NCBI RefSeq assembly: GCF_000309385.1 | Contig: NZ_JH976537.1 | Coordinates: 833,426-897,425 of the forward strand | DNA from: Nodosilinea nodulosa PCC 7104 | GTDB lineage: Bacteria > Cyanobacteriota > Cyanobacteriia > Phormidesmidales > Phormidesmidaceae | Reading direction: 5' to 3' | Length of the DNA: 64,000 nucleotides | Shown here: one piece after another, positions 1 through 64,000 of the stretch | How the letters are laid out: each line of letters opens with the position of its first letter | Numbering within the stretch: position 1 is the stretch's first letter | Position numbers and translations under genes: made by a program | Notes under the pieces: generated by a model | What the model was told of the DNA's origin: nothing | Database searches by the model: none | Seen by the model: only the letters and a program-made list of their open reading frames with translations

Positions 1-102
1 GCGGGGCCAGCCAAAACTTTGCCTCCGGCCGCAAACCGCGCCCCGTGGCAGGAAACAGCTGGGCAGCAGCCCAGCCACCGAACCAAGGCCTATCCACTAT
101 AA
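1..102 (+). CDS. possible 3' end of an unidentified gene (partial)
   Basis: Frame 1 is open from the window edge to a TAA at 100-102 and encodes 33 residues rich in Pro and Ala. Codons favour G/C in the third position, as in neighbouring genes, and a strong hairpin follows 25 bases after the stop, as expected at a gene end. The peptide belongs to no family I recognise. It may equally be chance reading through GC-rich DNA. Confidence 0.3.
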   Translation, partial: AGPAKTLPPAANRAPWQETAGQQPSHRTKAYPL

Positions 103-127
103 AAAGATTCTGCGATCCATAACTAAT

Positions 128-162
128 GCAGCGTCAGCCCTAATTCTTAGGGCTGACGCTGC
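128..162. terminator. perfect 16-bp stem hairpin
   Basis: The arms 128-143 and 147-162 are perfect reverse complements around a TTC loop. No T-run follows on either strand, so it is not a textbook intrinsic terminator, but its place just after the possible gene end at 102 suits transcript ending or 3'-end protection. It could also be a small palindromic repeat. Confidence 0.4.
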
Positions 163-210
163 ACTAGTACTCTGAGGCAGAAGTTTAGGGACTATTTCTG
201 CAAGCCAGAG

Positions 211-242
211 AGCTGGGGAGCTGAGGAGCTGGGGAGGCTGGG
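211..242. repeat. four tandem 8-bp units of AGCTGGGG type
   Basis: Units at 211, 219, 227 and 235 read AGCTGGGG, AGCTGAGG, AGCTGGGG and AGGCTGGG. The array lies just 5' of the truncated PRC-barrel fragment, like the G-rich repeats beside the broken acetyltransferase near 62140. Confidence 0.6.
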
Positions 243-257
243 AAAATTGATGCACGC

Positions 258-398
258 ATGGTCGATCGCACTAGTGGACACATCACCCATTTAGTCATGA
301 GCAAAGGACCTTTTTGGCATCATCAGGATGTGGCAGTGCCCATTTCAGTGATCGGACAGATCGGGGAGCATTACATTGATTTGACCGTGGATAAATAG
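258..398 (+). pseudogene. PRC-barrel domain protein fragment
   Basis: The frame reads MVDRTSGHITHLVMSKG, continues through a PVSVIGQI-like strand (here VPISVIGQIGE), and ends in IDLTVDK and a TAG at 396-398. This matches the usual PRC-barrel/DUF2171 pattern of VDR.TGHVTHLV, an acidic or aromatic turn, a PVS.I..I strand and a short final strand. Only about 46 codons remain, there is no ribosome-binding site, and the frame runs back into octamer repeats and a TGA at 222. I read it as the last part of a decayed gene for a small PRC-barrel protein. It could instead be a functional mini-protein starting at 258, which is less likely. Confidence 0.55.
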
Positions 399-803
399 GC
401 GATCGCAGATCTAACCCACAATTCCAGCGCGTCAATTTCACACAGCTGGCTGTCAATGCCAGGAGGTTAGCCACAGCGCAATTTTTCTCGACCGGAGCCG
501 GAGAAGACAAGTAGATTGCCGACATTGTTGTGCAGATATATTTCTGGCCAGCGAGAGGAATTTCAAGCCTCAGCGATTGGCTGAGATATCGAGTGTACTG
601 CAGAGGAATTGAGGTATGACATAGACATAGTTCATCTACTCACGCTCGAAGTTAGATTAATCCTGTGGGCAAATTATTCTTCTGTCCATATACTCTTGTT
701 TGCTGGGAAAATAAGCATCCTATTTACGCGCAATAAATCGCTCTTATTATCAGACATTTTATTGGACATTTTTCGCTGAAAAAAGATTAAAAACTTTGAT
801 ATT
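399..803. other. non-coding stretch upstream of the amt promoter
   Basis: AT-richer than its surroundings, with stop codons in all frames and no convincing gene, RNA or repeat. Confidence 0.5.
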
Positions 804-846
804 GTGACTCGATATACAGTAATTCGGATGCCCTGCAAAATAATGT
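804..846 (+). promoter_or_regulatory. NtcA-activated promoter of amt
   Basis: GTG-N8-TAC at 804-817 is one base from the NtcA consensus GTA-N8-TAC. It is followed after 23 bases by TAATGT (841-846), fitting the TAN3T -10 box. That spacing is the established architecture of class II NtcA-activated promoters in cyanobacteria, and amt genes are classic NtcA targets. The amt start lies about 70 bases downstream of the -10 box. No other candidate promoter stands out between 600 and 919. Confidence 0.65.
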
Positions 847-919
847 AATTTCATTCTAGATAAACGTTTTTCAAGAAAGTTTTGTCTAGAAAACCTAAAC
901 AATTCTGCTGGTATTCTCT

Positions 920-2263
920 ATGTCTGCCGTGCTTTTTTCTGTTTCGGTAATGTCTTGTGATCTGGCTCAGGTTGGTGCTAGTGCTATTAGCTCAGGCGAT
1001 ACTACCTGGATGCTAATAGCTACAGGCTTAGTTCTGCTGATGACCCCTGGACTGGCTTTTTTCTACGGAGGGCTGGTTCGATCGGGCAACGTGCTCAACA
1101 CGATGATGATGAGCCTGGTTGCCATGGCGATGATTGGCGTCACCTGGTGTTTATGGGGATATAGCCTGGCCTTTGATGTCAACATCGATGCCAACCATCC
1201 CTTTGGACAGGGTATTCAGGCCTATATCGGGGGGTTAAACTGGCTATTTCTCAATCATGTAACGGCTACAGAACCCGACCCAATTGGGTATGCGCCGACT
1301 ATTCCCCATCAGTTGTTTATGGCCTATCAACTGACCTTTGCGATTATTACCCCGGCTTTAATTGCGGGCGCTATCGTTGAAAGGATGAGCTTTAAGGCTT
1401 ACTTTTGGTTTCTGCTGCTGTGGTCCACGTTTCTATACCCTCCCCTGGCCCACTGGGTCTGGGGTAAAGGCTGGATTGGGGCCAGGGGAGTGCTCGACTT
1501 TGCTGGCGGTACCGTGGTTCATATTAGCTCTGGCGTTGCCGCTGTTGTCGCTGCCTACGTCATTGGCCCCCGGCGAAACTTTACCTCCCAGTCCCATACC
1601 CCCCACAACGTTCCCTTTGTGCTGCTGGGCATCGGGCTGCTCTGGTTTGGTTGGTTTGGGTTTAACGGGGGCAGCGCCCTGGCCTCAGGGCCTTTGGCCA
1701 CGGTGGCTTTGGTCAACACCTTAATCGCCACCTCGGCGGCGGGGCTAACCTGGCTGCTGGTGGAATGGATACTGAAGGGTAAGCCTACGGCGATTGGGAT
1801 TGCCAGCGGATTTCTGGCGGGCCTAGTTGGGATCACCCCGGCAGCTGGGTTTGTGCTGCCCTTAGGAGCAATTTTAATTGGGTCACTTACCTCGGTCGGC
1901 TGCTTTTATGCCGTTACGCTGCGAGCCAAATTAAAGTTTGATGATTCTCTGGATACTTTCCCAATCCATGGCGTTGGCGGTACGTTGGGCGCGCTCCTAA
2001 CCGGTATTTTTGCTACGAAGCAAGCCAACGATGCTGGCAGTGATGGCCTATTGTTTGGCCATCCAGAACTGGTGCTGACGCAGCTGGTAGGCGTAGCGGC
2101 TACCTACATATTTGTAGGGGTGGGTACCTTTGTGCTCCTAAAGCTTTTGGCTATGGTTATGCCCCTGAGAGTTGAGTCGGATACAGAGCTGAAAGGGTTA
2201 GATGTGCCTGAACATGGGGAGGAAGCCTATGGGGTAGATTTAGGATCCCAAACGGGTTTTTAG
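920..2263 (+). CDS. amt: ammonium transporter (Amt/MEP/Rh family)
   Basis: This 447-residue integral membrane protein should carry ammonium across the cytoplasmic membrane as a trimer. The Amt signatures are present in order: the N-terminal TPGLAFFYGGLVR motif, DFAGGTVVHISSG with the first pore histidine, and FPIHGVGGTLGALLTGIF with the second. About eleven membrane segments are visible, and the length is normal for the family. The ATG at 920 has no strong Shine-Dalgarno sequence. A second ATG ten codons later would give a shorter N-terminus. The upstream NtcA-type promoter implies induction under nitrogen shortage, and the ntcA gene lies 23 kb away in the same window. The family call is secure; the exact paralogue is not decided. 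Confidence 0.95.
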   Translation: MSAVLFSVSVMSCDLAQVGASAISSGDTTWMLIATGLVLLMTPGLAFFYGGLVRSGNVLNTMMMSLVAMAMIGVTWCLWGYSLAFDVNIDANHPFGQGIQAYIGGLNWLFLNHVTATEPDPIGYAPTIPHQLFMAYQLTFAIITPALIAGAIVERMSFKAYFWFLLLWSTFLYPPLAHWVWGKGWIGARGVLDFAGGTVVHISSGVAAVVAAYVIGPRRNFTSQSHTPHNVPFVLLGIGLLWFGWFGFNGGSALASGPLATVALVNTLIATSAAGLTWLLVEWILKGKPTAIGIASGFLAGLVGITPAAGFVLPLGAILIGSLTSVGCFYAVTLRAKLKFDDSLDTFPIHGVGGTLGALLTGIFATKQANDAGSDGLLFGHPELVLTQLVGVAATYIFVGVGTFVLLKLLAMVMPLRVESDTELKGLDVPEHGEEAYGVDLGSQTGF

Positions 2264-2347
2264 GTTTGCTGAGGTCCTAAGGCAGAAATCTCTAAACCTA
2301 GTCGAGGAGCAGGCAGTGCCTGGGCTGGGTTTGCTGCGATCGCATCG

Positions 2348-2453
2348 CTATAGCAATAGTCACGTTGGTTAGGATATCCAGAAATCCTGTGGACGTTCAA
2401 ACGTTTGAACGTCCATAGGCGACATGTCTCAACCAGACAGGCTACAGCCATAG
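2348..2453. repeat. 106-bp imperfect palindromic repeat, copy A
   Basis: The element starts CTATAG and ends CCATAG. Its core at 2390-2415 is a perfect 26-bp palindrome centred on AAACGTTT. Most of its length matches copy B at 39241-39346, including TTGGTTAGGAYATCCAGAAA on the left and the CAGACAGGCTACAGC-type right arm. It occupies most of the gene-free stretch 2264-2583. One arm base pair differs from copy B in a compensatory way. Confidence 0.75.
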
Positions 2454-2583
2454 CATGGGCTAAGCCCCATGGCGTTTCCTAAGCCTGAAACCTGTTGAGG
2501 GATGGGCCAGCTTGTCTAGACGGGAGGTGAATTTTTGGCTCCATGCCTTACAGAGTGAGAGACGCTATGGTGGCTGATGCATT

Positions 2584-2866
2584 ATGAGCAGAAAAAAGCT
2601 GCGCTATCCGGCAGCCCGCTACCTGCCGCTGTTCGTGGGCATCGTCTTGGCGGCGATCGCCGTGGGTGCCATAGTCCATCAGCTTCAGGATTATAGCTAC
2701 CAGGATATTGTCAACAGTCTGCGATCGCTGCCCGCCGCCCAGGTAAGACAGGCGATCGCCTGCACTGGGCTGGGCTACCTGGCCATGACCGGCTACGACA
2801 CCCTGGGCTTTGTGCATCTCCGTCAGCGGCTAGCCTACGGCAAGATTGCCCTCACCGCGTTTATTA
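2584..2866 (+). pseudogene. lysylphosphatidylglycerol synthase TM-family membrane protein, 5' part
   Basis: This is the first 94 codons of a UPF0104/LPG-synthase transmembrane-domain gene: a basic N-terminus, a membrane helix at about residues 13-32, then a second hydrophobic segment. An IS1634-family element at 2867 cuts the gene, and translation would run into the IS and stop at 2890-2892. Removing the IS and one copy of the 6-bp duplication rejoins this part in frame with 4667-5343 (A-F-I | S-C-A-F-T-N-T) to give a 319-residue protein. The gene was therefore intact until recently. The family covers membrane proteins related to MprF N-terminal domains; the substrate of this one is unknown. 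Confidence 0.85.
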
Positions 2867-4660
2867 CTCACGGTTCGCTCATTTTTAAATGAGGTCAGCC
2901 AATTGGGATAGGTTAGGGCTATGGATACCCCCCTAACCGTTATCACCGAACGGGTTGACGATATTCCCCTGTTGCTGGCCCAACTGCAGCGGATGGACGT
3001 GCAACCCCTGCTCGACGACTACTTTCCGACCCATGGGAACTGGCAGGGGCTCAGCTTAGGCCATGTGGTGATAGTTTGGCTGAGCCACATTTTGTCCCAA
3101 GCGGATCACCGGTTAAACCCCGTGCAGGCCTGGGTAGAGCGACATCAGGAAACCTTGCAACAGGGCTTGCAGCAACCGGTTCGCGCCCTTGACCTGAGTG
3201 ACGACCGCCTAGAAAGCGTGTTGCGATATCTCAGTGATGATGCCCAATGGGCGTTGTTTGAACCGGCGTTGAATCAGCGTCAGATTCAGGTGTATGACCT
3301 GCACCCCAAACGGCTGCGTCTGGATAGTACCAGCGTCAGCGGGGATTGGACGGTCAATGAGTCAGGGCTGTTCCAATATGGCCATAGCAAAGACCATCGC
3401 CCCGACCTGCCCCAACTGAAGCTGATGCTGGCGACGCTAGATCCGCTGGGGCTACCGATAGCGACCGAGATTGTCTCCGGGCAGCGCGCCGACGACCCGC
3501 TCTACATTCCGGCCATCGGGCAGGTGCGTCAGACCCTCAGTCAGTCTGGGTTGCTCTACGTGGGTGACAGCAAGATGGCCAGTCTAGCGACCCGTTGCTT
3601 TCTCCAGGCCACAGGCGATTACTATCTCTGTCCGCTCGGTGGGACTCAACTCAAGGCGGAGGCGATGCAGGCCTACCTAGACCCAGTGGAGCAAGGGGCC
3701 GTTGAGTTGCAGGAGATTCACTACGACTATGCCGACGGTCACACCGCGCTGATTGCCCGAGGCTATGAGCAGACCCAGACCCGCACAGGAGAATGGGACG
3801 GACACACCTGGACGTGGTCAGAGCGGCAATTGGTCGTGTACTCCTTGGCTTATGCTCAATCCGCCCAGCAGGCCTTCCAAGCTCGACTTGAGCACGCCCA
3901 GACGGCCTTAGCGGCGCTCAACCAATCGGGGCGCGGCCAGAAAGCCTTTCCCGATGAGGTCGCCTTAGCGCAAGCCGCCGAGGCGATTCTCACCCGCTAC
4001 CGGGTCAAGGCCTACGTTCAACTCACCTACTCACAACAGGTGGAGCAACACGCTGTGCGTCGCTACCGGGACCGCCCGGCTCGGATGGTGGAGCACCGTC
4101 GATTCCAGGTGAATGGCACCCTAGAAACTGAGGCCATCAACCAGCAGATGCAAACCTTGGGCTGGCGGGTCTATGTCACCAATCATCCCGCAGCGGCATT
4201 ATCGTTGCCTCAAGCCGTGACGGTCTACCGCCAAGAATATCTGGTGGAGCACAGCTTTAGCCGACTCAAAGGGCATCCCCTCTCCCTCTCCCCGATGTAC
4301 TTACAGCGTGAAGACCATATCAAGGGATTAATTCGCTTACTCTCGATGGGGTTGCGGCTGTTAACGCTGGTGGAGTTTCAGATGCGTCAAGCCTTAGCTG
4401 GTCACCAAGAAACCCTCTCAGGGCTATATATCGGTAATCCCAAGCGGGCGACGGCACGTCCGACAGCCGAATTACTGTTGGCCAGTTTTCGCGACATTAC
4501 TCTAGTCATGGTGAATGCACGAGGGCAGACCTATGCCCATCTGACGGAGCTGACGCCTTTACAGCAGCAGATCTTAAAGGCTCTCAACTTCCCGGTAAGT
4601 ATTTACACCCTGCTGGGGCCCGTATCTGACGAACCACCTTAGAAATGAGCGAACCGGGAG
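2867..4660. mobile_element. IS1634-family insertion sequence, complete
   Basis: The element is 1794 bp. Its 18-bp ends, CTCACGGTTCGCTCATTT at the left and the complement of CTCCCGGTTCGCTCATTT at the right, differ at one position. It is flanked by a direct 6-bp target duplication TTATTA at 2861-2866 and 4661-4666. It carries one transposase gene filling nearly the whole length. Both ends, the duplication and the transposase are intact, so it looks recently inserted and possibly active. Confidence 0.93.
2921..4642 (+). CDS. IS1634-family DDE transposase
   Basis: This 573-residue protein catalyses cut-and-paste transposition of the surrounding element. The N-terminus has the DUF4277 block usual in this family (ERVDDIPLLLAQLQ, then GNWQGLSLG). 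The catalytic acidic residues appear to be D135 in RLDSTSVSGDW, D216 in YVGDSKMAS and E443 in YRQEYLVEHSFSRLKG, with the long insertion between the second and third typical of the IS4 superfamily. The ATG at 2921 is preceded by TTAGGGCT, a close but usable Shine-Dalgarno. The frame is uninterrupted. Transcription probably starts within the left IS end or reads through from the host gene. Confidence 0.93.
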   Translation: MDTPLTVITERVDDIPLLLAQLQRMDVQPLLDDYFPTHGNWQGLSLGHVVIVWLSHILSQADHRLNPVQAWVERHQETLQQGLQQPVRALDLSDDRLESVLRYLSDDAQWALFEPALNQRQIQVYDLHPKRLRLDSTSVSGDWTVNESGLFQYGHSKDHRPDLPQLKLMLATLDPLGLPIATEIVSGQRADDPLYIPAIGQVRQTLSQSGLLYVGDSKMASLATRCFLQATGDYYLCPLGGTQLKAEAMQAYLDPVEQGAVELQEIHYDYADGHTALIARGYEQTQTRTGEWDGHTWTWSERQLVVYSLAYAQSAQQAFQARLEHAQTALAALNQSGRGQKAFPDEVALAQAAEAILTRYRVKAYVQLTYSQQVEQHAVRRYRDRPARMVEHRRFQVNGTLETEAINQQMQTLGWRVYVTNHPAAALSLPQAVTVYRQEYLVEHSFSRLKGHPLSLSPMYLQREDHIKGLIRLLSMGLRLLTLVEFQMRQALAGHQETLSGLYIGNPKRATARPTAELLLASFRDITLVMVNARGQTYAHLTELTPLQQQILKALNFPVSIYTLLGPVSDEPP

Positions 4661-5343
4661 TTATTAGCTGTGCTTTTACCAACACCATTGGTTTCGCCCT
4701 GCTCACGGGCAGCGCCATTCGCTATCGGTTCTACTCAAATTGGGGAATTTCTGCGATCGCGATCGCCCAAATCATTGCTTTTACCAACCTTAGCTTTTGG
4801 CTCGGGCTGCTGGCCGTAGGGGGTGTCTCGTTTCTGGCGGCCCCCTTTCAGATTCCAGCTCAGCTGCACCTGCCGTTTCACTCGACCTACGGGTTGGGGC
4901 TGATATTTGCAGTTTTGATTGCGCTCTATCTAACCGCGAGTGGCACCCTTCGCGGAACGCTGACCCTCAAAACGCAACCGCTACGGCTGCCTAAATTCAA
5001 CATCGCCCTGGCCCAAATTGTGGTTTCGAGCCTCGACTGGAGCCTAGCCGCCGCCACCCTCTACAGCCTGCTGCCGCAGACGCCTGGGCTAACCTTTCTC
5101 GCCTTCCTGAAGATTTACCTCCTGGCCATGGCGGCAGGGGTTTTAAGCAACGTGCCGGGCGGCTTGGGGGTGTTTGAAACCGTGGTGATTTTGCTGCTAT
5201 CGGCTCAATTTTCGCCCGCTGCTGTTTTAGCCTCGCTGCTGGCCTATCGCGGGATTTATTATTTTTTGCCGCTGACAGGAGCGATCTTGCTTCTGGGCAT
5301 CCACGAGGTCTCTAAACAACTCCAGCGCAGCCGTCAATCCTAG
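4661..5343 (+). pseudogene. lysylphosphatidylglycerol synthase TM-family membrane protein, 3' part
   Basis: After the right target duplication the host gene resumes with SCAFTNTIGFALLTGSAIRYR, a segment well conserved in UPF0104/LPG-synthase TM proteins, and then NVPGGLGVFETVV near the end. Several hydrophobic helices follow and the stop is at 5341-5343. An ATG formed at the IS boundary (4645) keeps the frame open, so a 232-residue C-terminal piece could be made, but it lacks the first helices. A short relic of a second copy of the same gene end lies at 7678-7755. Confidence 0.85.
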
Positions 5344-5519
5344 CGCCGGTCAGGGGGCGCGCTTTAGCTGGGGAACTGGCCGCTGGCACCCCCTCAATCG
5401 CCGTAAGGATTTGACTAGCGACATAGGAACAACCGAAAACCTCCAATTACCTCATACAACCTTTGGGCATCCACAGTCTGGATACCGCCACGTCATACCC
5501 TGGGCCGCGATGCAGTAGG

Positions 5520-7226
5520 TCAAGACTGAACCCCATGAAACGCGGCTAGGGCCTCTTCCAGATGATTAAAAAAGTGATGGGCGCCGATTATAGCCGATAG
5601 ACCATCCTGGTCAAATTGATCTTTCACGTCAGGCAACAGACCCGACACCACAAACGCCACATGCTGGGCTGACAGCGCTTTAACCACCTCACGCAGGGTC
5701 AGGGAAGCCGAGTAGTCGATTTCAGTAATGGCGCGGGCCTCCAGAATGAACCAATTTATAGGGGATGCCGCGCTTTTGACCAGGGTTTGAACCTCCTCTG
5801 AGAAGAAGGTGGCATTGGCATAAAACAAATCTCGACTGAATCGGTAAATAATCAGTCCAGGGGCTGAAACCGCTCCTCGACTCACCGGCATAGCCTGCCA
5901 AAGGCGCTGGTCGCTGGGGATGATAATGGCAGAGTGGGGCCTGTAGCTATGGCGCACATGCAGGATTAGAGACAATGTGATAGCTAACAAAATGCCAGCT
6001 TCAACCCCAATCAATACGACCGTCAAGGCCGTAATCACCGCCAGGTAAAACTCCTCCCGATGAGTCTTGAAGATCGATCGCATTCCCTCCAGGTCAATTA
6101 ATTTCAGCCCAATTAGAAACACGATGGCGGATAGAACGACATTGGGGAGATAGCTGATCGGTCGAGTCAAAAACACAATCACCATCAGCACCACGACCAC
6201 CGTTACCAGCTGCGCGACCTGGCTGCGCCCCCCGGCTGTATCGACGATTTCGGTCTTGGTGGGGCTGCCGTTGACCACAAAAGTTCCGGTCAACCCCGCC
6301 GCCAGATTGGCCGCCGCCAGGCCTTGCAGGTCAATGTTCTCCTGAAAGGCCTCGGTGTAGCGAAAGGCATAGGCCCGCGAGGTAGCGGCACTCTGGGCGA
6401 TAATCACCAGACAGCAGGATAGGGCGATGCTCAATATCTGCGGGGTGGCATGCAGGGAAACGGCTGGCCATCCTAACGAGGGCAATCCGCTGGGAATCGC
6501 TCCCACCACCGTCACGCCATGGTGGGCAAAGTCAAATCGCCAGCTGGCGAGAATCGCCCCCACGACGGCGAGTAACGCGCCCGGAAATTTGGGAGCCAGC
6601 CGATTGCAGAGCAGGATGGTGATCAGGGTGATGGCGGCAACCAGCAGAGTCAAGGGGGTAGCGTGGGGCAATCCAGCCAGAAAACGGCTAATTTGCTGAA
6701 CCGGGCTATGCCCTCCGTCGCTGAGGTCTATCAACCCGGGCAGTTGCCCAACGGCCACCTGAATGCCCACCCCGGTTAAAAACCCGACGAGAACGGTGCG
6801 GGAGAGAAAGTCGGCCAAAAACCCCAGCCGAAACAGTCGGGCCAGCAGCAAAAATCCTGCCGCCAGTATCGCCACCAGCTGGGCCAGGGCTAAATAGTCA
6901 GCACTATTCGGTGACGCCAATGGAGACAGACCCGCCGCTAAAATGGCCGCCGTTGCAGAGTCGGCGGCCACGACGAGATGACGGGAAGACCCCAATAGGG
7001 CAAATACCAGGGCTGGCAGCAGCAGGGTATAGAGGCCAGTGGCGATCGGGGTGCCAGCAATCTTCGTATATCCCATCACCTCGGGAATGCCAATGGCCGC
7101 CAGCACAATACCCGCCATAATGTTGCTGCCCAGGGCCGCAGGCGTGAAGGGAAGAATGCCCTGGAGCAGTGGCCATTGAAAATTAGCGAAAGCGGCGGCA
7201 GATCTCTGGTTTCGGGATTTTTTCAT
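5520..7226 (-). CDS. SulP-family inorganic anion transporter with STAS domain
   Basis: At 568 residues the length and order are normal for SulP/SLC26 carriers. The membrane domain covers about residues 20-420 and includes GYTKIAGTPIATGLYTLL and NGSPTKTEIVDTAGGRSQ. A cytoplasmic STAS domain follows at about 445-560 (GLIIYRFSRDLFYANA, then LEARAITEIDYSA). The substrate could be sulfate, bicarbonate or another anion; the sequence does not decide, and it should not be called BicA on this evidence. The start ATG at 7226 has no clear Shine-Dalgarno. It lies convergent to the IS-disrupted membrane gene and has no operon partner. Confidence 0.88.
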   Translation of the reverse strand: MKKSRNQRSAAAFANFQWPLLQGILPFTPAALGSNIMAGIVLAAIGIPEVMGYTKIAGTPIATGLYTLLLPALVFALLGSSRHLVVAADSATAAILAAGLSPLASPNSADYLALAQLVAILAAGFLLLARLFRLGFLADFLSRTVLVGFLTGVGIQVAVGQLPGLIDLSDGGHSPVQQISRFLAGLPHATPLTLLVAAITLITILLCNRLAPKFPGALLAVVGAILASWRFDFAHHGVTVVGAIPSGLPSLGWPAVSLHATPQILSIALSCCLVIIAQSAATSRAYAFRYTEAFQENIDLQGLAAANLAAGLTGTFVVNGSPTKTEIVDTAGGRSQVAQLVTVVVVLMVIVFLTRPISYLPNVVLSAIVFLIGLKLIDLEGMRSIFKTHREEFYLAVITALTVVLIGVEAGILLAITLSLILHVRHSYRPHSAIIIPSDQRLWQAMPVSRGAVSAPGLIIYRFSRDLFYANATFFSEEVQTLVKSAASPINWFILEARAITEIDYSASLTLREVVKALSAQHVAFVVSGLLPDVKDQFDQDGLSAIIGAHHFFNHLEEALAAFHGVQS

Positions 7227-7971
7227 GGGTGATGTAGAAGTCCTCGTGGAACAAGCTTACAGCTCGGCAAGCGGCCGCCCCCCTCCTATCCCAGCTGCGG
7301 CTAACCCCTGACCATTGAAGCAGAATGAGATCAGAGGCAGGGCAGTTGATAGGTTGTGTCGCGAGGCCTGGAATTAACCGGCCTTAAGAAATTGATAGGT
7401 CTTAGCTATGACGCCAGCAGTAGAGAGATTACCGCAAGACCGCGATCGCACCGTCCACTGGAAACGTTAGGGGCCGGATCTGAGCGATCGGCACTGGGGC
7501 ACGGTAAGGGAAGACTACAGCGCCACCGGGGCCGCTTAGGGTTTATTTTCCCCACGACTAGGCGCGGCCCACCAGACGAGCTGGACAGGTCTATTAGCGA
7601 ATTTGATCAGGAGTAGGCCTGTCTAGCTGTAGCGGTCTGGATCAAAAGCAAATAATACTGAATCAGCACCATCCGAGGTCTTTGAAACGGTGGTGATTTT
7701 GCCGCTATCGGCCCCACTATCACCCGCAGCTATTCTGGCCTTTCTACCGGCCTAGATACAATTAGACATACAACTGACATGACATTGGCATACCATTAGC
7801 CTAATGTGATAGCCAAGATTTAAGAGTCATACATCCCTTCGGTGGTCTCTATCGCAACCTATCCTGCTTCGCCACAGTTGGCTATCAATCGCTCCAGATT
7901 GTATCCATCATAGGCAATGCAATAGAAACTATGGACTCTTTGAATCCCACCGTTGTTATTTGGGAACATCC
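7227..7971. other. gene-poor stretch with relic sequence
   Basis: Between the divergent SulP and peptidoglycan-binding genes there is no convincing intact gene. An 86-codon frame at 7356-7616 has no start signal and no recognisable content. The only interpretable item is the gene-end relic at 7678-7755. Confidence 0.5.
7678..7755 (+). pseudogene. relic of a second LPG-synthase TM-family gene
   Basis: The frame VFETVVILPLSAPLSPAA continues to a TAG at 7753-7755. It matches codon for codon the end of the IS-split gene at about 5170-5245 (VFETVVILLLSAQFSPAA), with scattered substitutions in DNA and protein. Only about 25 codons survive. It is a decayed paralogue or a partial duplication now separated from the parent by the SulP gene. 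Confidence 0.75.
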
Positions 7972-8427
7972 ATGATGAATCATCCAAATCGCGCCACTCG
8001 CTGGCTAACTTTATCTCTACTGGGGTTAGCCTCCACAGCTACAGTTTTGGCCGGTGGGGTTGCCGCTAGGGCAGCCGCTCTGCCCAACCATACGGCTATA
8101 CCCACTATGGCCGCGCCTACGCAAACCCATCCTATGGCTGCACCTATGCAAAGCGCTAGGCCGGCGGTTTCACCTACGACAGAAGCCATGGCTTCCTTGA
8201 GCCATTACTCACCTCAAACCGCTCCAACCCTCAGAGTAGGTAGCCATGGCCAGGCGGTTAAAGATGTTCAGGCCAAACTAGAACAGGAGAAACTCTATAC
8301 TGCCAGCATTGATGGTGTGTATGGTTCAAATACTCAGCAAGCGGTGAAAACCTTCCAGCGAAATCATCACTTGACCCCAGATGGCATCATCGGTCATCGA
8401 ACCTGGGCTGCTCTCGTTAACAGCTAA
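7972..8427 (+). CDS. secreted peptidoglycan-binding domain protein
   Basis: The protein is about 151 residues. The N-terminus has a basic patch (NHPNRATRW) and a hydrophobic helix (LTLSLLGLASTATVLAGGVA) ending in ARAAA, a likely signal peptide. An Ala/Pro/Thr-rich linker follows, with two repeats of a HPMAAPMQ-like segment. The C-terminal 65 residues are a PG_binding_1 domain: LRVGSHGQAVKDVQAKL, then DGVYGSNTQQAVKTFQ and DGIIGHRTWAAL. It probably binds cell-wall glycan in the periplasm, with no catalytic domain of its own. I chose ATG 7972 because GGGA lies eight bases upstream; a TTG at 7960 would add four residues. Confidence 0.85.
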   Translation: MMNHPNRATRWLTLSLLGLASTATVLAGGVAARAAALPNHTAIPTMAAPTQTHPMAAPMQSARPAVSPTTEAMASLSHYSPQTAPTLRVGSHGQAVKDVQAKLEQEKLYTASIDGVYGSNTQQAVKTFQRNHHLTPDGIIGHRTWAALVNS

Positions 8428-8933
8428 CCAATCTGGGTGTAGACCTCAGCCCGATGCTGTCGCTAGGACCATACTCTTGGTGACAGCATTTACCGTTCTT
8501 CCTCGTCTTCGAGATCTATTGACTAAATGCTTTCCTGAAAGCAGCTCAGCTTTTGCAGCACCTCATTTGCTTTAAATTCACTTGTAAAACCAACAATAAT
8601 GAAATTACTAATTGGCCATCCCCCAAATTTGTACGCTTGGCCAGTGAGTTAATTTTGAAATCAAACAGAACCAAAAACCATTGTTCTAAGAACTGGCTTG
8701 AATCAAACTGAAAATCAACGAAATTCTGATGGTTAACCATAAGCGCCAGAAACATAACCAGGCGCTTGACCAGGGGCTTCATCTCACGTCCACGCTCGCG
8801 CCTGTTTGCTGAGCTCATTTTTGCCCCTAGCACCGATTTGACCTTAGCAACTGAACTACTTTTTAAGCTATCAGGCCGAGAGCCAGAATTGCCAGTGGTC
8901 AAAAATTCGGTCAGCAATCAGGGGTCTTGCCAA
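8428..8933. other. AT-richer stretch without a convincing gene
   Basis: Open frames exist on both strands (for example 8546-8917 minus) but overlap each other and lack a ribosome-binding site or a recognisable family. Lower GC than the neighbours suggests decayed or foreign DNA. No terminator with a T-run was seen after 8427. Confidence 0.4.
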
Positions 8934-9638
8934 TCAGGAGTCTTGCTCTGATGCCCCGTCAGAAGGCTCAGGCCTCAGTGCCCTGCGAGTGAGACTGGTG
9001 GTATACCAGGCGGCGGAGATCGCCAGTGCGGCCCCACCGCCCTGTAGGGCCAGTTTTTCGGTGGTTATTCCGCCCTGAAACAGCGTCAGGCCGAAGGACC
9101 CCAGGTAGACATACAGCGTGATCACCGGCAGCATGCCCACCCAGGAGAAAAAGCAGTACTGCCAGAAATTCACCCTGGTGCAGCTAAAGCCGTAGTTGAG
9201 CAGGTTAGACGGCACCAGGGGGGACAGCCGCATGAGCAGCAAAATTTTCCAGCCCTTCCGGCCCACGGCATCATCCAAACGACCAAAGGTGGGATTTTTT
9301 TCGATCCAGCGCTTGATTCGATCGCGCGCCAGCCTGCGCCCCACCCAAAAGCAGGCGATCGCCCCCAGGAGATCTGCGATCGAAGCCACCGCAATGCCCT
9401 TGAAGCCGAAGGCGGCCCCGGCCACCAAAATCAGCACAATGTTGGGCAAACCAAGCACGGTCGCCAGCACGTACAGCGCTACAAAGGCTGGAATGGCGCG
9501 ATTGCCCAGTGTTGACAGCCAGTTGTAGGTGCCTGCAAACCAGTCCTCGAGTGGCAGCTGGCTGCCCAGCACCACCAGCCCGACGGCGGTTAGGGCAAAA
9601 AGCCAAAGCCTGCGGCTCCGCAAAAACGCTAGATTCAT
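8934..9638 (-). CDS. TVP38/TMEM64 family membrane protein (VTT domain)
   Basis: This polytopic membrane protein of about 234 residues belongs to the VTT/SNARE-associated family, related to DedA and TMEM64. The core runs from GLPNIVLILVAGAAFGFKGI through GRRLARDRIKRW to LLLMRLSPLVPSNLLNYGFS, the R-x-x-P-x-P-x-x-x-x-N-Y block typical of the family. DedA and VTT relatives are linked to lipid scrambling and membrane homeostasis; the role here is unassigned. I prefer the ATG at 9638. A TTG at 9659 would add seven residues but has no better signal. Confidence 0.85.
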   Translation of the reverse strand: MNLAFLRSRRLWLFALTAVGLVVLGSQLPLEDWFAGTYNWLSTLGNRAIPAFVALYVLATVLGLPNIVLILVAGAAFGFKGIAVASIADLLGAIACFWVGRRLARDRIKRWIEKNPTFGRLDDAVGRKGWKILLLMRLSPLVPSNLLNYGFSCTRVNFWQYCFFSWVGMLPVITLYVYLGSFGLTLFQGGITTEKLALQGGGAALAISAAWYTTSLTRRALRPEPSDGASEQDS

Positions 9639-9854
9639 TCCCCTGGGGTTCCACGCCAATGGATGCAGACGCAGGATTGCCTCAGCGTAGCCGCGATCGC
9701 CGCTTTTGGTATCTACCCTAGGAGGCGTACGGCCTCAGGGTGTTGGCGGCCATCTACCCGACGCCCGACCCATGCCCGGCGGTAGACTCATCCCGTGGCA
9801 GATGTGCCCAGGGGGCCGCCGTGCCAGCATGGGGGCACTTTAAAGAGAGATGGC

Positions 9855-10529
9855 ATGACCCTAGACGGCGTTGTTTTAGATATTGATGGCACCTTAGTTT
9901 TGAGCAATGATATCCATGCCCAGGCCTGGATTGAGTCCTTTGCCAGCCACGGCTACGAGGTGTCCTTGGAGCAGGTGCGCCCGCTGATGGGCATGGGCGG
10001 CGATCAGCTGATGACAAAGCTGTTTGCCGAACTCAATGAAGCAGAAAACCCCGGCAAGGCGATCGCCAGCGACCACACAGAGCTTGTCTTGAAAAAATAC
10101 CGCCCGCAGCTCCAGCCCACTCGCGGGGCGCGGGAGCTGGTGGAGAAGCTGATGACCACCGGACTGCATGTGATAGTCGCCACCTCCGCCAGCGATCGCG
10201 AGCTGGCCGTCATGCTAAAGGTGGCCGATGTAGAGGATTTGCTGACTGAGACCACCTCTTCTAGCGATGCCGAAAACTCTAAGCCCGCCCCCGATATTGT
10301 TCTGGCGGCGCTGCAAAAGGCCGAGCTGGCCCCCGATCGCGTGGTGATGCTGGCCGACACCCCCTACGATATTGAGGCGGCTGGTCAGGCCGGGGTCGGC
10401 GTCATTGCCCTGCGCTGCGGCGGCTTTAGCGATGAAGATCTGGCGGGGGCGATCGCCATCTACGACGACCCCGCCGACTTGCTCCACCACTACAGCCAAT
10501 CCCCCCTGGGGCAAACCGCCAGGGTTTAA
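9855..10529 (+). CDS. HAD-superfamily hydrolase (phosphatase-like)
   Basis: The haloacid dehalogenase motifs are in order over 224 residues: motif I DIDGTLVLSN near the N-terminus with both Asp, motif II VATSAS, a lysine in ENSKPAPDI, and motif IV MLADTPYDIEAA. The cap insertion after motif I marks a subfamily I enzyme such as phosphoglycolate- or beta-phosphoglucomutase-like phosphatases. The substrate cannot be read from sequence. The ATG at 9855 is chosen for the AAAGAGAGA just upstream; an open extension to 9795 has no signal. Confidence 0.88.
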   Translation: MTLDGVVLDIDGTLVLSNDIHAQAWIESFASHGYEVSLEQVRPLMGMGGDQLMTKLFAELNEAENPGKAIASDHTELVLKKYRPQLQPTRGARELVEKLMTTGLHVIVATSASDRELAVMLKVADVEDLLTETTSSSDAENSKPAPDIVLAALQKAELAPDRVVMLADTPYDIEAAGQAGVGVIALRCGGFSDEDLAGAIAIYDDPADLLHHYSQSPLGQTARV

Positions 10530-10575
10530 CATCTCAGGGTGCGTTTTAGGATGCGCTAGATCGAGCTAGATCGCG

Positions 10576-11370
10576 TCAGATTGCATCGTCCGCATCGTCC
10601 ACCCTTTCGCTCAGGTAGAGGTTGGTCACATACTTCAGCGTCACCGTGTCGTCGCTGGCCGCCCAGGCCCGGTGCCAGGCAGCCATGGCGTCTAAGAATT
10701 GCGCGTGGGCCCTGCCCTCCCTGGGAATGTACGATGCGCTCAGCGATCGCCCCACCACTTCGGGCAGCGTCAGGGTCTGGCCATAGGCAAAGGCAAGGTG
10801 CCGCACAGCGGAAAAGTCGGGGTGCTGCTCCACCGCGTCGATGGCCTGGGTGTGGTCGTGGTGGTCGATGGTGCGGCTGGCGGCGGTCTGCACAATCTGG
10901 CGGTAGGCTCCCGTTCTGGGGTCGTCTAAATCCCAGTCATTCCACATCAGGGCCACCCGTCCGCCCGGCGGCAAAATGCGGCTAAACTCCGCCAGAGCTA
11001 GCGGTGGGTTAAACCAGTGAAACGATTGACAGCAGGTCACCACGTCCACCGAGCCGTCGGCCAGCCCGGTTTGCTCGGCGGTGCCCGATAAAAAACTCAC
11101 TCGGGGGTGGGGATCGGCGGCCTCGCGCATGGCCGCATTGGGCTCCAGGGCAATCACCCCGGCCCCCTGCGCTCCCAGCAGTCGGCTCGAAATGCCGGTG
11201 CCCGCCCCCACGTCGACCACCACCAGCGAGCGGGGGTCGCCCAGGTCGGCCAGAATGGCCGCGATCGCCTCCTGGGGGTAGCTGGGCCGGTAGCGGGCAT
11301 AGTCCTGGGCGCGGTCAGAAAAGCGGCCCAGGGGGTTTAGGGTATGGAGTGGTAGAGCATTGCTAGCCAT
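10576..11370 (-). CDS. class I SAM-dependent methyltransferase (type 11)
   Basis: The 264-residue protein begins MASNALPLHTLNPLGRF and carries SAM motif I VVVDVGAGTGISSRLLG, an acidic end of strand 2 (VIALEPN), and motif III-like LADGSVDVVTCCQSFHWF. The pattern, including the QSFHWF and RPSYP segments, is that of the UbiE/type-11 family acting on small molecules; the substrate is unknown. The frame runs open to 11853, but that extension overlaps the divergent methyltransferase gene at 11488, so I take the ATG at 11370. Confidence 0.85.
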   Translation of the reverse strand: MASNALPLHTLNPLGRFSDRAQDYARYRPSYPQEAIAAILADLGDPRSLVVVDVGAGTGISSRLLGAQGAGVIALEPNAAMREAADPHPRVSFLSGTAEQTGLADGSVDVVTCCQSFHWFNPPLALAEFSRILPPGGRVALMWNDWDLDDPRTGAYRQIVQTAASRTIDHHDHTQAIDAVEQHPDFSAVRHLAFAYGQTLTLPEVVGRSLSASYIPREGRAHAQFLDAMAAWHRAWAASDDTVTLKYVTNLYLSERVDDADDAI

Positions 11371-11487
11371 AGAACTATCACCAGCGCTAACCCGACATCC
11401 TACCGTAGCTGGTGACGCCGTGGGTGACTCTATCAGGGCCTGCCGCGAATCCGTTACAGTAGGCAACGACACCGAACTGCGCAAGCC

Positions 11488-12444
11488 ATGACCACGACCA
11501 AACTCAAGCCCGACTGGGCTGGCGATGATCTGCTCTCTCGGCTGGTCAACCGCGCCATTCAAACTCCGGTTCTCTACGCGCTGATGAAGCGTCAGGCTCG
11601 CCGGGTGCTGATTCAAACCGCCGAGAAAAATGGCGTGGCCTGGCGGCAAACCTGCGTCGATCTCGACACCCCTGCCCTGCGCCAGCGGTTGGATGAGCTC
11701 ACCAATCCAGCCGTGGTTTACCCCGACTACTATCAGGTGCCTTTCCACGCCTACAGCGAGGGCAACCTCTGCTGGCAGGCCGCCTTTGAGGCCGCCCCCG
11801 CCACCTACGCTATGGCCCTGCGCGTATGGCCCCAGGAGAATCTGTCCTGGCAAGAGGCCCAGGCCCGCCTGCGCCAGAGTTTTCTAAACGTGCTCGACCA
11901 GTACGGCCCCGCCCAGGTCCATGACATTCTCGATGTGGGCTGCTCGGTGGGCATCTCGACCATGGCTATCCATCGCCACTACGCCCAGAAAAACGCCCCA
12001 ACAAACCCGGTGCGCACCGTGGGCCTCGACCTGTCGCCCTACATGCTGGCGGTGGCTCAATTCCAGGATACCCAGCACGAAATTGCCCAGTGGGTGCATG
12101 GGGCAGCAGAATCTACCGGCTTCCCCGATGCGTCGTTTGATGTGGTGACAATGCAGTTTGTCACCCACGAACTGCCGCGCCAGGCCGGGCGGGCTATTTT
12201 TGCCGAGGCCCTGCGGCTGCTGCGCCCCGGCGGCGCCCTGGCCATAGTCGACAACAACCCCCAGTCGCCTGTAATTCAAGCGCTGCCGCCGGTGCTGTTT
12301 ACCCTGATGAAAAGCACCGAACCCTGGAGCGACGATTACTACACCTTTGATCTGGAAATGGCCCTGACTGAGGTGGGGTTTGAGCCGCCCGTGACGGTGC
12401 CCAGCGACCCCCGCCACCGCACCCTGGTGGCCCGCAAAGGATGA
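11488..12444 (+). CDS. class I SAM-dependent methyltransferase
   Basis: The protein has 318 residues. An alpha-helical N-terminal half of about 130 residues precedes the Rossmann methyltransferase core, with motif I ILDVGCSVGISTMA, then VGLDLSPYMLAVA, then FPDASFDVVTMQFVTHELP, and RPGGALAIVDNNP near motif IV. This layout is common in cyanobacterial and plastid proteins annotated only as methyltransferases. It is divergent from the methyltransferase at 11370, with about 117 bases between. The substrate is unassigned. Confidence 0.85.
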   Translation: MTTTKLKPDWAGDDLLSRLVNRAIQTPVLYALMKRQARRVLIQTAEKNGVAWRQTCVDLDTPALRQRLDELTNPAVVYPDYYQVPFHAYSEGNLCWQAAFEAAPATYAMALRVWPQENLSWQEAQARLRQSFLNVLDQYGPAQVHDILDVGCSVGISTMAIHRHYAQKNAPTNPVRTVGLDLSPYMLAVAQFQDTQHEIAQWVHGAAESTGFPDASFDVVTMQFVTHELPRQAGRAIFAEALRLLRPGGALAIVDNNPQSPVIQALPPVLFTLMKSTEPWSDDYYTFDLEMALTEVGFEPPVTVPSDPRHRTLVARKG

Positions 12445-12647
12445 GGGAGTCGGGGTGTGCCCGGTGCAACCCCTGTGGCAACGACAAAACGGTGGAGACA
12501 AAGTGTGTCCGAAGAAATACGGGTAGAATAAGCTCAGTGCTGGCGGGGAGTACCGCACTGGCGCTGAGCTTGCGATCGCAACTGTCTTTTGCAATGGCCT
12601 TCGCAGCTCGCCATCGGCACAGCCTTAATTAGCGGCAGGGGTACACC

Positions 12648-13097
12648 ATGGGTGAATGGCTCGATCACAGCGTTTTGGTAGATGTCGATGTGCCGGTAGA
12701 AACGTCCTGGGATTTGTGGTCTGACCTGGAGCAAATGCCCCGCTGGATGAAGTGGATTGACTCGGTTAAAATCTCCGAGGCCGACCCCGAAATTTCTGAG
12801 TGGAAGCTGGCCTCGCGGGGGCTGGAGTTTACCTGGCGCTCCAAAATCACCAACCTGGTCACCCACCAAATTATTCAGTGGGAGGCGATCGACGGCCTGC
12901 CCAACCGGGGGGCCATTCGCTTTTACGGCAAAGACGGCCAGTCCACCGTCAAACTCACCGTGTCCTACTCGGTGCCCGCCGTCATCAAATGGATGGATGG
13001 GCTGTTTTTGGGGCGCCTGGTGGAGGCCACCCTGCAAGACGACCTCAATCGTTTCCGCGACTACGCCATGGCGGCCAAGCAGTCCCCCTCGGCCTAG
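12648..13097 (+). CDS. SRPBCC family protein (polyketide cyclase/dehydrase type)
   Basis: The 149 residues match the START-like SRPBCC fold: an N-terminal strand (HSVLVDVDVPVETSWDLW), the usual DLEQMPRWMKWI motif, EWEAIDG-like QWEAIDGLPNRGAIRF, and a long C-terminal helix. Such proteins bind hydrophobic ligands in a helix-grip cavity. Cyanobacterial members are mostly uncharacterised. The next gene starts six bases after this stop, so the two are probably cotranscribed. Confidence 0.85.
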   Translation: MGEWLDHSVLVDVDVPVETSWDLWSDLEQMPRWMKWIDSVKISEADPEISEWKLASRGLEFTWRSKITNLVTHQIIQWEAIDGLPNRGAIRFYGKDGQSTVKLTVSYSVPAVIKWMDGLFLGRLVEATLQDDLNRFRDYAMAAKQSPSA

Positions 13098-13102
13098 GGG
13101 CT

Positions 13103-15175
13103 ATGGGCCTCACGGTAGAACAGCCGCCCTCCCCGGCGCTGGTGGAAGGGTTTTATCGCAGCTGGCAGGGGTTGACCGATGCCCTGGGCGCCCTGCCTGG
13201 GGAGCAGCGCCGTCACTACGCCACGCTGCTGCTGGCCCGCCTGATTGCCGTGGCGGCGCTGCAGCAGCGGGGCTACCTGGGCGGCGATGAATGGTACCTG
13301 CACAACCAGTTTGGCCAGAGCCAGCAGCGCGGGCCGGATGGGTTCTTTGCCCAGGTGCTGCGACCCCTGTGCCAGCAGGGCTTTACTCTGCCTGTGGAGG
13401 AACGTACCCCGGCCCTGAACCAGCGGTTTGGAGCGCTGCCTTTTTTGCCCATGGGGCCGTTTCGGTTTGCGGAGTTAGACCAGCGCTGGGGCCATATTCC
13501 CCTGCCCGATGCGGCCTTTGAGCCAGCCCTGCACTGGCTGGCCGACCTGGCGGCGGCGGCCCCCGCCGGGCTGGATGCGGCCCTGGGGATACTGCTGGAG
13601 CAGGCCGTCAACGGCCAGGGTGGGGCCGCCGCCGCCACGCCCGAGCCGCTGCTGGGGGCGCTGGGCGATCGCACCATTCACGCTGTCCTGCTCGACCGGG
13701 CTGAGGTCGTCACCGGGCGCCGCTACAGCTCCACCGAGGGATTGCTGAGCGCACTCTCCCCCGGTGATGCTGGCCGTCTTTTAGGCGAGCTGGGCCAGCT
13801 CACCCTGCTTGACCCCGCCTGCGGCTCGGGGCGGCTTTTGGTGATGGCCCTCAATCAGCTGCTGGATTTGGCTCAGGGGCTGCGCGCGATCGCCCTTCAG
13901 CATTCGGCCCAAACTGTCCCCGACTGGGCCAGGGCGTCCTCCCCTGGGTCCACCCTGGGCCTCTACCACCACCTGGTGAGCAACGCCCTCTACGGCCTCG
14001 ACCTGTGGCCTCCGGCGGTAGAGCTGGTGCGACTGCGGCTGTGGCTCCAGGGAGTGCAGCACACCCATCGCCCGGCGGAACTCACCACCCTGCCCGACCT
14101 AACGCTGACCATCCTCCAGGGCAATGCCCTAGTCGGCCTGGTGCGGGTCGATGACGAGCGCTTCGACCAGGTGCAGCCCCGGCGCGGGGCAAAGACCAAA
14201 CCCCCCGAGACCGCAGCCCCGCTCCAGGGCAACCTGCTCCAGCCGCTGCTGGCCGACAGCTACCAGTCGGTGCTGGCCGAGCGCCAGGTGCGACTGGAGC
14301 ACTACCGCAGCCAGACCCAGCTGCTGGCCGAGGTGGGCAGCGTGCCCGCCTACGCCCAGGCTGACTTTTTGCGCGATCGCCTCGACGAACTCAACACCAT
14401 TGCCCACAGCAAGCTCACCCACCTGCTGTGGAGCGAGGGCAGCCAGCAGCTGGGCCTGCGGGTGCCCGATCCGGTCGGCACCCGCCCCACCCGCCCCCTC
14501 AGCCAGGCGGATGTCGAGGCCGTTCGCCCCTTTCACTGGGGGTTTTACTTTCACCAGCGCCTGCGCGACCAGGGCGGCTTTGATATTGTGCTCAGCCACT
14601 TTCCCCACGGTGCCGTAGAAGCTACCCGACAGGGGTTCATAGAGCGCTACGCCGCCCTTCTAGAGCACAAAAACGTGGCCCCCTCGACCTTTCTGCACAA
14701 CCACCAAACGGTGCTCACCATCGACCCCGACCTCGCCCAAACCTGGGCCGAGTACCGGGGCCAGTTTGCCTGGCTGAGTCAGTACCTGCGCCGCTCCGAT
14801 TACTACCCCCACAGCCGGGGCGGCAGCCAGAGCCGCCTCTACTGGTCACGCCTGTTTCTAGAGCGCAGCCTGCAACTGCTGCGACCCGGCGGCCGCTGCG
14901 GGGTATTGCTCGACCCCTTCTGGGCCCAGGGCAACAGCGCCGACCTGCGCCACTGGCTGCTGCGGGAGACCGATCTGGCGACCGTGCTCGATCTGTCGAA
15001 TCACCAGGGGCTGTGGCCGGGTGCGCCCGCTCGTACCACCCTCTGTGCCCTCTGGCTAAAACGCCCGGGACCAACCCAGGGCAGCCCCTACAGCGCCTAC
15101 GCCAGGCCCGCCAGCGCCCTCACCTCCCTAGCCCTGGAGGGGGTGCTGCAACGCCTCCTCCACGCGGCGAAATAG
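13103..15175 (+). CDS. Eco57I/type IIG-like DNA methylase homologue lacking the NPPY motif
   Basis: The 690-residue protein resembles Eco57I-type N6-adenine methyltransferases. SAM motif I is clear (LLDPACGSGRLL, about 235-246), then NALYGLDLWPPAVELVRLRLWL, GNALVG and the later RPGGRCGVLLDPFWAQG block. Where the family has catalytic (N/D)PPY after FD(I/V)V, this protein reads FDIVLSHFPHG, so residues 498-501 are S-H-F-P. The N-terminal 230 residues show no PD-(D/E)XK nuclease motif that I can see. It may be a SAM-binding but inactive relative. ATG 13103 follows TAGGGGCT. The 3' end overlaps coaE on the other strand by 48 bases. Confidence 0.75.
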   Translation: MGLTVEQPPSPALVEGFYRSWQGLTDALGALPGEQRRHYATLLLARLIAVAALQQRGYLGGDEWYLHNQFGQSQQRGPDGFFAQVLRPLCQQGFTLPVEERTPALNQRFGALPFLPMGPFRFAELDQRWGHIPLPDAAFEPALHWLADLAAAAPAGLDAALGILLEQAVNGQGGAAAATPEPLLGALGDRTIHAVLLDRAEVVTGRRYSSTEGLLSALSPGDAGRLLGELGQLTLLDPACGSGRLLVMALNQLLDLAQGLRAIALQHSAQTVPDWARASSPGSTLGLYHHLVSNALYGLDLWPPAVELVRLRLWLQGVQHTHRPAELTTLPDLTLTILQGNALVGLVRVDDERFDQVQPRRGAKTKPPETAAPLQGNLLQPLLADSYQSVLAERQVRLEHYRSQTQLLAEVGSVPAYAQADFLRDRLDELNTIAHSKLTHLLWSEGSQQLGLRVPDPVGTRPTRPLSQADVEAVRPFHWGFYFHQRLRDQGGFDIVLSHFPHGAVEATRQGFIERYAALLEHKNVAPSTFLHNHQTVLTIDPDLAQTWAEYRGQFAWLSQYLRRSDYYPHSRGGSQSRLYWSRLFLERSLQLLRPGGRCGVLLDPFWAQGNSADLRHWLLRETDLATVLDLSNHQGLWPGAPARTTLCALWLKRPGPTQGSPYSAYARPASALTSLALEGVLQRLLHAAK

Positions 15176-15727
15176 GGCGGGCAAGTCGGCGGAGTTGTCG
15201 ATTACCACATCGGCTCTGGCCACCTTTTCAGCCAGGGGCATCTGGCTCTGAATGCGGGCGTCGGCCTGGGCCGGGCTGAGGTGGTTGCGATCCATCAAGC
15301 GCTGGCGCTGGCGCTCTAGGGGGCAGGCCACCACCCAAGTTTCGATTACCTGATCGGTCAGGTTGGCCTCAAACAGCAGCGGAATGACCTGCACCACGAC
15401 TGGGGCTTCGGCCAGCTTGGCCATGGCGGCCTCAAAGCACTGACGCACCACGGGGTGAATCTGCTGCTCTAGCCAGGTCTTTTCGGCGGGCTGGTTAAAA
15501 ACAATGTCTCCCAGTCTGGCTCGGTCTAGCGTGCCATCGCCCCGGACGAGGGCTGCTCCGTAGCGGTCGGCGATCGCCCCCAGCACCACCGACCCCGGCT
15601 CCACCGCCTGACGAGCGTAGATGTCGGCGTCCAAAACAGGCAGCCGGTGCCGCCGCGCTAGGTAGTCTGCCACCGTCGATTTGCCGGTGGCGATGCCCCC
15701 GGTTAGCCCGATGATGCGCTGGCCCAT
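15128..15727 (-). CDS. coaE: dephospho-CoA kinase
   Basis: CoaE phosphorylates the 3'-hydroxyl of dephospho-CoA in the last step of coenzyme A synthesis in the cytosol. The 199 residues show the P-loop GLTGGIATGKST, the substrate segment VLDADIYARQAV, and VIPLLFEANL, all typical. The C-terminal RADVVIDNSADLP is also standard. The start overlaps the end of the cobA-hemD gene by 25 bases, so the two are translationally linked on the minus strand. Confidence 0.95.
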   Translation of the reverse strand: MGQRIIGLTGGIATGKSTVADYLARRHRLPVLDADIYARQAVEPGSVVLGAIADRYGAALVRGDGTLDRARLGDIVFNQPAEKTWLEQQIHPVVRQCFEAAMAKLAEAPVVVQVIPLLFEANLTDQVIETWVVACPLERQRQRLMDRNHLSPAQADARIQSQMPLAEKVARADVVIDNSADLPALFRRVEEALQHPLQG

Positions 15728-17277
15728 GCGGCGATCGCCTCCGTCAGTCCGTCCAGGGTGTACTCCGCTGGTTCAATATCCACCCGGCCCAGCAGCTCGC
15801 GGCAGCTATCTGAGGTTTTGGGGCCAATGGAGGCGATCGCCACCCCCGCCAGTGCTTCCCGCCAGCCCGCTCCCAGGCCCTGCTCCAAAAGCTGGACCGT
15901 GTGGGTCACCGTCTTAGAACTGGCGAAGGTAATCACATCTACCTGCCCCTTTTTGAGGGCATCCAAAGCGCTGGGGGCAGGAGCCGCTGGACAGCCCGAC
16001 TCGTAGGCCGCCACCTCCACCACCTCGGCCCCGGCGGCGGAAAACTCCTGCACCAGCACTTCCCGCCCGCCGCTCTCCACGCGGGGAAACAGCAGCCGCT
16101 GGCCCGCCACGGCTTCGGGAAAGTGCTCCACCAAAGAATCGGCCACAAAGTCGGGCGGTATAAAGTCGGGCACCAGCCCTCGCTTTTTCAGCACCGCCGC
16201 CGTTTTGCGGCCCACCACGGCAATTTTGAGCGAGCTGAGGGCACGCAGATCCTTCCCCTGGTCCAGCAGGCGATCGACAAAGAAATTCACGGCATTGGCC
16301 GAGGAGAGAATCAGCCAGTGAAAGGTGGACAGGGCTGCGATCGCCCCATCCAGCCCGGCCCAGCTCGACGGCGATCGAATCTCCAGGGCCGGAAAATCGA
16401 CCACCGTGGCCCCGCGATCGCTCAGCAGATCGGCAAAGGCACTGGATTGTTCGGCGGCGCGGGTGATCAGGATGGTCTTTTGAGAGAGGGGGAGAGAGTG
16501 ATGGGGTGATGGGGTGATGGAATTTTGAATTTTGAATTTTGAATTTTGAATTGGTTGCGCCCCCAAATACCGGCGCAGGCGCACGACTTCGCCAAACACA
16601 ATTACACAGGGCGACAGCGTTTCGCCGCGAGTCACCTGGCAAATGGTGAGCAGGTTGCCTTCCCACACCTGCTGCTGCAGGTGCCCGCCCCAGCGAATGA
16701 CGGCCACAGGCATGTCGCCCCGGCAGCCGTTTTGGCGCAGGCGCTGTACGATCTCCTCCAGGTGGCGGCTGCCCATCAGCACCACCAGGGTTTTGAGGTG
16801 GGCCAGGGTGGGCCAGTCGAGCAGGTCGGGGTTGTGGGCGGTAACGACGCCAAAGCCGTGACTCCACACCGGGTCGGTGAGGGGAATGCCCGCCAGCAGC
16901 GGGGCCGCCAGCGCCGACGAAACGCCGGGCACGACTTCGACCGGGCAGCCCGCCTCGCGCAGAGCCTGGATTTCGGCGGCGGTGCGGCCAAAGATAAACG
17001 GGTCGCCGCTTTTGAGCCGCACGACCTGGCGACCGGCCAGGGCCAGCTTGACCAAGAGCTGAGTGATTTCGGCCTGGGGAGGGCTGGGCTGGCCGCCGCG
17101 TTTGCCGACATCGATGCGATCGCACCCCCTGGGCAGCAGGTTCAACAACGCCTCGTCCACCAGCGCGTCGTACACCAGGCACTCGGCCCGCTGCAACAGC
17201 TCGTACCCCCGCACGGTGAGGTAGTCGAGGGCACCAGGGCCAGCTCCAACGATATAGACAGTCCCTGGCTGAGTCAT
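15703..17277 (-). CDS. cobA-hemD: fused uroporphyrinogen-III C-methyltransferase / uroporphyrinogen-III synthase
   Basis: Residues 1-240 are a SUMT domain (VYIVGAGPGALDYLTVRG, RLKSGDPFIFGR, VPGVSSALAAPLLAGIPLT). It methylates uroporphyrinogen III to precorrin-2 for siroheme and cobalamin. Residues 267-524 are a HemD domain (ILITRAAEQSSAFADLL, then ITFASSKTV), which closes hydroxymethylbilane to uroporphyrinogen III for all tetrapyrroles. The order CobA-HemD is a known fusion. The linker, residues 240-266, is encoded by AATTTTG and G-rich repeats and reads QNSKFKIQNS then a Pro/Ser/His stretch. The repeats kept the frame. The downstream partner is coaE. Confidence 0.93.
   Translation of the reverse strand: MTQPGTVYIVGAGPGALDYLTVRGYELLQRAECLVYDALVDEALLNLLPRGCDRIDVGKRGGQPSPPQAEITQLLVKLALAGRQVVRLKSGDPFIFGRTAAEIQALREAGCPVEVVPGVSSALAAPLLAGIPLTDPVWSHGFGVVTAHNPDLLDWPTLAHLKTLVVLMGSRHLEEIVQRLRQNGCRGDMPVAVIRWGGHLQQQVWEGNLLTICQVTRGETLSPCVIVFGEVVRLRRYLGAQPIQNSKFKIQNSITPSPHHSLPLSQKTILITRAAEQSSAFADLLSDRGATVVDFPALEIRSPSSWAGLDGAIAALSTFHWLILSSANAVNFFVDRLLDQGKDLRALSSLKIAVVGRKTAAVLKKRGLVPDFIPPDFVADSLVEHFPEAVAGQRLLFPRVESGGREVLVQEFSAAGAEVVEVAAYESGCPAAPAPSALDALKKGQVDVITFASSKTVTHTVQLLEQGLGAGWREALAGVAIASIGPKTSDSCRELLGRVDIEPAEYTLDGLTEAIAAWASASSG
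16482..16553. repeat. G-rich repeats plus AATTTTG heptamers inside cobA-hemD
   Basis: From 16482 a purine-rich segment ends in three GTGATGGGG-like units, followed from 16521 by four complete AATTTTG heptamers and a partial fifth. All of it lies in the domain linker of the fused gene. The heptamer is of the kind known as short tandemly repeated repetitive sequences in filamentous cyanobacteria. Confidence 0.85.
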
Positions 17278-17350
17278 GATAAAAAAAACTACTTACGCAC
17301 AAAGTTAACTGCCAGCGTAGACTGCTGGCCAAATAGTTAGAGAGCCATCC

Positions 17351-17584
17351 TCAATCAGTATCTAAACCTGTGAGATATAAGGACTCAAACTCTTCAGCGG
17401 CAGTTGAGTCAATCTTATAAAGCGCTCGAATAATCGCCAATACCGTCTCAGAGCTAGGGTCACGTAGCCCATTGGCCGATCGAAACACGTTAGACGAACC
17501 AATACCCATCACGGTTGCAAGCTTGCCCTGGCTAATCTCGTATTTTTCTAGGACCGTCTTTAGCACTTTTCCGGCTCTACCCAT
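17351..17584 (-). CDS. XRE-type helix-turn-helix regulator
   Basis: The 77-residue protein is almost entirely a Cro/CI-type HTH: VLEKYEISQGKLATVMGIGSSNVFRSANGLRDPSSETVLAIIRAL. The second helix GKLATVMGIGS and recognition helix SNVFRSANG are clear. It ends in an acidic tail. Single-domain regulators like this often control their own operon or act as antitoxins. ATG 17584 is preferred to a TTG at 17614. A coding-like remnant begins on the opposite strand a few bases away (17588-17740). Confidence 0.75.
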   Translation of the reverse strand: MGRAGKVLKTVLEKYEISQGKLATVMGIGSSNVFRSANGLRDPSSETVLAIIRALYKIDSTAAEEFESLYLTGLDTD

Positions 17585-17587
17585 GCG

Positions 17588-17740
17588 GCTTTTAAGCAGA
17601 AAGCTCAAGCTCAAATCTATGAAGACACCAAAGCTGTAAGTACCCAGGAGCTAATTGAATATTTTCACCAAGCCTCCCACTCGGGCACTGTTGGCGATTG
17701 GTGGACAGCGATCGCTCGTTGGCCTTTCATCGTTAGCTAA
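17588..17740 (+). pseudogene. possible remnant of a small unidentified gene
   Basis: The frame AFKQKAQAQIYEDTKAVSTQ continues with ELIEYFHQASHSGTVGDWW and stops at TAA 17738-17740. Composition and heptad-like spacing look like real protein, but there is no start codon with a ribosome-binding site, and the frame opens inside the divergent XRE gene. I do not recognise the family. It may be a decayed partner gene of the XRE regulator. Confidence 0.35.
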
Positions 17741-17752
17741 ACGATGGCCCGA

Positions 17753-17800
17753 CGCCAGACAAATCTAAACCAGATTTATCTGGCTTTCACTTGTCTGGCG
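17753..17800. other. long-armed hairpin, possible structured RNA or repeat
   Basis: CGCCAGACAA at 17753-17762 pairs perfectly with TTGTCTGGCG at 17791-17800, enclosing a smaller ATCT...AGAT stem. There is no T-run. It lies in the 250-base gap before the aminotransferase gene, which otherwise shows nothing. Confidence 0.4.
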
Positions 17801-17992
17801 ACTCCTTGCTGCATTGAGGAAGGCTAACAGCGATCATCTTTCGCAGCAACGGATAGCTAAACGACCTAGGGCATTTCATCGATTCTTGCTACGATCCTTA
17901 TCCCATAGGCATTGCCACGCCCGACCCAAAAAACAGGCTAGGGGCTGTAACCGCTGATTCTTAGACTATTGGCGATTAATTGATGGCAACCC

Positions 17993-19150
17993 CTAGCGCA
18001 GCACCGCACCCAGCGCCTGTAAAAGGGTATCCACATTCTCGGGCTGGCTGTTGTAGCCCATGAGGCCAATGCGCCACACTTTGCCGCCCAGTTCGCCCAG
18101 GCCGCCGCCAACCTCGATATTGTAGTCGGCCATCAGCTGACGGCTGACGGCTTTGGCATCGACTCCATCGGGCACGCGGACGGTGGTGAGGGTAGGCAGC
18201 CGCAGCGATTCTTCCACATGGCAGGATAGGCCAAGGTCGGCTAACCCAGCCCAGAAGTAGGCGGCGGTGTGCTGGTGTCGCTGCCAGCGGGCCTCAAGGC
18301 CTTCTTCAGCCAGCAGGCGCAGGGCCTCGCGCAGGGCGTAGGTAAGGTTTACCGGGGCGGTGTGATGGTAGACGCGCTCGGGTCCCCAGTACTTGCGCAG
18401 CAGGTTGGCATCCAGGTACCAGTTAGCGACGGGCTGGCGGCGGCGGGCCAGCTTGGCCTCGGCGCGGAGGCTCATCGTAAAAGGGGAAATGCCCGGGGCG
18501 CAGCTGAGCCCTTTTTGGCTACAGCTGTAGGCCAAATCCACCTGCCAGTCATCGAGAAATATTGGCACGCCCCCCATGCTGGTGACGGTATCGACCAGCA
18601 GCAAACAGTCGTGGGCGGCGCAGGCAGCCCCTACCCCTTCTAGCGGTTGGCGAACACCCGTTGAGGTTTCGGCGTGGACGATCGCCAGCACCGCCGGACG
18701 ATGCTGCTCTAGGGCAGCGGTAATTTCCTCAAGGGTAAAGGCCTCGCCCCAGGGCCGGTTAATCGTGACCACGTCGGCCCCATAGCGCTGGGCCATATCC
18801 ACCAGGCGGTGGCCAAAGTAGCCCTTGACGGCCACCAGAACGCGATCGCCCGGCTCAATGGCGTTAGCGATTGTGGCTTCCATCGCCGCCGACCCCGTGC
18901 CAGCTACCGCATAGGTAAGGGGGTTGGTGGTCTGCCAGGTATAGCGCAGCAGATCTTGCACCTCATCCATCATTGCCAGGTAGGCCGCATCCAGATGGCC
19001 GATGGGCTGATGGTTCATAGCCGCGATTACGGAGGGATCGGCGTTGGAGGGCCCCGGCCCCAGCAGTAGTCGCTCGGGCACAACCAGGGGATCTAGGGAA
19101 GCGGGCGGAGCAAGCCGGGTAGCGGGGGTGGGGGATAGGGTGGTTACCAT
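17993..19150 (-). CDS. alanine--glyoxylate aminotransferase family protein (class V PLP enzyme)
   Basis: The 385 residues include LLLGPGPSNADPSV, GTGSAAMEA, VDTVTSMGGVP and SCSQKGLSCAPGISP, where the Lys is the PLP Schiff-base residue. This is the serine-pyruvate/alanine-glyoxylate aminotransferase family. In cyanobacteria such enzymes turn glyoxylate from photorespiration into glycine, which is the likely but unproven role. The start ATG at 19150 has upstream AT-rich DNA. No partner gene shares its strand closely. Confidence 0.92.
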   Translation of the reverse strand: MVTTLSPTPATRLAPPASLDPLVVPERLLLGPGPSNADPSVIAAMNHQPIGHLDAAYLAMMDEVQDLLRYTWQTTNPLTYAVAGTGSAAMEATIANAIEPGDRVLVAVKGYFGHRLVDMAQRYGADVVTINRPWGEAFTLEEITAALEQHRPAVLAIVHAETSTGVRQPLEGVGAACAAHDCLLLVDTVTSMGGVPIFLDDWQVDLAYSCSQKGLSCAPGISPFTMSLRAEAKLARRRQPVANWYLDANLLRKYWGPERVYHHTAPVNLTYALREALRLLAEEGLEARWQRHQHTAAYFWAGLADLGLSCHVEESLRLPTLTTVRVPDGVDAKAVSRQLMADYNIEVGGGLGELGGKVWRIGLMGYNSQPENVDTLLQALGAVLR

Positions 19151-19284
19151 GGGTTATACCGAAAATGGACGGTGAAAAAAGAGCGCTAGTCGGGCAGACT
19201 GGCTAGTTTCATTCTCCTATGGAAGCGGGTTTTAGTAGTGCTAGGCACAAATAAGCGCAATGTTGTGGTTCAAGTCTAGCGGCT

Positions 19285-20862
19285 CTAGTCGTAGGTCGTT
19301 GCGCTAGCGTCGAGTGCTGGCAGATCTTCGTTAGAGGAAACTCGCAGCCACACCACAAACAGTGTTCCAGGATGGGCAGCATAGGCCGCCGCCTCGGGCG
19401 GCAGCCACGGAGTCCCCTGCACCGGGCTAATCAGGTCAATATGTCCCCCCATGCCCTGCACTAAGCCGTGGACAATGGCCAGGCCCAGCCCGGTGCCGGG
19501 AATATCGCCCTCGGCCTGTACGCCGCGAAAATAGCGGTTGAACAGCTGGGGCTGATCGCCCAGGGGAATGCCCCAGCCAGTATCTCCCACGGCAATGCCC
19601 TGGAAAACCCGCCCATTTAACTGCTGCTCTAGCCCGGCGGTCACCCAAACCAGCGCTCCGGGAGAAGCGTATTTCAGCGCGTTGTCGATCAGGTTGTGAA
19701 GGACTTCACCCAGGGCAGCCGAGTCCAGCCAGACATCGGGCAGGGAGTCGGGAATATGGTGGACCAGATACAGGCCCCGCTCCTGGGCCAGGGGCAGCGT
19801 AGACTGCACCAGCGGTATGGCCACCGCGGCGATCGCACCGGGTTTTACCGTTAGCGATCGCCCTAGACCATGGCCCTGGGCAGGGGCGATCGCCAGCTTG
19901 CCCGCAGCCCCTGCTCGGTAATTCGCAGAATCTGAGCCATCAGACACCGCCGCCGCATCGGCCCCTATCCCAGGCAGCAGCAGTCCCCCCACCGAAGGAA
20001 CAGTGGGCTGGGCCAGGATTTCATCGGCGGTAGCCACTGCGTCGTCAAAGTTCTGGGCCAAATCTTGCAGCCGCCGACTTTCGCGCACAATGCCCTCAGC
20101 AATGGGGCGGTTGGTATCTTCCGGCGGCAGGCGCTTGACCATCAGCTTGCCAAAGGTTTGCAGCGCCGTCAGCGGATTGCGAAACTGGTGCAGCAGGTCG
20201 TGGAACGTTTCGGACTGGTCCGACTGATTGAGCTGGCGCTGGTTGAGCTGGCGCTGGAGCCACTGGCTGCGCTGATCCATCACGCAGGCGATCGCCAGGG
20301 TGCTGGCCACCTGCTCGGCCTGCTGATAGTCGTCCGCCGTCCAGGGTCGGGCCTCGCGGGTGCTCACCATCATGCCCAGCACAATCCCCTCGTGGGCCAG
20401 GGGCAGCACCAGCGGGTAGGCCGCCGTTTCGGTTTCCAGCTCCTGGGCGATCGCAGCGGGCGTCATATCCGTCGGCCGCGGGGCCGACATCGGCTGCGAT
20501 CGTCCCGACAGGGGAGCACCTTGCGGGTCATCGCCAAGGGTGAAATAGGCTGGCAGCTCTGGCTCTAGGTTCCCAGAGCGAAGGGGCCAATCCTCCAGCT
20601 GAGCCGCTGCATAGGGTGGCTTTTGCCTGCTATCTCGACCCCCGTCTTCCATTTCGACTACCGCCGTCAGCCCTTTGCGCAGGTCACTCCACAGGTCGGC
20701 GGTCTCTGGATAGGCCACCAAAGGCACCAGCGTTGGGTTCATGGAGTCTGCCGTAGTTTCGGCCAGATAGACCACGGTGGAGATAGCCCCCAAAGCCTGG
20801 GTCAGCAGGAGAACCTGAGATTGACACAGGGCAATAAATTCGGAGCTGGGGGAGCCAATCAT
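19285..20862 (-). CDS. GAF-containing sensor histidine kinase
   Basis: The protein has 525 residues and no membrane helix. A GAF-like sensory region spans about residues 1-195 (LVLPLAHEGIVLGMMVSTREARPWTADD). It is followed by a dimerisation/phosphoacceptor helix with H225 in LLHQFRNPLTALQTF, and an HATPase domain with N box VLHNLIDNALKYASPG, G1 VGDTGWGIP and G2 GTGLGLAIVHGLV. The H-box reads HQFRNPL, a recognised cyanobacterial variant of HE(L/I)RTPL. A linker of about 55 residues after the H-box helices is unusually long. No response regulator is adjacent, so its partner is unknown. Confidence 0.88.
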   Translation of the reverse strand: MIGSPSSEFIALCQSQVLLLTQALGAISTVVYLAETTADSMNPTLVPLVAYPETADLWSDLRKGLTAVVEMEDGGRDSRQKPPYAAAQLEDWPLRSGNLEPELPAYFTLGDDPQGAPLSGRSQPMSAPRPTDMTPAAIAQELETETAAYPLVLPLAHEGIVLGMMVSTREARPWTADDYQQAEQVASTLAIACVMDQRSQWLQRQLNQRQLNQSDQSETFHDLLHQFRNPLTALQTFGKLMVKRLPPEDTNRPIAEGIVRESRRLQDLAQNFDDAVATADEILAQPTVPSVGGLLLPGIGADAAAVSDGSDSANYRAGAAGKLAIAPAQGHGLGRSLTVKPGAIAAVAIPLVQSTLPLAQERGLYLVHHIPDSLPDVWLDSAALGEVLHNLIDNALKYASPGALVWVTAGLEQQLNGRVFQGIAVGDTGWGIPLGDQPQLFNRYFRGVQAEGDIPGTGLGLAIVHGLVQGMGGHIDLISPVQGTPWLPPEAAAYAAHPGTLFVVWLRVSSNEDLPALDASATTYD

Positions 20863-21009
20863 GGCAAAGCAATTTAAGAGTGTGGCGGAAGAAAAATTAA
20901 AGTTTTGTCAATTTTTTAACAATTCTGTTCAGTCCCAGTTTTGCCAGACACCCGTGTAACCTATACAAGCCCTGGTTTTTGGCACCTCATGGCCAATTTT
21001 TAAGAGAAG

Positions 21010-21038
21010 TTGAAATTCTTATTTTGAGCCTATATACT
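21010..21038 (+). promoter_or_regulatory. sigma-70-type promoter of the DUF3155 gene
   Basis: TTGAAA at 21010-21015 and TATACT at 21033-21038 are separated by exactly 17 bases, each one mismatch from consensus. The leader to the TTG start at 21106 would be about 60 bases. Confidence 0.7.
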
Positions 21039-21105
21039 TGGCCTGGTTAACAAATTTTGTAACCGAAACTACATCCAAATATTCACTGAGAGGGAGGTAG
21101 GCAAC

Positions 21106-21432
21106 TTGGCAAGGAGACGCAAGCGTAAGAGTCGTCGTCGCTTAGAAGGCCGTCGCATCTTAGAGGCTGTTCCTCAGTATAGTATTGAGAGCGGCAACGA
21201 AAAACCCGTAACCGCAGCCCGGAATTTTATCCATTCCGAGGGCATCGCCCCCCCAGCCCTACTGCTGGTTAAACGGAACGAGCATACCACCGACCGATAC
21301 TTTTGGGCCGAAAAGGGTTTGTTTGGGGCCCAGTACGTCGAGGAGAATCACTTTCTCTTCCCCAGTTTACGGGTACTGCTTGGCGAAGACGAAGACGAGA
21401 ACGCTTCAGTTCTAGAAACGCTGACCCACTGA
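21106..21432 (+). CDS. DUF3155 domain protein
   Basis: The 108-residue protein has a very basic N-terminus (ARRRKRKSRRRLEGRRILE), then a conserved core (FIHSEGIAPPALLLVKRNEHTTDRYFWAEKGLFGAQYVEENHF is split here only by description) and an acidic tail rich in Asp and Glu. The family is confined to cyanobacteria and plastid relatives as far as I know, and its function is not established. The start is a TTG: GGGAGG lies nine bases upstream and no in-frame ATG is near. A good promoter lies upstream and a terminator downstream, so it is a single-gene unit. Confidence 0.88.
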   Translation: MARRRKRKSRRRLEGRRILEAVPQYSIESGNEKPVTAARNFIHSEGIAPPALLLVKRNEHTTDRYFWAEKGLFGAQYVEENHFLFPSLRVLLGEDEDENASVLETLTH

Positions 21433-21530
21433 GCTCGATAAACCGCTAGCGAGCCAAGGCTTGCTAGCGGAGCGAACGGAGTCACTGTCTTTGTACTGAA
21501 ATCTTCGTACTAAAGCAGTCCTAGTAACGA

Positions 21531-21558
21531 AAAGCTAGCCAATTGGCTAGCTTTTTTT
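21531..21558 (+). terminator. intrinsic terminator of the DUF3155 gene
   Basis: AAAGCTAGCC and GGCTAGCTTT form a 10-bp stem around AATT, followed directly by a T-run. The A-run on the left arm may let it also end transcripts from the opposing CCB gene. Confidence 0.9.
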
Positions 21559-21568
21559 TAGGCTTTTT

Positions 21569-22102
21569 TCAGGTTTGACGCCGTAGATCCTGCTCCAGGG
21601 CCAGCAGTTCATCGCGATGGGCCGTGACGGCAATGCTGGCCGATGGGCTGAGCGGATCGGCTGAAGATTCCTCTGGGCGAACCTGCAGGATGATGTCTTC
21701 GTCGCGGGCCGCCCCTCGCCAGTAGAACCAGCCCGCCGCCGGGGCAACTCCGACCAAAATCAAGAACTTAGCTCCGTAGGCGGGCCATAGGTTGGCCAAA
21801 ACTAGCGCAAAACACAGCCCACCAATAGCGGCCAGCAGGGTTAAAAAAATCGCCAACAGAAGGCTGGGCCGCACGCGACCCCGCAGCACAACCCGCTGCG
21901 TTTCGGCTTCGGCCGCCGTCACCGCATAGGCCCGGTTTTCAAAATGGGTGGTTAGGGTTTGCAGCAGGGCCAGCGGCGCCACCGGGCGGGCCAGCGTTAG
22001 GGTTTCGATGCGGTCTTTGGTCGATGCGCGAATAAAAAAGACTAACCCCACCACCATTAGCAGGGTTAGAAATAGGGTTGAGTAGGTTATGGTGTCGGTC
22101 AC
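21569..22102 (-). CDS. cofactor assembly of complex C subunit B-like protein (CCB family)
   Basis: The 177 residues begin with a membrane helix (YSTLFLTLLMVVGLVFFIRAS), followed by TKDRIETL, a soluble segment, then two membrane helices at about 82-130 and a C-terminal soluble part. The FFIRASTKDR pattern is the hallmark of proteins annotated as CCB-type factors, which help attach heme c(i) to cytochrome b6 in thylakoid membranes. That role is established for plant CCB2/CCB4; for this protein it is inferred from family resemblance. Confidence 0.7.
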   Translation of the reverse strand: MTDTITYSTLFLTLLMVVGLVFFIRASTKDRIETLTLARPVAPLALLQTLTTHFENRAYAVTAAEAETQRVVLRGRVRPSLLLAIFLTLLAAIGGLCFALVLANLWPAYGAKFLILVGVAPAAGWFYWRGAARDEDIILQVRPEESSADPLSPSASIAVTAHRDELLALEQDLRRQT

Positions 22103-22187
22103 GGGGTGGCCATTGGGGGTACCTCTCTAGGGTACGAAATGATGGATCATTCAGGTAGGCCTAGCCCCTCAAATTCAGCGCTATGGG

Positions 22188-22577
22188 TCATCCTCGCGGG
22201 GCGGAGTAGGCAGGGCTTTGGGCGGTGGTAGGACGCACCGGATCGCCCATGTAGGTTTTCCAAAATTCAGCCAGCTCCTCGGCCTGTAGCCGCCAGTCAG
22301 GGTTAAGGCGATACATGCGGCGGGGGCGGCCCCGACCTTCTACCTTCTTCCAGTAGCCATCTATGGCATTTTCATCTTCTAAAAATTTAAGGGCACCATA
22401 GAGCACCGTGTCCGACAGGCGATAGTGGGGGTACTGGTGAGTCAATCGCTGAATTAACTCGGTACCGTAGGAATCTTGCTGGAGCAACACCGACAACACA
22501 TAACAGACGGCAAGCTCTTTGTTGAGGTAGATTGGCGGTGGATCCTCGAAGAACTGATAAATATCCTCAAATTTCAT
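22188..22577 (-). CDS. PadR-family transcriptional regulator
   Basis: The 129 residues carry a PadR winged helix: AVCYVLSVLLQQDSYGTELIQRL, then LSDTVLYGALKFLEDENAIDGYW and EGRGRPRRMYRLNP for the wing. Cyanobacterial members share the N-terminal MKFEDIYQFFEDPPPIYLNKELAVCYVL stretch, which distinguishes them from ordinary PadR. The ligand and targets are unknown. It lies 85 bases downstream on the same strand from nothing but its own promoter region; the CCB gene follows. Confidence 0.88.
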   Translation of the reverse strand: MKFEDIYQFFEDPPPIYLNKELAVCYVLSVLLQQDSYGTELIQRLTHQYPHYRLSDTVLYGALKFLEDENAIDGYWKKVEGRGRPRRMYRLNPDWRLQAEELAEFWKTYMGDPVRPTTAQSPAYSAPRG

Positions 22578-22784
22578 GGGATCGCTCCAGATATATTAAA
22601 GTTTGCCCCCCTTGGGACAGGCCAGAGTTAAAAGCAATCTGTTAGTAGCCGACAGATAGGCTAATTCTAAACACAGGTGATCCCCACAGTATCGAAGTGG
22701 GGCCAGATGGTAACTATCTGCAAATTTTTTTAGACATTATTAAATATTCGCCGCCAAAGATAATTTTCTTTGGATCCTTAAGCT

Positions 22785-24197
22785 TCAGCGAAGGTCAATG
22801 CTGCGGCGATCGCCGTCGTTGCCGAGAGAATTGTTCGCCCCACCGGTTTGAAACAAAACGCGCCCGTCATGGACAGCGACCAGATCAATCTGAATCGGCC
22901 CCGCCGTGAAGATATCGGTTGCCGCAATAGCCTGAAAATCCACCGCCTGATTTGACTGCTGCACCTGGTCGAGGAAGTTCAAAATGGTTTCCGGGCGGTT
23001 GTCGGCCACCTGTAGCGTGTCGCTCACAACGCCGTCCTGGCGGGCGCGAAACTGAGCCGCCGCCAGCAGCAGATTGAGGCGCTCGACCAGCTGGCGATCG
23101 CCAAAGGGCGGGGGATCGAGGGTCACCGTAGCCAGCCGCTCGCCCTTGGCATAGATTTGCTGGTTGGGGGTAGCGTCGATAAACACCTGAATACAGGGTT
23201 CGCCCCGCTGGAGGACGCAGGGTTCGCCAGTGACGTAGTTGGCCGCCGAAAGCAGGCGCACCACGTAGTCTTCGCCGGTGGCGAGGCGGTCAATCAGATC
23301 CTCCACTTCGCGGTTGCCAATCAGCAAAATTTGTTGGTCGATCGAGGCGCCGGGCGCAATGGCGCGGGACACCAGCCGATTGGCCTCCTGCAAAAATTTG
23401 GTCACAAAGTCTTCGGCCTGGGCGCGGTTTTCGGCCCGCCCCTGCCCCACCAGAATCTCCTGGTTGCGGTTGAGGGCAATGTTGCCGCGAAAAAGCCCCT
23501 GGTACTGGGTTTGTAGGGCGGTTACCTGCTGCTCTAAAAAGTCCTGTTCGGCCTCCAGATTAGTCAACAGCTGCTCGCGCTGGGCAATTTCTCGATCGCG
23601 TTGGGCAATCTTTTGGTCTAACTCGGCAATGGCGCGATCGCGTTGGGCAATCTGGCTGCCAATGGTGGCCTGCTGCTGAAGCAGGCGATCGCGCTCAACC
23701 CGCAGCGTGGCCGTCGACTGGCGCAGGGTTTCAGCTTGCTGGGACACCTTGTCGAGCTGCCCCTGGGTTTGGCTGAGCTTTCCCTGGGTCGCCTCCTGCT
23801 GCGCCACGGCCTGACTGAGCGACTTATTCACCTCCTGGAGTCGCCCCAAAGCCCGCTGGCGCTCGGCGGTGGCCGATTTCAGGTCCGTTTCAACGTTCTC
23901 CTGGGTCGCTTTGGCCTTGGCCAGATCGGCTTCGGCACTGGCCAAATTGTCCTGAATTCGGCCCAGTTCAAACACTCCGGTGCGCAGCTGACTGCTGACC
24001 CCAAACAGCAGCGCCAGCGTTGAGGCCGAAATGATGCTCCCGGTGGCAATGCTCACCACCGTTGCGGTTTGCCGGGGGCGCAGGTTAAACAGACTCAAGC
24101 GAGCTTTCCCGACCCGCATGCCAATGCGATCGCCCAGGGTAGCAATCACTCCCCCCAACATCAAGACCGCCAAAATCAGTACGTACCCAGAAACCAT
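22785..24197 (-). CDS. DUF3084 domain membrane-anchored coiled-coil protein
   Basis: The 470 residues start with a membrane helix (VLILAVLMLGGVIATLGDRIG), then RVGKARLSLFNLRPRQTA and a second helix. A coiled coil of about 170 residues follows, in which IAQRDREIAQRE-type heptads are partly encoded by tandem HIP1-containing DNA. The C-terminal half holds the conserved DUF3084 globular region (QEILVGQGRAENRAQAEDF and onward). The family is cyanobacterial with unknown function; a role at the membrane or in cell envelope organisation is only a guess from topology. Confidence 0.88.
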   Translation of the reverse strand: MVSGYVLILAVLMLGGVIATLGDRIGMRVGKARLSLFNLRPRQTATVVSIATGSIISASTLALLFGVSSQLRTGVFELGRIQDNLASAEADLAKAKATQENVETDLKSATAERQRALGRLQEVNKSLSQAVAQQEATQGKLSQTQGQLDKVSQQAETLRQSTATLRVERDRLLQQQATIGSQIAQRDRAIAELDQKIAQRDREIAQREQLLTNLEAEQDFLEQQVTALQTQYQGLFRGNIALNRNQEILVGQGRAENRAQAEDFVTKFLQEANRLVSRAIAPGASIDQQILLIGNREVEDLIDRLATGEDYVVRLLSAANYVTGEPCVLQRGEPCIQVFIDATPNQQIYAKGERLATVTLDPPPFGDRQLVERLNLLLAAAQFRARQDGVVSDTLQVADNRPETILNFLDQVQQSNQAVDFQAIAATDIFTAGPIQIDLVAVHDGRVLFQTGGANNSLGNDGDRRSIDLR

Positions 24198-24476
24198 GCA
24201 CCAGCCACAGGGGAGTTTGCATTTACTCTACTGCATGGGTCAGGCTCCTGTACGCTCAAAACGAGCCAGCAGCAAGCCGCCAACCCCAGTTCCGCTCCAG
24301 TAGACCAGACCAGCTGGGTGGCGTTCCCCAGCTCAACCCCTAGCCCAGGCTTTGCGGCTACAGAACCCATCAGAGCCGACCGGGTCGACGGGCCAGGTGC
24401 GCATGCCTACGCTAGGGCGCTTCTCTCGTGGGCAAAGGCCTGCGCCCCCTGCCTACGCAACGCGCTCAAGGCCAAG

Positions 24477-25148
24477 CTAGGTAAACTGCTGGCTCAGGTT
24501 GACCGGGTCGTGAACCGTGATCTTCTTTTTATAGATGGAGATCATGCCCTCCTGGCGCAGATCGCCAAGCAGGCGGGTCACCGTCACCCGAGTCGACCCG
24601 ATGGCCTCAGCGATCGCCTGGTGAGACAGCTTGAGGTCGATGGTGATCCCATCCTGGCTGGGCACGCCAAAGTCGCGGCAGAGAATTAGCAAAAAGCTGA
24701 CCAGCCGCGATCCCATGTCGCGGTGGGCCAGGGTCTCAATCATCATCTCGGTCTGCAAAATGCGCGATGACAGGCCCCGCAGCATCAGCAGCGCCAGCTC
24801 AGGATTTTCTTCTAGAGATTGCTCGACCTGCTCGATGGGCACCGACAGCAGCTCGACCGGCGTAAACGCCACAGAGTGATAGAAGCGATCGGAGCGGTTG
24901 CCCGTGATCAGCGATAGCACCCCAAACACGCTATTCTCTCGCAGTAGGGCGACGGTAATCTCTTCCCCAGCCTCGTACACCCGCGACAGCTTGACGGCCC
25001 CTTTCAGCAGAAAGTAGACCCGCTCGGCGGGATCTCCAGGAAAGAATATAGTCTTGCCCCGGTCGTAGGACTCGACTACCGGAGGGAATGCTCCCCCCGA
25101 CAGCTGGCGGAAGACATTGGCAAGCGGCTTATCTTGGGTCACTACCAT
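24477..25148 (-). CDS. ntcA: global nitrogen regulator NtcA
   Basis: This CRP/FNR-family protein has 223 residues. The N-terminal cyclic-nucleotide-like fold binds 2-oxoglutarate ([35 protein letters not shown]). The C-terminal winged helix has the recognition segment [25 protein letters not shown], nearly invariant in NtcA. It activates nitrogen-assimilation genes at GTA-N8-TAC sites when carbon exceeds nitrogen. A matching site lies about 195 bases upstream, suggesting autoregulation, and amt in this window carries another. Confidence 0.97.
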
Positions 25149-25343
25149 AAATGTTCTGCTAAGAGCATCACAGAAAGCGTCTGCACCGAACGTGCTGCTC
25201 TATGCCGCCAAATCACGGCTAGGCCCCCAGCACAGACCACCTTGGGGACCAAGCATAGAGCAGTTTTAGCGAGATGGCGCATAGGGTAATGCAAACGTTC
25301 CATGACTTTAAATCACTTAACCTCAACTGCACTGGGGGCGTTT

Positions 25344-25357
25344 GTATAGCACGCTAC
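25344..25357 (-). promoter_or_regulatory. NtcA-binding site upstream of ntcA
   Basis: GTA-TAGCACGC-TAC is a perfect match to GTA-N8-TAC. On the minus strand a TTAAGT hexamer follows after 23 bases, a weak -10 candidate, giving ntcA a leader of roughly 160 bases. The gap between ntcA and thrC (25149-25767) contains this site, a 13-bp tandem repeat and nothing else I can name. Confidence 0.65.
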
Positions 25358-25495
25358 TTAGTCGCCTCCAGCCACAGATTTTCTGCCCGCTGGAGGTTAG
25401 CCCTGTCTCTATCAAGGGGCAGTTGACCAGACAAATGCCTTGTATTCCCTGAGCGATCGCAGCAACTCCCCTCCCCAGGGCTGCAATCGGCGGCT

Positions 25496-25540
25496 CAGGG
25501 CCTCAAGCCAGGGCCTCAAGCCAGGGCCTCAAGCCAGGGC
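25496..25540. repeat. 13-bp tandem repeat, about 3.5 units
   Basis: Identical units CAGGGCCTCAAGC start at 25496, 25509 and 25522, with a partial fourth at 25535. The repeat lies about 230 bases upstream of thrC. It overlaps an open frame that I regard as non-coding. Confidence 0.8.
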
Positions 25541-25767
25541 ATTAACCGACAAGCCCCCTAAACAATTCAGCCCATTTTTGCTTTGGGTCAGCCGAAGGAG
25601 GGCCACGGGCCGAGGCGATCCAGGGGTAGCCCTGGGAAATCAAGGCCTGCGCTATACCCGACTAAAAGAATCGGGTATGTTTGACCGGGTATTGTCAACG
25701 GTGCTACTTTTTGATCAATTGATTAATGCGCTAGCCGCTTGCCCAAAGAAACCCCAGAGAAACCGCC

Positions 25768-27072
25768 ATGACGCAGTCCATCGAACGCTCTACCGCCACC
25801 ACACCCACCTTTTCGGCTCTCAAGTGTCGCGAGTGCGGCGAAACCTACGATCTAGGGGCCAAGCACGTGTGTGAGGACGTCTGCTTTGGGCCGCTTGAGG
25901 TGGCCTACGACTACGACGCCATTCGCCAGCGCGTAACACGCAGCACGATTCAGGCTGGGCCGCTGTCGATTTGGCGCTACAAAGACTTTTTACCCGTCAG
26001 CACCGACACCCCCATCGATGTGGGCACCGGCATGACTCCCCTGGTGCGCTCTAAGCGCCTGGCCCGGCAGCTGGGGCTGAAGGAACTCTATATAAAGAAC
26101 GACGCGGTCAACATGCCCACCCTTAGCTTTAAGGACAGGGTGGTGTCGGTGGCCCTGACGCGGGCGCAGGAGCTGGGGTTTACCACCGTGTCCTGCGCCA
26201 GCACGGGCAATTTGGCCAACTCTACGGCGGCGATCGCGGCCCATGCCGGGCTAGACTGCTGCGTCTTTATTCCCTCTGACCTGGAGGCCGGTAAGGTGCT
26301 GGGCACCTTGATCTACAACCCCACCGTGATGGCGGTGCAGGGCAACTACGACCAGGTCAACCGCCTCTGTTCCGAAGTGGCCAATACCCACGGCTGGGGC
26401 TTCGTCAATATCAACCTGCGCCCCTACTACTCCGAAGGCTCCAAGACCCTGGGCTACGAGGTGGCTGAGCAGCTGGGCTGGCGACTGCCTGACCACATCG
26501 TGGCTCCCCTGGCCTCCGGCTCGCTGTTCACCAAGATTTATAAGGGCTTCCAGGAGTTCGTCAAGGTGGGTCTGGTGGACGACAAGCCGGTGCGCTTCAG
26601 CGGTGCCCAGGCCGAGGGCTGCTCCCCCATCGCCCAAGCCTTCAGGGAAGGTCGGGATTTTGTCACGCCGGTGAAGCCCAACACGATCGCCAAATCCATC
26701 GCCATTGGCAACCCCGCCGACGGTATCTACGCCCTCGACATTGCCCGCAAGACCAGCGGCAATATTGAGTCGGTGACCGATGCGGAAGTCATAGAAGGTA
26801 TGAAGCTGCTGGCCGAAACCGAGGGCATTTTCACCGAAACCGCTGGGGGCACCACCATTGCTGTGCTCAAGAAGCTAGTGGAAGCCGGTAAGATTGACCC
26901 CGATGAGTCTACGGTGGTCTACATCACCGGCAACGGGCTCAAAACCCAGGAGGCGGTCCAGGGCTATATCGGTGAACCCTTCACCATTGAGCCCAAGCTC
27001 GACAGCTTTGAGCGGGCGCTGGAGCGCTCTCGCACCCTCGATCGCCTGGAGTGGCAGCAGGTGCCCGTATAG
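25768..27072 (+). CDS. thrC: threonine synthase
   Basis: ThrC converts O-phosphohomoserine to threonine with PLP in the cytosol. The 434 residues include an N-terminal cysteine pair region (LKCRECGETYDLGAKHVC, then EDVC) resembling a small zinc ribbon, the PLP lysine in PTLSFKDRVVSVAL, the phosphate-binding SCASTGNLANSTAA, and ETAGGTTIAVLKKL near the end. This is the short class common in cyanobacteria and archaea. A MoaD/ThiS-like gene follows 138 bases downstream and may belong to the same transcript. Confidence 0.95.
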   Translation: MTQSIERSTATTPTFSALKCRECGETYDLGAKHVCEDVCFGPLEVAYDYDAIRQRVTRSTIQAGPLSIWRYKDFLPVSTDTPIDVGTGMTPLVRSKRLARQLGLKELYIKNDAVNMPTLSFKDRVVSVALTRAQELGFTTVSCASTGNLANSTAAIAAHAGLDCCVFIPSDLEAGKVLGTLIYNPTVMAVQGNYDQVNRLCSEVANTHGWGFVNINLRPYYSEGSKTLGYEVAEQLGWRLPDHIVAPLASGSLFTKIYKGFQEFVKVGLVDDKPVRFSGAQAEGCSPIAQAFREGRDFVTPVKPNTIAKSIAIGNPADGIYALDIARKTSGNIESVTDAEVIEGMKLLAETEGIFTETAGGTTIAVLKKLVEAGKIDPDESTVVYITGNGLKTQEAVQGYIGEPFTIEPKLDSFERALERSRTLDRLEWQQVPV

Positions 27073-27210
27073 GGCCGCCCAGGCTCAACCGTGCCGGGCT
27101 TTACTCGCTCGGCCCGCAGGGTTTCCCGGCGATCGCTGCGGGATGATTTTTTGACTGCGCTTTGACTGCGCCTAGGCCTTTAGATTTAACTCTCAACCGT
27201 AGACACCACC

Positions 27211-27486
27211 ATGGCTGTAAAAGTACTGATTCCGACCCCCCTGCAAAAGTTCACCAACAACCAGGCGGCCCTCGACTGTAGCGGCGGCACCATTGTAGAA
27301 CTGCTGAACGATCTAGAAGCCAGCTGCCCCGGCATCAAAGCCCGCCTCTGCGACGATGCCGGCGAACTGCGCCGCTTCGTCAACTTCTACGTCAACAGCG
27401 AAGATATTCGTTTCCTCGACGGCAAGGAGACAGCCCTCAGCGATGGCGATGAGGTCAGCATTGTGCCCGCCGTAGCCGGGGGCTGA
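27211..27486 (+). CDS. MoaD/ThiS-family sulfur carrier-like protein
   Basis: The 91 residues have the beta-grasp fold pattern of MoaD/Thi[43 protein letters not shown] and [13 protein letters not shown]. The C-terminal Gly-Gly is intact and is the site of adenylation and thiocarboxylation in this family. Its position after thrC, rather than next to molybdopterin or thiamine genes, hints at a carrier for sulfur-amino-acid or related chemistry, as HcyS does elsewhere. That link is inference; no activating enzyme is adjacent. Confidence 0.88.
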
Positions 27487-27587
27487 AGATAGATCCAGGC
27501 ATGTATTGATCCCCAGCTTTGGGCTTTACTGACTAGCCATAGCCTCAGCCATACAGCTGGGGCTTAATTATTGCTGGCTGAGCGGTC

Positions 27588-28874
27588 ATGGTAGAGAGGC
27601 GTCACAATGGAGAGGTGGCGTTATGGGCGGTGGCCCACCCCAATTTTATGGATATCGAATCAATTCTTGCTGAAGCTCTGGCGGGGGCGGATATTTCTGC
27701 GGCTGACGGGGTGGTGCTCTTGCAGCAGCGCGACCCGGAGGTGCGGTTGGCCATTCGCCGCACCGCCGACCAGCTGCGCCAGCGTCAGGTGGGGGAGACC
27801 GTGACCTACGTGGTCAACCGCAACATCAACTTCACCAACATCTGCGAGCAGCACTGTAATTTTTGCGCCTTTCGCCGCGATGCCCAGACTGAAGGCGCCT
27901 ACTGGCTTGACTTTGCCCCCATCCTCGAAAAAACCGCTGAGGCGGTTGCGGTGGGCGCTACCGAGATCTGCATGCAGGGAGGGTTGAACCCCGAGGCCAA
28001 GCTGGACGGCAGCTCCCTACGGTATTACCTGAAGCTGGTAGCGACGGTCAAAGATGCTTACCCGACCCTGCATCTCCACGCCTTTTCGCCCCAGGAGGTG
28101 GAGTTTATCGCCCGCCAGGACAATCTGAACTACCGCGACGTGCTAATTGCCCTGAAGGATGGGGGAGTTGGCTCGCTGCCAGGGACGGCGGCGGAGGTGC
28201 TGGACGACAGCGTGCGCCGGGTGCTGTGTCCCGAGAAAATTAGCGCGGCTACCTGGCTGGAGATCATCGGCCTGGCCCACGAGATTGGCCTGCCCACCAC
28301 CAGCACCCTGCTGTCGGGCCACATCGAAACCCCGGCTCAGCAAATCCTCCACCTGGAAAAGCTGCGCCAGCTGCAGCGCCAGTCTATGGAACGGGGGCGA
28401 TCGGCGGCGATTACCGAATTTATTGTGCTGCCCTTCGTGGGGCAGGAGGCCCCCAGGCCCCTGCGCCGCCGGGTGGGGCGCGACCAGCCGGTGCTGGCCG
28501 ATGCCCTCGTATTGATGGCGGTGGCCCGCATTTACCTGGGCAACTGGATTGTCAACCACCAGCCCAGCTGGGTGAAGCTGGGCCTGGCCGGGGCCACCGA
28601 GGCCCTGACCTGGGGCTGCAACGACATCGGCGGCACGCTGATGGAAGAGCACATTACCACCATGGCCGGAGCCCAGGGGGGCACCTGCATGACCGTGGCA
28701 GAATTGCGGGGGGCGATCGCCAGCCTCGATCGCCCTGCCCGGCAGCGCGACACCCTCTACGGCTGGGTTGATTCTGAAGGTGATTCTGAATCGGGCGGCA
28801 CGGCGTATTCCTCCGCATCTGCCGGGAATATTGCCCCGGCTCGGCAGTCGCGCAGCCAGAGCCTGACTGCCTGA
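27588..28874 (+). CDS. cofH: FO synthase subunit 2 (CofH), radical SAM
   Basis: CofH joins 5-amino-6-ribitylamino-uracil to tyrosine on the way to the deazaflavin FO, used in F420 and as a photolyase antenna chromophore. The radical SAM cluster motif is [10 protein letters not shown] (Cx3Cx2C) after NRNINFTNI. Further family blocks are [35 protein letters not shown] and SHIETPAQQ-like GHIETPAQQ. The partner cofG is not in the window. The ATG at 27588 is followed by an in-frame ATG at 27648, which may be the true start. The 3' end overlaps the convergent gene by 118 bases. Confidence 0.92.
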
Positions 28875-29425
28875 CCCACAATGCCGTTGCTGCTTTCCTG
28901 GGGGGGCGTGGGGGCTCGATGGTCCATGGGGTATTGCCCCAGGCTGGAGTACAGCAGGGCCATATGCCAGCCGTCATCGCTCTGCACCAGAAACAGCCAG
29001 TGGAAATTTTGCAGTGAAACGATCTGGTTGTGCCAGTACTGGCGCTCCAGGGTAGTAAAAAATATCTGCCGAAGCGGCGCCCGATCGCCTGGCTCCGCCG
29101 GGGAGGGGGCAGGGGCCAGGTCAAGGGGGGTAAAGTCGGGCTGGCCCGCCACAATCACGGTGTTGGGAGGCAGCGTGCTGAGCTGCTCCACCGATTGACT
29201 GCGGCTGGCGACCCGGTTGGCGTAGCTGGGCAGATCAGCTAAAAGCCGCGCGGTCAGCTGAGTGAGATCGCTGGGGCAAAGCGCCGGAGGCCGCAGGTAG
29301 GAGGAAGCCGGAGCAGCCGAGCTTTCCTGGGCCGCAAGGCCGCCCTCAAAGGGCATGAGAGCCGCTGCTCCCAGCCCTAGAATCAGCAGAAATCGGTGCA
29401 CTAGGGGGCGATCGCGGCGGAACAT
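28757..29425 (-). CDS. conserved secreted protein of unknown function
   Basis: The 222 residues begin [21 protein letters not shown], a typical signal peptide ending near GGLAAQES. The mature part has [22 protein letters not shown], a segment with [11 protein letters not shown], and a [19 protein letters not shown] core that looks like a beta-strand pair. I do not recognise a named family. The start overlaps the pyrF end by 25 bases, so it is the last gene of the efp-accB-pyrF run. Its own end overlaps cofH on the other strand by 118 bases. Confidence 0.75.
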
Positions 29426-30126
29426 TCTTCGCAGATGCGCTCAAAGGCGGCGGCGGGGTTGGCAGCGGCAGTAATGGGGCGACCAATGACCAGATAGGTG
29501 GCTCCGGCCTGGAGCGCCTGGAGCGGGGTGAGGGTGCGGCGCTGGTCCTGGCTGCTGGTCCAGGCGGGGCGCACCCCCGGACACACCAGCACAAAGTCGG
29601 CGGGCAAAAAGCGCCGCAGCTGGCCAGCCTCCTGGGGCGAGCAGACCGCGCCGCTGAGGCCGCTATCCTGGGCCAGTCGGGCCATTTGCAGAACGTAGTT
29701 GGTCGAGCCGAGGGGAATTTTCAGCTCCTCAGCCAGCACGTTGGAGGCAATGCTGGTCAACAGCGTCACCCCCAGGACCGTGGGAGGATCGACGCCCGCT
29801 GCCGCCGCTCCGGCGATCGCAGCGGCCTGGGCCGCCGCCATGGCCTCTTTGCCCGCCGCCGTGTGAACGGTCATCAGGTCGATGCCGTAGCGCCCAGCGG
29901 CAGCGCAAGCCCCCGCCATGGTGTTGGGAATATCGTGAAACTTGAGGTCGAGAAACACCCGTTTTTGGCGCGCCCTGAGCGCTTCAATCAGAGCTGGCCC
30001 GGCGCTGACAAACAGCTCCAGCCCCATCTTCCAGAAGCTCACCTGGGGCAGCGCCTCGACTAAGGCCAAAGCCGCCGAGGCGGAGGGCACGTCGAGGGGC
30101 ACGATTATGCGCTGATCAACGGACAT
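29401..30126 (-). CDS. pyrF: orotidine-5'-phosphate decarboxylase
   Basis: PyrF decarboxylates OMP to UMP, the last step of pyrimidine synthesis. The 241 residues contain IIVPLDVPS, the catalytic block [13 protein letters not shown] with Asp-Lys-Asp spacing, [25 protein letters not shown] and [11 protein letters not shown]. The frame is open upstream to 30279, but the ATG at 30126 gives the usual [12 protein letters not shown] start and leaves 20 bases to the accB stop. Confidence 0.95.
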
Positions 30127-30146
30127 GGACACACCGGGGGCAAGGG

Positions 30147-30629
30147 TCAGACGGGGCGCACCAGCATCAGAGTTTGGCCGAACTCCACGGGCTGGGAGTT
30201 TTCGACTAAAATCTCCACAATCTCGCCGCTGACCTCGGCCTCCAGCTCGTTCATCAGCTTCATCGCTTCGATAATGCACACCGTCTGTCCGGCGCTAATG
30301 CGATCGCCCACCCCCACAAAGGGAGGCTCTTCGGGGGCCGGGGAGCGGTAGAAGGTGCCCACCATGGGAGACGTGATCGAGATGACATCGCTGCCCTTGC
30401 CCGGCGGCGCTACCGGTGGGACGGCGGGGGCGGTCGGCGGGGCCGGCTCCACGGCGGCGGGCGGGGCGCTGACGACCACCTCCTGCGCTGGTCCAGGCGC
30501 TGCCGCCACCACGGCGCCTGGTTTACGCAGGGTCAGCTCAAAGTCTGAGCTCTTTAGGGTCAGCTCGACGATATCGCTCTGGCTCAGGGCAGCGACTAAC
30601 TCTCTCAGCTCGGTGACGCTTAGTTCCAC
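30147..30629 (-). CDS. accB: biotin carboxyl carrier protein of acetyl-CoA carboxylase
   Basis: AccB carries the carboxyl group on biotin for fatty-acid synthesis. The 160-residue protein has the N-terminal [21 protein letters not shown] helix-strand block, a Pro/Ala-rich linker of about 60 residues, and a C-terminal biotinyl domain with EAMKLMNE, whose Lys is biotinylated. The frame is open to 30782 into efp, with no in-frame ATG near. I place the start at the GTG at 30629, which gives the family's usual N-terminus. It lies about 100 bases downstream of efp, as in many cyanobacteria. Confidence 0.92.
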
Positions 30630-30726
30630 GGCGTAGGTCTCATACGGTCTGTATAGGATTTGATTTGGGGGGCAGCGGTCCAACCAGCTGGGCTTACCGC
30701 TGGGTGCTAAGCAGCGCAGGCCAGGC

Positions 30727-31284
30727 CTACTCGCGGCCCAGGTAGGTATCGGTGCGGGTATCCACTTTGATTTTTTCGCCAATGGAGATAAATAGCGGCA
30801 CCATAACCTGGGCGCCGGTTTCGAGGATAGCGGGCTTGGTGCCGCCCGTGGCGGTGTCGCCCTTGACGCCGGGGTCGGTTTGAGTGACTTCTAAAACGAT
30901 GGAGTTGGGCAGTTCAACCTCCAAAATTTGACCGTTCCAGCTCACGACGCTGACGGCCATCTCTTCCTTTAGATACTTGACCTGGGGACCAATTTCATCG
31001 CTGGTGAGGCGAACTTCCTCGTAGGTTTCCATATCCATAAAGACCAGGTCTTCACCGTCGCGATAGGTGTGCTGCATGTCTTTCTTTTCGATTACCGCCT
31101 GGGGAACGGTTTCCCCAGCCCGAAAGGTTTTTTCAACGGTGTTGCCAGTTTTGACATTCTTGAGTTTGGTGCGCACAAAGGCGGAACCTTTGCCCGGTTT
31201 AACGTGGAGAAATTCGACCACGCGCCAGACGGAGCCGTCTAGCTCGATAGAGGTGCCGGTGCGAAAGTCGTTGCTAGAAATCAT
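30727..31284 (-). CDS. efp: translation elongation factor P
   Basis: EF-P relieves ribosome stalling at polyproline runs. The 185 residues contain the KOW-like first domain with [17 protein letters not shown], whose KPGKGSA loop holds the lysine modified or used at the peptidyl-transferase centre, then the two OB domains ending in [17 protein letters not shown]. This is the full usual length. It heads the minus-strand run efp-accB-pyrF-hypothetical. Confidence 0.97.
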
Positions 31285-31547
31285 GGCGCTGGCTACGGTG
31301 GACAGTCTAAGTTTGGCATCTCATTTTACCCCCCTGCGGCCATTTCCCACAGAATTTGCCCCTAACTGAACCTTTAGCCACGCCCTTAACTATGGCTTAG
31401 GCTGGGCGCCCTGAACCGCGATTGTTATCGCAATAAGTTAACCGCCTGAGTCGAGGCGGAACTGGCCAGGGAGGTTCCAGAGTATGACAAGATTGAAGGG
31501 CGCAGTGCGCTGCAGAACAAGAGCCGCCAGGGGCGGAAAATGGAGTT

Positions 31548-32690
31548 ATGGCCAAGGAAATGCGGGTAATGAATAGACGGCTGGGTTTGGGCTGGAGCAC
31601 TCTGGTGAAGCTGGGGTGGGGGTTGATGGTGGTGGTCAGCCTATGGTTTGGCCCTGCGGCCTCGGCCTCAGCTCTACCGATGGAGCCTCTCGTGGCCTAC
31701 CTGCCCCCCGGCAATGCCATTACCGATGGTCGCGCCCTGCTGCGCTACTCGCTGCCCATCGACAACGCCGATATTCGTACGATTCAGTCGACCCTAGAGG
31801 GCATGTCGGACTGGCTACGCAGCAAGCGCTGGGGCCCCATCGGCAAAGATTTGACCAAGGTGGAGCGCATTTTGATGCGGAGCCGGGAGACCATGCTGGC
31901 CGCCGTGCCGGACGGCAAGCGGGCGGCGGCGATTTCCTACCTCGACGACATGGAGTCCCAGCTGCTGCCCCTGCGCGAGGCGATTGACCTGCGCGATCGC
32001 GAGATTGTCTACCTCAAGCGAGAGGCCCTGCTGGAGGATGTCAGCCGGATCGAAGAGCTGATGGTGCAGGGCTTTCCCTACGAAGTGCCGGCGGAGTACG
32101 ACGCACTGCCCCAGCTCAAAGGCCGCGCCACTGTGGAGGTAAAGACGAGCAAGGGCACCATGCGGGCGGTGATCGACGGCTACAGCGCTCCGGTGACCGG
32201 CGGCAACTTTATCGACCTGGTGCAGCGGGGCTTTTACGACAACATGGAGTTTAACCGGGCCGAGGACAACTACGTGCTGCAAACCGGCGACCCCGCTGGC
32301 CCCGCCGACGGCTTCATTGACCCCAAAACCAAGGCCTACCGCGCCATTCCCCTGGAGGTTTTGGTAGAGGGCGATGACGCTCCGGTCTACGGCAATACCC
32401 TAGAGTCGATCGGCCGCTTTTTAGATGCCCCGGTGCTGCCTTTTTCGGCCTTTGGCACCCTGGGGATGGCCCGCCCCAACACCGATCCCAACGGCGGCTC
32501 GTCGCAGTTTTTCTTCTTTTTGTTTGAGCCGGAAATGACCCCGGCGGGGCTAAATCTGCTGGACGGACGCTACGCGGTGTTTGGCTATGTAGTTGAGAAC
32601 AAAGAGGTGCTAGATCAGCTCACCCAGGGCGATCGCATCGAGTCGATTCGGGTGATTGCCGGGGCCGAAAATCTGGTGCAGCCCTCCTGA
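31548..32690 (+). CDS. cyclophilin-type peptidyl-prolyl isomerase, CYP38/TLP40-like
   Basis: The 380 residues begin with a signal sequence (LGWGLMVVVSLWFGPAASASA). A helical N-terminal domain of about 150 residues with a leucine-rich stretch follows, then a cyclophilin domain from about 195 (VEVKTSKGTMRAVIDGYSAPVTGGNF). The active-site region departs from standard cyclophilins: the family's catalytic FHRV is FNRAEDNYVLQTGDP here, as in plant CYP38, which helps photosystem II assembly in the thylakoid lumen. A chaperone-like rather than strong isomerase role is inferred. Two further ATGs lie within the first eight codons; the GGAG near 31542 does not settle the start. Confidence 0.88.
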   Translation: MAKEMRVMNRRLGLGWSTLVKLGWGLMVVVSLWFGPAASASALPMEPLVAYLPPGNAITDGRALLRYSLPIDNADIRTIQSTLEGMSDWLRSKRWGPIGKDLTKVERILMRSRETMLAAVPDGKRAAAISYLDDMESQLLPLREAIDLRDREIVYLKREALLEDVSRIEELMVQGFPYEVPAEYDALPQLKGRATVEVKTSKGTMRAVIDGYSAPVTGGNFIDLVQRGFYDNMEFNRAEDNYVLQTGDPAGPADGFIDPKTKAYRAIPLEVLVEGDDAPVYGNTLESIGRFLDAPVLPFSAFGTLGMARPNTDPNGGSSQFFFFLFEPEMTPAGLNLLDGRYAVFGYVVENKEVLDQLTQGDRIESIRVIAGAENLVQPS

Positions 32691-32721
32691 GCCCGTCGTC
32701 ATCCCTTTGCCTGGAGCGGCC

Positions 32722-33759
32722 GTGAGCAACCCACAAACCATCGCCGAACTGGGGGAGCTGGGGCTGCTAGAGCGGCTGTTCCGGTTTTGCCCTGGGGACG
32801 TGGTGGGCGACGACGGCGCCGTGGTCAATCTGCCCCCCGGCCAGCGCCTGGTGGTGACCACCGATGTGCTGGTGGATGGGGTGCACTTTAGCGATCGCAC
32901 CACCGACCCCGCTGACGCGGGCTGGCGAGCGGTGGCCGCCAACCTCTCTGACCTGGCCGCCATGGGGGCCACCCCCACAGGTATTACCGTGGGCCTGAGC
33001 CTGCCAGGGCACACCTCCCTGGCCTGGGTGGAAGGGCTGTACCAGGGCATGGCCGCCTGCCTCAGCCGCTGGGGCGGCGTGGTGCTGGGGGGCGACCTCT
33101 GCCGGGCCGATACCCGCAGCGTGGCCATTACCGCCCTGGGCAGCGTCCTGCCCCAGCGCGCCCTGTATCGCCATCGCGCCCAGCCTGGTCAGGCAATTGT
33201 GGTGACGGGCTACCACGGCCTGTCGCGGGCGGGGCTGGAGCTGCTGCTGCACCCCGATCGCGGCCTTCACATAGCCCCCGCCGATCGCGATCGGTGGGTG
33301 GCTGCCCACCAGCGCCCCCGACCCCGCCTCGATGCGATCGCGGCCCTCTGGCAGGAGCTGGGAGCGGCGGCAGAGGCGGGGGCGATTGCCGCCATGGACT
33401 CCAGCGACGGCCTGGCCAACGCGGTGCTGCACCTGTGCCAGGCCAGCGGGGTGGGGGCGATCTTAACCGAGGCCGCGCTGCCCATCGATCCGGCCCTGGC
33501 GGATTGGGTGGGCAGGCCGCAGGCGATCGACTGGTGCCTTTACGGCGGCGAAGACTTTGAGCTGGTGCTGTGCCTGCCCTGGGCCCAGGCCGAAAGGCTC
33601 CAGGGACAGGGGTGGGCGATCGTCGGCCAAACCACTGCGTCCAGCGCGGTCGAGCTGCGCTCTGAAGAATTGGCGGCCTCCACCCTGCTCAGCTTTAGCC
33701 AGGGATTTCAGCACTTCGCCGCCCGCTCCGGAACGCAGGCCCAACGCAGTCAGCCCTAA
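32722..33759 (+). CDS. thiL: thiamine-monophosphate kinase
   Basis: ThiL phosphorylates thiamine monophosphate to the diphosphate cofactor. The 345 residues show [21 protein letters not shown], the metal-binding [22 protein letters not shown] and [15 protein letters not shown], all diagnostic for the family. The frame is open to 32656 but overlaps the cyclophilin end; the GTG at 32722 has GGAG six bases upstream and starts [11 protein letters not shown] as usual. It follows the cyclophilin gene by 31 bases and is probably cotranscribed. ThiO-ThiG lies 20 kb away. Confidence 0.94.
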
Positions 33760-33867
33760 ACAATAGTTTCAGAATGGGGCGGCCCCAGGGGCTTAGGGTT
33801 TAATGAAGGTGAACCCGACCCGAGGTCGGCCCCCAGATTCCCCATCAGCCCGATTGCTCGCCTTACC

Positions 33868-35142
33868 ATGACTGCTAACGATCTGGACGATCTCCGGCCC
33901 TTTTGTCGAGACGAGGCCGCCTTTAGGCAGCTCCAGCAGGTGTTAGCCGAGCGCGAGGCCCGCCGCGAGCGGAGCCTGCTGGACGGAACCCGGCAGGCCC
34001 AGCGCACCCAAATTTTGGAGGCCCAGCGCCGGGCGGCTGAGGCCTCCAGCCAGGCCAAAAGCCGCTTCCTGGCCATGATCAGCCACGAGCTGCGCACCCC
34101 ACTCAACGCTGTTCTGGGGCTGTCGGCGCTGCTGTCGCGCCAGGTGGTCGGCCCTCTCAATGAAAAACAGGCGGAGTACCTGAACTACATCCACGGCAGC
34201 GGCGAGCATCTGCTGGCGATCATCAGCGACATTCTCGATCTGTCGAAGGTGGAGGCGGGCCAGGAGCATCTGGGGCTGGCGGAGGTGTCTCTGCCCGAGC
34301 TGTGTCAGTCGTGCCTGGCCATGATCCGGCCCCGTGCCATTGAAAAAGGGCTGACGCTGACCTACCGGGAAGACGGCAGCGCCCTCAGCTGTTTGGCCGA
34401 TGAGCGTCGCCTGCGCCAAATGCTGCTGAATCTGCTGTCGAACGCGGTCAAATTTACCGCCCGCGGGCAGGTCATGCTGGCGGTGCAGCGCCGCGATGCC
34501 CAGATCGAGTTTCGCGTTGAAGACACGGGCATTGGCATACCGGCAGATCAGCTAGAGCAGATTTTTCAGCCCTTTACCCAGCTCGATCGCGGCCTCAACC
34601 GTCAGTACGAGGGCACCGGCCTGGGGCTGGCTCTGACCCGCCAGCTGGCGCAGCTCCACGGGGGGCACCTGCGGGTGGACTCGGTGGTGGGGCAGGGCAG
34701 CCGGTTCTTTCTGCGGCTGCCGGTGCAGGGGCCGGGGGGGAATGCGGCGGCGGCAGATCCACTGGTCGGCTCCCCCCTGCAAGCCGAGGAGCAGCGCCTG
34801 GTGATGATCGACACCGACCTCGACCACCACCGGGCGCTGGTGGCCTACGTGCGGGAGCGGGGCTGGCAGGTCAACGGCTGCCGCAGTTGGGCAGAGGTGC
34901 AACAGTACCTGACGGCAAACGCGCCCCAGCTGCTGATTGTGGGCGATCGCGAGGCCTGCAACCCCGCCCTGGGCGAGCATTTGCAGCAGCTCAAATCGGC
35001 CCAGCGGCAGCCCATCAAGATAGCTATTCTGCGCACCGAAAATGCCGCTGCCGACCCAGCGGCAGGCGCGCTGGCCCTGGCCGATGCCTGTATCGATCTG
35101 CCCCTAACCATTGCCAAGCTAGAGCGGGTGCTGACGCTGTAG
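33868..35142 (+). CDS. histidine kinase with C-terminal receiver-like domain
   Basis: The 424 residues have no membrane helix. A short coiled segment leads to the H-box ([18 protein letters not shown]73), N box [16 protein letters not shown]1 VEDTGIGIP and G2 [14 protein letters not shown]. From about residue 300 comes a receiver-like fold ([28 protein letters not shown]). The usual phosphoacceptor region reads [11 protein letters not shown] instead of LLxLDxxMP, and a normal lysine after a TA motif is not evident, so it looks like a pseudo-receiver. No sensory input domain is present; input may come through a partner protein. Confidence 0.88.
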
Positions 35143-35272
35143 CCCGGGCCGGGAGCCAGCCACCGGAAGCTTAGAATCGGCTGGGGAAGCCCCCTGGAAT
35201 TCGATACACTGGTAGGGGTCAAGCCCTGATTTAGCGAGTACTTGCCCGATATCACCTTCAGGATCAGCCCCC

Positions 35273-35590
35273 ATGACTTCGGTTTTGCCCTCAGCGGTTT
35301 CCTCAGCCCCTGCCATTGCCCCTGAAAAAACCCGCCAAACGACCCGCAAGCCGTATCCCAACTACAAGATCATCGTGCTCAACGACGATGTCAACACCTT
35401 TGAGCATGTGGCGGAATGCCTGATGAAGTACATTCCGGGCATGGGCAGCGATCGCGCCTGGGAACTGACCAACCAGGTGCACCACGATGGTCAGGCGATT
35501 GTCTGGGTTGGTCCGCTGGAGCAGGCCGAGCTGTACCACACGCAACTTACCCGCGCCGGTTTAACGATGGCGCCCCTTGAGAAAGCATAA
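35273..35590 (+). CDS. clpS: ATP-dependent Clp protease adaptor ClpS
   Basis: ClpS hands N-degron substrates to the ClpAP/ClpCP protease. The 105 residues include a flexible Ala/Pro N-terminus, then YKIIVLNDDVNTFEHVAECLMKYIPGM with the NDD hydrophobic-pocket motif, and HHDGQAIVWVGPLEQAELYHTQL. It is the usual length. It heads a tight run with the DUF2103 and trm1 genes. Confidence 0.95.
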   Translation: MTSVLPSAVSSAPAIAPEKTRQTTRKPYPNYKIIVLNDDVNTFEHVAECLMKYIPGMGSDRAWELTNQVHHDGQAIVWVGPLEQAELYHTQLTRAGLTMAPLEKA

Positions 35591-35628
35591 TCAAGTAATC
35601 TCGTATTAAATCTTTCTTAAATCCCCCT

Positions 35629-35928
35629 ATGACACAAGCTTCGGACGGTCGCCTAGTCTGGAACCATTCCACCCATTTGCCTGGGCTAATTCCCATCCTC
35701 GAACGCCTCTTAGAGCAGCCCAGCATTGGCACCGTGACCCCTGGGGTGATTGCAAATGTCAGAGCCCACTCCCCCGAGTTTCGGGTCAAGGTATCGGTGC
35801 CCATTCGCGGCGGCTTTAAGCTGCTTGCCCGCAAGGGCAAGACGGTGCAGGAAGTCTTTGTGCTCACCGAGCTAGATAAGCCAGCCCTGGAGGGGGCGAT
35901 CGCCAAAGCTATTGAGGCCGCCGGGTGA
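35629..35928 (+). CDS. DUF2103 family protein (predicted metal-binding)
   Basis: The 99-residue protein begins RLVWNHSTHLPGLIPIL and has VSVPIRGGFKLLARKGKTVQEVFVLT, the DUF2103 pattern. Family members are described only as predicted metal-binding, with H and C/H positions; here the HSTH motif is visible. The stop TGA overlaps the GTG start of trm1 (GTGA), so the two are translationally coupled, which may hint at a tRNA-related role. Confidence 0.85.
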   Translation: MTQASDGRLVWNHSTHLPGLIPILERLLEQPSIGTVTPGVIANVRAHSPEFRVKVSVPIRGGFKLLARKGKTVQEVFVLTELDKPALEGAIAKAIEAAG

Positions 35929-37046
35929 CCGCTGGGTCACCCGGCGGTTTAGTCCAGGAAGGTAAGGCTACCTTTGCGGTGGGCGATGCCTTCTACCGGC
36001 CCCAGAGCGCGATCGCCCGCGACCTGGCGGTGCTGGCCGCCGCCGTCTACCGTCAGCGCCACGGCCATCTGCGGGTGCTCGATGCCATGACCGGCTGTGG
36101 CGTGCGGCCCCTGCGCTACGGGCTAGAGGCCGGGGCCGACTGGATCTGGGCCAATGAGGGCAATCCAGACCTAGCTGGCCTTCTAAGGCAAAATCTGGCG
36201 GTTCTGCCCGCCAGCACCCGCCAGATCACCCACCGGGATGCCAACCAGGTGTTCTTTGACTGCTACCAGCAGCGCGACTTCTACGACCTGGTGGATATCG
36301 ACAACTTTGGCGGCCCTACCCCCTACACCAGCACCGGGCTGTGGGCGACGCGCCTGGGCGGCCTGCTGTACCTGACCAGCACCGACGGACGCGCCACCAG
36401 CGGCCACGACCCAGGGCGGAGTTTGAAAACCTACGGGGCCTGGGCGCGATCGCACCCCGCCGTCCATGAGCAGGGGCTGCGGCTGATGCTTGGCCACGCC
36501 GCCCAAACCGCTGCGGCGCGGGGACTGGGCGTAAAGCCTGTGTTCTCGCTGTTTACGGGCCAGGTGCATCGGGTGATGGTGCAGCTGGTCAGCAAGCCGA
36601 CGCTGAGCGATCGGACCTACGGGTTTTTGGGCTACTGCCACCGCTGCGGCCACTTTCAGACGGTGGATTGGCGGCATTTGGGGCGACTCCCCTGCCCCTG
36701 CGGCAGCGACGATGGGCCTGTCGCCAGCGGCCCCATGTGGCTGGGTGCCCTGCACGATGGGCCAACCCTGGCCGCCATGCAGGAGCTGGCGGCCCGCTGG
36801 CACTGGCCTGGGCAGGCCAGGCTTCTGGCGATTATGGCCGAGGAAAACACCCTGCCCCCCTACTACTACTCCCTGGGCGAAATTGGGCGGCGGGGGCAGA
36901 TGGATATTCCCAATCGGGAGCGGCTGATGGCGAGCTTGCAGGCCCAGGGTTACCGGGCAGCGGTGCCCTCTATGGACTGGCAGGGGGTGAAGACCGACGC
37001 TGGGTTTGGGGACTGTGTGGCTCTGGCCAGGGCGATTCAGCCTTGA
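35925..37046 (+). CDS. trm1: tRNA (guanine-N2)-dimethyltransferase, Trm1 family
   Basis: Trm1 methylates G26 (or nearby) of tRNA. The 373 residues show VGDAFYRPQSAIARDLAVLAA, motif I VLDAMTGCGVRPLRY, ANEGNPDLAGLLRQN, the catalytic DIDNFGGPTPY, and a C-terminal zinc-binding block (CHRCGHFQ, then CPCGS). The family is typical of archaea and eukaryotes and occurs in cyanobacteria and Aquifex. The start is a GTG overlapping the DUF2103 stop. The order of domains is complete. Confidence 0.93.
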   Translation: MTAGSPGGLVQEGKATFAVGDAFYRPQSAIARDLAVLAAAVYRQRHGHLRVLDAMTGCGVRPLRYGLEAGADWIWANEGNPDLAGLLRQNLAVLPASTRQITHRDANQVFFDCYQQRDFYDLVDIDNFGGPTPYTSTGLWATRLGGLLYLTSTDGRATSGHDPGRSLKTYGAWARSHPAVHEQGLRLMLGHAAQTAAARGLGVKPVFSLFTGQVHRVMVQLVSKPTLSDRTYGFLGYCHRCGHFQTVDWRHLGRLPCPCGSDDGPVASGPMWLGALHDGPTLAAMQELAARWHWPGQARLLAIMAEENTLPPYYYSLGEIGRRGQMDIPNRERLMASLQAQGYRAAVPSMDWQGVKTDAGFGDCVALARAIQP

Positions 37047-37140
37047 CGCCTATTGAATTGGGTACGAGCCTAAATCTTTGGCAGGTAGGCCGCTCAGGGA
37101 ATAGGCCCAGGGGCTGAGCACAAAGGCTCGATCTGGCGGT

Positions 37141-37803
37141 ATGCTTAACCCGTTTGAGTCTAAGACTCCGGCTGGTGGTGCATGTGCCATGACGTTTTCT
37201 CCTAAACTGGCGGCGGCGCTGTTTATGCCTGCGGCGATCGGTCTGCTGTATCAGGCGGTGCAGCCTTACCCCTGGCCCCATCGCCTGCTGGCCCTGGCGC
37301 TGCTGCTGGCGATCTTTGAGCAGGCCTACATGGCCCGAGTCGACCTGCGGAATATCGAGGTGGTGGGTCTGCGGCTGGGCGATCCGCGCCTCAAACCGTT
37401 TAGGCGAGTGGTGATTTGGACTGTTGCGGGCCAGCTGGTGGGGTTTTATGCGGCGGCGGCGGGGTATCTGGGCTGGGGCATGGCCACCATTCTGCTGAGC
37501 GTGATTGGCTTTAACCTGGCGGCTACCCTGCGCCTGGACCCCGCTGGCCCCCAGCCGATTCAGGCGGCGGGCTGGCGATCGCGCCTCGCCGTGCTGAGCT
37601 TAGATGCGATCGCCCTCACCCTCGCCCTGCTGTGGATAGCCCAGCGCTACCAGGGCGGAGTGGCGGCAGGCATGTTTACGATTACGGTGCTCTACGCAGC
37701 CGGTAAGCTGGTCACCTACACCAAAACGCTGTGGCGACCAGCCTCAGCGGTCCATGTCGCCCACGCCGCTCAAGAGCATCCACAGGCCCCCCAGCAAAAT
37801 TAG
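37141..37803 (+). CDS. conserved cyanobacterial membrane protein
   Basis: The 220 residues contain about five or six hydrophobic segments, including LAAALFMPAAIGLLYQAV, RLLALALLLAIFEQAY and WTVAGQLVGFYAAAAGYLGW. I do not recognise a named domain. A second ATG at 37189 (TFSPKLAA) may be the real start, since it opens directly on the first helix. The gene ends 48 bases before the end of the convergent exonuclease gene. Confidence 0.7.
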   Translation: MLNPFESKTPAGGACAMTFSPKLAAALFMPAAIGLLYQAVQPYPWPHRLLALALLLAIFEQAYMARVDLRNIEVVGLRLGDPRLKPFRRVVIWTVAGQLVGFYAAAAGYLGWGMATILLSVIGFNLAATLRLDPAGPQPIQAAGWRSRLAVLSLDAIALTLALLWIAQRYQGGVAAGMFTITVLYAAGKLVTYTKTLWRPASAVHVAHAAQEHPQAPQQN

Positions 37804-37850
37804 CAGGGCCAGTCCACCCATTGCGCCATCCAGCCACGGGGTTGCTTCCA

Positions 37851-38843
37851 CTAAATATCTCCCTCTCCTTCAAACAGCGTCTCCAGAGGCATGGCCTCCA
37901 GGTGTAATGATTCTTGCAGATAGCGCGACACCACGTCCGACTGGCCGTGGGTCACGTATACGGTTTTGGCCCCGCTGTCCCGCACGGTTTGAATCAGCCC
38001 CGGCCAGTCGGCGTGGTCGGAGAGCACAAAGCCGCGCTCGTAGCCCCGCCGCCGCCGCGCCCCTCGCACGGCCATCCACCCCGAGGCAAAGGCGGTTTGG
38101 GGATGCTTAAAGCGCTTCATCCAGCTGGAGCGGTGGCCGGAGGGGGGCGCCAGCACCAGATCGCCCCTGTAGCTGTGACCTTTGGGCATCTCTGAGGTGC
38201 AGACCGTCGGCACCATGGCCACCCCCTGGTCGCGGTAGATTTCGGTCAGCACGTGAATGGCGCCGTGGACGTAGACGGTCTGATCGGTAAACTGGACCAG
38301 CTCGCTCAGCACCCGCTGGGCCTTGCCAAAGGCATAGCAGAACAAGATGGAGGGGCGCTCGGGGTCATTCTGCCACCAGTCGTAGATGCGGCCCACCGTC
38401 TCGGCGCCGCTGTCCCAGCGGTAGATGGGCAGGCCAAAGGTAGCCTCGGTAATAAACGTGTCGCAAGGCACGACCTCAAAGGGGGTGCAGGAGGGGTCGG
38501 CGCAGCGCTTGTAGTCACCGGAGACCACCCACACCTCGTCGTTATGCTCAACCCGAATTTGGGCTGACCCCAGCACGTGGCCCGCCGGATGAAACGACAC
38601 CCAGGCATGGCCCAGCTTCATCGGTTCTCCGTAGGCCACCCCCTGCAGGTGAATCTCCTGGCCCAGCCGCCGCCGCAATATGCCCTCCGACTGGGTGGTG
38701 GCCACATACTGGGCCGAACCCGCCCGAGCGTGGTCGCTGTGGGCATGGGTAATCAGCGCGGTCTGCACCGATCGCCACGGATCGATGTAGAAGTCGCCCT
38801 GCTCGCAGTACAGCCCCTCAGGGCGGACGGTAATTAGCGCCAT
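37851..38843 (-). CDS. ligase-associated DNA exonuclease (metallo-beta-lactamase fold)
   Basis: The 330 residues begin with a metallo-beta-lactamase core: ALITHAHSDHARAGS (HxHxDH), then SFHPAGHVLGSAQIRVE, VVSGDYKR and FITEATFGLPIYRW. A beta-CASP-like region and the C-terminal FVLSDHADWPGLIQTV and VYVTHGQSDVVSRYL complete it. The family usually sits beside an ATP-dependent DNA ligase and a helicase in bacterial repair operons. Neither is nearby here, so its role in repair is inferred from family only. Confidence 0.88.
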   Translation of the reverse strand: MALITVRPEGLYCEQGDFYIDPWRSVQTALITHAHSDHARAGSAQYVATTQSEGILRRRLGQEIHLQGVAYGEPMKLGHAWVSFHPAGHVLGSAQIRVEHNDEVWVVSGDYKRCADPSCTPFEVVPCDTFITEATFGLPIYRWDSGAETVGRIYDWWQNDPERPSILFCYAFGKAQRVLSELVQFTDQTVYVHGAIHVLTEIYRDQGVAMVPTVCTSEMPKGHSYRGDLVLAPPSGHRSSWMKRFKHPQTAFASGWMAVRGARRRRGYERGFVLSDHADWPGLIQTVRDSGAKTVYVTHGQSDVVSRYLQESLHLEAMPLETLFEGEGDI

Positions 38844-38855
38844 TGAGATACCTCG

Positions 38856-39140
38856 CTAGCCCTTCTTTTCGAGGCGAAACAGCAAAATGACAACGGCAAT
38901 TACCCCCAGCTGCACCCCCAGGTTGGGCAGCGCGCTGCTGACATCGCGCCCGGCGAGCAGCTGAGTAAAAAAGACAAACGCCCCGATCGCCCCCGAGGCT
39001 CCCACCGCTGCGTAGATAAACTTGCGCAGACCCCGGTAGGGGGCCTGGGCCTCGGCCCGCAGGTGGGCATACTTTTCTGGGTCCATGCCCTCGGGGGGCT
39101 GGTCGGGCAGCTGGTCAGGACGGCTATATTTGGGGGGCAT
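38856..39140 (-). CDS. DUF3493 domain membrane protein (LPA3-like)
   Basis: The 94-residue protein has the DUF3493 core AEAQAPYRGLRKFIYAAVGASGAIGAFVFFTQLLAG with a hydrophobic segment and a second helix near the C-terminus (LGVQLGVIAVVILLFRLEKKG). The plant relative LPA3 helps photosystem II CP43 assembly; transfer of that role is inference. I take the ATG at 39140, since homologues start near PPKYSRPDQ-like sequence. It ends 12 bases before the exonuclease gene start, so both share a transcript. Confidence 0.85.
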   Translation of the reverse strand: MPPKYSRPDQLPDQPPEGMDPEKYAHLRAEAQAPYRGLRKFIYAAVGASGAIGAFVFFTQLLAGRDVSSALPNLGVQLGVIAVVILLFRLEKKG

Positions 39141-39240
39141 AGGGGGGAGAACACTTAACAAATGGCCTATTCTCATCCTACAGGCGATTTTTCAGGACGT
39201 TTGCCGGGGCGATCGCGTGGCACCCAACGAGAAACCCAAA

Positions 39241-39346
39241 CTATAGCCATAGTCAGATTGGTTAGGACATCCAGAAACCCCATGAACGTTCAAACGTTTG
39301 AACGTTCATAGGAGATCTGGCTTAACTAGACTGGCCACAGCTATAG
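39241..39346. repeat. 106-bp imperfect palindromic repeat, copy B
   Basis: Both ends are CTATAG and the arms are imperfect inverted repeats. The central 28 bp is a perfect palindrome around AAACGTTT. It matches copy A at 2348-2453 almost throughout. It fills much of the 338-base gap between DUF3493 and the cupin gene, which otherwise shows no gene. Confidence 0.8.
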
Positions 39347-39478
39347 AAGGGCCAGCGCCAGCCCCACCCCAGCTCTGGCATTAATTTTTTTGCCCCGACC
39401 CGCCCGCTCGACGGCCCGTTAGGCAAACTTGGGATAAATCCCTAACCACTCTGAATCCAACCCGCAGAGGACCTTGCC

Positions 39479-39889
39479 ATGGCCGATTTAGCCTCTCCTA
39501 CCCCAGCCGATGCCGAAATCATTACCGTGCGCCCCCAGCACGACACCGCAACGGTGCAAAAGCTGCCCTACTTCGTCGGTATTTCTGGCGTCTCGGCGGG
39601 CACCCAGGGCCTGTCGATGAATTTGGTGATCATTCCACCGGGGGCCTCTGCCGAGCCCCACTATCACCGGGACTACGAAACCGCTATTTACATTCTCAAA
39701 GGCCGGGTCAAAACCGCCTACGGCGAGGGACTCAAAAAAACCATCGTGAATGAGGCGGGCGATTTTCTTTTCATTCCGCCGGGGGTGCCCCACCAGCCCA
39801 CCAACCTGAGCGACACCGAGCCAGCCCAGGCGATCGTGGCCCGCAACGACCCCAACGAGCAGGAAAACGTGGTGCTGTACCCGGTGTAG
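39479..39889 (+). CDS. cupin domain protein
   Basis: The 136 residues form one cupin barrel. Motif 1 is PPGASAEPHYHRDYETAIYILKGRVKTAYG, with His, His and Glu as metal ligands, and motif 2 is AGDFLFIPPGVPHQPTN. A metal-binding enzyme or sensor of small molecules is likely, substrate unknown. AGAGGA lies eight bases before the ATG at 39479. It has no operon partner. Confidence 0.88.
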   Translation: MADLASPTPADAEIITVRPQHDTATVQKLPYFVGISGVSAGTQGLSMNLVIIPPGASAEPHYHRDYETAIYILKGRVKTAYGEGLKKTIVNEAGDFLFIPPGVPHQPTNLSDTEPAQAIVARNDPNEQENVVLYPV

Positions 39890-39914
39890 TTTAGCGGTAG
39901 TTTAGCGGCGCAGG

Positions 39915-42005
39915 TTAGCTACTGGGCCTCAAGGCCGGAGTGGCAAAGGCCTGCTGGAGCTGGTCCACGCGCTGGGCGGCGGTCTCCGGCGGCGGCGAAA
40001 TCCACAGCGACTCGTAAAAGAAGAACGCCATGCCCGCGTAGGCGCGATCGCGCGCCGCCGCCACCTGGTCCGTGATAAAGTCCATCTTTACCGGGGCCGC
40101 CCGCAGCCCGCTGAGAATGCCAGTGCTGACCGGAATTTTGCGCCGCGCCGCCTGAATCGAGGGCTTGTTCATCTCCCAGATGAAGCGGTTTTGGTCGCTG
40201 CGATAGACCTGGACCACCAGCTCATCGACAATGCCCCGGTTTACCCAGTCGGGCCAGGCTTGCAGGTAGTGGTCGTAGGCAAAGGGGTAGGGGTTGGGCG
40301 AAACCGACACCGCTGTACCGGGGCGGCGATTTTTTACCAGCTTGTGCACCTCGCCCAAAAAATCAGAGATTTTGGCGGCCCGCCAGGCTTTCCACTCCGG
40401 GTCTTGGGGGTTGGGGGAGGGAACCCGACCGCCGTGCTCAGCCCGGTACAGGTTGATGGTAAAGGGGTCGTAGCCAAACTCCACCGGCAGGCCCAGATGG
40501 TCGTCAAACTGAATGCCGTCCACCTCGTAGTTCGTCACCAGCTCGTCGACCAGCTCCAGCATAAATTTCTGCACCTGGGGATGAAACGGGTTCATCCAGC
40601 GGCGCGGAATAACGCCCCCCTCGATCCAAATGCCGGGGTCTGGGGTCTGGGAATCTGGGGACTGGGGATCTGGGGGGGGGAAATCGGGGCTGGCCTGGGC
40701 CAACCACTGCTCGGCCCGCTGCTTCTCCCGCGCGCCGATCTGGGGCTGCTCCAGAGGCGATGGTTTGGCCGCCGCCGAGGGTTTCCCCCCTTTCTTGACC
40801 AGAGGAGCAGCGGCTTCAGGCTGCTTTTGGGTAAACCAGTCGGGGTGGCGGCGGTAGAGCTCGTAGCTGGCCGGAGCCATAAAGCCAAACTCAAACCAGG
40901 GCACTACCGCCAGCCCGCGGGCGTGGCCGAAGTCAATCGCCTCGCGCAGCATGTCGCGTTCGCTCTCGCTGGCGGGGCCGGGGGCGCGCAGGTCGCCGTA
41001 GAGGTGCTGGCTGACCCCCAGTTCGCGCTGGGCGACAGCGCTGGGGTAGAGGGTGTGGCCATAGTTCCACACCACCGGGTAGAGGGTGTTGAAGTTGAGG
41101 TCGGCCAGGCGGTTCACCGCCCCTTGCAGCGCCTGGGTGGAAAACAACACCTGGCTGTCGACGTTGGTCAGCCAGACGCCCCGCGTTTCGCGAACCGGGA
41201 TAGGAACCTCGGGGGTTTGGGCCTGGGCCACCCAGGCGGGGTTGATCGAGCGGCGCAGGACGGGGTTGGAGGCCGCGCGGCAGAGCAGGGCAGCCGCTTC
41301 GCCCCGCGTGAGGCGCTGGGTGGAGTTGAGGCGATTGCTCTGGGGATAGTTTACCACCACGCCCTGGGTGAGGGCGGTGGCCACCCCTTCGCGGGCGTAC
41401 TCGGGCACCTGGCGGCTATCTTCGAGGCTGGCGCTGAGGATCGTGTTGGCGGCAATCTGGTAGCTGCCGCCCAGTTTGGTGGCCAGGGCCATTATCGCTT
41501 CGGCCCGCACCAGGGGGCGATCGGGCTGAAAGTACTGATCGGGATAGTGGGACGCCACCGTCGGCGCGGTGGCCGCGCCCAGGGCTCGCTCCAGGGGGTT
41601 GGCCCAGCTCTGGGCCGGGCCGGGGGGACTGATCTGGTTGAGCAGCGCCACGTAGTCGCCCCAGAGAATGGCGTCATCAGGGTAAAACCGTCCGCTGGCA
41701 TCGGGGCTCACCAGCCGCAGCTGCGCCAGGGTGGTAATGCAGTCCTTGGCCCAGTGGCTGGCAATGTCGATGGGAATAGTCGGCGGCGGCGGCAGGGCGG
41801 GCGCAGCGTCATCTCCATTGTTGGGCAGGTTGTCATCCGGCAGGGGAAGCTGCTTGGTCGCAGCAGTGGGCAGGCCGGGAGCCCCTGACCCCGCCAATTT
41901 CGCCGCCAGTGGCAGTACCCCCGGCCCAGCGATCGCCAGGACCAGCGCGGCCCCGAAACACACCAGCGATCGCAGCCACCCTTTCCCCATCGGTCCCATG
42001 CCCAT
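39915..42005 (-). CDS. SLH-domain glycoside hydrolase (family 10/DUF187-like)
   Basis: The 696 residues start with a signal peptide (SLVCFGAALVLAIAGPG). S-layer homology repeats follow at about 75-270 (IPIDIASHWAKDCITTLAQL, YFQPDRPLVRAEAIMALA, RLTRGEAAALLCRAA), which anchor proteins to the cell wall. The catalytic domain begins at ETRGVWLTNVDS and includes VVPWFEFGFMAP, VDGIQFDDHLGLP and AVSVSPNPYPFAYDHY, the GHL10/DUF187 pattern. A linker at about residues 443-457 is encoded by TCTGGGG-like repeats. TGATG overlap with the sui1 stop suggests coupling. A second ATG at 41999 sits better relative to GGAGG and may be the real start. Confidence 0.9.
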   Translation of the reverse strand: MGMGPMGKGWLRSLVCFGAALVLAIAGPGVLPLAAKLAGSGAPGLPTAATKQLPLPDDNLPNNGDDAAPALPPPPTIPIDIASHWAKDCITTLAQLRLVSPDASGRFYPDDAILWGDYVALLNQISPPGPAQSWANPLERALGAATAPTVASHYPDQYFQPDRPLVRAEAIMALATKLGGSYQIAANTILSASLEDSRQVPEYAREGVATALTQGVVVNYPQSNRLNSTQRLTRGEAAALLCRAASNPVLRRSINPAWVAQAQTPEVPIPVRETRGVWLTNVDSQVLFSTQALQGAVNRLADLNFNTLYPVVWNYGHTLYPSAVAQRELGVSQHLYGDLRAPGPASESERDMLREAIDFGHARGLAVVPWFEFGFMAPASYELYRRHPDWFTQKQPEAAAPLVKKGGKPSAAAKPSPLEQPQIGAREKQRAEQWLAQASPDFPPPDPQSPDSQTPDPGIWIEGGVIPRRWMNPFHPQVQKFMLELVDELVTNYEVDGIQFDDHLGLPVEFGYDPFTINLYRAEHGGRVPSPNPQDPEWKAWRAAKISDFLGEVHKLVKNRRPGTAVSVSPNPYPFAYDHYLQAWPDWVNRGIVDELVVQVYRSDQNRFIWEMNKPSIQAARRKIPVSTGILSGLRAAPVKMDFITDQVAAARDRAYAGMAFFFYESLWISPPPETAAQRVDQLQQAFATPALRPSS
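40634..40680. repeat. G-rich near-heptamer repeats in coding linker
   Basis: Variants of TCTGGGG and ACTGGGG recur six times within the glycoside hydrolase gene and encode a linker of Pro, Asp and Ser in the product. The frame is kept. Confidence 0.7.
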
Positions 42006-42373
42006 CAGCCTCCGCTCCGTTTAGCCTGGTAGCCCTTGGCCACCAGGAGTTCTACCAGCTTTTGGGCGTGGTCGCCCTGAATTTCAATCACATTGTCCTT
42101 CGCGGTGCCGCCCGTGCCGCACTGGGCCTTGAGCTGCTTGGCCAGGGCGGTGAGGGTTGCGGGCTGGTGCTCGAACCCGGTGATCACCGTGACGGTTTTG
42201 CCGCCGCGCCCCTTGCGGCTCACCTGCACCCGCACCGTCTGCTGATTTGGGGGGCGATCGGGCACCCCCCGCACCATCGGGTCGGCGGGGCCAAACTCGC
42301 GGTAGGCATGGCGATCGGTCGCCCCTATATCGCGTCCGGGACCGTTCCCAGATTTAGATTTTCCCTTAGCCAT
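42005..42373 (-). CDS. translation initiation factor SUI1/YciH family
   Basis: The 122 residues have a basic, Gly-rich N-terminal tail and an eIF1/SUI1 domain: VRVQVSRKGRGGKTVTVITGFE, then LAKQLKAQCGTGGTAKDNVIEIQGDHAQKLVELLVAKGY. The C-G-T-G-G-T loop is characteristic. In bacteria YciH may influence start-codon fidelity, but this is not settled. It is followed with a TGATG overlap by the glycoside hydrolase gene. Confidence 0.92.
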   Translation of the reverse strand: MAKGKSKSGNGPGRDIGATDRHAYREFGPADPMVRGVPDRPPNQQTVRVQVSRKGRGGKTVTVITGFEHQPATLTALAKQLKAQCGTGGTAKDNVIEIQGDHAQKLVELLVAKGYQAKRSGG

Positions 42374-42606
42374 AGCCGCTCTACGAAAACTGCCTGATTT
42401 ATACCACTTGAGGGGAGCTAGGCGTTAGGTACCAGACTCTCAAAGGCCGCTCAGCCTAAAGCCTGAGGGGCTGACGTTTGTACCCGCTGCCGCGATCGCG
42501 CCATTGCCTGGGAGGCACCAAAGACAGTCCTACAGGTGAATATCCTGGCTCCGGCACTCGCTACACTGGGTAGAGGACTAAATGCAGGCCCGCTTACCCA
42601 TTGTCT

Positions 42607-43350
42607 ATGCGACTCCACCTTAAGGTCTGGCGCCAGGCCGATGCCGACACCCCCGGCCAGTTTCAGAACCATACCGTAGCCGACGCCCATCCCGATATGT
42701 CGTTCCTAGAGCTGCTCGACGTGCTCAACGAGCAGCTCATCCACAGCGGGGCCGAGCCGGTGGAGTTTGACCACGACTGCCGCGAGGGCATCTGCGGCTC
42801 CTGCGGCGTGATGATCAACGGCAAGGCCCACGGCGGGCAGCCCCAGACCGCCATCTGCCAGCTCTACCTGCGCCACTTCAGCGACGGCGACGAAATTACC
42901 ATCGAACCCTGGCGGGCCAGGGGCTTCCCGGTGATTAAGGATCTGGTGGTGGACCGGGCGGCGCTCGATCGCATCGTCATGGCGGGGGGCTACATCTCGG
43001 TCAAAACCGGGTCGGCGCCCGAGGCCAACGCCATTCCCATTGCCAAGGCCAACGCCGACGCCGCCTTTGACTACGCCGCCTGCATCGGCTGTGGGGCCTG
43101 CATTGCCGCCTGTCCCAACGCCTCAGCCTCTTTATTCACCGCCGCCAAGGTGGCCCACCTGGCCCTGCTGCCCCAGGGCCACCCCGAGCGATCGCAGCGG
43201 GTGCTGGCCATGGGCGAGCAGATGACCGCCGAAGGCTTTGGCGACTGCTCCAACCACGGCGAATGTCAGGCGGTGTGCCCCAAGGGCATTTCGATCGATG
43301 CGATCGCCACCATGCGCCGCGAGTACGTACGAGCTGTAACAGGCCTATAG
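42607..43350 (+). CDS. sdhB: succinate dehydrogenase/fumarate reductase iron-sulfur subunit
   Basis: The 247 residues hold the [2Fe-2S] ferredoxin domain with [21 protein letters not shown] followed by a fourth Cys, and a C-terminal domain with the [4Fe-4S] and [3Fe-4S] ligands [12 protein letters not shown] and CQAVCPKGI. SdhB passes electrons from the flavoprotein to quinone at the membrane. Genes for the flavoprotein and anchors are not adjacent, as usual in cyanobacteria. The ATG at 42607 is preferred to the TTG at 42601. The stop codon lies within CTATAG, the first bases of repeat copy C. Confidence 0.93.
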
Positions 43351-43466
43351 TCACGCAGGTCAAGAGACATCCAGAAACGCCCCAACGCCCGAACGCCCCA
43401 ACGCCCCAACGCTCAAACGCCCCAACGCTCAAACGCTTTGATGAGAAATGCCTTAACCAGACTGAT
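43345..43466. repeat. palindromic repeat, copy C, expanded by an octamer array
   Basis: It begins CTATAGTCACG and GACATCCAGAAA like copies A and B, and ends with a CTTAACCAGACTG arm like theirs. In place of the palindromic centre, 43377-43440 holds eight tandem 8-bp units (ACGCCCCA, ACGCCCGA, ACGCTCAA, ACGCTTTG variants). The ACGCTCAAACG units resemble ACGTTCAAACG of the normal core. The first bases coincide with the sdhB stop codon. Confidence 0.75.
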
Positions 43467-43534
43467 CAACCAGACCGACGGCATCAACAGTCTAGACAAA
43501 CCATCGATCTCTGAACTTAGCCAATCCAAAATCA

Positions 43535-44578
43535 TCATCCCTGCTCTCGCCAAACCCGCACCGTGCCGTCCCACCCGGCGCTGACCAGGGTTTTCCCGTC
43601 GGGGGCAAAGTCTACCCCCCACACCCAGCCATCGTGGCCCTGCAAGATCGAGACCAGACGCCCCTGCGCCATGTCCCACAGGCGAATGGTGCCGTCGTTG
43701 CTAGCGGTGGCCAGCAGGGTGCCGTCGGGGTTAAAGGCCAGGCTGTTGACCGGGGCCGAATGGGCCTTGAAGCAGGTGGTTTCGCGGCCGCTGTTGAGCT
43801 TCCAAAAGCGCACGGTGCAGTCGGCGCTGGCGCTGGCCAGCAGCCAGTTGTTGGGGCTGGCCGCCACCGAGAGTACCTCCCCGGTGTGGCCTGTGAGCAG
43901 GTGGTTGCGGCCCTTGCCCTTGATCCGATACAGGCGCAGGGTTTTGTCCTGGCTGCCGCTGATCAGGGTAGTGCCGTCGTGGCTGACGGCGATCGCGCGC
44001 ACCCAGTGGGTATGGCCATTGAACTGGTGGATCAGGGCGCGATCGCTGAGTCGCCAGACGCAAATTTTGTGGTCCTGGCCACCGCTAAACAGATACTTGC
44101 CGCTGGGGCTAAAGGCCACGGCCCGCACCCAGCTGCTGTGGCCCTCCAGCTGGCCCAGGGCCAGGCCGGTGGTAAAGTCCCACAGCTGAACGGTGTTGTC
44201 GTTGCTGACGCTGGCAAAGCAGGTGCGATCGGGATTTACGGCCACGGCCCGCACCCAGGCTTGGTGGCTGTCGATAACGTGCATGGTGTTGCCGGTGGCC
44301 AGGTTCCACACCCGCACGGTTTTGTCGCCGCTGCCGCTAATAATAAAGTTGCCGTCGGCACTCACCGCCACCGATCGCACCCAGCTGCTGTGGCCCGTCA
44401 GCACGCGGGTGCAGACCCACCGGGGGCCGCGGGCAGGGGAATGGGAGGTGGCACTGGCATCTCGGTCTAGGGCCGTGGCCATATCCACCAGCTCAAAGGC
44501 GGACGGATCGCTGTCCTGGTCGCCCTGGGCAAAAGATTCTGGGGGCTGAGAGGGCATGACAAGGGTACGGATCGACAT
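43535..44578 (-). CDS. seven-bladed WD40 repeat protein
   Basis: The 347 residues have an N-terminal segment of about 60 residues followed by seven WD40 repeats of about 42 residues, each with a GH-type start (GHSSWVRSVA, GHTHWVRAIA, GHTGEVLSVA, AHSAPVNSLA) and a closing W/Y-D-like dipeptide. Seven repeats make one propeller without extra domains. WD40 proteins are scaffolds; partner and function are unknown. Neighbours give no clue. The start ATG at 44578 follows CATGTCGATCC-type sequence without a clear Shine-Dalgarno. Confidence 0.92.
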   Translation of the reverse strand: MSIRTLVMPSQPPESFAQGDQDSDPSAFELVDMATALDRDASATSHSPARGPRWVCTRVLTGHSSWVRSVAVSADGNFIISGSGDKTVRVWNLATGNTMHVIDSHQAWVRAVAVNPDRTCFASVSNDNTVQLWDFTTGLALGQLEGHSSWVRAVAFSPSGKYLFSGGQDHKICVWRLSDRALIHQFNGHTHWVRAIAVSHDGTTLISGSQDKTLRLYRIKGKGRNHLLTGHTGEVLSVAASPNNWLLASASADCTVRFWKLNSGRETTCFKAHSAPVNSLAFNPDGTLLATASNDGTIRLWDMAQGRLVSILQGHDGWVWGVDFAPDGKTLVSAGWDGTVRVWREQG

Positions 44579-44778
44579 GGGGCTGATCGGTCAGTAACAG
44601 CAGTAGACCTGGGCGCAGGCTGTTACCAGCCCGCCAAACCCACCGTCCACTACACCCTGCCAGCATCCTATTCCGAATTTTAGGGTGTTGGCCAGACTAC
44701 ACCGGGCCAAGGCGGGCAAAATCCTCGGCTGAATCTCCAAATATCTGCTACGTGCCTCAGCTATCTGGTCTGGGTCGC

Positions 44779-45996
44779 TCAGGCAATGCTGCCGCGCTTG
44801 CGGGCTTCTTTGTAGGAGGTGCCCACGTTCTTGAGCCCGGCCCGAATCATTTCCTGCTCCAGTAGGGCAAAAAAGCGCGTGCGATCGCCCCCCCGCACCA
44901 CCGCCTGGTTATGGGCCTCGGCCAGGGCCACCGGATACCCGTAGCCCTTCTGCACCTGGGTCAGCACCATGCGCAGAGCGCTTTCACACAGCGCGGCGTC
45001 GGCCATCACCCACTGGGGCACCTCCACCCGCGCCACCTCAGACCCCACGTTGAGGTAGCAGAAGTAGACCCGATGCTCGTCGTAGAGGTCGAGAATGCTG
45101 GCGGTGCTGCGCCAGAAGGGGCTGCGATCGCCCACCGCCAGCTCCGTGGCCCAAAATGTTGCATCCCGCAGGGGCAAAAAGCTGCCGCAGGGGGCGCGCT
45201 CACTCAAGTTGCCGTCGGTGCCGCCGCAGTGGCTCTGGCAGTCGGGCGTAGCGAAGGGGCAGGCCGCTAGCCGCAGGAAGTTCATCGCCTCGCCGCTGCG
45301 GCTGGCGCTGAGGTAGCCCACCAGGGGAATGCCCACCTGCCGCAGCCGCTCCCACGCGTCGAGGATGGGGGGCAGGATGCGATCGCGGGCCTCAGCGGGC
45401 AGCGCCTCCAAAAACCAGTAGATCAGCGACCCATCCACCAGGGCCAGGGCTGGTACTCTATCCGTTTCGAGATTTCCTTCGCCTAAATTATCGTGGATAG
45501 CTTCGCCCAGCTCGGCCAGCACCACCGCCTCGGCCACGGTGCGGCGGTGGCCCATCCACTCTTCGGTGCTAATGCCCCACTGGCGCGATAGGTAGAGGTC
45601 TTCGGCCCGGTACACCACCTCCGGCAGGCTATCCAGCAATGGGAAGCGGCCCTGGCCGTAGTGCAGCACCACCCGGCCCACGTTGATCAAATAGCAGTAG
45701 GCGATCTCGTGGTGGCTGGGGGAAATTTGCGACCCGTCGGTGGCCAGCACCGTATGGGCCTCTGGGGCGGCGGTGACCGGGGTGCGCAGGGCGAGGGGTT
45801 CGGTGGGCTGGGCGGCGGTAAAGGGGGCGCGATCGCCCCAGGTCTCGGCCTCGGCCACCAGCTCGGCCTGGCGGGTGGCGGCGATCGCCATCAGCCTGCG
45901 GGCCGCCGCTACCCGCTCCTGGGCGGCAGCGGCCTCCTGGCTCAGGTGCTGACTAATGCCCTGCATTTGCTGGGCCAGCTTCATCAGGTCAAGCAT
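44779..45996 (-). CDS. nurA: NurA-domain DNA repair nuclease
   Basis: NurA is a 5'-3' nuclease that works with HerA in archaeal end resection; cyanobacterial homologues are annotated as DSB repair nucleases. The 405 residues have the NurA core, with ATDGSQISPSHHEIAYCYLINVG (catalytic Asp in TDGS), ALVDGSLIYWFLEAL, and VGYLSASRSGEAMNFLR. The C-terminal PVALAEAHNQAVVRGGDR is standard. I choose ATG 45996 (LDLMKLAQQMQG), since homologues start there; the frame is open to 46038. No herA gene is adjacent. Confidence 0.85.
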   Translation of the reverse strand: MLDLMKLAQQMQGISQHLSQEAAAAQERVAAARRLMAIAATRQAELVAEAETWGDRAPFTAAQPTEPLALRTPVTAAPEAHTVLATDGSQISPSHHEIAYCYLINVGRVVLHYGQGRFPLLDSLPEVVYRAEDLYLSRQWGISTEEWMGHRRTVAEAVVLAELGEAIHDNLGEGNLETDRVPALALVDGSLIYWFLEALPAEARDRILPPILDAWERLRQVGIPLVGYLSASRSGEAMNFLRLAACPFATPDCQSHCGGTDGNLSERAPCGSFLPLRDATFWATELAVGDRSPFWRSTASILDLYDEHRVYFCYLNVGSEVARVEVPQWVMADAALCESALRMVLTQVQKGYGYPVALAEAHNQAVVRGGDRTRFFALLEQEMIRAGLKNVGTSYKEARKRGSIA

Positions 45997-46141
45997 AATT
46001 CGAGGAATTTGGTACGCCCATACTATCATTTCTGGCATTTCCGGGATTTTTCGTTAGAATCTGCCGCCTACGGATGCCACTTTGGCCTGCGTCGGTATAC
46101 TGTCGTGTGGCTTGTATTTTGGTCGTGTTCTGGTCGTGCTT

Positions 46142-47677
46142 ATGGAGTCAAAATGGCTCACCCTAGGGTTTACGTCAGCAGCTCTGGCAACCGTGGGTGC
46201 CCTGGTCATCGCTGCCCCTGCTCGGGCGGCAACCTTACAGCACTGGTGGTTTGATGCCCAAACCAACCAGCTGGTGTTCACCACCGACAGTGAGGTGCAG
46301 CCCCGGGCACAGCTGCTGGCCAACCCCACCCGCATCGTCATTGACCTGCCCAACACACAGCTGGGCAATACGACGACTAACCAGGCCGTGGGCGGTGCCA
46401 TTCGCGAGGTGCGGGTAGGCCAGTTCGATCGCCAAACCGCCCGCCTGGTCATTGAAATCGCCCCCGGCTACAGCCTCAACCCCCAGGATGTGCGGGTGCA
46501 GGGCGTTCGCCCCAACCAGTGGGCGGTGCAGCTGCCCGCCCCCAGACCCGGCTCAGCCCCCGCCGCCGGATCTATTCCTGCCCCCAGCGCCAGCGCTAAC
46601 CGGGTAGAGGGCAACACCGGCACCGGGGCCGCCGCTATTCTCAGCGGCGTGGTTGCCACCGGCGACGGCTTTTTAATTCGGCTCAGCGGCACGGCACCCA
46701 CCCCCTCGGTACAGTTCACCCGCGACGACGCCGACAATCGCTACGCCGTTATCGACCTGCCCAACACGGCGGTGGCGGGCAACCTCCGCCCCGACGATCT
46801 GCCCAACTATCGCTACAGCGTCGTCACCTGGGATGTAGCCCAGCAGGCCACCACGCCCCCCTCCACCCGCATTACCCTCAAGCTTGGCCCCACCAGTCCC
46901 GACTGGCGCGCCCTGCGCAACAGCAGCGGGGTAATTGTGCTGCCCCCCAGCGGCGTGCCCATCAGCAGCGTGTCCGATGAACCACCGCCGCTCGCCACCG
47001 CCCCCAGTTCGCCACCCACCACCACCGCCCAGGCCCCACCCCCGGCTCGGCCAGCCCAGCCCGCCACACCTCCTCCCACCCGGTCGGTGGAGCCCCCAGC
47101 CACTCCTCCCGAACTGCCCACGGTGCCCAACGGGCGGGTGGTTGTGGTCATTGATCCTGGCCACGGCGGTCGCGACCCCGGTGCCGTCGGGATCAACAGC
47201 CTGCAAGAAATCCAGGTGATTTTTCCGATTTCGCTGCGGGTGAGAGACCTCCTCGAAGCCCAGGGGGTGACGGTGGTGATGACCCGGCAGGAAAATGTCA
47301 CTGTTGACTTGCAGGCCCGCACCGCTCTTGCCAACCGCGCCCAGGCCAATTTGTTTGTCAGCATCCACGCCAACTCAATTAGCCTCAGCCGCCCCGATGT
47401 CAACGGGATTGAGTCGTACCACGCCTCCGATACCGGCCAGCGATTGGCGGCCACGCTCCAGGCCAGCATGCTGGCGGCAACCGGAATGCGCGATCGCGGC
47501 GTCAAGCAGGCCCGCTTCTACGTGCTGCGGCACACCGATATGCCCGCCGCCCTGGTCGAGGTGGGGTTCGTCACCGGCGCGCAGGACTATCCCCGATTGA
47601 ACGACCCGGCCTGGCGCGAAATCATGGCCCAGGCGATCGCCCGCGGCATTCTGCAATACATTCAGCAGGGATTGTAG
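46142..47677 (+). CDS. N-acetylmuramoyl-L-alanine amidase with AMIN domain
   Basis: The enzyme cleaves peptide stems from peptidoglycan in the periplasm, as AmiC does at septa. The 511 residues begin with a signal peptide ending AAPARAA, then one or two AMIN domains (about 30-140 and 165-255), a Pro-rich linker of about 60 residues, and an Amidase_3 domain. The zinc ligands sit in VVVIDPGHGGRDPGA, the Glu of LQEIQVIF and LFVSIHANS. VEVGFVT carries the catalytic Glu. The ATG at 46142 is chosen over an open extension to 46082 because it opens directly on the signal peptide. The next gene starts seven bases after the stop. Confidence 0.92.
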   Translation: MESKWLTLGFTSAALATVGALVIAAPARAATLQHWWFDAQTNQLVFTTDSEVQPRAQLLANPTRIVIDLPNTQLGNTTTNQAVGGAIREVRVGQFDRQTARLVIEIAPGYSLNPQDVRVQGVRPNQWAVQLPAPRPGSAPAAGSIPAPSASANRVEGNTGTGAAAILSGVVATGDGFLIRLSGTAPTPSVQFTRDDADNRYAVIDLPNTAVAGNLRPDDLPNYRYSVVTWDVAQQATTPPSTRITLKLGPTSPDWRALRNSSGVIVLPPSGVPISSVSDEPPPLATAPSSPPTTTAQAPPPARPAQPATPPPTRSVEPPATPPELPTVPNGRVVVVIDPGHGGRDPGAVGINSLQEIQVIFPISLRVRDLLEAQGVTVVMTRQENVTVDLQARTALANRAQANLFVSIHANSISLSRPDVNGIESYHASDTGQRLAATLQASMLAATGMRDRGVKQARFYVLRHTDMPAALVEVGFVTGAQDYPRLNDPAWREIMAQAIARGILQYIQQGL

Positions 47678-47683
47678 ATTCCA

Positions 47684-48484
47684 GTGGCCTACTGGTTTAG
47701 AGGCAGCCTTTGCCAGGGCAGCGATATTGCCCTGGCCGTCGATGAGCCTGCCTTTCTCTACGGCGCCACGGCGTTTACCACCCTGCGGGTCTATGGCCAC
47801 AGCCTCGACCACCCCCTCACGGCCTGGTCGGCCCACCAGGCGCGGCTCACCGAGACGCTGCAAACCTTTGGCTGGGCGACCCCAAATTGGTCCCAGGTGC
47901 GCCAGGGGGCCGCGTTGCTGCTGCGTGAATATGCCCTTCTACGCATTACCTGCTTCCCCAATGGCCGGGAACTGGTGAGCGGGCGACACCTGCCCGCCGA
48001 TTTAGACCAGATACAGGCCCAGGGAATTGCGGCCTGGGTGGCCCACGGAGAGCTATACCAGCGACCTGTGCCCGGCCACAAAACCGGCAACTACCTGGGC
48101 GCGTGGCTGGCCAGCCAGGCCGCCCAGGGCCAGGGGGCCAGGGAAGCCATTTTGCTAGATGCCCAGGGGCATTGGCTCGAAACCAGCACCGGCAACCTCT
48201 GGGGCTGGGCCAACGGTCGGTGGCATACCCCTGGCCTGGGGGCGGGCCTGCTGCCGGGGATCGTCCGCACCTACCTGATTGACTATTTGAGGCAGCGGGG
48301 AGAGCGAGTCGAGCAATCTCCCTGGCCACCGGGGGTAATTCCGCGCTTTGAGGTGCTGGCCTACAGCAACTCAGGGGTGCAGATAGTCCCCATTCACACA
48401 GTTTTGGGCGATCGCAGTAGACTGGAGGTTAACCCCAAGCACCCGGCCCTAGAGGCTTTGCGGGCTGCATTTAGGGAAAATTAA
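47684..48484 (+). CDS. aminotransferase class IV, aminodeoxychorismate lyase-like
   Basis: The 266 residues resemble PabC/BCAT fold-type IV PLP enzymes: FLYGATAFTTLRVYGH at the N-terminus, the PLP lysine in PVPGHKTGNYLG, and ETSTGNLWGW with GLLPGIVRTYLID later. PabC converts aminodeoxychorismate to p-aminobenzoate for folate synthesis. The cyanobacterial family is consistent with that, but D-amino-acid or branched-chain transaminases cannot be ruled out. The GTG start at 47684 follows the amidase stop by six bases. Confidence 0.8.
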   Translation: MAYWFRGSLCQGSDIALAVDEPAFLYGATAFTTLRVYGHSLDHPLTAWSAHQARLTETLQTFGWATPNWSQVRQGAALLLREYALLRITCFPNGRELVSGRHLPADLDQIQAQGIAAWVAHGELYQRPVPGHKTGNYLGAWLASQAAQGQGAREAILLDAQGHWLETSTGNLWGWANGRWHTPGLGAGLLPGIVRTYLIDYLRQRGERVEQSPWPPGVIPRFEVLAYSNSGVQIVPIHTVLGDRSRLEVNPKHPALEALRAAFREN

Positions 48485-48650
48485 CCCCTATTCCAATTAT
48501 CGATTAGCTCATTCCGACAGATGACGTTAACATAAGTTAATATCTCTCTAATCATGGCGGCCTACTCAAACATTGGCCCCGAACGGGTTTCATTGGAAAC
48601 GGTTTCTTAGAAACAGTTCATCTCAAGAAGTAAGTGGAGGCATTAGCCCG

Positions 48651-50492
48651 GTGAACAAACGGTGGAGAAATGCAGGTCTGTATGCCCTGCTGGTCGTTGT
48701 AGTGATTGCGCTGGCGACCGCTATTTTTGATGGTTCTGGCCCCGAAACCAAAACCTGGCGCTACAGCCAGTTTCTAGATGCGGTGCAAAATAACCAGATC
48801 GAGCGCGTCAGCATCAGCGCCGATCGCACCCGCGCCCGCTTTACCGACCCCGAAGGCAACGGCCAGGTCATCGTCAACCTGCCCAACGACCAGGAGCTGA
48901 TCAGCACCCTGGAAGACAACAACGTCGATATCGTTGTCATGCCCCAGAGCGACGACAGCGTATGGGTGCGGGCCTTTAGCACCCTGCTGATTCCGGTGCT
49001 GCTGCTGGGGGTGCTGTTCTTTGTGCTGCGGCGGGCCCAAAGCGGTCCCGGCAACCAGGCGATGAACTTCGGCAAGTCGAAGGCGCGGGTGCAAATGGAG
49101 CCCCAAACCCAGGTCACCTTTGGCGATGTGGCCGGCATTGAGCAGGCCAAGCTAGAGCTAACCGAAGTCGTCGACTTCCTCAAAAATGCCGATCGCTTTA
49201 CCGCTGTCGGCGCCAAAATTCCCAAGGGCGTGCTGCTGGTTGGCCCTCCCGGTACCGGTAAAACCCTGCTGGCCAAGGCCGTAGCGGGCGAAGCGGGGGT
49301 GCCCTTCTTCTCCATCTCTGGTTCCGAGTTTGTCGAAATGTTTGTGGGCGTCGGTGCCTCCCGCGTCCGCGACCTGTTTGAGCAGGCCAAGGCCAACGCC
49401 CCCTGTATCGTCTTTATCGACGAGATTGACGCCGTGGGTCGCCAGCGGGGCGCAGGCCTCGGCGGCGGCAACGACGAGCGCGAGCAAACCCTCAACCAGC
49501 TGCTCACCGAGATGGACGGCTTTGAGGGCAACACCGGCATCATCATCATCGCGGCCACCAACCGCCCCGACGTGCTGGATGCGGCCCTGCTGCGCCCCGG
49601 TCGTTTTGACCGCCAGGTGGTGGTCGATCGCCCCGACTACGCCGGTCGGCTCGAAATCCTCAACGTCCACGCCCGCGGCAAGACCTTCTCCAAGGATGTG
49701 GATCTGCAAAAGATCGCCCGCCGCACCCCTGGGTTCACCGGGGCCGATCTGTCGAACCTGCTGAACGAGGCCGCGATCCTGGCCGCCCGCCGCAACCTCA
49801 CCGAAATCTCCATGGATGAGGTCAACGATGCGATCGATCGCGTCCTGGCCGGCCCTGAGAAGAAAGACCGCGTGATGAGCGAAAAGCGCAAGGAGCTGGT
49901 CGCCTACCACGAGGCGGGTCACGCCCTGGTCGGTGCCCTGATGCCCGACTACGACCCGGTGCAGAAGATCAGCATTATCCCCCGCGGTCGGGCCGGTGGC
50001 TTGACCTGGTTTACCCCCAGCGAAGATCGTCTAGAGTCGGGCCTGTACTCCCGCTCCTACCTGCAAAACCAGATGGCCGTGGCCCTCGGGGGCCGCATCG
50101 CCGAAGAGATTATCTTCGGCGAAGAAGAAGTCACCACCGGGGCCTCCAACGACCTCCAGCAGGTGGCCCGCGTGGCTCGTCAGATGGTGACTCGCTTCGG
50201 CATGAGCGACAAGCTTGGCCCGGTAGCCCTGGGTCGTCAGCAGGGCAACATGTTCCTGGGTCGCGACATCGCCGCCGAGCGCGACTTCTCTGAAGAAACC
50301 GCCGCCACGATTGACTCTGAGGTGCGCGGTCTGGTGGATCAGGCCTACACCCGCGCCAAGCAGGTGCTCACCAACAACCGCCACGTGCTCGATCAGCTGG
50401 CCAACATGCTGGTCGACAAAGAAACCGTCGATTCGGAAGAGCTACAGCAGCTGCTCGCCACCAACGATGTGAGCATGGCTTCGATCGTGTAA
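48651..50492 (+). CDS. ftsH: ATP-dependent zinc metalloprotease FtsH, FtsH3 type
   Basis: FtsH is a membrane AAA+ protease; in cyanobacteria FtsH3 pairs with FtsH1 or FtsH2 in essential or photosystem II repair complexes. The 613 residues have an N-terminal membrane helix after [17 protein letters not shown], a periplasmic part, a second helix, the AAA domain with [16 protein letters not shown] and [13 protein letters not shown], the [12 protein letters not shown], and the protease motif HEAGH. N-terminal [10 protein letters not shown] and C-terminal STNDVKMA-like NDVSMASIV resemble Synechocystis FtsH3. The start is a GTG at 48651 with GGAGG upstream. A frame open to 48573 has no such support. 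Confidence 0.95.
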
Positions 50493-50524
50493 ACCACGCT
50501 AAAGCCTTCAAGATTCGATAGATT

Positions 50525-50553
50525 AGGGGATGTCTAAGGGCATCCCCTTTTTT
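50525..50553 (+). terminator. intrinsic terminator of ftsH
   Basis: AGGGGATG pairs with CATCCCCT over 8 bp around an 8-base loop and is followed by a run of six T. It lies 32 bases after the ftsH stop. Confidence 0.9.
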
Positions 50554-50696
50554 GTGTAGGAGATGAAGCAACCAAGGCGATCGGGAATTTCCCGCAGGGC
50601 TGCTATGGCAGCTCAGCCCTCTGGGGCATTTCCTGTCACCCCAGCTCACCGTGCGGCTAGATGATGTTGTGCCGCGATCGCCTGATCTCTCCCCGC

Positions 50697-52076
50697 CTAA
50701 ATACAGTCCTGAATCGCCTGCTCTAGAATAGCCAGCCCTTCGTCCAGTTCGGCCTCGGTTACGGTCAGCGGCGGGGCAATGCGCCACACGCTGCCCATGC
50801 CGGGTAGGGCGGTGATATTCATGCTCAGCCCCAGCTCCAGGCAGCGGCTGGTGATTGCGGCCCCGGTTTCGGGATCGGGCTGGCGGCGATCGCGATCTTT
50901 CACCAGCTCCACCCCCAGCAGCAGCCCCCGCCCGCGCACATCGCCGATCATCTCGTAGCGGTCCTTCAGCTCCAGCAGCCCCCGCTTCAGGTAGTCGCCC
51001 CGACTGGCGGCCTGCTCACTCAGGTTTTCGCTGGTCAGCACTTGCAGCACCGCCAGCCCCACCGCCGCTGGCATCGGGTCAGAGATGTGGGAGGTGTAGT
51101 AGATAAAGCCTTTCCCGTAGCAATCGGCTTCGACGGTTTCGCTGGTGACGGTGGCCGCCAGGGGTAGCCCGCCCCCCAGGGTTTTGGAGAGGGTCAAAAT
51201 ATCGGGCACAATGCCCAGCTGCTCAAAGGCAAAGAAGCTGCCCAGGCGACCAAAGGCGGTTTGCGCCTCGTCTAAAATCAGCAGCATCCCTCTGTCGTGG
51301 CAGTGGCGCTGGAGCTGCTGAAAGTAGCCCTCCGGCGGTTCCACAATCCCCCCAGCGCTGAGGATAGGTTCTACAATCACAGCGGCATAGGCCCCCACCG
51401 ACTGGCTGTCGACCAGGTCAAACCCCACCGCCAGGCAGGTCATATCGCACTGGTCCTGGCAGTGGCGGATGGGGCAGCGGTAGCAGTTCGGCGTGGGCAG
51501 GGCCAGGTTGCCCGGAATGGTCGGCCCATACCCCTTCCGGGCCGACACGAAGGTGCTGGCCCCGGCTCCGGCGGTCATGCCGTGCCAGGAGGCGCTGAGG
51601 CCCACCACCTCAAAGCCGCCGGTGTGCAGCTTGGCCATGCGCAGGGCGGCTTCGTTGGCCTCGCTGCCGGTGTTGAGAAACAGAGCCTTTTGCAGGGGGG
51701 GCGGCAGCCGCTGGCACAGCGCCTCGGCCAGTTCTACCACGGCGGGCGACAGCATGCTGCTGAACAGGTGCAGCACCTCTGCGCAGGCGCTGTGGATAGC
51801 CTGCACCACGGCGGGGTGGTTGTGGCCTAGGGTGGCGCACATTTGCCCCGAGGTAAAGTCGAGAATTTTGCGGCCCTGGCGATCGTACAGGTAGCTGCCC
51901 CGCGCCCGCTGAATCATCCGGGGGGCAAAGTCGCCGCCGTAGCGCACCAGATGGTGCTCAACGATGTCCCACAGCTCCTCATCCGAGGGCGGGCTGGGGC
52001 CAGTGCTCCCATTTGAACCCGTTGGCGAGCTGAGGGGAGCGGCAGTAGAGGGCAGGTCGCGGCTAGAGTCTGGCAT
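50697..52076 (-). CDS. class III PLP aminotransferase, 2,2-dialkylglycine decarboxylase-like
   Basis: The 459 residues show the class III pattern: LDFTSGQMCATLGHNHPAVV, NTGSEANEAALRMAKL, GLSASWHGMT, LILDEAQTAFGRLG, and LTLSKTLGGGLPLAATV with the PLP lysine. The HLVRYGGDFAPRMIQRA and SGQM segments are those of the dialkylglycine-decarboxylase branch rather than ornithine or GABA transaminases. A short Ser/Pro-rich N-terminal extension of about 30 residues is unusual. The cysteine-rich insert YRCPIRHCQDQCDMTC could bind metal. The substrate is uncertain. No operon partner. Confidence 0.85.
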   Translation of the reverse strand: MPDSSRDLPSTAAPLSSPTGSNGSTGPSPPSDEELWDIVEHHLVRYGGDFAPRMIQRARGSYLYDRQGRKILDFTSGQMCATLGHNHPAVVQAIHSACAEVLHLFSSMLSPAVVELAEALCQRLPPPLQKALFLNTGSEANEAALRMAKLHTGGFEVVGLSASWHGMTAGAGASTFVSARKGYGPTIPGNLALPTPNCYRCPIRHCQDQCDMTCLAVGFDLVDSQSVGAYAAVIVEPILSAGGIVEPPEGYFQQLQRHCHDRGMLLILDEAQTAFGRLGSFFAFEQLGIVPDILTLSKTLGGGLPLAATVTSETVEADCYGKGFIYYTSHISDPMPAAVGLAVLQVLTSENLSEQAASRGDYLKRGLLELKDRYEMIGDVRGRGLLLGVELVKDRDRRQPDPETGAAITSRCLELGLSMNITALPGMGSVWRIAPPLTVTEAELDEGLAILEQAIQDCI

Positions 52077-52222
52077 GGCTGGAGCTCAGAAAATACCCAT
52101 TCAGGGTAGCGGTAATTTCACCCTTCGGTTGTTGGGTGCGGCATCTAAAGCATTCGCCGTTGGGCACCCAGCTACAGCAGCGGTTAAAACAGGTACATAG
52201 TAGTCCTAAATAGCGCCGCCCT

Positions 52223-52426
52223 ATGTCGTCACCTCCGTCTCAGCCCGACTGCCCGATTACCGACTTAGTCAGCCAGTGCATCCAGGCTCGCACCATTACC
52301 CAGACCCAGTACCAGGAGCTAACGGCCCTGGTGCTGGCCGACGGCACCGTCGATGAGAGCGAGCGCAAGCAGGTCAACCGCCTCTTCGATGCCATTCAGG
52401 GCGGGCGAGTCAAAATTGTGGACTAG
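52223..52426 (+). CDS. small conserved cyanobacterial protein
   Basis: The 67 residues (LVSQCIQARTITQTQYQELT, then LADGTVDESERKQVNRLFDA) form a predicted helical hairpin, with an acidic DGTVDESER loop that resembles a tellurite-resistance TerB-like or EF-hand-like turn. I do not assign a family. The DNA has normal local codon use and a clear stop at 52424-52426. Confidence 0.65.
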   Translation: MSSPPSQPDCPITDLVSQCIQARTITQTQYQELTALVLADGTVDESERKQVNRLFDAIQGGRVKIVD

Positions 52427-52475
52427 GGGAAAGGGGATGAGGAAGGTGATGGGATGAGGGAGATGGGGAAGGCCG
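52427..52475. repeat. purine-rich low-complexity repeat
   Basis: GGGATGAGG, GTGATGGGATGAGGG and GATGGGG variants follow directly after the small gene. The composition matches the G-rich repeats at 16482 and 62139. Confidence 0.5.
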
Positions 52476-52522
52476 AACCTTAGAACTGCCACATTCCTCT
52501 ATTCGCCTATCTTCCCCAGTTT

Positions 52523-54511
52523 TCACTCTGTAACTCTGCCCGTCAGGGGTGAACTGGCGATCGCCCTTCCCTGCACCGGAATTCGCCCGGCTCTGTAGGC
52601 CAGCCGCCCGGCCAGGGTGGCCAGTCCCATGGCGCGCCCCATGGCAACGGGGTCGGCGGCCTTTGCGATCGCCGTGTTGATCAGCAGCGCGTCGGCGCCC
52701 ATCTCCATGGCCTCAGCCGCTTCGCTGGGGGTGCCAATGCCCGCATCCACCACCACGGGAACGGCGGCATTTTCGATGATGATCTGAATGTTGGCGGCGT
52801 TGCGAATGCCCTGGCCCGAGCCAATCGGTGAGCCCAGGGGCATAACGGTGGCGCAGCCTGCCTCTTCGAGGCGCTTGGCCAGCAGGGGGTCGGCGTTGAT
52901 GTAGGGCAGCACCGCAAAGCCTTCTTTGACCAGCTGCTCGGCGGCCTCCAGGGTGCCAATTGGGTCGGGCAGCAGATATTTCGCGTCGGGAATCACCTCC
53001 AGCTTGACAAAGTTGTTGTCTTCCTGGCCCAGGAGCTTGGCCATTTCGCGGCCCAGGCGGGCGACGCGAATGGCGTCCTCGGCGGTTTTGCAGCCCGCCG
53101 TATTGGGCAGCATCCAAAGGTTTGACCAGTCGAGGGCCTCGGCCAGCCCCTGGTGACCGGGGGCGTTGGTCTGCACCCGCCGCACCGCTACGGTGACAAT
53201 TTCGCAGCCGCTGGCGGCAATGCTCTGGCGCATGGTGGCAAAGTCGTCGTACTTGCCGCTGCCGGTCATCAGTCGGGAGGAAAAGGTGCGCCCGGCAATG
53301 ATCAGCGGGGAATCGCCAGGGGCGGGAGCCAGATCGGTATCTAGCCCGGAGGAAGGAGCAAGGGCAACATCGGTGAAGGTCATAGCCTGGGGGGGTGAAA
53401 AAACGGTGGAAGGGGCGGGCAGCGATCGCGAAACGCTATGAAAGCGGCGCCAGGAAAAAGGCTCCAGGCGAGCGTCCACCTGGCCCATCACCGCCTGGGC
53501 AACCAGCTGGGCGGTGATGGGGGCGAGCAAAATGCCGTTGCGGTAGTGGCCGGTGGCCAGGGTGAGGTTGGCGGCGGGGCCGGGGCCAAGGATGGGCCAC
53601 TCGTCGGGGGTCGCGGGCCGGTAGCCCCACCAGGTTTCTTCGAGGCTAAAGTGAGCCAGCTGGGGCAGCAGCGCGATCGCATTGTGCAGCAGCTGGTTCA
53701 CTCCCCCGGCGGTGTTGTGGGGGGCAAAGCCCACGTCTTCACTGGTGGCCCCCAGCACAATGCGGCCATCCCGGCGGGGCACGATGTAGATATCTTCGCC
53801 AAACAGCACCCGCTGCAGCGGCTGGGGCGTACCGTAACCGGCGGGCACCCGCAGGCTGGCCATTTCGCCTTTTTTGGGAAATACCGGCAGGGGCAGCAGC
53901 TCGCTGGCCCAGGCCCCGGTGGCCAGCACCACATGGCCTGAGCTAAAGTCGCCCGCCTGGGCGGTGCACACCCGCTCAACGCGGCCCTGGCGCTGCTGGA
54001 GGGCGATCGCCCCGGTGCCCTCGTGGAGGGTAACGCCCAGATCGATCACCGCCGATCGCAGGGCCTGCACCAGCAGCCGATTGTCCACCTGGCCCTCGTC
54101 GGGGTACCAGCGCGCGCCTCGCACGGCCTCGCCCAGGCCCGGCTGGTAGTAGCGCAGGGTTTCTGCCGCTAGCCAGCCTTCTGACACATCGGACTGGGAT
54201 TCAGGCGCACTGTAGCGCGGGGCCAAAATGCCGCAGGGCCAGTAGCCCACCGACTGCCCGGTGAGGGCCTCCAGCTTGCCGACCCAGGTGGGGTAGAGGG
54301 CCAGACTGTCCAGACACAGCGATCGCAGGGGGCCAGGGGGCAATCCCTCTGCCTGGGGGGCCAGCATGCCCGCAGCGGCGTGGCTGGCGGCCTGGGCAAA
54401 ATCGCGGCTGAGCACGGTGACCGAAACGCCCTGCTGCCGCAGCTCCAGCGCGATCGCAAGCCCAATGATGCCGCCCCCCACCACCAGGGCGTCGCTTACC
54501 TGATTTGCCAT
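52523..54511 (-). CDS. thiO-thiG: fused glycine oxidase ThiO / thiazole synthase ThiG
   Basis: Residues 1-365 are Thi[23 protein letters not shown] (FAD dinucleotide fold), VLATGAWAS, and [17 protein letters not shown]. It oxidises glycine to iminoacetate. Residues 400-662 are Thi[57 protein letters not shown]-like [14 protein letters not shown] and [23 protein letters not shown]. ThiG then builds the thiazole of thiamine. The fusion is known in cyanobacteria. A linker of about 40 residues rich in Ser/Pro/Ala joins them. The ThiS sulfur carrier is not adjacent. Confidence 0.95.
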
Positions 54512-54602
54512 GCCGATTAACCCAAGTGCTCAATCATATTTTAGGGGATATTTAAGGGCACCTGGGGCCATAACCGCCGCCGCCTGGGCGGTGGGCAGCG
54601 CC

Positions 54603-55091
54603 TCACCACAGGGCGGGAATAGAGTCTACGTCAGGATCGGCGGGGCGCTGCTGCTCGACCCCGGGCCGCACCAGGCCGGGCTGAATCGGAGCGATATCGC
54701 CCGGATTGGCCGGAAACGTCGCGGCGGCCCCCGTGCGCGGAATCACGTTGCCGCTCTGGGGAGCCACCGTGCCCGCCCCGCCCGTGGTGGTGGGGGAAAT
54801 CGTGGCTCGCCCTCCCGGCGGCATGCCTGTCCCCGACGGATTGTTGGTGTTGAAGACCGTATCGGAGCTGGCCGAAACGCCGTTGCTGCCCACATCGCTC
54901 TGGCGCTGCACCAGCTGCCCGGCCTTATCTAAAGGCAGTGTGCCCAGATCGCTGTTGTCCCCCTGAGCCGCCGCATTGCGCTGGCTAAGCACCTGGGATC
55001 CCTGGGAGCGATCGGACAGCAGCTTGTTTAAGCCGCCGGTCAGCATCACCACGATAGCCGCCAAAATACCGCCAATAACGAAGCGATTCAT
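54603..55091 (-). CDS. membrane-anchored protein of unknown function
   Basis: The 162 residues have one N-terminal membrane helix (RFVIGGILAAIVVMLTGGL) and a long hydrophilic, disordered-looking tail rich in Gly, Pro, Thr and Asn, with no domain I recognise. The ATG at 55091 has AGGA five bases upstream, and is preferred to a GTG at 55103. It lies between thiO-thiG and the NACHT gene on the same strand, separated from the latter by about 135 bases. Confidence 0.65.
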   Translation of the reverse strand: MNRFVIGGILAAIVVMLTGGLNKLLSDRSQGSQVLSQRNAAAQGDNSDLGTLPLDKAGQLVQRQSDVGSNGVSASSDTVFNTNNPSGTGMPPGGRATISPTTTGGAGTVAPQSGNVIPRTGAAATFPANPGDIAPIQPGLVRPGVEQQRPADPDVDSIPALW

Positions 55092-55227
55092 AGCTTTCCT
55101 CACCCGTGCTTAGCTTTCTATCGTGGCGCAGATTTGAAGATCTGACGCATCGGCCAGCCAAATTTAGCCAAAATTTTTGGCAGACCCGCAAAATATCCAC
55201 CTGCCGGTGGACTGTCTTGCTCTGCTC

Positions 55228-57570
55228 CTAGGCAAAATCGGGCAGGTCGGGGCGGGGGCTGGGGGGCAAACTGGTGAGCCTGAGCATAGAGTCTGCTATT
55301 TCAGCAAATCTGTCGTCCGGCAGGTTTGAGCAGTTGATGCAGGTCGACAGCAGCCGAGTGATGCGGTAGTAGGTGCGCAACCGCTTCACCTGTTCGCTGT
55401 TCAAACCATAGATGTAGGGCAGACCCAGGGTGTTTAACAGGTTGGCAATTTTTTCCTGCCATCGGTATCGTTTGGCCTCCCACCAGTCGGCCTGATTGTC
55501 GTATCTAATCCGCTGTTCCTCAATCAGGTGAAGCCAGCCAGCGATGATGTCCTGGCGCTGGCCATCGTCTCGAAAAAAGTCCTGTAGTTTCTGAAAGCAG
55601 CGCTTTAGTTTCAGGGGTTGGTCTGGCTCAGAGCAGCAGTGGTAGGCCCGATACAGCTCTCTATGGCCGCGCAAAATAGCCGCATCTACCATGCTGGTGG
55701 CGAAGTGCAGATCGGGCAGATCAAACCGGCGGCTGTGGGTGTTAAAGCTGGTAATGCCCTCAATATCTTCGAGGGCGAAGGCAAAGTACCAGGCGCGAAT
55801 TAAGACCTGCACGTGACTGCGATCGCTATGGTCTGTGTAGGCAACAAACGTGGCCGCCCGATCGAGCTTGCTGAGGAAGGCAACCAGCCGCATATCGCCG
55901 TTGACGTAGTTGTCTACGCTGACTTTAAATCCTACGAAAAAATCCCAGGCCACCTGCCTGGGCACCAGTTCAGAGACTAGCTCAATCACAAAGCTCCAGC
56001 GGCGATCGGCCAGGTAGCGATAGACATCGGTATAGGCATCAGTTCTGACCAGGTGCTCGGCGGTGAAGTACTCCTGGTAGGTGAGGTGGGAAAAAGAGCA
56101 GTACATTTCGCCCCACCTCACCAGCAGCCCGTTAAACTGCTCAATGCCTCGAATAATCACGTGGCTATCGACCTTATCGGGGTTGATGCTGTGCACTTCT
56201 TTGCAGTAGTCCTGAATGATGCGCTCGATGTCTCTCACATCGAACAGAATCTGCTCATTTAGGTGAACAAAAAAGTAGCTGGCAATGCGAGCCAAAATGT
56301 TTTTAATATCTTGCTCGCGAAAGTAGGGGGCACTGACAATAGTCGAACCCTCATCGGGCTGTAGGCGCCGGGCCAGGGCAGATAAACCGCTGGCAAACAC
56401 CCCTATTCTCTGATCGGGAAAATCTCCGTTGTGATCGTAGGTTAGGCAGAGCAAATTCAGCAGAACTGGCCTGCGGGCGATCTCGCGAATGCCTTTATAG
56501 CGGGGAGAGTACAGCTTCTCTAGCATCGAATTTGAGGACGATGGTTCGGTGCCGTAGTAGTCAAACCATCGGGTAATGAATTCAGGAATTTGCTTTTTGG
56601 AGTAAAAGGGAGAAATAACAACTTTTTGCACTCCCCGCAGATGAAAAACGGCACCCAGGCGGGAGGTGCAGATAAACTTGCAGTCTACGTAGTCAGAAAG
56701 AATTTCCTGAATCATAAACTGAATGCTTGAGCGCTGGGCCTCGGGGGCTTCGTCTAAACCGTCGAAGAGAAACAGCGCCCGACCGGCGCTCAAAATATCC
56801 TCAGCCTGTAGGGCATTGGCTCCCCATGCCGCCAAAATTTCGTCGATAAAGGTGCGAATGGTCGCCACCCCGACAGAGGCTGAATAATGGCGAATTTCAA
56901 TAAATATGGGCACGTAGCTGGACAGGGCTTCCCCGGCCCGGCACCTCAAGGCAATCGACTGAAGATAGCTGCTTTTACCCGACCCAGGCTCTCCATAGAC
57001 GGATACCCTTTGGTGTTTTTCTAGCAGCGCTGTACCCGTGGTTCGGTTGCCTCGCAGCAGTCTTAGCCCGATGCGGTCAAACTCATCTTCAAAGTCTTGC
57101 TGAGAATTTTGGAGAACTTCTCTGTTTAGGGCCGGATATTCGGAGGGCAGTTTCTCGACCTCCACCATATCGAGTTCTACAAAGTTGTCTCGCACCCACG
57201 AACTTTGATCGCGATCGCTGGCGGGATTGATATTTTCAAACGAAAATCTGACCTGCTTCCGCACCGAGTCAACCAGCTGATCGATATCGCTAGACTCAGC
57301 CGATAGCTGCCCTTCATAGGATTCACAGGCGTCTAGCAAAAGTTTGTCGTAGTAGTCGCAGATAGCCTCAACTTTGGCGTGCTCCCCACGATTGCCCGAC
57401 AGTATACGCGCCAGCGTAGCTTTGCTTATAGATACTTGGCAGCTGCGCTTGATGGCATTGCTGAGCCCGGCGTAGTGCCCCTCCGGAAATTCTTTTTTAG
57501 CCGCCTCTAAAAATTCATTGCAATAATTAGCCTTTAATTTGAGATATCTGGGGTTTTCGTTAGATGCCAT
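55228..57570 (-). CDS. HTH-NACHT STAND ATPase (NLR-like)
   Basis: The 780 residues start with a small helical domain of about 85 residues (YLKLKANYCNEFLEAAKKEF, then ISKATLARILSGNRG, like an HTH). The NACHT domain has Walker A GEPGSGKSS (193-201) and Walker B ALFLFDGLDEAP (265-276), then CTSRLGAVF and the winged-helix part with FSHLTYQEYFTAEHL. The last 250 residues are helical with no repeat I can name. Related bacterial NACHT proteins protect against phages; here that is inference. A promoter lies 41 bases upstream. No nuclease or protease domain is visible, so the effector mode is unknown. Confidence 0.85.
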   Translation of the reverse strand: MASNENPRYLKLKANYCNEFLEAAKKEFPEGHYAGLSNAIKRSCQVSISKATLARILSGNRGEHAKVEAICDYYDKLLLDACESYEGQLSAESSDIDQLVDSVRKQVRFSFENINPASDRDQSSWVRDNFVELDMVEVEKLPSEYPALNREVLQNSQQDFEDEFDRIGLRLLRGNRTTGTALLEKHQRVSVYGEPGSGKSSYLQSIALRCRAGEALSSYVPIFIEIRHYSASVGVATIRTFIDEILAAWGANALQAEDILSAGRALFLFDGLDEAPEAQRSSIQFMIQEILSDYVDCKFICTSRLGAVFHLRGVQKVVISPFYSKKQIPEFITRWFDYYGTEPSSSNSMLEKLYSPRYKGIREIARRPVLLNLLCLTYDHNGDFPDQRIGVFASGLSALARRLQPDEGSTIVSAPYFREQDIKNILARIASYFFVHLNEQILFDVRDIERIIQDYCKEVHSINPDKVDSHVIIRGIEQFNGLLVRWGEMYCSFSHLTYQEYFTAEHLVRTDAYTDVYRYLADRRWSFVIELVSELVPRQVAWDFFVGFKVSVDNYVNGDMRLVAFLSKLDRAATFVAYTDHSDRSHVQVLIRAWYFAFALEDIEGITSFNTHSRRFDLPDLHFATSMVDAAILRGHRELYRAYHCCSEPDQPLKLKRCFQKLQDFFRDDGQRQDIIAGWLHLIEEQRIRYDNQADWWEAKRYRWQEKIANLLNTLGLPYIYGLNSEQVKRLRTYYRITRLLSTCINCSNLPDDRFAEIADSMLRLTSLPPSPRPDLPDFA

Positions 57571-57610
57571 GTGCCCTGATTAACTGAATTGTGCTCGCGT
57601 GCTTGAAGCA

Positions 57611-57639
57611 ATTCTATACCGTTACATATAGCCTGCCAA
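57611..57639 (-). promoter_or_regulatory. sigma-70-type promoter of the NACHT gene
   Basis: On the minus strand TTGGCA (57634-57639) and TAGAAT (57611-57616) stand exactly 17 bases apart, each one mismatch from consensus. The gap 57571-57915 otherwise shows no gene, RNA or repeat. Confidence 0.6.
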
Positions 57640-57915
57640 ATCCCTGTTTTAGTTATTTAATATTTGCCGTGCTGCCCAGCGATAATTTTCGTTTTCCTGG
57701 CCTTTTTTTAATATTCCCACAGGGCATTCTTTGAAGTTGCTACATATTCCTGGTGAGGCAGAAACAAACTATTGCTGCTTTATGTCCTAGGGGATAGGAT
57801 GCTATGGCAGCTGCACGCTATCGTAACCATGGATGGACTGACTGGCATAGGGCTAGCATGGAAATGAAGAGGGCTTTGCAGTAAGTGAGTTCCTTGTCAC
57901 AGCTAGGTTGTACCG

Positions 57916-58752
57916 ATGATGATTGACTGGCCCGAAGTGCGTCAGCTTATGCTGACATCAAATGAAGCATTTCCTCCTTCCCTGTGGGGAAAAGATGTGA
58001 GCAGGCTCGATGCGGCCATTGCCCCAGATCAGCTAGATGTGGCTGAGCGCTGCTTGAAGGCTTTATATCAAGGACTTCAGTGGGCTAGCAAGTATGAAAT
58101 TAAGCTTAAGAAACCCAGATTTTCTAAGGCCGCTCGCCACTTTTTAATTGAAGATGAGCATGTCATTGGCATTTTTAGAGACTGCTTTGGGTGCCGGGGC
58201 GATCGCCCGTCTGATTTCGTCCTCCCCAGTAGCCTAAGAGAATATATCGAGCTACAGACAGAAGGCAAGCAGTTCATCGTTGCAGATTTAATTCTGGAGA
58301 AGGAGAACCTCAGGCTCGTCAATCGCTGGGGCCGGGGTAAACAGTCTAAATTTATGCGAGATTTGGTGTTTCCTGGCTTTATGGGTATATTAGCCCACTA
58401 TTCTGGCCCGCTGGGGCCGCTAGAGCGGCTTGAAGCGCAGGATGTCTATCTCGAAGGGGCGGGCCAACCGGCCGCAGCAGGCGAACTGCTGGCGCGATCG
58501 TTTGCCGTAGAAGAATTTGGCGGCATGCTGACTCGCCAGCTGCTCCACAACGTGGTTTACAATGCCGAAGAGTCCGACCTGTTTTTGGCCAGCCATCCGC
58601 CCCTGAGGCTGTTCTACGACGCCAACTCCCCCTTTAACCTGGAGCTGGCGTGGGTTAACGCCATGCTTAAGGCCAGCTTTGACAGAGACTCGGGACTCTT
58701 TCCAGCGCTGGCGACCGGCGGCTTCTCCCCCAATGGATATCCCGATTATTAA
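57916..58752 (+). CDS. unidentified protein next to the NACHT gene
   Basis: The 278 residues have no signal peptide or membrane helix. The sequence alternates helical stretches (EVRQLMLTSNEAFPPSLWGK, LDVAERCLKALYQGLQWASK) with basic parts (KYEIKLKKPRFSKAARHF), and ends LATGGFSPNGYPDY. I recognise no domain. It is divergent from the NACHT gene, sharing a 345-base intergenic region. A role linked to NACHT is possible but is not shown by the sequence. The start is ATG 57916 with no strong Shine-Dalgarno; an ATG at 57919 is equivalent. Confidence 0.65.
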   Translation: MMIDWPEVRQLMLTSNEAFPPSLWGKDVSRLDAAIAPDQLDVAERCLKALYQGLQWASKYEIKLKKPRFSKAARHFLIEDEHVIGIFRDCFGCRGDRPSDFVLPSSLREYIELQTEGKQFIVADLILEKENLRLVNRWGRGKQSKFMRDLVFPGFMGILAHYSGPLGPLERLEAQDVYLEGAGQPAAAGELLARSFAVEEFGGMLTRQLLHNVVYNAEESDLFLASHPPLRLFYDANSPFNLELAWVNAMLKASFDRDSGLFPALATGGFSPNGYPDY

Positions 58753-58944
58753 AGTCTTCTGTAAAGTTTTGTAACATTATCGACTGCACGCGATCACGCG
58801 CCCCTGCACGACTGTGTGGGGGCGCTATTTGTAGTTTCAACAACCCGCCACAAGTCCCAAGGCGTCCTAGCCTCGGGTGATAAAGGCGATCGGGTGCTGG
58901 TGTGTCGGGCTGCTTTCTGCCGTTGTTTTGCAAGGAAGATCATT

Positions 58945-59208
58945 ATGAATATGAATGCTCAACCCCGCAGTATCGAACAGGCCTGGGGCTGGTTAAAGCG
59001 GTCTAATCAACCCGACGCCGCCGTTAGCACAGACGATCTTGCCATCGTTGACACCGAGATTTCGCCCCTGCGGCCAGGCCGAATCAAATATCAGGCCACC
59101 TACTGGTTTGGCAAGTGCGAGCAGAACGTGAGGCTGCCAGCTGGCTCCTACGTGCGGGTGTTGCGCCGCGAGGGCAATGCCTGGGTGGTGCAGGCCCTAT
59201 CGGGCTAG
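58945..59208 (+). CDS. small NfeD-like OB-fold protein
   Basis: The 87 residues contain IVDTEISPLRPGRIKYQATYW, then FGKCEQNVRLPAGSYVRVLRREGNAWVV, the pattern of the NfeD C-terminal OB domain, without the membrane or protease parts of full NfeD. Such small proteins may interact with stomatin-like partners. I chose ATG 58945 because AAGGA lies eight bases upstream; the frame is open to 58816. The next gene begins about 80 bases on, after a weak hairpin near 59216-59252. Confidence 0.8.
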   Translation: MNMNAQPRSIEQAWGWLKRSNQPDAAVSTDDLAIVDTEISPLRPGRIKYQATYWFGKCEQNVRLPAGSYVRVLRREGNAWVVQALSG

Positions 59209-59291
59209 GGAAGTTGCCCAAGGGGAGCGGCAGCCGTCTGCTTCCTTTGGGCATGGGTCGGTTTAGGCTGGTGCAATTTCTATCATTCAGG

Positions 59292-59678
59292 ATGTTTTTC
59301 GCTATGACGACTAGCAATTTGGACAATGGGGTCGCTCGCAATCTAGAGCGTGGGTCTGGCCAAATCCATAGAATTCAGCTTCCCTTAGTGATCACAGGGC
59401 TTACGCTGGGCGGGGTTGCATGCCTTACCGTGTGGGTAAATATGCGATCGCAGCTGGCTGAGGCAAACGCCGCTCTAGGCGAACTTCAGCGAGATGTGCA
59501 CATAGTCTGTAACACCATTCGCAGCCAGGGGCCAATCGCGCACTACTCTTCCCCTGGGGCGGCTATGTTGCCCACCTTTAGCGAAATGGTTGCTAAAGAC
59601 TTTGGCACCGATAAGCTAGAGCAAATGTGCCCAGGGTCGGCGGAAACTGTGCCGCAAACGGTTCCCCCACAAAGTTAA
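59292..59678 (+). CDS. single-helix membrane protein of unknown function
   Basis: The 128 residues have a hydrophilic N-terminus, one membrane helix (LPLVITGLTLGGVACLTVWVN), then a short coiled region and an extracytoplasmic tail with Cys at about 84 and 114. No family is recognised. The ATG at 59292 directly follows AGG; the ATG at 59304 is equally possible. A long hairpin lies just after the stop. Confidence 0.6.
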   Translation: MFFAMTTSNLDNGVARNLERGSGQIHRIQLPLVITGLTLGGVACLTVWVNMRSQLAEANAALGELQRDVHIVCNTIRSQGPIAHYSSPGAAMLPTFSEMVAKDFGTDKLEQMCPGSAETVPQTVPPQS

Positions 59679-59686
59679 TTCAGCTA

Positions 59687-59731
59687 CTGGTCTTGGGTGC
59701 GCTCTACACCATAGGGCGCACCCAAGACTGG
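59687..59731. terminator. long bidirectional hairpin between convergent genes
   Basis: Arms of about 20 bp pair over nearly their full length (CTGGTCTTGGGTGCGC with GCGCACCCAAGACTGG). No T-run follows closely. It lies between the ends of the plus gene at 59678 and the minus gene at 59807. Confidence 0.6.
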
Positions 59732-59806
59732 TGATCTTTGCTTTAAAGCACTCCCCTGCTGCTCCCCGGCGGAAGTAAGCAGGCGTAGGACTACGCAGAT
59801 GCAGAA

Positions 59807-60379
59807 CTACACTGGCTGAAGAATGACGACCTCAAGCTTGAGGTCGTTAAAGTCGTCGAGGGAGTCCTGGTCTTCGAAGGATACGTCGTAGCGGTTGCCG
59901 TTGCTGTAGCGGGTGCGCTTTACCTTAACGCCAAAGGCATCGCGCCAGGGGCTGCTGGCCGACAGCCGATTGTCGCCATCAAAGTAGTAGGTAAACACAC
60001 CGGTCTCGGGGGCAAAGCGAAACCAGCCGGTGGAATTGTTGTTGGTGATCTCTTGCTTCAGCTCTGACTCGGGGGGCAGCTGATTGATCGGGCGCGGGCC
60101 AGCGTTTTCCTGGTAGACTCGCAGCCGCTGCCGAAACAGGGCGTCGCCCCCGTAGATGCGGTACCACACCTGGTGGGGAGTCGTGGGGTTAGCGGTGTAG
60201 ACCGAGTAGGCGGTAGCAGTGGGCATGGTGACCAGCTCATACTCTCGCACCATACCGCCAAGGGGCGGAGAAGCGCTCGTGCTCTGCTGGGCTGGGGCAC
60301 GCAGACCCAGGGGCCAGGCCAACAGCACCACCACCGCGATCGCCAAAACAAAACCATAGACTGTGCCGCGCCGTTTCAT
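59807..60379 (-). CDS. secreted or membrane-anchored protein of unknown function
   Basis: The 190 residues start RRGTVYGFVLAIAVVVLLAW, a signal peptide or anchor. The mature part has an extracytoplasmic domain with aromatic-rich strands (PHQVWYRIYGGDALFRQRL, then TGWFRFAPETGVFTYYFDG) and no named domain. ATG 60379 is preferred over the open extension to 60409. It faces the terminator-like hairpin at 59687 and is divergent from the coiled-coil pair. Confidence 0.65.
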   Translation of the reverse strand: MKRRGTVYGFVLAIAVVVLLAWPLGLRAPAQQSTSASPPLGGMVREYELVTMPTATAYSVYTANPTTPHQVWYRIYGGDALFRQRLRVYQENAGPRPINQLPPESELKQEITNNNSTGWFRFAPETGVFTYYFDGDNRLSASSPWRDAFGVKVKRTRYSNGNRYDVSFEDQDSLDDFNDLKLEVVILQPV

Positions 60380-60634
60380 GCTCTCAGCCACCGGGAGGGA
60401 TGTGCCCAAAGAATAACGCAGATTTTTCGGTTGAGAACGCCAAAACAGGCTTTTTAACGTTAATGTAAGCGGTTTTAGGTCCCACAGCGCCGTGAAGTCT
60501 CAATGAATTGCGGCTTATTTCTAGACCCAATTTGCAAAAACAACCTAAGAAAGTAGGTGAAGCTGCTTTGCGCAGCGGGGGCACCCTACAGAAGGGCCAT
60601 GCGCCCGTAGGACCGGCAGGAATTAAAACACCCT

Positions 60635-61183
60635 ATGAAAAACCTCAATCGCACTCAGAACGCTGTGTCAGCATCTTTAGCCCATCAGCACAATCTGGCT
60701 CAGCGAATGGACGAGCTAGAAAGTCGTCGCAAGCAAGTAGATGAGCTGTGGCAAAAGCTCGAAGCAGCCGATGTTGAACTGGAGGCCCAAAAGCAAGCGG
60801 CTGAAAAAGCCTCAGCAAAAGCTATCAAGCGCAAACAAGAGAATGAAAACCTGCTGCAGCGACTGATGAGTGCGATCAAATCGCGCAACTCAATGCGAGG
60901 TCGATTGGGCAATATGACAATGCAGCGCAACCGGGCCATTCGCCAAGTAGAAACGCTAACGGCCCAGAACCGGGAAGTCATGGAGCAGCTCAAACTTTCC
61001 ACCGATAAGCTAGGAGAGGTCTATCAGCAGGTTGGTGTGTTGCAGACTGAGTACGACCAGGATATGACGGAGCTGGCCCAGGCTTACCAAGCTGTCAGCC
61101 TAGAGCAGCGAGTTCATTTGCCAGAGCAGCTCCGCACTCTGCTAGAGCAGCTAGAGCGGGAGTACACGGGAGTTGAATCATGA
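60635..61183 (+). CDS. coiled-coil protein, first of an overlapping pair
   Basis: The 182 residues are almost entirely helical, with heptads from about 20 to 165 (QRMDELESRRKQVDELWQKL, KQAAEKASAKAIKRKQENEN, LTAQNREVMEQLKLSTDKLG). Lys and Arg dominate the middle, Glu and Gln the end. No known domain. The gene ends inside the start of the next (ATGA), so the two are coupled. A GGCAGGA segment about ten bases upstream may be the ribosome-binding site. Confidence 0.7.
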   Translation: MKNLNRTQNAVSASLAHQHNLAQRMDELESRRKQVDELWQKLEAADVELEAQKQAAEKASAKAIKRKQENENLLQRLMSAIKSRNSMRGRLGNMTMQRNRAIRQVETLTAQNREVMEQLKLSTDKLGEVYQQVGVLQTEYDQDMTELAQAYQAVSLEQRVHLPEQLRTLLEQLEREYTGVES

Positions 61184-61701
61184 AGCAACGGTCTGAGCGG
61201 CAGCAAGAGTTTGAGGCGATTAAGCAGAATCTATTTACCGCTGGGGTAGCGACGGTAAAGGCCGCCCAGGCCCAGGAAAACATGTTTACGACCACCCTGG
61301 AAGCCCTGGCGGACGCCTACGAAGGTATGGGACCTAGCCAGCTAGAGGCTGGAGAGACACAGCCCGAGATAGACCTGGCCCCAATCGTAGAGGCGCTGCT
61401 GGCTCAGCAGCAGGACGCCCTGGCCAAGCAAGACTATGGCGCCTACGTAGACACCGAGGAAAAACTGCAAAGGCTGGACGAACTGGCCGTAGCCCGCCTA
61501 GAGCGCCAGGTGAGGCTGCTAAAAGCGCAGCAGGAACTGGCCCAGGTGGCGGTCAAGCCCCAGCCACCCGTAGATAAAACGGTTTGGACCGAGGCAGCCC
61601 TGAAAAAAGAATATAAAACCCTTGGAAATCTGCGAAACGTCCTGAACCTAAAAGCTCGTAGCTGGAAGGACGCCGTTGAGCAGGTCAACGGGCTGCTTTA
61701 A
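61180..61701 (+). CDS. coiled-coil protein, second of an overlapping pair
   Basis: The 173 residues are helical: QRSERQQEFEAIKQNLFTAG, then a Gln/Glu-rich stretch, ALLAQQQDALAKQDYGAYVD, and ERQVRLLKAQQELAQVAVKP. A Pro-rich break precedes a final basic region ending KARSWKDAVEQVNGLL. No known domain. It overlaps the preceding gene by four bases. The pair may form a heteromeric filament or scaffold; this is inference from shared coiled-coil character and coupling only. Confidence 0.7.
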   Translation: MKQRSERQQEFEAIKQNLFTAGVATVKAAQAQENMFTTTLEALADAYEGMGPSQLEAGETQPEIDLAPIVEALLAQQQDALAKQDYGAYVDTEEKLQRLDELAVARLERQVRLLKAQQELAQVAVKPQPPVDKTVWTEAALKKEYKTLGNLRNVLNLKARSWKDAVEQVNGLL

Positions 61702-61751
61702 CCCGTTCGTTCTTTAAGCTATTCGTTCTTGACGGTGGATCAACCCATGCC

Positions 61752-62138
61752 TCACGGGGTGTTTTGCAGCGCATGCAGGTCAGCCCCGCAAAGGTTGGGT
61801 AGGTGCCGGGTAATTTTTTCAATATCCCAGTGCCACCACTGAAGCGCCAGCAACGCCTCAATGGTGGCATCGTCAAAGCGGTAGCGAATGATTTGGGCGG
61901 GGTTGCCGCCTACCACGGCGTAGGGGGGCACAGGTTTGGTGACAACAGCCTGGGATGCGACGATCGCCCCATCTCCCACCTGCACCCCAGGCATGAGGGT
62001 AGCGCCGTAGCCAATCCAGACGTCGTTGCCGATGACAGTGTCACCTTTGTTTGGCCATTCCTTGGGCATCACCGCCTCCCAACCCTGGCCAAATATGGGA
62101 AAGGGATAGTTGGTGAGCCAGTCGGTGCGGTGGTTGCC
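61752..62138 (-). pseudogene. truncated CatB-like O-acetyltransferase
   Basis: The frame reads [20 protein letters not shown], then [40 protein letters not shown] and [20 protein letters not shown]. This is the C-terminal two-thirds of a left-handed beta-helix xenobiotic acetyltransferase (Vat/CatB family). Upstream of the G at 62138 the frame enters Pro/Ser/His codons of G-rich repeats and has no start before a stop at 62228. About 70-90 N-terminal residues, with the first hexapeptide coils, are missing. A shorter product from a GTG at 62072 is conceivable but would lack most of the fold. Confidence 0.8.
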
Positions 62139-62216
62139 GGGTGGGGGAGGGAGGGAGGTGGGGAGGTGGGGGAGTGAGGGGGTGATGGGGTGAGGGAGTG
62201 AGGGGGTGAGGGGGTT
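62139..62216. repeat. G-rich low-complexity repeat between acetyltransferase relic and fthC
   Basis: Variants of GAGGG, GTGAGGG and GTGATGGGG recur for about 78 bases and abut the stop codon of the 5-formyl-THF cyclo-ligase gene. The strand carries many runs of three or more G, so it could form G-quadruplexes. Confidence 0.8.
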
Positions 62217-62811
62217 ATTTTTCGCCTAAAAATAGGCCGCTTTCGGAGCAGACACCGGCCAGGGGTTTGTCCCACACGTCTTTGGGCAGGCTGGGTAGGC
62301 GGGCGTACTCAAAGACAATGCCTACGGTGGGAATGCTTTGCCACGGCTGCTTGCTGAGCAGGCGATCGTAGTAGCCGCCGCCGTAGCCGAGGCGGTAGCC
62401 GCGCACGTCGCAGGCGACGGCGGGCACCAGTACCAGATCGACCAGGGACAGGTCGACCTGGGGCGACCTGGGGTGGGGTTCGACAATGCCGTAGGCCCCT
62501 TTGCGCAGCGGCCAGCGGTGGTTGGCCGACCAGTAGTGCCAGCTCAGCTGGGTTTTGTCGACGCAGCGGGGCAGCCCCCAGTGCTGGTGATGCTGGGTCA
62601 GGGGGCTGAGGTCGGGTTCCTGGCGAAAACTGGTGTAGGCCAAGATCACCCGGCACTGGCGAAAGTAGCTCCAGTTCAGCAGGTGGGCGCAGATGCGATC
62701 GCTTTTTTGCCGCCACACCTGGGGTGGAATACTCTGGCGGGCGCTGATGAGGCGGCGGCGCAGATCGGATTTAGCCTGATGGTTGAGGTCTGAGGATGAG
62801 GGTTGGATCAC
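62215..62811 (-). CDS. 5-formyltetrahydrofolate cyclo-ligase
   Basis: The enzyme closes 5-formyl-THF to 5,10-methenyl-THF with ATP. The 198 residues contain [57 protein letters not shown] with the glycine-rich ATP-binding loop, and a C-terminal GIVFEYA. The family order is complete. The stop codon lies at the edge of G-rich repeats. The pabC-like gene in this window serves the same folate pathway. Confidence 0.92.
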
Positions 62812-62849
62812 GGGGGAAGTAAGCAGTCAATGGATAGCCAACAGCGACG

Positions 62850-64000
62850 TTAGAAATAAATCAGGAGGTTGAGCCCCGGAATGGTGCGCGAAAGCGTCCA
62901 CAGGAGCAGCGCTGTGTAGAGCAGACCCAGTCCCCATTGATACCACACGAGCGCGGTAATCAGCCCTGGCACCTGCTGGTCTCGTAATCGAATGTCATTA
63001 AAGCCAAACTTGAGCCAGTTGTTGAGGCTGAAGTCTAGATAGTTCAGCCAGTTCCAGCGGCGATCGAGCAGCAGGTAGGTGTAGCGATCGCGAAAAAACG
63101 GGAACTTGGGGATTACCGGCAGGCGGGCAATCAGCAGCCGGAGCTGGCGCATACTACCGTCTTCGACAAAGTAGCTCTCCTCCATCAGGTCGTGGTAGCG
63201 GCCTTGCTTAATCACCAAACCAATTAGCACCGCCGGTACCGGCACCAGCAGCATAAACAAAAACCCCAGGGTCAACAGCGGGTAGTCGGCGGCCCGCAGC
63301 AGGGCGTTTAGCCCCAGCCCCAGCAGCAGGCCGCAACCCCCGGCCAGCCACAGCCCCTCTGCCAGCGGCGGCAGAATGGGGGTGGCGCGGCGGCGGCGGT
63401 AGCGATCGACCAGCCAAAACATCAGCGCAAAGGTGGGAATGGCCACCAACCCCAGGCCAAAGGTGAGGCCAAAGCTGGTGCCGTAGCGGCTCAGCACCAC
63501 CAGCCCCCCCAGCCACAGCCAGCGCAGGGCCAGGGCAACCCGCTGGGTAATCGGGAACCGATCGCGGGCAAAGATGCGATCGCGCACTTTCAAATACGCC
63601 GCCAGGTCTACCCCCGGCACGCTCAGCACCCCTTCGGTGCCAAGGAAGGTCTGGGTCTGCCGCTGCTCTACTACCGCCGCCGCCTGGGCCTCGGTAAAGC
63701 CCACCCGCACCAGGGCAAGCACCGAGGCGGTGTTGATGTTGGTACCCAGCAGCCGCTGCTGCCAGGCCTTTAGCCGCAGTCGCTCAGCCGTATAGGCGAT
63801 GTAGTTGGCGTCGCTAATCTGCTCCAGGCGGCGAAAGTTGCGCTCCAGATTGCGCAGCAGGGTTTCGTTGCCCGCCAGCTGCGGCACCGAAAACACGCGG
63901 CCAATCTTGCCGGGGGTGCCCAATATCTGGGTTTGGCCCAGGCTAAACTCCAGACCTGTCACGTTCAGGTAGGCCGCCGGGGGAAACAACGCGTCTCCCA
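62850..64000 (-). CDS. membrane protein with helix-hairpin-helix-like region (5' end outside window)
   Basis: The frame stays open to the right edge, so the gene continues beyond it. The visible 383 residues begin PPAAYLNVTGLEFSLGQTQI, then LAGNETLLRNLERNFRRLEQ. Next comes a region like ComEA/GspK helix-hairpin-helix repeats (LLGTNINTASVLALVRVGF, then LSVPGVDLAAYLKVRDRIF). About five membrane helices follow (ALRWLWLGGLVVLSRYGTSF, TFALMFWLVDRY, and more). I do not recognise the full architecture. A TTG at 63989 could start it, but the upstream codons also fit coding use. Confidence 0.7.
   Translation of the reverse strand, partial: GDALFPPAAYLNVTGLEFSLGQTQILGTPGKIGRVFSVPQLAGNETLLRNLERNFRRLEQISDANYIAYTAERLRLKAWQQRLLGTNINTASVLALVRVGFTEAQAAAVVEQRQTQTFLGTEGVLSVPGVDLAAYLKVRDRIFARDRFPITQRVALALRWLWLGGLVVLSRYGTSFGLTFGLGLVAIPTFALMFWLVDRYRRRRATPILPPLAEGLWLAGGCGLLLGLGLNALLRAADYPLLTLGFLFMLLVPVPAVLIGLVIKQGRYHDLMEESYFVEDGSMRQLRLLIARLPVIPKFPFFRDRYTYLLLDRRWNWLNYLDFSLNNWLKFGFNDIRLRDQQVPGLITALVWYQWGLGLLYTALLLWTLSRTIPGLNLLIYF

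Follow-up and report, generated by a model that had tools for sequence, protein, structure and literature searches.

CamA is an active enzyme, an orphan adenine methyltransferase, and METTL14 is a eukaryotic protein belonging to a different methyltransferase class. METTL14 is described in PMC6112310 as the pseudo-methyltransferase partner of METTL3. For BrxX, the authors of PMC11842806 place the methyltransferase domain at residues 211–650 and the target recognition domain (TRD) at 651–837, suggest that an insert at residues 390–500 contacts other BREX proteins, and report that Y511A, a substitution in motif IV, disrupted DNA binding. Here, we analysed a homologue of adenine methylases encoded in the cyanobacterium Nodosilinea nodulosa PCC 7104, within a 64,000-nucleotide stretch of contig NZ_JH976537.1 (hereafter, the window).

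The gene is a 690-aa open reading frame without internal stops (Table 1). The initial annotation took its product for a methylase homologue that keeps SAM motif I and the downstream RPGG region, and both points hold, as the match to the Eco57I Pfam model exceeds the gathering score (29.7 versus 25.3 bits), and LDPACGSG and LRPGG are both found. A sequence search of solved structures with the window protein returned nothing at E 1, so its relations are drawn here from profiles and folds. The Pfam YopE match (13.7 bits, cut-off 25) was dismissed as chance, and on inspection by eye not even the long relatives revealed an obvious nuclease motif.

Table 1. Coordinates of the gene, its motifs and its immediate neighbours in the window
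Feature	Position	Strand	Details
SRPBCC / polyketide-cyclase-like gene, 149 aa	12648..13097	+	Pfam PF03364, 63.6 bits
Putative pseudo-methyltransferase gene	13103..15175	+	Helical N-terminal domain and gamma-class methyltransferase core, without target recognition domain
Motif X, eroded	13625..13651	+	Residues 175–183, AAAATPEPL; GAYYTRPEI in long relatives
Motif I DPACGSG, SAM binding, kept	13811..13831	+	Residues 237–243 (LDPACGSG, 236–243)
Motif II YGLD	13991..14002	+	Residues 297–300; acidic residue retained
Motif III region GNALVG, kept	14120..14137	+	Residues 340–345
Helical insert between motifs III and IV	14225..14455	+	Residues 375–451; predicted long helical hairpin
Motif IV position	14597..14608	+	H499-F500-P501-H502 replaces N-P-P-W/Y
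RPGG downstream motif, kept	14882..14893	+	Residues 594–597 (LRPGG, 593–597)
coaE (dephospho-CoA kinase)	15128..15727	-	TIGR00152, 195 bits; convergent neighbour

A first search covered 57 relatives and a second one 388 genomes from the class, many of them draft assemblies. We found the gene in 58 of the 60 sampled genomes of the window's family (f1), spread over 14 genera; the window's own genus in this family contains Nodosilinea, for which the NCBI family is Nodosilineaceae. The SRPBCC gene is also missing from the two family genomes without the methylase homologue (the drafts G013 and G240), so assembly gaps may explain both absences. Frame-broken copies occur at two of the 57 family loci, both in draft assemblies (L026 in G024, where pieces of the gene lie on two contigs, and L075 in G384). 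The 328 genomes from beyond the family include 29 with a match at E 1e-20, of which 20 were read (all except G085, G138, G155, G166, G204, G289, G308, G349 and G377). Among the matches listed in a scan of named genomes (80 loci), L094 (Nodosilinea sp. FACHB-131) and L095 (Leptolyngbya sp. PCC 7375) were recognised as family members and L096–L101 as long relatives with NPPW. The long-type set used below (n = 26) joins L096–L101, of which L099 is cyanobacterial and the other five come from other phyla, to 20 loci of 19 cyanobacterial genomes from other families. Six loci (L027, L029, L030 and L051–L053) were replaced with longer stretches of the same genes, and L036 and L043–L045 were left out of the analysis.

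The window protein deviates from an intact enzyme at motif IV, where gamma-class N6-adenine methyltransferases have (N/D)PP(Y/F/W) and it has HFPH. The initial annotation had reported SHFP in place of NPPY; this string is present (residues 498–501, positions 14594–14605) and the loss of the motif is real, but the register was placed one residue early. Alignment with genus members and intact relatives sets FDIVLS-HFPH-G against FDAIIT-NPPW-E, which rejects the replacement of Asn by Ser and pairs the catalytic Asn with His499, the first Pro with Phe500 and the aromatic residue with His502, the second Pro (Pro501) being kept. Neither Asn nor Asp occurs within 15 residues after Val496, and hence no local residue compensates for the loss.

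Matches occur in 59 family genomes (the 58 above and G024), and 55 of them gave a readable motif IV, the exceptions being G022 and G024, in which the gene is split or broken, and the fragments in G208 and G387. The position of the catalytic Asn is occupied by His in 28 of these copies, Arg in 10, Ala in seven, Gln in five, and Leu, Ser, Val, Asp and Asn in one each. Asn is thus gone in 54 of the 55, the single exception being L037 (genome G031), whereas all 26 long-type relatives carry it within NPPW or NPPY (one falls in a gap in one alignment); this contrast is not due to chance. Losses at the neighbouring positions are less uniform, since the aromatic residue after PP survives, as Trp, in nine of the 55 copies and is gone in 46. 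The initial annotation had argued that a loss conserved across the cyanobacterial homologues would mark a new subfamily and that a majority with NPPY would mark a decayed copy. The loss is family-wide, and by that reasoning the proteins constitute a subfamily.

The residues associated with SAM have fared differently. The SAM-binding GxG of motif I is present in the window (DPACGSG), with D237, A239, C240 and G241 found in all 57 short forms and P238 in 56; the ribose Asp/Glu (D/E300) is likewise present in 57 of 57, and G340, L343 and G345 in 58 of 58 (the 57 family loci plus L035, a locus counted among the short forms of this alignment and excluded from the family copy counts). Motif X, GAYYT in its intact form, reads AAAAT in the window and is largely eroded across the 57 family loci, where the first Tyr is kept in six, the second in one and the Thr in 32, so some genera may have an unoccupied SAM pocket. 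From the retained motif I we infer that the window protein binds SAM, probably without methylating, which was one half of the earlier proposal.

Such retention could also be expected of an active methyltransferase that modifies protein, RNA or a small molecule, with His499 or the backbone replacing the Asn side chain. Besides the SAM-motif residues, this explanation draws on Pro501, kept in 55 of 55 family copies, on the pattern (I/L/V)SH(F/L/V)P found in 23 of 23 readable copies of the window's genus, with His in all 23, and on Gly503, present in nearly all family copies (50 of 55) at a position held by Glu/Asp in the long relatives. However, sister genera have R, A, Q, L, S, V or D instead of His, with at least 14 changes of residue identity at this position on the tree, and both the erosion of motif X and the scarcity of the aromatic residue speak against catalysis, which makes an enzyme with another substrate unlikely in our opinion. 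The same variability weakens the 'other chemistry' envisaged in the initial annotation, since no single residue has taken the place of Asn throughout the family.

A second deviation is the loss of the C-terminal TRD. The AlphaFold model of the window protein (16 sequences; mean pLDDT 78.7, pTM 0.85, with residues 349–383 under 50) matches the folds of the DNA methyltransferases CamA, BrxX, MmeI and M.TaqI. The best match, CamA, covers the core only (Z 24.6, 284 residues, rmsd 3.3), and E. coli BrxX residues 1–642 match along the whole length (Z 23.0, 452 residues, rmsd 4.3, 17% identity). A fold search against viral proteins at E 0.001 gave nine rows; eight bear the name of an adenine methyltransferase or of a restriction-modification domain, and the ninth has no name. 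In alignment, the window protein spans residues 160–839 of the 1,159-aa relative L084, and its reading frame ends at about residue 642 of BrxX, short of the BrxX TRD, which leaves a helical domain and a methyltransferase without a reader domain.

Frame lengths follow the same division. The long-type cyanobacterial frames run to 1,073–1,579 codons in 17 of 20 loci, with NPPW/NPPY and the C-terminal half, and the remaining three to 785–934 codons. Of these three, L086 is truncated by the end of its contig, and the other two, which read NPPW, belong to a single draft genome, G224 (L078, 934 codons; L079, 785 codons). Complete family frames measure 611–912 codons from stop to stop, excluding the two broken ones, and L040, L041 and L042 stop even earlier than the window protein. 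At the other end, the window protein is missing about 150 N-terminal residues that are present in its relatives; within the genus, this stretch is kept in L015, L016, L018, L019, L023 and L024 and lost in the window's lineage (L001–L014), the distance from the SRPBCC stop to the start codon staying at about 5 bp.

Judging from known enzymes, the absence of a reader domain, of the catalytic Asn and, in most copies, of the aromatic residue that would stack on the base makes DNA methylation very unlikely, and the Eco57I-type restriction methylase label that the Pfam match would confer is very probably wrong. The likeness of the fold to DNA methyltransferases could instead point to a pseudo-methyltransferase with non-specific affinity for DNA or RNA, which might act as a regulator or compete with restriction systems. 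We regard this as rather improbable: the TRD is absent, the substitution Y511A disrupted DNA binding by BrxX (PMC11842806) and the aromatic residue is mostly gone here, and the core is not basic, with a median pI of 6.0 in 54 short forms against 5.7 in 20 relatives, two groups that are not separated. DNA binding, the other half of the earlier proposal, is therefore doubtful, given the missing TRD that the initial annotation did not mention. Alternatively, the protein may be one subunit of a split DNA methyltransferase that receives the Asn and the TRD from another protein in the manner of METTL14 and METTL3, for which the existence of pseudo-methyltransferase partners of active enzymes (PMC6112310) is a precedent. 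Since no adenine methylase gene was seen beside the gene, and searches of its own genome with the window protein as the only query matched nothing other than the gene itself, we give this arrangement hardly any credence.

The gene descends from long-type methylases. In a quick tree of 80 rows (without the fragments L020, L026, L076 and L079), all 55 short forms make up one clade (SH-aLRT 99), which is nested among the long forms when the tree is rooted on L096–L101 without L099. The presence versus absence of Asn needs two changes, a count that rests on this quick tree. L035 and L037 lie at the base of the short-form clade, L035 on a long branch. The family copy L037 (positions 1–1475, genome G031) starts at a contig edge, retains NPPW and has no TRD, and the SRPBCC gene was not found in its draft genome. 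This one contig-edge draft copy may represent an intermediate in which truncation preceded the loss of the catalytic Asn. L035, from a genome (G049) of another cyanobacterial family, is a short form of 582 codons in which motif IV reads THSP; G049 has its SRPBCC gene on a different contig, accompanied by crtQ and with no such methylase-type gene behind it. L035 represents a second loss or else an ancient relic.

Despite these losses, the gene remains under purifying selection. Its dN/dS is 0.05–0.25 in 19 of 21 species pairs (two pairs gave no value), compared to 0.07–0.28 for coaE and 0–0.08 for the SRPBCC gene, than which it is less constrained; the pairs share species and are not independent, and dS exceeds 1 in four of the 19, so the picture is rough but consistent. 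Twelve positions are fixed in the family only (G57, L59, W64, P113, L125, L143, W275, Q380, P381, E399, P415 and S447), meaning, descriptively and without a significance test, at least 95% identity in the family and no residue above 70% in the relatives. Five of them sit in the helical insert at residues 375–451. A fold that lacks its catalytic residue and is conserved by selection is what defines a pseudoenzyme, although the inactivity of this one is predicted from its sequence.

These data also bear on decay. That the window gene is a single decayed copy is ruled out by the dN/dS values together with its presence in 58 of the 60 family genomes. A relic decaying family-wide, which persists by chance or because its deletion would disturb the neighbours, would fit the two frame-broken copies among 57, the loss of the N-terminal stretch in the window's lineage and the drift of the catalytic-site residue, yet its occurrence throughout 14 genera, the low dN/dS in 19 pairs and the residues newly fixed in the clade leave it very improbable.

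The genomic setting is equally stable. Among the 57 family loci, eight begin at a contig edge and are uninformative on the upstream neighbour; all 49 loci that reach far enough have an SRPBCC gene upstream on the same strand, with a possible start codon 3–47 bp from its stop in 46 of them. The window falls within this range, at 5 bp, and the exceptions are the frame-broken L026 and L075 and L055, whose readable frame opens 243 bp past the SRPBCC stop. On the other side, in the window, the 3′ ends of coaE and the putative pseudo-methyltransferase gene overlap tail to tail by 48 bp (15128–15175). The identified neighbours of the family loci are SRPBCC, crtQ, coaE and cobA-hemD, and the adjoining genes are not restriction genes, in agreement with the initial annotation, which had placed the gene among housekeeping genes. 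Just upstream of the SRPBCC gene, the window also contains a UbiE/MenG-like class I methyltransferase gene (11488–12444), for whose product the listed NCBIfam matches are all under cut-off.

The association with the methylase-type gene is specific to the family, whereas the SRPBCC gene itself, whose product is of a lipid-binding type, is found in 95 of 96 cyanobacterial genomes. From the 95 matching genomes 30 SRPBCC loci were taken, five of which proved to be family members and were dropped; in the remaining 25 from other families (among L176–L203), no methylase-type gene lies downstream (0 of 25), and crtQ, encoding zeta-carotene desaturase, lies upstream in 22. No SRPBCC gene accompanies the 20 long-type cyanobacterial loci, and long relatives occur also on plasmids of Anabaena and Synechocystis. 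Within the family, crtQ (TIGR02732, 907 bits in L042) precedes the SRPBCC gene in 15 of 49 loci and is missing in nine of the 22 with at least 1,400 bp before that gene; in the window's genus, none was seen over the window's initial 30 kb or in five 16-kb loci. Because crtQ is patchy in the family and unseen in the window's genus, a direct role in carotenoid metabolism is uncertain. Among the papers listed for open-licence PMC text, none was recognised as dealing with this protein, with a crtQ-linked methylase or with the SRPBCC gene, including slr0941, the SRPBCC gene of Synechocystis.

Taken together, we favour, with moderate confidence, the reading that a restriction/BREX-type methylase was truncated, inactivated and domesticated as a pseudo-methyltransferase, which purifying selection keeps for a regulatory or binding role; the protein probably now serves a new function other than methylation. 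A mobile PglX/Eco57I-like N6-adenine methylase would have entered the ancestor of the family, presumably once, directly behind the SRPBCC gene, at a site which in many genera follows the crtQ–SRPBCC pair. It lost the C-terminal TRD, the catalytic Asn and usually the aromatic residue, and the gene has been retained under purifying selection. Retention of the SAM-motif residues, together with the newly fixed positions, suggests a scaffold or regulator with a bound ligand. In such a protein the Rossmann core that binds SAM and the helical insert at residues 375–451 may now form a binding or regulatory surface, and SAM or SAH may be a structural or sensed ligand. The likeliest client would be the SRPBCC protein encoded alongside or the carotenoid/lipid step of that protein; the fixed neighbourhood makes the SRPBCC protein the first candidate partner, adjacency being no proof of physical partnership. 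More speculatively, and in our estimate improbably in this full form, a pseudo-methyltransferase domesticated from phage defence could sense SAM/SAH and control an SRPBCC protein coupled to carotenoid desaturation, thereby linking methyl status to pigment or membrane synthesis.

The family offers a replicated case of a defence enzyme that has shed its target reader and catalytic residue and is kept at one chromosomal place family-wide. It opens to testing the general question of why a methyltransferase fold should be kept once methylation is gone, and suggests a candidate partner for a near-universal cyanobacterial SRPBCC gene.

In comparison with known systems, the window protein shares with PglX/BrxX (PDB 8C45, 9EWZ) the helical N-terminal domain and the methyltransferase fold with motif I, and, with BrxX, a helical insert between motifs III and IV. 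Unlike PglX/BrxX, it is devoid of target recognition, the C-terminal domain and NPPY; none of the NCBIfam PglX models reaches its cut-off with this protein (37 bits versus 900), and no BREX genes are among the identified neighbours of the family loci. Its closest sequence relatives are the PADLOC Type IIG REase-MTase type (PDLC03628) and the long NPPW members (L031 and L084, and H1–H3 on plasmids). The PDLC03628 profile gives 387 and 519 bits for two copies of about 1,160 aa, 127 for the short form L063 and 51.6 for the window protein, and the long relatives of this type differ in having NPPW/NPPY and the C-terminal half, in lacking an SRPBCC neighbour and, in some cases, in residing on plasmids. 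CamA has been solved with its DNA target, and, unlike CamA, the window protein has neither a TRD nor the catalytic motif. A parallel in outcome is METTL14, in which EPPL stands in place of DPPW and the methyltransferase fold was likewise kept after loss of the catalytic motif (PMC6112310). METTL14 has a known active partner, whereas the cyanobacterial protein, for which no active partner is known, keeps the residues of its SAM motifs.
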